A stretch of DNA of 23,053 nucleotides from a virus. Shown in pieces: positions 1-23,053 of the stretch (its first letter is position 1; each line of letters starts with the position of its first letter). The notes under the pieces were generated by a model. The model did no database searches. It was not told the DNA's origin and saw only the letters and a list, made by a program, of their open reading frames with translations. Location: IMG/VR virus record IMGVR_UViG_3300031841_001463, positions 1 through 23,053 of that record. One strand, 5' to 3'. The position numbers and the translations under genes are program-made.

Positions 1-953
1 CCGCTACAACTTGTTTTATTATTGCCTTCATTGGCGCACCACCTGTTGACATTGATGGAATCAGAGAACCAGTATCAGGTTCCCTCCTCTATGGGAACAA
101 CATCATATCGGGAGCCGTCGTTCCCAGCAGCAATGCCATCGGACTACACTTCTACCCAATTTGGGAAGCTAGTTCACTTGATGAATGGCTCTACAACGGG
201 GGTCCATTCCAGCTTGTCGTTTTCCACTTCCTCATTGGTATCTATGCTTACATGGGACGAGAGTGGGAACTTAGCTATCGACTAGGGATGCGTCCCTGGA
301 TCTTCGTTGCTTATTCCGCTCCTGTTGCTGCAGCATCTGCAGTGTTCCTTGTCTATCCTTTTGGACAGGGTTCTTTTTCTGACGCAATGCCTCTTGGTAT
401 CAGTGGAACATTTAACTACATGTTTGTCTTCCAAGCAGAACACAACATCCTTATGCACCCCTTTCATATGCTTGGTGTTGCTGGGGTATTTGGTGGTTCT
501 CTTTTCAGTGCTATGCACGGAAGCCTCGTCACCTCCTCCCTTATTCGGGAGACTACCGAAGAGGTCAGTCAGAATTATGGATACAAGTTTGGTCAAGAGG
601 AAGAAACCTATAACATCGTCGCAGCCCATGGTTACTTCGGTCGTTTGATTTTCCAATATGCATCCTTTAACAATTCTCGGTCTCTGCATTTCTTCCTCGC
701 AGCTTGGCCAGTCGTCGGTATCTGGTTTACCGCCCTCGGCGTCAGCACCATGGCTTTCAACCTCAACGGATTCAACTTCAATCAATCCATTGTTACACGT
801 GATGGTCATGTGGTGAATACCTGGGCTGATATTCTTAACCGTGCTGGCCTCGGCATGGAAGTGATGCATGAACGCAATGCACATAACTTCCCTCTTGATC
901 TGGCTGCTGCTGATAGCACTCCTGTTGCTCTCACAGCTCCAGTAATCGGCTAA
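1..953 (+). CDS. psbA: Photosystem II D1 protein, D1:2 type (5'-partial)
   Basis: Encodes the D1 reaction-centre protein of photosystem II, a thylakoid membrane protein that binds the water-oxidising Mn cluster and turns over quickly in light. The frame is open from base 3 with no start in the window; the first whole codon corresponds to D1 residue 44, and the product ends at residue 359, the normal cyanobacterial length. Visible landmarks are Y161, D170, E189 with H190, and the C-terminal H332/E333, D342 and A344 ligands, followed by a 15-residue extension normally removed by CtpA. Residue 130 is Glu (context MGREWELS), the high-light D1:2 state. No intron interrupts the visible part. Cyanophages carry psbA to sustain host photosynthesis during infection. 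Base use is GC-richer than the tail genes (32 of 60 in bases 721-780). No intrinsic terminator follows directly. Identification is certain. Confidence 0.98.
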
Positions 954-959
954 TTATTT

Positions 960-1029
960 TTCGTACGTTCAACCTTTTGGTCGCATGTTGCCTAGTCATG
1001 GAACGGGGGCTAGGTTTATCCTGTACGAA
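960..1029 (+). other. Candidate three-way RNA junction between psbA and the next ORF
   Basis: Seen by eye: TTCGTAC (960-966) pairs with GTACGAA (1023-1029), enclosing CAAC/GTTG (970-973 with 987-990) and CCTAG/CTAGG (991-995 with 1010-1014). The outer helix ends two bases before the ATG at 1032, so the fold could stabilise the psbA 3' end, be a processing site, or gate translation of the small ORF. There is no U-tract, so it is not an intrinsic terminator. Function is inference. Confidence 0.35.
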
Positions 1030-1031
1030 CA

Positions 1032-1145
1032 ATGACTAATCTCGAAAAGCGCTTCATCATTAAAAGCTACAATGAACTGACTCGTAAAGCCAAAGAGTTG
1101 CAGCTTGTATATCGAGGGACTGCTTACAAAAAAACTGTTCTTTAA
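1032..1145 (+). CDS. Small conserved-looking protein, 37 aa, YRG..Y motif
   Basis: A 37-codon ORF from ATG (1032) to TAA (1145), product starting MTNLEKRFIIKSYNELTRK and ending in LVYRGTAYKKTVL. The C-terminal LxYRGxxY pattern recalls the core of the short cyanobacterial DUF4278 family, and I recall comparable short proteins in cyanophages; both points are from memory and not searched. The N-terminal part is charged and helix-like, with no membrane segment or signal peptide. No Shine-Dalgarno sequence precedes the start, which follows the sequence GAACA as at several other starts here. It sits five bases upstream of the next small ORF, so the pair is probably cotranscribed with psbA. Function unknown. 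Confidence 0.6.
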   Translation: MTNLEKRFIIKSYNELTRKAKELQLVYRGTAYKKTVL

Positions 1146-1150
1146 TTATT

Positions 1151-1318
1151 ATGGCAACTAGAAAAAGTGCTAAGTCAATGCAATCTGATAAAGCTAGAGC
1201 CAGTGTCACTAAGATGACACCAGGTGATGATCCGGTTGTATTCAAACGTTGTGGATATTGTGGTGATAAAAAACCAGAATGTCGCAAGCAAAAGAAGTGT
1301 CTTAAAGATCTTCTTTGA
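1151..1318 (+). CDS. Small basic Cys-rich protein, 55 aa, possible zinc knuckle
   Basis: A 55-codon ORF from ATG (1151) to TGA (1318). The N-terminal half is Lys/Arg/Ser-rich; the C-terminal half holds C-G-Y-C followed by C-x5-C (residues 34, 37, 44 and 50), a layout that could bind one zinc ion. With its high basic content, a nucleic-acid or protein-binding role is possible but not shown. No Shine-Dalgarno is seen. The TGA stop is part of the first helix of a structured RNA element (1316-1361), so translation termination and the fold may affect each other. It lies between psbA and the capsid gene, a place where cyanopodoviruses carry host-derived or regulatory small genes. The family is not recognised. 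Confidence 0.6.
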   Translation: MATRKSAKSMQSDKARASVTKMTPGDDPVVFKRCGYCGDKKPECRKQKKCLKDLL

Positions 1319-1417
1319 AAATCAGTAAAGCTGACAGGAGGGTGCAAGTCCCTCCTTTTCAATTGGTTAGAGCCGGTACGCCGATACCTCTAGCCGTCTA
1401 GACGGTGGGAATAGACC
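1316..1417 (+). promoter_or_regulatory. Dense structured RNA leader upstream of the capsid gene
   Basis: Hand-folding gives a compact chain of helices. First is a 46-base three-way junction: TGAAA (1316-1320) with TTTCA (1357-1361), enclosing TCAG/CTGA (1322-1325 with 1331-1334) and AGGAGGG/CCCTCCT (1336-1342 with 1350-1356, loop TGCAAGT). Next is a hairpin of GGTTAGAG (1365-1372) with CTCTAGCC (1388-1395), bulge 1373-1375, and GTA/TAC with loop CGCCGA. Last is the perfect palindrome CCGTCTAGACGG (1394-1405), which competes with GTCTA/TAGAC (1396-1400 with 1412-1416). The GAGGG-TGCAAGT-CCCTC arm resembles a tRNA T-arm with one loop change. It may be a processing site, a weak terminator (short T run 1357-1359), or a stabilising 5' UTR for capsid mRNA. 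Structure is seen; function is inferred. Confidence 0.5.
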
Positions 1418-1471
1418 ACAAAAAATTTTTCAAACGTTTGAAGCTTGTCTAAATAATTTTACCTTTATACA

Positions 1472-2608
1472 ATGGCTTTTCAATCTTCTGTAAACCCGGC
1501 TCAGCTTACGCGCCCGGGTCAGTCTAACTCTGCGGGTGATGCCCGCGCTCTCTATTTGAAACTGTTCAGTGGAGAGATGTTCAAAGGTTTCCAGCATAAT
1601 GCAATCGCTCGCGATCTGGTTATGCGTCGGACCCTGACTAATGGTAAGTCCCTGCAGTTCATCTACACTGGTCACACAAAGGCTGAGTACCACACTCCTG
1701 GTAACAGCATTCTGGGTGATAGCAATGGTGCACCGCCGGTGGCTGAGAAGACCATCACGGTGGATGATCTGCTGATCTCCAGTGCATTCCTGTACGACCT
1801 TGATGAGACTCTTTCTCATTACGACATGCGTAGCGAGATCTCTCGTAAGATCGGCTATGCTCTGGCTCAAAAGTATGATCGTCTGATCTTCCGTGCTATC
1901 ACCCGTGGTGCACGTGCTGCTTCTCCGATCACTAAGACTAACTATGTTGAGCCCGGTGGTACGCAGATCCGTGTTGGTACTACTGCTAACGCTTCTGATG
2001 CTTATAATGCTCAGAACCTGACCACTGCTTTCTTTGATGCTGCTGCAGCTCTCGATGAAAAAGGTGTGTCTCAAGATGGACGTGTTGGTGTGCTCAACCC
2101 TCGCCAATACTATGCACTGATCCAAGAGGTCGGTAACAACGGTCTGATCAACCGCGACGAGCAAGGTGCTGCGCTGCAAAGCGGCCAGGGCATTGTTGAG
2201 ATCGCTGGTATCAAGATCTACAAGTCCATGAACATTCCGTTCTTCTCTCAGTATGGTACCAAGTATGGTACTGGTTCCGCCACTAACCCTGGTATTACCG
2301 ATCCCGGTAACACAGGTTCGTTCGTGTCTGAAGCTGTTGAAGATGCTGCTAACGATGTTACTGGCATCAACAATGAGTACGGTGAAGAGACCGAATTTGC
2401 TAACAGCTGCGGTCTGATCTTCCAGCGTGAAGCTGCTGGTTGTGTGGAAGCTATCGCTCCTCAGGTGCAAGTCACCAGCGGTGATGTCTCCACTATCTAC
2501 CAGGGTGACGTGATCCTGGGTCGTCTCGCCATGGGCGCTGACTACCTGAATCCCGCTGCTGCTGTTGAACTGTTTGCTGGCACCGCTACCAAGCCTGCTG
2601 CATTCTGA
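1472..2608 (+). CDS. Major capsid protein (T7 gp10-like)
   Basis: Encodes the 378-residue T7-family major head protein, which builds the icosahedral capsid with an HK97-type fold. Recognition rests on the overall sequence: the N-terminal MAFQSSVNPAQLTRPGQS leader, the GEMFKGFQHNAIARDLVMRRTL segment, the YHTPGN and DDLLISSAFLYDLDE blocks, and the RKIGYALAQKYD helix, all characteristic of cyanopodovirus and T7 gp10 proteins. The length is close to T7 gp10A. No shifty sequence or extended second frame suggests a 10B form. The gene has no clear Shine-Dalgarno; the ATG follows TTTATACA. It is GC-richer with many C-ending codons (31 of 60 in bases 2101-2160), like psbA and unlike the internal virion genes, which fits strong expression. 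It is preceded by a structured leader and followed by a strong terminator, so it can be a nearly separate transcript. Confidence 0.95.
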   Translation: MAFQSSVNPAQLTRPGQSNSAGDARALYLKLFSGEMFKGFQHNAIARDLVMRRTLTNGKSLQFIYTGHTKAEYHTPGNSILGDSNGAPPVAEKTITVDDLLISSAFLYDLDETLSHYDMRSEISRKIGYALAQKYDRLIFRAITRGARAASPITKTNYVEPGGTQIRVGTTANASDAYNAQNLTTAFFDAAAALDEKGVSQDGRVGVLNPRQYYALIQEVGNNGLINRDEQGAALQSGQGIVEIAGIKIYKSMNIPFFSQYGTKYGTGSATNPGITDPGNTGSFVSEAVEDAANDVTGINNEYGEETEFANSCGLIFQREAAGCVEAIAPQVQVTSGDVSTIYQGDVILGRLAMGADYLNPAAAVELFAGTATKPAAF

Positions 2609-2622
2609 TTCATCTTTATACG

Positions 2623-2650
2623 GGAGTCTCTTCGGAGGCTCCTTTTTTTT
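2623..2650 (+). terminator. Intrinsic terminator after the capsid gene (T-phi position)
   Basis: GGAGTCTC (2623-2630) pairs over eight pairs, one of them T-G, with GAGGCTCC (2635-2642) around a TTCG tetraloop, and eight T follow (2643-2650). It lies 15 bases after the capsid stop. In T7 the T-phi terminator occupies the same slot between genes 10 and 11 and lowers tail-gene transcripts relative to capsid; the same role is inferred here. Confidence 0.95.
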
Positions 2651-2684
2651 AATTCTTTATTGAGAATAAAACTCATTTACAATT

Positions 2685-3560
2685 ATGCCTTACCTTACTA
2701 CTGGCTCCACTGAGCTTAAAGCTGTTAATCAGATCCTGGCGTCAGTTGGTCAGGCTCCTGTTACTACGTTGACAACTGAAGAAACTATTGTAATTAATGA
2801 AGTCGATCGCTTTACAGGTTCTATTTCAGGAACTACACTAACTACTGAAACTGCTGACATCCCTGTTGGTACGTATATTGGTGGTGTTGGTGTAGCTACT
2901 GGTACCTCTATTGCAGTTGCTGGTGTGCAGCAAGCTACCAACCCTGTGACGTATACTTATACCATTAATATTTCACAGACAATTTCTTCTCAAGCATTGA
3001 CTCAAAATAAGGTTACAACTAGAGTTGAAACTCAAACCAACCCGGACGTTGCGATTGCACTCAACACCCTGAGGGAAGTCTCACGCGAAGTACAGGCAGA
3101 AGGCTGGTCATTTAATACAGAGTTTGATTATAAGATCACTCCTGATTCTAATGATGAAATTCTAATTTCAGACGATATTCTACAGATGGACCTTAATCGA
3201 GGTTACCCTGAGAACATTGAAAAAGATGCAGTTTTCCGTGGAGGTAAGCTGTATGATAAACAAGGACATAGTTATAAGTGGACTGCAGAAACAGTTTATG
3301 TGGATATTGTTTGGTATTATAGTTGGGAAAACATCCCTGCTCCTATCCAGGCACATATCGTAGCACGTGCTGCTGCTGTTGTGTCCAGTCGTATCATTGG
3401 TGATCCTACCCAATATCAAATCCTACAACAAAAAGAACAAGTCACCCGTTCACAAGCTATGGAGTATGAGTGTAATCAAGGTGATTATACTTTCTTTGGT
3501 TCACCTGATCATGGTAACCATTACCACGCTTACAAGCCGTTCCATACCCTTCAACGCTAA
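2685..3560 (+). CDS. Tail tubular protein A (T7 gp11-like) with inserted domain
   Basis: Encodes the 291-residue gatekeeper/adaptor that joins the portal to the tail nozzle. The N-terminus (STELKAVNQILASVGQAPVTTL) and residues 118-145 (NPDVAIALNTLREVSREVQAEGWSFN) match the two halves of the T7 gp11 N-terminal motif, which are nearly adjacent in T7 (about 196 residues). Between them, roughly residues 32-116 form an extra segment rich in Thr, Ser, Gly and Val. It reads FTGSISGTTLTT, then G-T-Y-I-G-G-V-G-V-A-T-G-T-S-I, then YTINISQTISS. This pattern is typical of short beta-rich modules repeated in phage and bacterial surface proteins. The rest is gp11-like, ending YHAYKPFHTLQR. The stop TAA shares its last base with the next ATG (TAATG), so translation is probably coupled. 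No Shine-Dalgarno precedes the start. Confidence 0.9.
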   Translation: MPYLTTGSTELKAVNQILASVGQAPVTTLTTEETIVINEVDRFTGSISGTTLTTETADIPVGTYIGGVGVATGTSIAVAGVQQATNPVTYTYTINISQTISSQALTQNKVTTRVETQTNPDVAIALNTLREVSREVQAEGWSFNTEFDYKITPDSNDEILISDDILQMDLNRGYPENIEKDAVFRGGKLYDKQGHSYKWTAETVYVDIVWYYSWENIPAPIQAHIVARAAAVVSSRIIGDPTQYQILQQKEQVTRSQAMEYECNQGDYTFFGSPDHGNHYHAYKPFHTLQR

Positions 3561-6100
3561 TGGCAGCAGTAACACAATCAATTCCTAATTTTCTTGGTGG
3601 AGTATCCCGCCAAAATGATGACAAAAAATTATTGAACCAAGTAACCGAGTGTGTTAATGGATACCCTGATGCCACTTATGGTATGCTGAAACGTCCAGGC
3701 ATGGAACACATTAATGTTCTAAAGAAAGCAAACGGTGATGCCTTTACGGAATCTGAACTAGATGGAGCAGCTTGGTTCTTTATTGACCGTGATGATGCTG
3801 GTTCTTATATTGGTGCTATCAAAGGTTCTGACATTTATGTCTGGACTAAAGATGACGGAACCTGGTGTACTGTAACTAATACTGGTTCAGCATATTTAAC
3901 TGGCTCCTCCCCTTCTGATTATCATTTTCGTAGTGTTCAGGATGTAACAGTTATTACTAATAAAACTGTTACCGCTGCAATGCAGGCAGCAAATACTTAC
4001 GTATCTAACTCTGTTGGTACGGTAAAATTAATTTCGCTTACTGCAGATTTAGATTATTCTGTAACTATTCAAGGTGAAACCTCTACAGTTACAGCCCAAT
4101 CTTCAACGACGTTTGACGATTTTCTTATTTATGATAGTGGGTCTATAAATGCTAATCATCATTTAGTAGATGCAATTCATGCTACAATTACTGCACAGCA
4201 AGCAGCAAGTAACTCAGACTTTGATGGTAAATGGTATCTAGAGGCATATACAAATAGTCTTGTAATTAAGCGGGCATCAGGTGCTAATGAAATCATTACT
4301 GATTATACACAACCGACTACCACCCCTTTAGCTTTTACTCTTTCTGCTAAAGGTGGTCCAGGTAATATCGGTATTGAGTCTTTTCTTGATAGCGTTACAA
4401 ATTCTAGCGATCTCCCTGCAGAATCTTTTACTGGACATCGTATTACAATCCTAAATTCAGCTTCTGAAGAGGATGATTATTATCTAGAGTTTAAAGCATT
4501 TGATACTACTTTAAATCGTGGTAAAGGTTTTTATGAAGAAACTATTGCACGTGATATTTCTCCAGGTCTAGATGCATCAACTATGCCTCACCAACTGGAG
4601 AACACTGGCGCTACTACTTTTAATTTTAAACCTATTACATGGGCAGACCGCTCTGCTGGTGATGATAATAGCAGTCCAATCCCTTCGTTTATTGGATATA
4701 CTATCGCTGCAACTTTCTTCTACAGTGATAGGCTAGGTATTTTGTCTGAAGATAATGTATTCCTTGGTGTCGCTAATGATGCGTTTAATTTCTTTCCAAA
4801 ATCTGCTTTAGTACAGATTGATTCAGATCCTATTGATCTAAACGTATCTAGTATCAGACCCGTTGTTTTGACAGATGTCGTACCATCTCCACAAGGTCTT
4901 CTTATATTTAGCTCTAGACAGCAATTCCAACTGTATGCAGCTAGCTCTGTAACTCTGACCCCTAGAACATCAGTAATCAGATCACTTGCTAACTATGAAA
5001 TGTCTACGATTAGTCCCGTAGATGTAGGTACATCCGTTGTATTTGTAAATACAGTGCCTGGTGTCAGTAAACTATTTAGTATGCAGCTAGGAGAAATTGA
5101 ACAGAATCCTACTGTCATTGACATCAGTAAAGTTGTATTTGAATGGATCCCAGAAACAGTAGATAATTTAGCAGCTAGCGCTCAGAATTCTGTAGTGGTT
5201 CTTATTGATAGTGAATCATCTTATATGTACTTGTACCGTTATTATAATAATGGTGAACAGGATCTATTCCAAGCTTGGACGAAGTGGCAACTGCCTGGTA
5301 CAATCCAATCTGCAAATATTATTGACGATGATTTAATTATTGTCAGTCAACATGAAGATGAGTACACTCTTAATAAGATTACTTTAGACCAAATCCCAAC
5401 AGGCAGTGTTACCGCTAAAACCAGCACTACAGATGGTAATCCTTGTCTAGATATGTTTGCTAGACCTGTCAGCCCTGGTGGTGGTGTTAGTGCAGTGGTG
5501 TATGATGAACCAAATGACATCACCAAAATCTACACACCTTATACACCAATTAGCGACAAGAAAGCTATCATGTTTTTGACTGTTCCTGAAGCTGATGTAG
5601 GTACAGCAGCAGAGATTGACGCTGACGCTGGCTACTATGCAGAAGCTTTAGAACGTACTGAATCAGGAACAAATTACCGTTACTTTGAAGTGAAAGGTAA
5701 TTTTACAGATTATGCAGATGGTATTGTAATCGGTTATGGTTATGATTTTGAGGTAACTTTACCTAAATTTTATTATAGAATTAATCAGGCTGTAGCTGAT
5801 TTTACAGCTTCATTATCTATTGCTAGGGCTAAATTTTCTGTAGGTAGAACAGGTGCAATTCAATTTAAATTAAAAGCTGAAGGTTCAAACGAGTGGAAAC
5901 CTGTTGAACATACAGCTGATGCAGATTATTACGCTGCTGATAGTAATCCTGTTAAAAATGAACGCCAATTCATTGTACCCATCCATCAACGTAATACTAA
6001 TTTTGAACTAAAAGTGACAAGTAATTTTCCGTACCCTGTGTCGTTGGTGGCAATGACGTGGGAAGGTAACTATTCTCCACGATTCTATAGGAGGAAGTAA
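3560..6100 (+). CDS. Tail tubular protein B (T7 gp12-like nozzle)
   Basis: Encodes an 846-residue nozzle protein, slightly longer than T7 gp12 (about 794). The start MAAVTQSIPNFLGGVSRQ and the following LLNQVTECVNGYPDATYGMLKRPG block are the hallmark N-terminus of the gp12 family. The C-terminal region (FELKVTSNFPYPVSLVAMTWEGNYSPRFYRR) also matches the family. Most of the chain is predicted beta-rich with many Ser/Thr, as expected for the beta-propeller nozzle that sits below the gp11 ring and holds the fibres. It starts on the stop codon of gp11 (TAATG), and its own TAA overlaps the next ATG in the same way; a strong AGGAGG just before 6100 lies within its last codons. Codon use is AT-rich. 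No truncation is seen. Confidence 0.95.
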   Translation: MAAVTQSIPNFLGGVSRQNDDKKLLNQVTECVNGYPDATYGMLKRPGMEHINVLKKANGDAFTESELDGAAWFFIDRDDAGSYIGAIKGSDIYVWTKDDGTWCTVTNTGSAYLTGSSPSDYHFRSVQDVTVITNKTVTAAMQAANTYVSNSVGTVKLISLTADLDYSVTIQGETSTVTAQSSTTFDDFLIYDSGSINANHHLVDAIHATITAQQAASNSDFDGKWYLEAYTNSLVIKRASGANEIITDYTQPTTTPLAFTLSAKGGPGNIGIESFLDSVTNSSDLPAESFTGHRITILNSASEEDDYYLEFKAFDTTLNRGKGFYEETIARDISPGLDASTMPHQLENTGATTFNFKPITWADRSAGDDNSSPIPSFIGYTIAATFFYSDRLGILSEDNVFLGVANDAFNFFPKSALVQIDSDPIDLNVSSIRPVVLTDVVPSPQGLLIFSSRQQFQLYAASSVTLTPRTSVIRSLANYEMSTISPVDVGTSVVFVNTVPGVSKLFSMQLGEIEQNPTVIDISKVVFEWIPETVDNLAASAQNSVVVLIDSESSYMYLYRYYNNGEQDLFQAWTKWQLPGTIQSANIIDDDLIIVSQHEDEYTLNKITLDQIPTGSVTAKTSTTDGNPCLDMFARPVSPGGGVSAVVYDEPNDITKIYTPYTPISDKKAIMFLTVPEADVGTAAEIDADAGYYAEALERTESGTNYRYFEVKGNFTDYADGIVIGYGYDFEVTLPKFYYRINQAVADFTASLSIARAKFSVGRTGAIQFKLKAEGSNEWKPVEHTADADYYAADSNPVKNERQFIVPIHQRNTNFELKVTSNFPYPVSLVAMTWEGNYSPRFYRRK

Positions 6101-7566
6101 TGATTGAATTTAACCCTAAAGGAGGTAGTATTCTAGATCAGGAGCTTAGCGCTTCTGGTCTGGAGATGAACATTGCACCGCTCGCTGCTTTTACGATAGG
6201 CACAACACTTTTAAGCACTGGTGCTTCTGTTTTTGGATCAATAAACGCTAGTGCTTCTGCTACAAGGCAAGCTAATTTCCAAAGAGAACAGGCTGCTATA
6301 AGCTCCCAACATGCATACGATGTTGCTGTTGCAACAAATGCCTATCTTGATGACAAAGATGCCTTTGATGAAGCGCAATATAATCAAGAAAGGGATTTTG
6401 CTTTCAATTCTTTAATGAAGGATTGGAAATACGGAAAACAAATCCATAAGTTAGAGCAACTTAATCGGATGCAGGAATGGCGAAAAAGTAAAAGGCTTGG
6501 TAGACGACAAACTCGTTTAAATGCTCAAGCTGAACGTCAAGCTATTGCACAAGAGCAAGGTGTTCTTACTGATGCATTTCTTCAACATCAATTTTCCCGT
6601 CAATCTAATCTTTCTGCTTTAAACAAGACTATTTTTGAAAGTCAACTTGCTCAGCAATCTAATATTGCTTCTTTAAATAAATCTTTTTTTGAAGGAAAAA
6701 TTGCTTTACAACAGCAAGGTATTAAACTTGAAGGTATTAAAGATCGGCAAGCTTATGGTCAAGTAGCAATTCAAGAATCCATTAACCAAATGATGGATCA
6801 GAATGCATTGCAAAAAGAATCGACAATGGTTGAAGGTCTTATTGCACAGGGTCAAGCTGAATTAGGGCAAGCAGGTAAATCTACAGCTAAAGGTATCCAA
6901 AGCACTAAACTGGCTTTATCACGTAGTTTACGCTCCTTAGATTCTGAATTATCTGGTAGGTATAAACAAGCTGCTATTCAGATGGCAGAACTTAATGCAG
7001 ACGCTAGTCTTCAAATCGCTAATGTTGAACTTGAAAAGCAACTTACTGGCGGCATGTTGGAATTTGCTCAGCAGGAATTTGAACTTAATAGTCAACGTCT
7101 TAGTGGAATGATGGCGTTTGCTCAAGAAGAATTTGCATTTAATAACCAAGTTTTGGATGCTACTTTAAATAGTGCTATCGCACAATCACAGCGTAATATT
7201 AAGGACATTATGTTGGATCGTAAATTTGCCGATCTTGACGTAGAAGCAAACATGTTACTTAAACCTAACAAGCTTCCTTATCAACCTAAACCTATGCTAC
7301 CACCCGAGCGTGAATTCCTTGAAAGTATGCGGATGGTTGTACCAGAAGTTACTGAATATAAGAGCGCATCTGATAGATTTAAAAAGCTACTTAAAAAACA
7401 AGATTCCTTTGGTGGCAGACCTGGTGAATATAGTCCTTCAAGAAATGAAGAAAGTAAGCCTTATCTTGACGATAAAGGGAAAGTTAAAAAGGGATATAGA
7501 AAAACTTATATCAAAGGCAACCTATACTATCAACATAAAAAATCCGGCAAAACTTATCTAGCTTAA
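6100..7566 (+). CDS. Internal virion protein (T7 gp14-like)
   Basis: Encodes a 488-residue protein with the features of the T7 gp14 inner-core/ejection protein. A Gly/Ala/Ser hydrophobic stretch lies at about residues 25-50 (IAPLAAFTIGTTLLSTGAS). A very long Gln/Ala-rich helical, coiled-coil-prone body follows (about 55-380), and then a Lys-rich C-terminal tail. T7 gp14 is ejected into the outer membrane at the start of infection and helps form the DNA channel; the N-terminal hydrophobic stretch would suit this. It is over twice the length of T7 gp14 (about 196), which is usual for cyanopodoviruses as far as I recall. The start is well supported by AGGAGG seven bases upstream and by the TAATG overlap with gp12. 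The gene is AT-rich (20 G/C of 60 in 6361-6420). Function is assigned from order and composition more than residue identity. Confidence 0.75.
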   Translation: MIEFNPKGGSILDQELSASGLEMNIAPLAAFTIGTTLLSTGASVFGSINASASATRQANFQREQAAISSQHAYDVAVATNAYLDDKDAFDEAQYNQERDFAFNSLMKDWKYGKQIHKLEQLNRMQEWRKSKRLGRRQTRLNAQAERQAIAQEQGVLTDAFLQHQFSRQSNLSALNKTIFESQLAQQSNIASLNKSFFEGKIALQQQGIKLEGIKDRQAYGQVAIQESINQMMDQNALQKESTMVEGLIAQGQAELGQAGKSTAKGIQSTKLALSRSLRSLDSELSGRYKQAAIQMAELNADASLQIANVELEKQLTGGMLEFAQQEFELNSQRLSGMMAFAQEEFAFNNQVLDATLNSAIAQSQRNIKDIMLDRKFADLDVEANMLLKPNKLPYQPKPMLPPEREFLESMRMVVPEVTEYKSASDRFKKLLKKQDSFGGRPGEYSPSRNEESKPYLDDKGKVKKGYRKTYIKGNLYYQHKKSGKTYLA

Positions 7567-7569
7567 CAC

Positions 7570-10176
7570 ATGGCACGCATTCAATACCAACCTGCTTCAA
7601 GGAGCAGAGGTTTTAAACCACGGCAAATAAGTACAGCAGGTATCAACCGGATGCGTGAAGAAAGCAACCGGATGATAGCTAATATGGAGCGCAATCGTCA
7701 GGCTGAAAAAGAACAGCGTGATCGTGAGCTTCAAGCATTAAAAGAAGATAATGCATATACTGCTAACGTTCAAAGGCAAAACTTTGAAACTCAAATTCAA
7801 AACTTACAATCTGAACGTAACCAAGCAACTCTTGGTCTCCAGGTTGAACAAGCAGAAGCCCAAGCTCAGCAGGCAAAAACTCAAAGTATTTTAAGTATTG
7901 TCGGTACTTTAAGCCAAACAGCTGCATCTGCTGTAAAAGCAATCGACGCTGAACAGCTTAAAAAAGACACAGCTACAGCATACGCTGAATTTTATAAAAC
8001 CCCTGTAACACAACTTACACCTGAACAGCAGCAACGGGTTGAACAGTATAGGGATGCTGAAAATCTTCAATTGCAAGGTGGTGTCGCACTTAATGCCAAT
8101 ATTGCTGCTGATGATGCTCAAAGCAATCAAAACCCTGCCATAACTGCACAAAGTTATGCCGCTAACCCTGCTTTAAATAGCAGAAGTAGAAAAATTTACG
8201 ACAACCTAATAGCGTATAGAGCATATACTACTAATTATCAGCAACGTACAGCAGACACAGAATACAAATACACTGCTGCTGATGGTAGACAATTTACAGG
8301 TGCTCAAGCCCTTAGTGATCCATATTTTGCAGGAGAGTTACAGCGGATAACTTTAACCGATGTGGTAGAGTATTTAGGTGTTACGGAGCCTATGCATCTG
8401 GCTCAAGCACAAGAGAAAATTTTTCAATTTAACCAAACTACCACAGCTCAAGCAAGTAGCGTAGCACATGAAAATGCTGTCGAAATTGGTTTAGAGCAGG
8501 CGTCACAGCTTGTTATGAATGGCAGCACCGCTAATGAGATTCTTTTTGGTTTTAACACAGTTGCTCACCTAAAAGGGAATGCTGCTGCCCATGACTTACT
8601 TCAAAAGACAGTTGAAAACCCAAACACTTCACAGGAAGTTGTTGATAGAATTGGTGAAACAATTATCGAGGGTAAAAAATGGTCTGAAGGTTGGGATAAC
8701 CGATGGCTGCCTGCTATGCAGAAAAGGCAGCAAAACATTGTTAAAGCAGAAACAGCAGAGTATAATTATAGAAAGGAAGTATTTACCAATAAAATTCTTA
8801 ACAACATTGATGAAGTTACAGCTTTTATTGATGAAAACCCTAGTATCAATGGACGTGCTGTAGAAGATCAATTTACAGAACAAGGCTTCCCTGTACCTCC
8901 TGTAATTACAAAACATGTAAGTAACGCAATCAAACAAAGTGATGAGGTTACTAAAACTGTTATTGAACAGAAATTCCGGGATAACATTTTAGATGAAGGT
9001 TTTATTAATAGACTCCCTACAGTAGCGCTTAGAAAGTATGCACAGGATTTAAAGGAAGAACAAAACAATCGTAAGTATGGTGAAAACTATACTGGACTTA
9101 AAAAGAACCTTATTGGTGACGCTAGGCAGTTGACTTCAATTAACCCTGGTGGAGCTAACACTTCACAAACTTATTTAGTATATGGAAGAGCAGTCCAAGA
9201 GTATCAAGGATTTATTGACCAAGGGTTTACCCCGGTTGAAGCTGCAGGTAAGGTCAATGAACTTATCCAGCAAGCACGTGGTGGTTCTGCCGATGCTACT
9301 AATCCTTTTTATTTTGTGTCCGGCGACAACAACCGTCGGACATTCCCAAACATCGAAACTTCAGGTGCCGAACGTGCTAAACGCCGTTCTGTAATTGATA
9401 AAAAATTACTTGATCATGGTGTTGATATTCTGAACCAACCGTTTGTTACAGCTACTTCAGCTGAAATGGATGCTACATATAAATCACATCTAGAAGGTAA
9501 TACAGTTTACCCTCCTGAAATTTTAAGAGTAGCAGAGATGTTTGGTATTAAACCTTCTGAAGCGTATAATACAGTACGTGCTGCGCAAAACAAAAGCACT
9601 GGTCAAAACAAGCCACTGCTTGATCCTAACAGTTCTGTTACAAAGCTGATGGATGTAGCAAATGCTAGAGCTAGAAGGTTGATACAATCAGGCAATCCTA
9701 TGCAGATTAATCGTGCTGCTGCCGGTATGGGTGTTATTGCTTTGCCTAGACGGTCTAGCATGGGAATTGGTTCGTTTAATCCTGCTACCGTACCTTCTGG
9801 GTATGGATCGGCTATTAATCAAGCAGCACAGCAAAATAATATTCCTCCTGAAATTTTGGCAGGGTTAATTGCGACTGAAAGCAATTTCAATCCAACCGCT
9901 GTAAGTCCTGCTGGGGCTAGGGGATTGGCACAGTTTATGCCACCAACTGCTGCTGAGTTTGGTGTAGATGTTAATGACCCAATGTCTTCTATCGACGGTG
10001 CAGCACGTTACCTCAGGTATTTAATTGATTATTTTAAGGGTGATATGAATAAAGCCATTTATGCTTATAATGGGGGTATGGGTAACATTGAACGTTTTGG
10101 TGGACCTATTCCAGGTAACCAAGAAAATCAAGAATACCTAACAAAAGTTTTAACCAACGCTAACAGATTCAGATGA
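7570..10176 (+). CDS. Internal virion protein (T7 gp15 position) with C-terminal lytic transglycosylase
   Basis: Encodes an 868-residue inner-core protein. The N-terminal 110 residues are charged and Gln-rich, coiled-coil-like; the middle is alpha-helical with no recognised motif. Residues about 752-866 are a soluble lytic transglycosylase (SLT) domain: IPPEILAGLIATESNFNP with the presumed catalytic Glu770, then SPAGARGLAQFMPPTA, and the AYNGG motif near residue 832. Such domains cleave the MurNAc-GlcNAc bond of peptidoglycan during genome entry. In T7 the equivalent activity is at the N-terminus of gp16, the next gene; here it is at the C-terminus of the gp15-position protein. The start follows the gp14 stop by three bases without a Shine-Dalgarno (TTAACACATGGC). 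The stop overlaps the next start as ATGA. The domain call is strong; the gp15 equivalence is from gene order. Confidence 0.85.
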   Translation: MARIQYQPASRSRGFKPRQISTAGINRMREESNRMIANMERNRQAEKEQRDRELQALKEDNAYTANVQRQNFETQIQNLQSERNQATLGLQVEQAEAQAQQAKTQSILSIVGTLSQTAASAVKAIDAEQLKKDTATAYAEFYKTPVTQLTPEQQQRVEQYRDAENLQLQGGVALNANIAADDAQSNQNPAITAQSYAANPALNSRSRKIYDNLIAYRAYTTNYQQRTADTEYKYTAADGRQFTGAQALSDPYFAGELQRITLTDVVEYLGVTEPMHLAQAQEKIFQFNQTTTAQASSVAHENAVEIGLEQASQLVMNGSTANEILFGFNTVAHLKGNAAAHDLLQKTVENPNTSQEVVDRIGETIIEGKKWSEGWDNRWLPAMQKRQQNIVKAETAEYNYRKEVFTNKILNNIDEVTAFIDENPSINGRAVEDQFTEQGFPVPPVITKHVSNAIKQSDEVTKTVIEQKFRDNILDEGFINRLPTVALRKYAQDLKEEQNNRKYGENYTGLKKNLIGDARQLTSINPGGANTSQTYLVYGRAVQEYQGFIDQGFTPVEAAGKVNELIQQARGGSADATNPFYFVSGDNNRRTFPNIETSGAERAKRRSVIDKKLLDHGVDILNQPFVTATSAEMDATYKSHLEGNTVYPPEILRVAEMFGIKPSEAYNTVRAAQNKSTGQNKPLLDPNSSVTKLMDVANARARRLIQSGNPMQINRAAAGMGVIALPRRSSMGIGSFNPATVPSGYGSAINQAAQQNNIPPEILAGLIATESNFNPTAVSPAGARGLAQFMPPTAAEFGVDVNDPMSSIDGAARYLRYLIDYFKGDMNKAIYAYNGGMGNIERFGGPIPGNQENQEYLTKVLTNANRFR

Positions 10177-13100
10177 CAGACTCAGCTTTTATGAGCTTGG
10201 GTGAGGACTATGTGCTGGATGAGCAGGAACGTCAAGCTGAACTTTCTAACGAACAACGTGAAGAAATTCAAGCACGACTGGCTGAAACCCAAGCGGTACC
10301 ACAGCCACCAGCTGCACAAACAGCACAACCTGCTATGGCAGGTCAAGTCGCACCACAGCCAACAACGCCTCAACCTACGGGTGAGGCACCACGAGAACGT
10401 CCAGTGTTTTCCTATTTTGGACAACCTATTGGGGAAACTGGTCAACAGGTACAGCAACGCCTCAGTGCACCAGGACAAGGTTTGATTGACTTTGTTGCTG
10501 ATGGTTTTAATAAAATTCTACAAAGCACTGGGATTCAAGTCCCTAAAGCTAGTAAATACGAAGATGAAGTAGCATCCGCAACACGTCAAATCTCTTCTGT
10601 TGTACTGCCTACTATTTTGCTGCAAGGCAAAGGTATGCAAATGGGTAAAGAAGCTCATTCAATGATTGGCTGGAAAGTAGGTAATGCACCATTTATGAAG
10701 TTTATCGGTGCTAGGGGTGTTGAAGCTTGGGCTGCTGCTACTGTTGGCGCTGCTAGTACACAATACGAAACTGACGACAACATTGCAGGAATGCTTAAAA
10801 AGTCTTTCCCAAAAACATTTGACTTTATTCCTGATAATTGGGCAACACTAGATGCAGACGGTCCCGATAAGAAAAGACAGAAAAACATCAACGAAGAACT
10901 TGCTCTTGGTTTCATCATACCTTTTGCTGGACTTGCTGGCAAGTTTGTCGGTGCTATGGAGGAGACTAAACGTCTTTTCAAGAAGCCTCCTGTTATCGTT
11001 GGAGAAAGTGAACAAGCTACTAAGTACCTAGCGGCTAACAAACCTAAGCCTGTAAGTGACGTACCTGAAGAAGTTCTGCTTGAATATTCTGCCAAGCAAG
11101 AGGAAGCGTTAGACGAGCTTGGATATTACAACATGAGTAAAGTCCAAGACCCTAACGTGCCTCTTAAAGGTGTTCATGACCTATATGACTGGCGAGAGAC
11201 AGGTGCCCGTACTGTAGATGACTTTGGTATTGTTGGTGCTAGTATTGATGCAGCACGTATCCAAAATAACAAAGGTACAATTAACGGACGTATTGGTAAT
11301 TTCATTAGCGGGCCTGCTCTTAAGTATGGTGCTGCAACCCCTGGTGGTGTAGAAGAAGTTACTATTGGTTTAACACAACAACTCAAAGAAGCTGATCGTG
11401 TTGGTATGGTTGCTGATGACTTCACTGTGTCTGCAGATGAAGTAGCAGAAGCTGGTGAAAACCTAGTTCTTGAGTTGTTTGATCCTTCTGCAACTGTTGA
11501 TGACATGCGTCGGATGCTTGATCCACAAATTGTCAAGACTAAAGATGGTGTTGAGACTCTTACTCAGGAAGGTTATGCTGATGCTTTAAGCGGCATTAAC
11601 ACTTTGGTAAAAGAATACACAGGTATGGATGTAGCTAAAGCACAAGCTTATGCTGCAACGTCTATGGCTGGTCAAATTGCAGATCTATCTGAAGGTATCC
11701 GTCTGAACCGTGGCTCTGTTTCTATTGATAATGCACAAGAAGCATTGCTTGATAAAATTAATTTCTTACAGCAACTTGTAGGTTCAACACGATACTACAC
11801 TATTCAAAAGAAAGGTCTTGCATCTCTTGGTGAAAAGGTACAGAATCTATTCAAGACTCCACAACAGATTGCAGATGATATCAGAAACAACTACCCTGTA
11901 GCATTGCGCAGCATCCAAGATGATAGTGCAAAGTTTACTGAAAGTTGGATGTACTTGCAAAAAAATCGTCCTGATATCCTTGATTCATTCTTGGAGCTGT
12001 ATGAACTTAGTGATGGTAAGATCAACACTATTGCTAAGATGAATGATGACATCCTTAATACGTTTGTCAATCTGCGCCCTATCTACGATCCTAATCCTGA
12101 GACACCTAACATCATTGCACAAGCTGTAAGATCTAACTACTTCAATAGTTTGCTATCAGCTCCTGCAACAGCTGCTAAAGCTTTGTACGGTAACCTCAGT
12201 GGTCTTGTAGCTGAACCTGTGTCTTACTTTGGCGGTGCACTTATCAGTCAAGATATGAAAGCTTTACAACGTGGTTGGATGGCATATAGTGCAATTTTTG
12301 ACACTCAACAAAAAGCACTGCCTTATGCTGGTAGGATGTTTACCAAAGCATCCCAAAATCCAAACTCTGTAAAGAATTCATCACGTCTTGACCTTGTAAT
12401 TAAACAGGAAGAAAAGCTTGATCAGTACCGTTATATTGCTGAACAAGAATCTTTGCGTGGTAACAATGGGTTTAAATTCCTTGTCAAACAGTATGAGGAA
12501 ATGCAAGCCATGGCTGCTGATCCTGTGTTCCGTCTTGTACCTAATTTGTTTACAGGGTTTGATGCCTGGACTGGTGCAACACTAGCTAATGCTCAAGCAC
12601 GATTCCGTGCTATGGATGAGCTTGAAAGACTTGGTGAAGCAGTTACTCCTGAAAGAGTTAAGGAACTAGCTACTGCTGAATATAACAGCATGTTTGACGC
12701 TAGTGGTGTTATTAAAGATCAAGCTGTTAAGTATAGCACTGCTGATATTGCTCTTAACCTTGACACTGGACTTAGCCAAAAGGTAGACGGTCTTTTGAAG
12801 ACACTACCTGGTCTTACTCCATTTCTTACGTTCCCTACAACCATGATGAACATGGTCAGGGTAGCAGATGATTACATCCCACTACCTTTTAAAAGTTTTC
12901 AGAAAGATATTAATGAATTAGCAAATACTTCTATCCAAACCTTTGTTGAAAACCCGGATGCTATGGATAATATCCTGTTAGCACGTGGACATAAGGTTGA
13001 TCAAATGGATGATATTGCTAAAATTAATACAATTACTGATATTAAAAATCGTACTATTGGTAGAAAAGCTATTGGTACGTTTGTTACTTCAATGGTAATT

Positions 13101-14144
13101 GGTAGTGTTCTCAAAGATAAACTATTTGGTGATGGTTTGTTTAGTGTGACTGGTGATGGTTCTGTTGACCGTCAACTAAACACTGCACGGATGAAGAACA
13201 GTAATTTTAAGCCACGTTCTATTATTGGTCCTGATGGTGTCAGGTTTAGTTATAATGAAGCTCTTGGTCCTGGTCTAAGTAATTGGGTTGCAATGGTTGC
13301 TAACGTTGCAGATAACTTTGATATGCTTGGTGAAGCAGCTACTGAAAATGCTTTTGAAAAGCTTAGTTTTATTCTGGGTGCAGCATTGACAGATCAAGCT
13401 GGTTTGTCTGCTTTGCGTCCGTTGGTCGAAACTTTTAGTGGTAATAAATCTGCTGCTAGCCGTTGGGCTGCTGGTCAGATTAACTCTCTTGGTCCACTTG
13501 GTGGTGCCCGTAATGAATTTGGTAAACTACTTGATGCTGGTCTGAAAGATTTTGAGCAGGACATCTTGGGACATCTGGCTAATCGTAACCGTTTGGCTGG
13601 TGTTATGGATCAAACTAACCGTCTCCCTACTGTCATTAGTCCTGTCAGTGGTGAAGCACCTAATAAATATAGTATGCTTCAACGCATTTGGAATACCTAT
13701 TCCCCTGTCAAGGTACACAAAGGCATGACTAAAGAAGAAAAGTTTCTGTATGACATTGAATATGATGTGTCTTCAGCATTTAAAAAGCGTAATGGTGTAG
13801 ATTTAACGCCTAAGGAACGTAATGAATTGAACGCTGCAATGGGTTCAATGGGTTACTTCCGTAAGGAAATTAATCGCATCAGTAAACTTGCTGAAACTCG
13901 TAACACTATTAAGGAACTAAAAACTGCACGTCGTTCTCTTATAACGTCCGAAAAAGTTCCAATTAGTAAATATGATCAAATTCATGTTGAACTACGTGCT
14001 GCTCAAAAGCAAGCTGAAGAATTAGCTTTCCAAAGTCTTGCTCCTGACGTACGTAATGCTATTGAGCAACGCATTATGCTCGAAAAGATTAATGATGAGA
14101 ATGCTCTGATGGGTATTCTACCTATTCCAACTAACCGTTATTAA
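10173..14144 (+). CDS. Large internal virion protein (T7 gp16-like)
   Basis: Encodes a 1323-residue protein in the gp16 position, very close to the size of T7 gp16 (about 1318). It is expected to sit in the capsid core and be ejected through the envelope to help draw DNA into the cell. Residues about 38-75 are Pro/Gln/Ala-rich and probably flexible. Hydrophobic stretches at about 240-262 (ELALGFIIPFAGLAGKFVGAM) and about 965-985 (GTFVTSMVIGSVLKDKLF) could insert in membranes. The rest is helical, and the C-terminus is rich in charged helices. I see no transglycosylase motif at its N-terminus, in contrast to T7 gp16; that domain is on the preceding protein. The start overlaps the upstream stop (ATGA). 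Assignment rests on size, order and general character. Confidence 0.8.
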   Translation: MTDSAFMSLGEDYVLDEQERQAELSNEQREEIQARLAETQAVPQPPAAQTAQPAMAGQVAPQPTTPQPTGEAPRERPVFSYFGQPIGETGQQVQQRLSAPGQGLIDFVADGFNKILQSTGIQVPKASKYEDEVASATRQISSVVLPTILLQGKGMQMGKEAHSMIGWKVGNAPFMKFIGARGVEAWAAATVGAASTQYETDDNIAGMLKKSFPKTFDFIPDNWATLDADGPDKKRQKNINEELALGFIIPFAGLAGKFVGAMEETKRLFKKPPVIVGESEQATKYLAANKPKPVSDVPEEVLLEYSAKQEEALDELGYYNMSKVQDPNVPLKGVHDLYDWRETGARTVDDFGIVGASIDAARIQNNKGTINGRIGNFISGPALKYGAATPGGVEEVTIGLTQQLKEADRVGMVADDFTVSADEVAEAGENLVLELFDPSATVDDMRRMLDPQIVKTKDGVETLTQEGYADALSGINTLVKEYTGMDVAKAQAYAATSMAGQIADLSEGIRLNRGSVSIDNAQEALLDKINFLQQLVGSTRYYTIQKKGLASLGEKVQNLFKTPQQIADDIRNNYPVALRSIQDDSAKFTESWMYLQKNRPDILDSFLELYELSDGKINTIAKMNDDILNTFVNLRPIYDPNPETPNIIAQAVRSNYFNSLLSAPATAAKALYGNLSGLVAEPVSYFGGALISQDMKALQRGWMAYSAIFDTQQKALPYAGRMFTKASQNPNSVKNSSRLDLVIKQEEKLDQYRYIAEQESLRGNNGFKFLVKQYEEMQAMAADPVFRLVPNLFTGFDAWTGATLANAQARFRAMDELERLGEAVTPERVKELATAEYNSMFDASGVIKDQAVKYSTADIALNLDTGLSQKVDGLLKTLPGLTPFLTFPTTMMNMVRVADDYIPLPFKSFQKDINELANTSIQTFVENPDAMDNILLARGHKVDQMDDIAKINTITDIKNRTIGRKAIGTFVTSMVIGSVLKDKLFGDGLFSVTGDGSVDRQLNTARMKNSNFKPRSIIGPDGVRFSYNEALGPGLSNWVAMVANVADNFDMLGEAATENAFEKLSFILGAALTDQAGLSALRPLVETFSGNKSAASRWAAGQINSLGPLGGARNEFGKLLDAGLKDFEQDILGHLANRNRLAGVMDQTNRLPTVISPVSGEAPNKYSMLQRIWNTYSPVKVHKGMTKEEKFLYDIEYDVSSAFKKRNGVDLTPKERNELNAAMGSMGYFRKEINRISKLAETRNTIKELKTARRSLITSEKVPISKYDQIHVELRAAQKQAEELAFQSLAPDVRNAIEQRIMLEKINDENALMGILPIPTNRY

Positions 14145-14149
14145 ACAAC

Positions 14150-17100
14150 ATGGCGTGCTCTGACGTACAAACAATTCAAGCTGGAAACGGGACAAAGACA
14201 CAATTTTCTTTTGACTTCCCGTACATTTTTAAATCTGAAATCCACGTTTATTTTTGGAACGCGGTAACAAAAGAATACGACGAAAAACTTACGACAGATG
14301 CCACCTACCCTTGGCAGATTACTGATGCTAACCCTACTATTGTAGAGTTTACTGGTACTGCCCCACCGTCTCCAGCCACCCCTGTAGATCCAGGTGAACC
14401 TACTGTTGACAACGTTAAGATCCGTAGGATTACACAGGTTGACGACATTAGAGCTTTGTTTAACCCTGGCTCTGCTATTAGGTCGGATGATCTAAACAAA
14501 AACTTTGAACAGCTTCGTTATGCTATTCAAGAAGCAAATTGCCAAGGTATTCCTGATGATGTCGATGCATATCTAAAGGAATACTATTGGGATAGGTTTG
14601 ACAATACACTTTATTCTGCTGATACATGGCGCAGTGATGATGCAACTATTGCAACTACTGCAGCTTTGGATCAACGGTTTCAAGATGAAGTAAGTGAAAC
14701 TTTTACTAAGTCTGAACTGGCTGCGGCAAGTAACCAGATGCCAGACAACGATACTGCTGTACCTACTACTGGTGCTCTTAATGATTACATCAATGAAGTA
14801 ATTACTAATGACATCGCTGGGTCTGATGGGGTTTCAATTACCGATGATGGTGACGGTACAATTACTGTTGGTCTTACTGATAATTCAGTTGACTTTGATA
14901 AAATTAAAGATGCAGACCAAATTAAACTTGCTGATCAAGTAGCAGATCCTGATGTTGTAGGTACTGATAACAATATCTTTACTGCTCAAGCAGCAACACG
15001 TAGGTTCAATAACTACTACCAAAACGATGTACCACCTGTTACTGATGGAATTGGTATTGGTCAAGTTTGGGTTGATCCTAACGATGATCTAACTTTGTCT
15101 GTTTGGAGTGGTAGTAACTGGATTGGTGTTACTTCTGGTGGTACCTTTACAAACCAACCTAAAGTTATTTATGTTGACGCTACTAGCGGTGATGACACTA
15201 ACGACGGTCACCGTATTAGCCGTCCTAAGAAGACGATTGAAGCTGCACTTAATGATATCAATTCTGACTCGGTTTATGGTGACGGAAGTATTATTTCGGT
15301 TGCACCTGGTATCTATGCTGAGACATTGCCTCTTGATATTCAGAAAAATGATGTTGGTATTATTGGTCAATCTTTACGTACATGTATCATTCATCCTAAG
15401 ATTCCAGTATCAGACCAACCTTCTTATGGTGTAAATACCCCTCACTCCCAAGAACTGCAAACAATGTTCCGTGTTAATAGCGGTTCTTATTTTGCAAACT
15501 TGACCCTTATGGGTCTTAAGGCAAGTGGTACACGTGGTGATACTGGATCTTTGTATACAGATTCTACTTATGGTTTGCCTCCTAACCAAGGTTGGAACTT
15601 TGCGTTCTATCCTAATGCAATCATTAAGAAGTCTCCATACATCCAAAATGTTACAAACTTCTCTGATTCACAGATTAACAACGTAAACTTTACACCACAT
15701 ACTCCTGGTGAGGGTGCTGCTGGAGACCTTGATTCTGCTCCTACTGGTGGTGGTATCTTGATTGATGGTAGTGTACCTGATACTTCTAGTCCGTTGCGTT
15801 CTATGGTGTGTGATAGTTACACCCATACTGCTTTGGATGGTCCTGGTATCTTTGTTACTAATAACGGTTATTGTCAAGCAACCAGTAGCTATGCATTCTT
15901 TAACCATGCACACATCACTTGTGTAAATGGTGGTCAAGCAAACCTTGCAGCATCTACGACTGACTTTGGTCGGTTTGGTTTGATTGCTGATGGTAAGTCT
16001 TCTACTGCTATCTTTACGTCTAATGTAGATGGTGCTGCTAGTAGTGGTGATACTACCTTCAATATTAATGCACCAACAGCTGGTAGTGGATGGTTTGGTG
16101 ATGCAACACGTCCACAAGACAACATGCTTGTCACGGTAAATAGCATTACGTATCCAGTTATCAGTGCAACTACTTACACAGATAGCGAAGGTGGTGCTGG
16201 TTGGACTGTAACTATTAGCCGTCCTGATCCTAATGATACTGCAACTAACCTTGGTCTTAACGGTGCAGTAAGTGATGATGCTGCTGTGTCGTTCTTCTTA
16301 CGTTCGATGGTTGCATCTAGTGGTCATACCATGGAATATGTTGGTAGTGGTACTGACTACACTGCATTACCTGAGAATGGTGGTGTACCGATTGATGGCA
16401 ATCAAATCATTGAACGTAATGATGGTAAGGTTTGGTCGGCTACTACTGACCATAAAGGTACTTTTAAGCTTGGCGATTTCTTTACAGTTGACCAGCAATC
16501 TAAATCAATTACTGTTGATCCCGGTTCATTCCAAGTTGATTTGGGTACATTGAACGTTAATGCTAGTGGTAACGCTGTTTTTGGTGCAAACCTTGACATG
16601 GGTTCCAATCAGATTACATCTAGCAGTGGTGATCTGAGACTTAGTGCAACTGGTGATATTAACGTTCAAACGCGAAAAATTACTAATGTTGTCGATCCAA
16701 CTGCTGCACAAGATGCTGCTACTAAAAACTATGTAGATAATAACTTTATTGGTTCAGTTGTTGATGATCTTTCACCACAACTTGGTGGTAATCTGGACGT
16801 TAATGGTAATGAAATCATTAGCACCTCAAACGGTGACATTACAATTACTCCTGATGGAAGTGGTGTTACTATTGTATCATCGGGCAATGTAGAAATTAAA
16901 GACAAGATTAAATTATACGGCTCTTCATCAGCATTAAATGCTCAAATTTCTAGCACAGGTGATGGCACGTTAGTGTTAACAGCCGATGGGGATTGGAATG
17001 GATTCAATCGTGAAATTCAATTTAAACAAGCCAACTCTGACGCCATGCGAATCGACAGCTCGGGCAGGCTGTTGGTGGGCACGACTAGTGTTTCCAGCGA

Positions 17101-18508
17101 TCAAACACTTGTGTTGCAAGGAGACTCAGGTGGTGCATCTAGAGGCGCAAAAATTGCATTATCCAGGGGTGAAGCAGCTTCAGCAATCACCGCAAGTGAA
17201 TCTCTTGGGCGGATAAGTTTTACAGATAATTCTCAAAATGCTTTTGCTGAAATCGATGGGTACGCTGATGGAACTGCTGGATCTGGCGACTACCCAGGCC
17301 GCCTAGTGTTCAGCACTACTGCGGATGGAACGTCTTCTCCGACACCCCGTATGACCATCAAAAATAATGGCAACGTAGGTGTGGGGACTAGTAACCCTAG
17401 CGAACGTTTACATATTTACCATCCATCTGACAACGTAAATGTTCTTATTGAAAGTGGAGATGAGAATGTATATTTAGCATTTAAAGATAACACCACCACT
17501 TCAACGGCGGCAGTTTATTTAGGTGCAACTGGCAACGATATGAAGTTTGCTACTAGTGCAGAAGAGCGGATGCGTATCGACAGCTCGGGCAGGCTGTTAG
17601 TTGGCACGTCTAGTGCTCGTACTGATTTTTACAGTGGAACGTCTGGTGTTCATGCTCAGATCGAAGGAACATCTTTTGTAACGGCATCCGCATCAATCAC
17701 AAGAAACAGTAATGATAGTCACGATGGCGCACTTGTTTTTGCAAAAAGTAGAGGCACTTCAGGCGGCGGTGTAGCACTAGTTGCTGATGACGACGACCTT
17801 GGGGAAATTTCTTGGCAAGGTGCAGATGGCGTCGATATGGTCCGCGCTGCGCGTATTCGTGCAGAAGTTGACGGCACCCCTGGCGCTAACGACATGCCGG
17901 GCAGGTTAGTGTTCTCCACTACTGCCGACGGTGCTAGCAGCCCGACGGAGCGGATGACCATCACTGCGGCAGGATTTGTTTGTCCTGATGCAACATCGAC
18001 AGATAATCAAGGTAATTACAATTCATCGACTGTCGGCGGTTTTAGATGGGTTGCTGGATCTACCACTACAACTGTTCGCGCGGAAAGCTATGGCAACTCA
18101 ACATCCACCCGTTATCACCAAGCATTTTCTAATCCCAACGGTATCGTTGGCACTATTTCCACTAGCGGCAGTGCTACCGCCTACAACGAATCCTCCGACT
18201 ACCGACTTAAAGAAAACGTTGTTGACATCACTGATGGCATCGCTCGCGTCAAGCAACTTCAACCTAGACGTTTTAACTTCATCGTCGATGCAGAAACAAC
18301 AGTCGATGGCTTTATCGCACACGAAGCGCAAGCTGTTGTTCCTGAAGCTGTCACTGGAACGCACAACGAAGTTGATGATGACGGCAACGCTGTAATGCAA
18401 GGTATTGATAAGTCCAAACTTGTGCCGCTGCTGACTGCTGCGTTGCAGGAAGCTATCGCCAAGATCGAAAGTCTTGAGCAGCGTCTAAGTGATGCTGGCA
18501 TTGCCTAG
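14150..18508 (+). CDS. Tail fibre: T7 gp17 N-terminus, beta-helix middle, S74 chaperone C-terminus
   Basis: Encodes a 1452-residue host-recognition fibre. Residues 1-150 are the T7 gp17 N-terminal attachment domain (QTIQAGNGTKTQFSFDFPYIF and the FNPGSAIRSDDLNKNFEQLRYA block). A beta-helix-like region begins near 337 with KVIYVDATSGDDTNDG and P-G-I-Y-A-E-T, as in pectate-lyase folds. After the DAATKNYVDNN motif come repeated modules: MRIDSSGRLLVGT twice (nt 17045, 17570) and PGRLVFSTTADG twice (nt 17294, 17897). The end is a peptidase S74 intramolecular chaperone with Ser1349 and Lys1354 (SDYRLKEN) plus DGFIAHEAQ, so about 100 residues are probably self-cleaved after trimer folding. GC content jumps in the repeated part (37 of 60 at 17041 against 23 of 60 at 15241), a sign of module exchange. 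Receptor unknown. Confidence 0.95.
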   Translation: MACSDVQTIQAGNGTKTQFSFDFPYIFKSEIHVYFWNAVTKEYDEKLTTDATYPWQITDANPTIVEFTGTAPPSPATPVDPGEPTVDNVKIRRITQVDDIRALFNPGSAIRSDDLNKNFEQLRYAIQEANCQGIPDDVDAYLKEYYWDRFDNTLYSADTWRSDDATIATTAALDQRFQDEVSETFTKSELAAASNQMPDNDTAVPTTGALNDYINEVITNDIAGSDGVSITDDGDGTITVGLTDNSVDFDKIKDADQIKLADQVADPDVVGTDNNIFTAQAATRRFNNYYQNDVPPVTDGIGIGQVWVDPNDDLTLSVWSGSNWIGVTSGGTFTNQPKVIYVDATSGDDTNDGHRISRPKKTIEAALNDINSDSVYGDGSIISVAPGIYAETLPLDIQKNDVGIIGQSLRTCIIHPKIPVSDQPSYGVNTPHSQELQTMFRVNSGSYFANLTLMGLKASGTRGDTGSLYTDSTYGLPPNQGWNFAFYPNAIIKKSPYIQNVTNFSDSQINNVNFTPHTPGEGAAGDLDSAPTGGGILIDGSVPDTSSPLRSMVCDSYTHTALDGPGIFVTNNGYCQATSSYAFFNHAHITCVNGGQANLAASTTDFGRFGLIADGKSSTAIFTSNVDGAASSGDTTFNINAPTAGSGWFGDATRPQDNMLVTVNSITYPVISATTYTDSEGGAGWTVTISRPDPNDTATNLGLNGAVSDDAAVSFFLRSMVASSGHTMEYVGSGTDYTALPENGGVPIDGNQIIERNDGKVWSATTDHKGTFKLGDFFTVDQQSKSITVDPGSFQVDLGTLNVNASGNAVFGANLDMGSNQITSSSGDLRLSATGDINVQTRKITNVVDPTAAQDAATKNYVDNNFIGSVVDDLSPQLGGNLDVNGNEIISTSNGDITITPDGSGVTIVSSGNVEIKDKIKLYGSSSALNAQISSTGDGTLVLTADGDWNGFNREIQFKQANSDAMRIDSSGRLLVGTTSVSSDQTLVLQGDSGGASRGAKIALSRGEAASAITASESLGRISFTDNSQNAFAEIDGYADGTAGSGDYPGRLVFSTTADGTSSPTPRMTIKNNGNVGVGTSNPSERLHIYHPSDNVNVLIESGDENVYLAFKDNTTTSTAAVYLGATGNDMKFATSAEERMRIDSSGRLLVGTSSARTDFYSGTSGVHAQIEGTSFVTASASITRNSNDSHDGALVFAKSRGTSGGGVALVADDDDLGEISWQGADGVDMVRAARIRAEVDGTPGANDMPGRLVFSTTADGASSPTERMTITAAGFVCPDATSTDNQGNYNSSTVGGFRWVAGSTTTTVRAESYGNSTSTRYHQAFSNPNGIVGTISTSGSATAYNESSDYRLKENVVDITDGIARVKQLQPRRFNFIVDAETTVDGFIAHEAQAVVPEAVTGTHNEVDDDGNAVMQGIDKSKLVPLLTAALQEAIAKIESLEQRLSDAGIA
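17045..17615 (+). repeat. Direct repeat pair inside the fibre gene (46 bases, 525 apart)
   Basis: Bases 17045-17090 and 17570-17615 differ at only 4 of 46 positions, with an identical 23-base core (17051-17073 and 17576-17598). Both are in the same frame and encode MRIDSSGRLLVGT(T/S)S. Identity at the DNA level suggests recent duplication or gene conversion, and gives a site for homologous recombination that would swap or delete about 175 codons. Confidence 0.9.
17294..17962 (+). repeat. Second repeat pair inside the fibre gene (PGRLVFSTTADG module)
   Basis: Bases 17294-17359 and 17897-17962 (offset 603) both encode PGRLVFSTTADGxSSPTxRMTI. The protein is nearly identical but the DNA has diverged at many third positions, so this pair is older than, or acquired separately from, the 46-base pair. 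It is part of a modular shaft common in marine phage fibres. Confidence 0.85.
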
Positions 18509-18543
18509 TAGTCCTACTCTCTACTTTCCCTAGCGCGTAACCC

Positions 18544-18568
18544 GCCCCGTGGCAACGCGGGGCTTTTT
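18544..18568 (+). terminator. Intrinsic terminator after the tail fibre gene
   Basis: GCCCCGTG (18544-18551) pairs fully (one T-G) with CGCGGGGC (18556-18563) around a GCAA tetraloop, and five T follow (18564-18568). It lies 35 bases after the fibre stop and separates the virion operon from the small-gene cluster. The rest of 18509-18589 shows nothing else convincing. Confidence 0.95.
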
Positions 18569-18589
18569 ATTCACTCTATTTATTTAAAC

Positions 18590-18907
18590 ATGTCTACTAC
18601 TTTTCCTTGGAATATCAATACTCTTGAGCGTAATACTGCTGATGGGATTGTGTTTACTGCTCACTATACCGTTAACGCAGCTGACGACACATATTCGTCT
18701 GGTGCTTACGGTTCTATTGGTTTGGAAGCACCTGCTGAAGGTGATCCTATCATCCCCTATGCTGATCTTACTGCTGAAACTGTTATCGGTTGGGTTAAAG
18801 AAAAACTTGGTGGTGCTGAAAAAGTTGCAGAAATTGAAACTGCACTTCAAGCACAAATTGACGAACAACGTACCCCAACTAAGGCATCTGGTGTGCCCTG
18901 GAGCTGA
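18590..18907 (+). CDS. Conserved cyanophage protein, 105 aa, unknown function
   Basis: Encodes a 105-residue acidic soluble protein, MSTTFPWNINTLERNTADG at the start, with a beta-like first half (TAHYTVNAADDTYSSGAYGSIGLE) and a helical second half (VIGWVKEKLGGAEKVAEIETALQAQIDEQ) ending in GVPWS. I recognise this pattern as a small protein frequent in cyanophage genomes, often near tail or structural genes, but I cannot give it a function. No signal peptide or membrane segment is visible. It is the first gene after the fibre terminator; the ATG follows TTTATTTAAAC with no Shine-Dalgarno, so its promoter is not evident. The next small gene begins two bases after its stop, pointing to one operon. 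Confidence 0.85.
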   Translation: MSTTFPWNINTLERNTADGIVFTAHYTVNAADDTYSSGAYGSIGLEAPAEGDPIIPYADLTAETVIGWVKEKLGGAEKVAEIETALQAQIDEQRTPTKASGVPWS

Positions 18908-18909
18908 TT

Positions 18910-19071
18910 ATGATTACTCTTATCCGTCCAATTTTGTTTTCACTACTAAACAATGAAACCTTTAAACGTACGCTTGTAGATCTTCTACGTAAGCTTGCGG
19001 AACAAAGCGACAATACTGTTGATGACCACGCTGTTGATTTTATTGAGCGTGGGTTGTTTGGTACTAAGTAA
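18910..19071 (+). CDS. Small protein, 53 aa, unknown function
   Basis: A 53-codon ORF from ATG (18910) to TAA (19071), filling exactly the gap between its neighbours. The product begins MITLIRPILFSLLNNETFKR, a short hydrophobic amphipathic N-terminus, followed by TLVDLLRKLAEQSDNTVDD and ending in FIERGLFGTK. The N-terminal 14 residues are too short for a confident membrane span but could lie along a membrane. Its stop shares a base with the next start (TAATG), so it is translated as part of the operon. I recall similar short proteins in other cyanophages but cannot name a family. The precise packing between two genes is the main reason for believing it. Confidence 0.7.
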   Translation: MITLIRPILFSLLNNETFKRTLVDLLRKLAEQSDNTVDDHAVDFIERGLFGTK

Positions 19072-19571
19072 TGGAGTGGGCTGATCCGCCCATCTTCCCT
19101 AGTTTAGCTTTACCATCTGCTCCTGTGATGCCTCCTACTATCTTTGAGGTACCACAGGGGGAGTTACCTAGTTACACACCTCTTGTGGTCCCTCCCAATA
19201 CGTTGAGACCACCTGAGGGTGTTCAAGGTATAGAACTACAGGAAGAACCACCACAAGATAAAGAAAAAGAACAAACTAAAGAAAAACCTACAGCTAAACC
19301 TGCTGTACCTAAAATTAATATACCGCCCGAAGCACAGATAGTTGAAATCCCATTTACGGATGTAGAGGTACCTTTACCTTCTACAACTATCATGACAACT
19401 GCAGCTACGACAGCATTTATCAGTGTTGCGGCCACCTTAACTGCTACGTCTTTGTTCAAATACATTGTAATGATACTCAAACCAGTATTCAAACAAACAT
19501 GGAACAAGATAACGAAAAAAAAGCCGGATTTATCAAGTTTCTCGTCCTCATCTGGTCAGCAGGACTCCTGA
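19071..19571 (+). CDS. Proline-rich single-span membrane protein, 166 aa
   Basis: Encodes 166 residues in three parts. An N-terminal half (about 1-60) is Pro-rich (PPIFPSLALPSAPVMPP and similar); a Lys/Glu/Pro linker spans about 60-85; and a hydrophobic stretch (about 108-135, ATTAFISVAATLTATSLFKYIVMIL) is followed by a Lys-rich tail ending in Ser. This looks like a membrane anchor with a long extended arm. Such an arm could span the periplasm, as spanin-type lysis proteins do, or reach a partner in the virion, but no spanin signature is present and the function is unknown. Its start overlaps the previous stop (TAATG), and its 3' end overlaps the next gene by 73 bases in another frame. Confidence 0.8.
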   Translation: MEWADPPIFPSLALPSAPVMPPTIFEVPQGELPSYTPLVVPPNTLRPPEGVQGIELQEEPPQDKEKEQTKEKPTAKPAVPKINIPPEAQIVEIPFTDVEVPLPSTTIMTTAATTAFISVAATLTATSLFKYIVMILKPVFKQTWNKITKKKPDLSSFSSSSGQQDS

Positions 19572-19678
19572 CTGCTAGTTATGCTGGATGGATGCCAAAG
19601 ATGGATCCAACTTATGTCGCTAGTATTTTAAGTGGCACACTTGCAACGTTTTCTATTACACGTGAAAAGAAACAATGA
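19499..19678 (+). CDS. Small two-segment membrane protein, 59 aa, holin-like candidate
   Basis: A 59-codon ORF from ATG (19499) to TGA (19678). It has a charged N-terminus (MEQDNEKKAG), a first hydrophobic segment at about 11-31 (FIKFLVLIWSAGLLTASYAG), a short turn with WMPKMD, a second weaker hydrophobic segment at about 39-52 (YVASILSGTLATFSI), and a basic tail (REKKQ). Two short membrane segments, small size and charged ends fit a class II holin, and T7 encodes its holin (gp17.5) in the same fibre-to-terminase interval. That role is inference only. It overlaps the 166-residue gene by 73 bases and the next gene by ATGA, so translation is coupled. I recall similar small proteins in other cyanophages, usually called hypothetical. 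Confidence 0.7.
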   Translation: MEQDNEKKAGFIKFLVLIWSAGLLTASYAGWMPKMDPTYVASILSGTLATFSITREKKQ

Positions 19679-20025
19679 AAAAGCTTTTACTGCTTCTATT
19701 CCTTGCTTCCCCTGCTGCAGCCAATCAAATCACCCCTAATTTTACTCAGGGGTCAATGCAATCCACTACAACCACAACAATAGATATTGATCGTACAATT
19801 GAAACTAATATCTATGGTGGTGAATATTCATCATGGTCTGGAACAAACGTAACACCAAGCGGCAACATCGCAGATCCAGCGACAACCTATTCGGTAACCA
19901 ACGCTGGGGAGCAGTTTCAACTGGAGATTGTCAACCGAGCAGCAGGTCTAATCGAAGACAGTCTAGTAACAGAAACCATTCAGCAGGTTACCAACACTAC
20001 CTCCTTATCGGTCTTCTCGCAGTAA
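19675..20025 (+). CDS. Secreted or periplasmic conserved cyanophage protein, 116 aa
   Basis: Encodes 116 residues with a clear Sec signal peptide (MKKLLLLLFLASPAAA, cleavage expected after AAA and before NQIT). The mature part is a Thr/Ser-rich beta-like chain (NFTQGSMQSTTTTTIDIDR, IYGGEYSSWSGTNVTPSG) ending in TNTTSLSVFSQ. I recognise this as a family recurrent in cyanophages, with no function known to me. Export of a phage protein outside lysis is unusual; surface modification, superinfection exclusion or a virion role are all possible. It begins inside the previous stop codon (ATGA). Its last 193 bases also lie inside the open frame of the following gene, which has no canonical start closer to its own signal peptide. 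Confidence 0.85.
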   Translation: MKKLLLLLFLASPAAANQITPNFTQGSMQSTTTTTIDIDRTIETNIYGGEYSSWSGTNVTPSGNIADPATTYSVTNAGEQFQLEIVNRAAGLIEDSLVTETIQQVTNTTSLSVFSQ

Positions 20026-20483
20026 CACCTGTTTACGCAAACGAAGATCCAAAAGTACAAAATACATCTAATCCTGTGGCTGCTGCTACAGGTAATGTAA
20101 CCAATCAAGCGGTGCAATTCCAAAATAATGGAGCACCGTCACGGCAATACTTTGGTGCAAATAATAGCTGTAATGGTGCTACCATGCAGTTTAGCCCATT
20201 TTATATGGGTAATGACACTGTACCTTTTGAATCTAATGGGTACGTTAAAAGTAACAACTGGGGAGCACAGATTAACTTCAGTGTTCCCCTTGATGGAAGC
20301 ATGATCGAGATTTGTAAAAGTATCGCTCGAAAGCACGAACAAAAATTACGTCTTGATTACGAGCTAGTTCGTGCGCTTAAATGCACGGAAATCATGAGAG
20401 CTGGATTTACGTTCAGACCTGGTAGCCGTGTCGAAGTTATGTGTCATGACGTGGTACCTATTATATCATTAACAAATGATTGA
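19833..20483 (+). CDS. Secreted conserved cyanophage protein; start uncertain (overprinted N-terminus)
   Basis: The conserved body starts near base 20004 with the signal-like YLLIGLLAVTPVYA followed by NEDPKVQ. It continues through NPVAAATGNVTNQAVQFQNN, FSPFYMGND, the NWGAQINFSVPLDGS block and a Cys-containing C-terminus (LVRALKCTEIMRAGF, VEVMCHDVVP). I recognise this body from other cyanophages; function unknown. In this frame the only ATG, GTG, TTG or CTG upstream of the signal is the ATG at 19833. That ATG adds about 55 basic, polar residues encoded over the preceding gene and would bury the signal peptide. Alternatives are a rare start (ATC at 20013), a -1 frameshift from the preceding gene, or a lost start codon. 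The coordinates give the longest reading; the certain part is about 20004-20483. Confidence 0.7.
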   Translation: MVWNKRNTKRQHRRSSDNLFGNQRWGAVSTGDCQPSSRSNRRQSSNRNHSAGYQHYLLIGLLAVTPVYANEDPKVQNTSNPVAAATGNVTNQAVQFQNNGAPSRQYFGANNSCNGATMQFSPFYMGNDTVPFESNGYVKSNNWGAQINFSVPLDGSMIEICKSIARKHEQKLRLDYELVRALKCTEIMRAGFTFRPGSRVEVMCHDVVPIISLTND

Positions 20484-20709
20484 ATCTATTGTGTCAGCAA
20501 CAATTGCTGTCATTGCAGCAGGTGCTGCTATCACTAATCGAACTAATAATCGTATTTCAGAACTTGACCGTCGTATTGACACTTTTGAATTACGTGTAGC
20601 GACAAGCTACGTACCAAAAGAAGATTTTACAACAGCCATGTCTAAGATGGAGGATCATATGATTCGCATCGAAAACAAACTAGATCAAATTGTACTGAAA
20701 AATGGCTAA
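20476..20709 (+). CDS. Membrane-anchored coiled-coil protein, 77 aa
   Basis: Encodes 77 residues. The N-terminal 20 form a hydrophobic helix (IVSATIAVIAAGAAI) fit for a membrane anchor, followed by a charged coiled-coil-like region (NNRISELDRRIDTFELRV, then a break at SYVPKED, then MSKMEDHMIRIENKLDQIVL). The layout, one N-terminal span plus a soluble coiled coil, is that of an inner-membrane spanin or a holin-associated protein, and it lies beside the small terminase as lysis genes do in T7. No lipoprotein partner with a lipobox is visible nearby, so spanin is only a suggestion. It overlaps the upstream gene by eight bases and the small terminase by eight. Confidence 0.8.
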   Translation: MIESIVSATIAVIAAGAAITNRTNNRISELDRRIDTFELRVATSYVPKEDFTTAMSKMEDHMIRIENKLDQIVLKNG

Positions 20710-20950
20710 GAAAAAAGCTACAGAAGATCAATTTAATGAGCTGCATAATTTAATTACTAAAGAATTCCTTGCTCGTATTAAATCAGGTGAGGCTTCTACA
20801 GCTGATTTAAAAGCAGCTTGTGATTGGTTGAAAACTAATGATATTAGTGGTGTTGCTGTTGAAGGTAACCCACTGTCTAAACTAGCAGCAGTAATGCCTA
20901 CTGTTGACCCAGAGCTTGTACAAAGGAGGATGAATGGCTCGCACGTCTAA
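20702..20950 (+). CDS. Terminase small subunit (T7 gp18-like)
   Basis: Encodes 82 residues, the DNA-recognition subunit of the packaging motor that guides the large terminase to concatemeric phage DNA. The start MAKKKATEDQFNELHNLITKEFLARIKSGEA, the helical TADLKAACDWLKTNDISGV block and the tail with PLSKLAAVMP match the T7 gp18 family in cyanopodoviruses. The length is near T7 gp18 (89). It begins within the end of the upstream gene and overlaps the next by 17 bases. Unusually for this family's neighbourhood, the large subunit does not follow directly; a basic protein and three nuclease-like genes intervene. Confidence 0.88.
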   Translation: MAKKKATEDQFNELHNLITKEFLARIKSGEASTADLKAACDWLKTNDISGVAVEGNPLSKLAAVMPTVDPELVQRRMNGSHV

Positions 20951-21170
20951 ATACAGAGGCGCTAAATACGCTAACGGTAACTATAAGTCGTATCAAAAAA
21001 AGTACGACGCATCTAAACTACAGATTAAAAAACGTTCTAAACTAAACAAAGAGAATCGGAGGCGCGGAACCTATGGAAACGGTGACGGTAAAGATGTATC
21101 CCACAAAAGGGATGGTAAAACATTTCTTGAACTTGCATCTAAAAACCGAGCACGAAAAGGCCGCGCATGA
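20934..21170 (+). CDS. Small basic protein, 78 aa, possible degenerate HNH-like
   Basis: Encodes a very basic 78-residue protein (RTSKYRGAKYANGNYKSYQ, KKRSKLNKENRRRG) with a central GNGDGKDVSHKRDGKT and a basic end (ASKNRARKGRA). I recall short phage proteins with GDGKDVDH-KDGN followed by S-K-N-R that belong to the HNH-like group; here the Asp-His pair is reduced to DVSH and the middle Asn signature is weak, so catalysis is doubtful. DNA or RNA binding is likely from charge alone. The start at 20934 is supported by an excellent Shine-Dalgarno (AAAGGAGG, 20923-20930), one of only two strong ones in the window. It overlaps the small terminase by 17 bases and the next gene by ATGA. Confidence 0.8.
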   Translation: MARTSKYRGAKYANGNYKSYQKKYDASKLQIKKRSKLNKENRRRGTYGNGDGKDVSHKRDGKTFLELASKNRARKGRA

Positions 21171-21496
21171 CCCCTCTACTTCCTTCTCCTGACGACTACC
21201 TTTACAACTTAATAGTTATGACCTCTCCAGAAGCCAAGCGCCTGTGGAGGCGCTCTATTAAGGAACATTTTGACCATACTTGCATCTATTGCGGAAAGAC
21301 TTATGATTTATCTCAACTCTCTATTGATCATGTCCATCCTCGCTCTCGCGGAGGACAAGATGTCGCAACAAATGTCGTATGTGCGTGTACCCGCTGTAAT
21401 CAGGAGAAAGGAAGTACACCCGTCCTTGACTGGATGAGAGAAAAATTTGGAGTCAATAGGCTCCGTGAAAAACTTATTATGGAGCATATTGGTTAA
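21167..21496 (+). CDS. HNH endonuclease, 109 aa
   Basis: Encodes a complete HNH nuclease. Zinc ligands are C39 and C42 (CIYCGK) with C74 and C77 (CTRCN). The catalytic core is IDHVHPRSRGG (D54, H55, H57), then N69 and N78 with K81. The classic family cuts DNA with one metal ion. Its place one gene after the small terminase has two readings: a free-standing homing nuclease, or a packaging-associated HNH protein like those next to terminases in HK97-type phages. An alternative start at residue 18 (MTSPEAKRLWRRS) would shorten it to 92 residues. The first ATG overlaps the upstream stop (ATGA), which favours the longer form. The family call is firm; its role is not. Confidence 0.92.
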   Translation: MTPLLPSPDDYLYNLIVMTSPEAKRLWRRSIKEHFDHTCIYCGKTYDLSQLSIDHVHPRSRGGQDVATNVVCACTRCNQEKGSTPVLDWMREKFGVNRLREKLIMEHIG

Positions 21497-22606
21497 ATGG
21501 ATAAAGAGCAAAAAGTAGCGTATGAAATTATACGTCAACGTATTGTTAACGAAATTGATCGCCTAGAATCTTTAGATAAACCTGGTTCCTCACTGAAAAG
21601 ATGGCGACGTTTTGGCGCTGCTTTTTCTTGGGATCCAACAGTTTATCCAGAAATTCTTGAAAAACCAACCGTTAGCGATAAAGAATTGATGAGTCTTCTG
21701 CGTAATACAGAGACTAAATTTATGAAAAAATGGGGTGTTATCGATAAAATACCTCTTCATCATATTATTGCTAACAGAACTGGTGGTGATTTAGGTCTTA
21801 GATTACCAGTCGATACATGGGAAGAAGTAAAAAAGCGTGTATTTGATGCAACAGGTGCACGTCCCGGCAATGGTGCTGCTAATTTGAATGCTGCAAGTCA
21901 ATTTGATGAACGGTCTCATTTAGGTAGAGCTGGAGCTAAGGGTTCTGTATTCGATCCTGCATTAGGTTATGGTGATCCAGCTGATCCCACACGTTCTCCT
22001 ATTTTACATGGTCCAGGTACAAAAGATTTTGGAACTAAATTAGGTAAAGATCCTGTTATTTTACGTAGTTCTCCTGCAGAAATTGCTGAATCTCTTACAC
22101 CAGAAGTTGTAAAACAGCAGGAAATTTTTGAAACTGTTTCTAGAGATCCTATAGTTCAGCAACAACGTGATGTATTAACGCAAGCGGGTTATCCTGAAGC
22201 ATTTAAACCTGATACACCGATTGAACGTATTCAAGAAATTTCTAAAGAAATTAAAGGAACTGATATTCCTAAACGGTTTGCACAAGCATTTGATTTTACA
22301 AGTGGTGCAGCTAAATTAACTTTTCCTAATAAAACGTTTGGTGCCTTAATTCCTGGTGTTGGTATTGGTTTTGGTGCCCTTGACGTGGCTGAACGTTCAG
22401 CTAAAGCAGCTGAAACAAAAAAACCTATTGATGTTGTCCAAGCCTCTTTAGCTGGAGCCGGTATGACACCTGCTATTGGTATTTTTGCTGACGCTGGTAA
22501 CATTGTGATTGATACTGCAAGATTTCTTTCAAGCCCATTTACTAGACAAAAGATTACAGAAGGTGCTAAAAAATCTTTTACAGGTGCTTATACAGGACGT
22601 TACTAG
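21497..22606 (+). CDS. Putative HNH/HH-type nuclease with Gly-rich hydrophobic C-terminus, 369 aa
   Basis: Encodes 369 residues, family not firmly known to me. The N-terminal 80 residues are charged and helical. Residues 86-141 read PLHHIIANRTGG (H88, H89), then NGAANLNAASQFDERSHLGR (N129/N131, H141). The spacing His-His, Asn, His fits an HNH-superfamily nuclease of the type also seen in phage and toxin proteins. The middle (about 150-290) is polar. The C-terminal 90 residues contain Gly/Ala-rich hydrophobic helices (GALIPGVGIGFGALDVAERS, ASLAGAGMTPAIGIFADAG) that could touch membrane or pack in a virion. The start is directly after the HNH gene stop (TAAATG) without a Shine-Dalgarno. It might be a defence or competition nuclease, a packaging factor, or a structural protein; none is proven. 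Confidence 0.75.
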   Translation: MDKEQKVAYEIIRQRIVNEIDRLESLDKPGSSLKRWRRFGAAFSWDPTVYPEILEKPTVSDKELMSLLRNTETKFMKKWGVIDKIPLHHIIANRTGGDLGLRLPVDTWEEVKKRVFDATGARPGNGAANLNAASQFDERSHLGRAGAKGSVFDPALGYGDPADPTRSPILHGPGTKDFGTKLGKDPVILRSSPAEIAESLTPEVVKQQEIFETVSRDPIVQQQRDVLTQAGYPEAFKPDTPIERIQEISKEIKGTDIPKRFAQAFDFTSGAAKLTFPNKTFGALIPGVGIGFGALDVAERSAKAAETKKPIDVVQASLAGAGMTPAIGIFADAGNIVIDTARFLSSPFTRQKITEGAKKSFTGAYTGRY

Positions 22607-22653
22607 AAGCCCCTACAAGCCCTTTCCACCCCTTCTACCCTACTATTTAAATT

Positions 22654-23046
22654 ATGGATTGTCATTATTGCGGAGCACCCGCTACAACTAAAGATCACAT
22701 TATTCCAATCAGTTATAATTACAACGGACGCCCCAATAATGCTAATGCTAAAGGTGGTAAAACAGTAGATTGTTGTCGAGAATGTAACAGTTTACTTGGC
22801 GCTAAAGCTTTGTTTAGTATTGAAGAACGCGCACATGAAATTGCAGAGTGCCTTGAGCGTAGATATAAAAAGGAACTTAATGCTCCCGTTTGGACTAAAG
22901 AAGATCTCGAAGAACTTGGTCCTACGCTTCAAAAACAGATAAAAGCTAAACAATTCTTGCGAGATGAGATCTTGGAACGAACCAGGAATGCTGTGAGCGT
23001 AGCCCAGGGGCTCCTAGAACGGGCGATACCCCTATGGAGTGATTAA
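22654..23046 (+). CDS. HNH endonuclease-like protein, 130 aa
   Basis: Encodes 130 residues beginning at once with the metal-binding core: CHYCGAPATTKDHIIP (C3, C6, D14, H15), then TVDCCRECNSLLGAK (C41, C44, N45). The rest (about 50-130) is helical and charged and may bind DNA or a partner. It is an HNH-superfamily nuclease by motif, but distinct from the HNH gene at 21167: there is almost no lead-in before the first Cys pair and the spacing differs, so it is not a recent tandem copy. The 47-base gap before it is pyrimidine-rich (CCCTTTCCACCCCTTCTACCC) with no terminator. Its TAA shares a base with a new ATG at 23046. Confidence 0.85.
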   Translation: MDCHYCGAPATTKDHIIPISYNYNGRPNNANAKGGKTVDCCRECNSLLGAKALFSIEERAHEIAECLERRYKKELNAPVWTKEDLEELGPTLQKQIKAKQFLRDEILERTRNAVSVAQGLLERAIPLWSD

Positions 23047-23053
23047 TGAATCA
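23046..23053 (+). CDS. Start of the next gene (3'-partial), possibly large terminase
   Basis: Only ATG AAT CA is visible. The TAATG overlap with the HNH gene is the same coupling used throughout the window. By comparison with T7 and cyanopodovirus gene order the large terminase (gp19) is the expected next major gene, but nothing in these eight bases tests this. Confidence 0.35.

Follow-up and report, generated by a model that had tools for sequence, protein, structure and literature searches.

Positions 1316-1419 of the 23,053-nucleotide stretch of viral DNA that we analysed (the window) contain a genuine structured RNA conserved before the major capsid protein gene (MCP), as the comparison of homologues confirms. 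The window comes from the genome of a T7-like cyanopodovirus, of which it is a fragment, and the leader is an RNA of marine T7-like cyanophages with a whole, shrunken or replaced tRNA at its head. We propose, with a probability of roughly 0.6, that this leader is a processing and protection module of the capsid mRNA; the cleavage, the nuclease, the protection of the mRNA and the equivalence of the class A hairpin described below are all inferred. The leader has three parts: a slot holding the unit E1 (1316-1362), a core made of E2, the palindrome PA and the hairpin H3 (1363-1419), and a palindrome PB (1429-1442) before the start codon. The order in the window is part of psbA, a riboswitch, small ORFs, the leader and MCP:

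3-953: 3' part of psbA (Photo_RC)
963-1015: Glutamine-II riboswitch RF01704 (Rfam, 50 bits)
1151-1318: ORF upstream of the leader, with its stop codon TGA (1316-1318) inside E1
1316-1362, + strand: E1, a tRNA-like unit without a D-arm (folds, T-loop spacing, T-stem covariation, acceptor partners)
1316-1320/1357-1361, + strand: acceptor-like stem UGAAA/UUUCA of E1 (fold)
1322-1334, + strand: middle arm of E1, UCAGU/GCUGA (fold)
1336-1342/1350-1356, + strand: T-arm of E1, 7 bp, with loop UGCAAGU at 1343-1349
1362, + strand: discriminator-like A of E1, the base before UUGG
1362/1363, + strand: predicted RNase Z-type cut A1362-U1363, inferred from the ends of complete tRNAs and the 13/14-nt ruler
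1363-1395, + strand: E2, UUGG and the P2/P3 bulged hairpin (covariation in alignments A2 and A4)
1365-1372/1388-1395, + strand: P2, 8 bp
1373 and 1384-1387, + strand: internal loop C1373 / AUAC between P2 and P3
1374-1376/1381-1383, + strand: P3, 3 bp, with UACG tetraloop at 1377-1380
1394-1405, + strand: palindrome PA, CCGTCTAGACGG (= CCGUCUAGACGG), sharing two bases with P2 and one with H3
1405-1419, + strand: hairpin H3, GUGG-GAAUAGA-CCAC (stem covaries, loop GA(N)AGA conserved)
1429-1442, + strand: loopless palindrome PB, UUCAAACGUUUGAA, between H3 and the MCP start codon
1472-2608, + strand: MCP (Gp10A-like), which the leader precedes (Pfam PF21703, E 7.5e-76)

A preliminary description of this DNA had proposed that an RNA leader of several helices, one arm of it tRNA-like, lies ahead of the capsid gene, a reading that the comparison supports. 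The coordinates and helices were reproduced, as was the fold of about 102 bases. This 102-base fold has an energy of -34.1 kcal/mol and a z of -2.63, which is only moderately unusual, suggestive rather than proof; the comparison of homologues is decisive. P2, P3, H3 and the T-stem all vary on both sides of their pairs, so that the check for compensatory changes did not refute the structure. The extent first given, 1316-1417, covers a structured region that is real but stops short, since the leader runs on to about 1419 and a further palindrome lies at 1429-1442.

A homologue of window positions 1300-1480 is found upstream of MCP in all 80 of the 80 MCP relatives fetched from IMG/VR. Matches to the core pattern and this set of relatives combined give at least 194 core-bearing loci (these counts are lower bounds); MCP comes next in 191 and the contig ends within 98 bases in the other 3. 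In those 191 loci the distance from PA to the MCP start is 73-139 nt among the matches listed. The leader is present in the named phages P-SSP7, S-TIP37, S-RIP1, S-RIP2, S-SBP1, S-CBP3, P-SCSP-R27W and P-GSP1, and a search of the whole P-SSP7 genome found a single copy, whose UUGG lies near position 20682 of that record. Among the matches listed for the core pattern in bacterial genomes, the full leader is confined to phage-like contigs that have MCP starts and were assigned to marine MAGs or, in one case, to a Prochlorococcus SAG, and the remaining matches are at the level expected by chance for an 18-base pattern. In the contigs read, the core is limited to capsid genes.

Primary sequence conservation of the core is strong. 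Its bulged 8+3 bp hairpin, already recognized by eye, was found at 1365-1395 and covaries. In 30 nearly gap-free core sequences 92 % of the cells pair, both sides change in 8 pairs, and the covariation is 0.398 compared to 0.134 for shuffled and at most 0.100 for slid controls. The corresponding values for 60 sequences aligned with a covariance model, an alignment that is itself fitted to the structure, are 0.370, 0.102 and at most 0.058, with both-side changes in three of the four H3 pairs. Model R1, obtained with RNAalifold from a MAFFT alignment, lacked part of P2 and was replaced by model R2, built with the named structure. P3 is capped by UACG but also by UAAG, CACG and once by GAAA, indicating that stable tetraloops substitute for one another, and the strand between P2 and P3 reads C / AUAC or ACAC. 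H3 stems are GUGG/CCAC, GUGUG/CACAC and GCUG/CAGC, with GUCUG/CAGAC and ACUG/CAGU in more distant loci. The MFE-preferred alternative pairing GUCUA/UAGAC is broken by GAAAGA and CAUG variants while H3 covaries. A palindrome with an alternative pairing had been described here; the palindrome stands, at 1394-1405, while for the pairing the homologues back GUGG-loop-CCAC at 1405-1419 and not GUCUA/UAGAC.

Three kinds of filler occupy the slot directly 5' of UUGG: a complete tRNA, a tRNA-like fold or the class A hairpin. Among the loci scanned, complete tRNAs fill it only in L080, L093 and L127 (Gly) and L087 (Leu), as identified by ARAGORN, and they end on the base preceding UUGG or on its first base. 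These four relatives, in which a complete tRNA gene abuts the core, bear out the tRNA likeness first noticed in the window, where ARAGORN itself found no tRNA gene (the criteria of a 7-bp acceptor, D-arm, anticodon arm and 5-bp T-arm are unmet). The 46-base three-way junction proposed for 1316-1361 can indeed form from UGAAA/UUUCA, the UCAGU/GCUGA arm and a T-like arm; the latter, with loop TGCAAGT, is present as a 7-bp arm at 1336-1356 whose T-stem covaries. E1 begins at the TGA of 1316-1318, in agreement with the overlap with the upstream stop codon reported previously. A 7-base, anticodon-like loop GTAAAGC had also been suggested and finds no comparative support, the middle arm being variable or absent (8 nt in L105 and L166). 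The acceptor-like stem is short and marginal when the window fold is taken in isolation, and the window T-loop UGCAAGU has a G where the second U is usual.

The E1 slot follows a tRNA ruler and its modules are exchanged. Fillers of the tRNA-like kind have a T-arm loop U[UG]C[AG]A and, where it was found, an acceptor of 4-8 bp; their middle is graded from about 40 nt, as in a full tRNA, down to 8 nt replacing the D and anticodon arms and leaving 5+7 bp. Some of them are plainly degenerate tRNAs (L125, L139, L198). In 47 of the 52 distinct tRNA-like leaders among the matches listed, 13 or 14 nt separate the end of the T-loop from UUGG; the same T-arm search gave 0 of 80 for class A, and 6600 shuffles yielded 11 arms, of which one lay at 13/14. 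In the window there are 13 nt from U1349 to U1363, equal to the tRNA spacing of 5+7+1 and as in the complete tRNAs. T-stem covariation is 0.533 compared to 0.181 for shuffled and at most 0.230 for slid controls. A perfect 5-nt acceptor partner (a strict 5-bp test) exists in 26 of 45, compared to an expectation of 7.3 (at most 14) from swapping the 3' strands. At least about 28-30 changes of E1 class are needed on the MCP protein tree, compared to 48 with shuffled labels. One locus (L072) was labelled tRNA-like though its upstream DNA is missing, which may shift the total by one or two; recombination of MCP with the leader would likewise inflate it. The E1 class of the window differs from that of relatives whose MCP is 95 % identical.

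Class A, a hairpin with the conserved 15-nt loop CACCUCAGAGUCGGA, is the commonest filler (111 of about 180 readable loci among the matches listed). Its loop ends 11 or 12 nt before UUGG in 80 of 80 distinct leaders, again among the matches listed, and ten of its ten stem pairs covary (0.774 compared to 0.294). Class A has no T-arm and a span of 10 bp rather than 12 bp, so that tRNA nucleases may fail to cut it; it must then be cut by something else, or be a tRNA mimic of an unseen kind. The hairpin was seen at 1677-1713 of L002 and in many relatives, nearly always 5' of the capsid leader in the IMG/VR matches listed. Five divergent leaders (L238, L255, L302, L307 and L310) have a changed module order, with class A followed by a palindrome and then a P2/P3-like hairpin.

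In the mechanism that we envisage, late transcription is polycistronic from few promoters, and E1 would mimic the acceptor/T-arm half of a tRNA and thereby recruit a host nuclease of tRNA maturation. This nuclease would most likely be RNase Z, acting 3' after the discriminator base, perhaps with RNase P at the 5' side. A cut just before UUGG would set the 5' end of the capsid mRNA, which would begin two bases ahead of the stacked hairpins (P2/P3, then H3); the stack would shield this end and may help ribosome loading. In other lineages class A presumably does the job of E1. RNase Z contacts the T-arm and the acceptor and cuts behind the discriminator, the D-arm and anticodon loop being dispensable, and it is inhibited by cytidines following the discriminator (PMC7479834). 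The base behind the predicted cut is nearly always U, and RNase Z is encoded in a Prochlorococcus genome. RNase P requires the T-loop and not the D-loop (PMC4919913). A 5'-terminal stem-loop lengthens the life of mRNA in E. coli (works cited in PMC3997798). The Syn5 RNA polymerase has two promoters in the Syn5 genome (PMC3950665), which are located at 4929 and 44797 with none near MCP at 20017; both lie far from MCP, so that processing, rather than a local phage promoter, would be a reasonable means of setting the capsid mRNA end there. Against cleavage stand the strict acceptor partner in only 26 of 45, the lack of a T-arm and the 10-bp span of the commoner filler class A and, in the window, the atypical T-loop (G for the second U) and the short and marginal acceptor stem.

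Class A, the second class of E1, and the self-complementary palindromes remain unexplained. Among the matches listed PA reads CCGTCTAGACGG (177), CCGTCATGACGG (15) or CCGTATATACGG (2); elsewhere it is CCGTCGACGG in P-GSP1, CCGAACCGGUUUGG in S-RIP1 and CCGAAGGCCUUUGG, CCAAACCGGUUUGG and CCGUCUGGACGG in L270, L275 and L262. Its centres CUAG, CAUG, AUAU, UCGA, CCGG, GGCC and CUGG are all self-complementary, some through G.U. The sequence and length of PA differ between phages while self-complementarity is kept to the centre. PA is a perfect palindrome in most members and absent in a few divergent loci (L239, L250, L257), and no clearly non-palindromic intermediates were found in the main clade. 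Because PA uses bases of P2 and H3, PA and the full P2 are mutually exclusive within one molecule. PB is a perfect palindrome with a half-length of at least 5 in 134 of 163 distinct leaders among the matches listed, compared to about 13 % of simple shuffles, and comprises 65 distinct sequences about 33-42 nt ahead of the capsid start. The pair flanking a perfect PB is G.U in 93 of 134 (69 %) compared to 9 % expected from composition, and 32 of the 49 distinct PB cores mostly have G.U there; this tolerance points to an element acting at the RNA level. A palindromic centre cannot pair within its own hairpin, which makes intermolecular pairing a candidate that has not been shown. It is conceivable, though we regard it as speculative and rather unlikely, that an exchangeable tRNA mimic gets the host tRNA-trimming enzymes to excise the capsid mRNA while PA and PB let the transcripts pair mutually. 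If true, one leader would link how the mRNA of a DNA phage is processed, kept stable and dimerised.

Other explanations can be considered. The same cleavage would also generate a 3' end, and E1 may mature the 3' end of the upstream mRNA (psbA, small genes), perhaps with addition of CCA, while the core separately serves capsid translation and the capsid 5' end is a by-product. The window E1 does overlap the stop codon of the upstream ORF, and E1 stays although upstream genes vary between phages. In the main clade, however, the core always lies at most 2 bases behind the predicted cut, and the module goes with MCP rather than with psbA; we find this account improbable. Equally little weight is given to an uncut leader acting in cis, whose binding of a protein or the ribosome would control capsid translation or mRNA dimerisation, the tRNA likeness serving the binding. 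The self-complementarity of PA and PB despite varied sequences, the G.U flanking PB in 69 % and the conserved 15-nt class A loop, which suggests a binder, would suit such a leader; processing accounts better for the complete tRNAs found in the slot and for the exact spacing to UUGG, and three unrelated fillers need only a boundary in common.

Palindromes and the strong primary conservation of the core could also reflect a signal in the DNA, such as a phage promoter or a site of recombination or packaging. Compensatory changes with G.U pairs and the exchange of UNCG and GNRA loops indicate RNA instead, and there is no Syn5-type promoter at the leader: no ATTGGGCACCCGTAA-like match was found near MCP, the sole 3-mismatch match in the window (at 8294) being at chance level. 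A DNA signal is very unlikely. Hardly credible is the idea that E1 is a functionless, decaying relic of phage-borne tRNA genes; the degenerate tRNAs of L125, L139 and L198 are what it would predict, but selection is indicated by the compensatory changes of the T-stem, by the invariant ruler and by the exchange of E1 for another conserved hairpin.

The view that no known RNA family fits the leader withstood an Rfam search of the window, which gave none for it. At the gathering score Rfam 15 yielded only RF01704 (963-1015) in the whole window, and permissive thresholds gave nothing relevant; the class A relative L002 had no relevant Rfam match either. The leader was not described in the literature searched, which did not cover subscription papers. 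Judged by sequence, the RNA is a new family. Its proposed mechanism is conceptually nearest to that of plant-mitochondrial t-elements, tRNA-like sequences at which RNase P and RNase Z fix the ends of mRNAs (PMC11658184). These are tRNA-derived folds beside coding genes, at an mRNA boundary and with no role in translation; E1 fits them in position and fold, both its mRNA end and its cleavage being inferred. Unlike t-elements, the leader belongs to a phage of a bacterium, and E1 is cut down to acceptor and T-arm, can give way to an unrelated hairpin and is joined to a conserved stack of hairpins that precedes one particular gene. The tRNA-like 3' element of Tymovirus/Pomovirus (RF00233, Tymo_tRNA-like) shares the T-arm loop UGCAA in a weak alignment (12.6 bits for the leader against a gathering score of 40), whereas the leader has no pseudoknotted acceptor and lies in a 5' leader, not at a genome 3' end. 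Late mRNAs of phage T7 carry RNase III processing sites and 5' hairpins. There too a T7-type polycistronic mRNA is cut to leave a structured end, but the recognition element differs and T7 has the phi10 promoter before gene 10, where covariance model R2 found no core.

T7-like cyanophages are a major cause of death of Prochlorococcus and Synechococcus, and the leader is conserved across these abundant viruses. It offers a concrete and testable answer to how Syn5-like phages, with two phage promoters only, boost capsid from a long transcript, and would bring the tRNA-based punctuation of mRNA known from organelles into bacterial virology. With many diverse members, it defines an RNA family suited for Rfam.

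Outside the main clade, R2 gave no match in Syn5, S-TIP28, P-SCSP1g, a roseophage, a pelagiphage or T7, and in the searches run no covariance model gave a significant E-value for Syn5, S-TIP28, CRP-118 or P-SCSP1g. P60 was outside those searches, and the following resemblances, seen by eye, are leads. In Syn5, GGUAG..GCAGGG-UUCGAUU-CCCUGC-CUACC is followed by the P2/P3-like hairpin CCGA-UACG-UCGG and the palindrome ACCGGU. P60 (L233) and S-TIP28 (L228) have T-arm units followed about 85 nt later by a P2/P3-like hairpin with GAUACC or GAUAAC, and the roseophage CRP-118 (L223) and P-SCSP1g have a similar P3/internal-loop motif before MCP. A motif CC-hairpin-GAUA(A)C thus precedes MCP in L223, L228 and L233.

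The riboswitch RF01704 sits right behind psbA, ahead of the small ORFs and about 300 bases 5' of the leader. It is likewise a cyanobacterial/cyanophage leader RNA but a separate element with a structure unrelated to that of the leader. Stretches like catggaacgggg, resembling the riboswitch region, are also seen 5' of MCP in P-SSP7 and P-GSP1.
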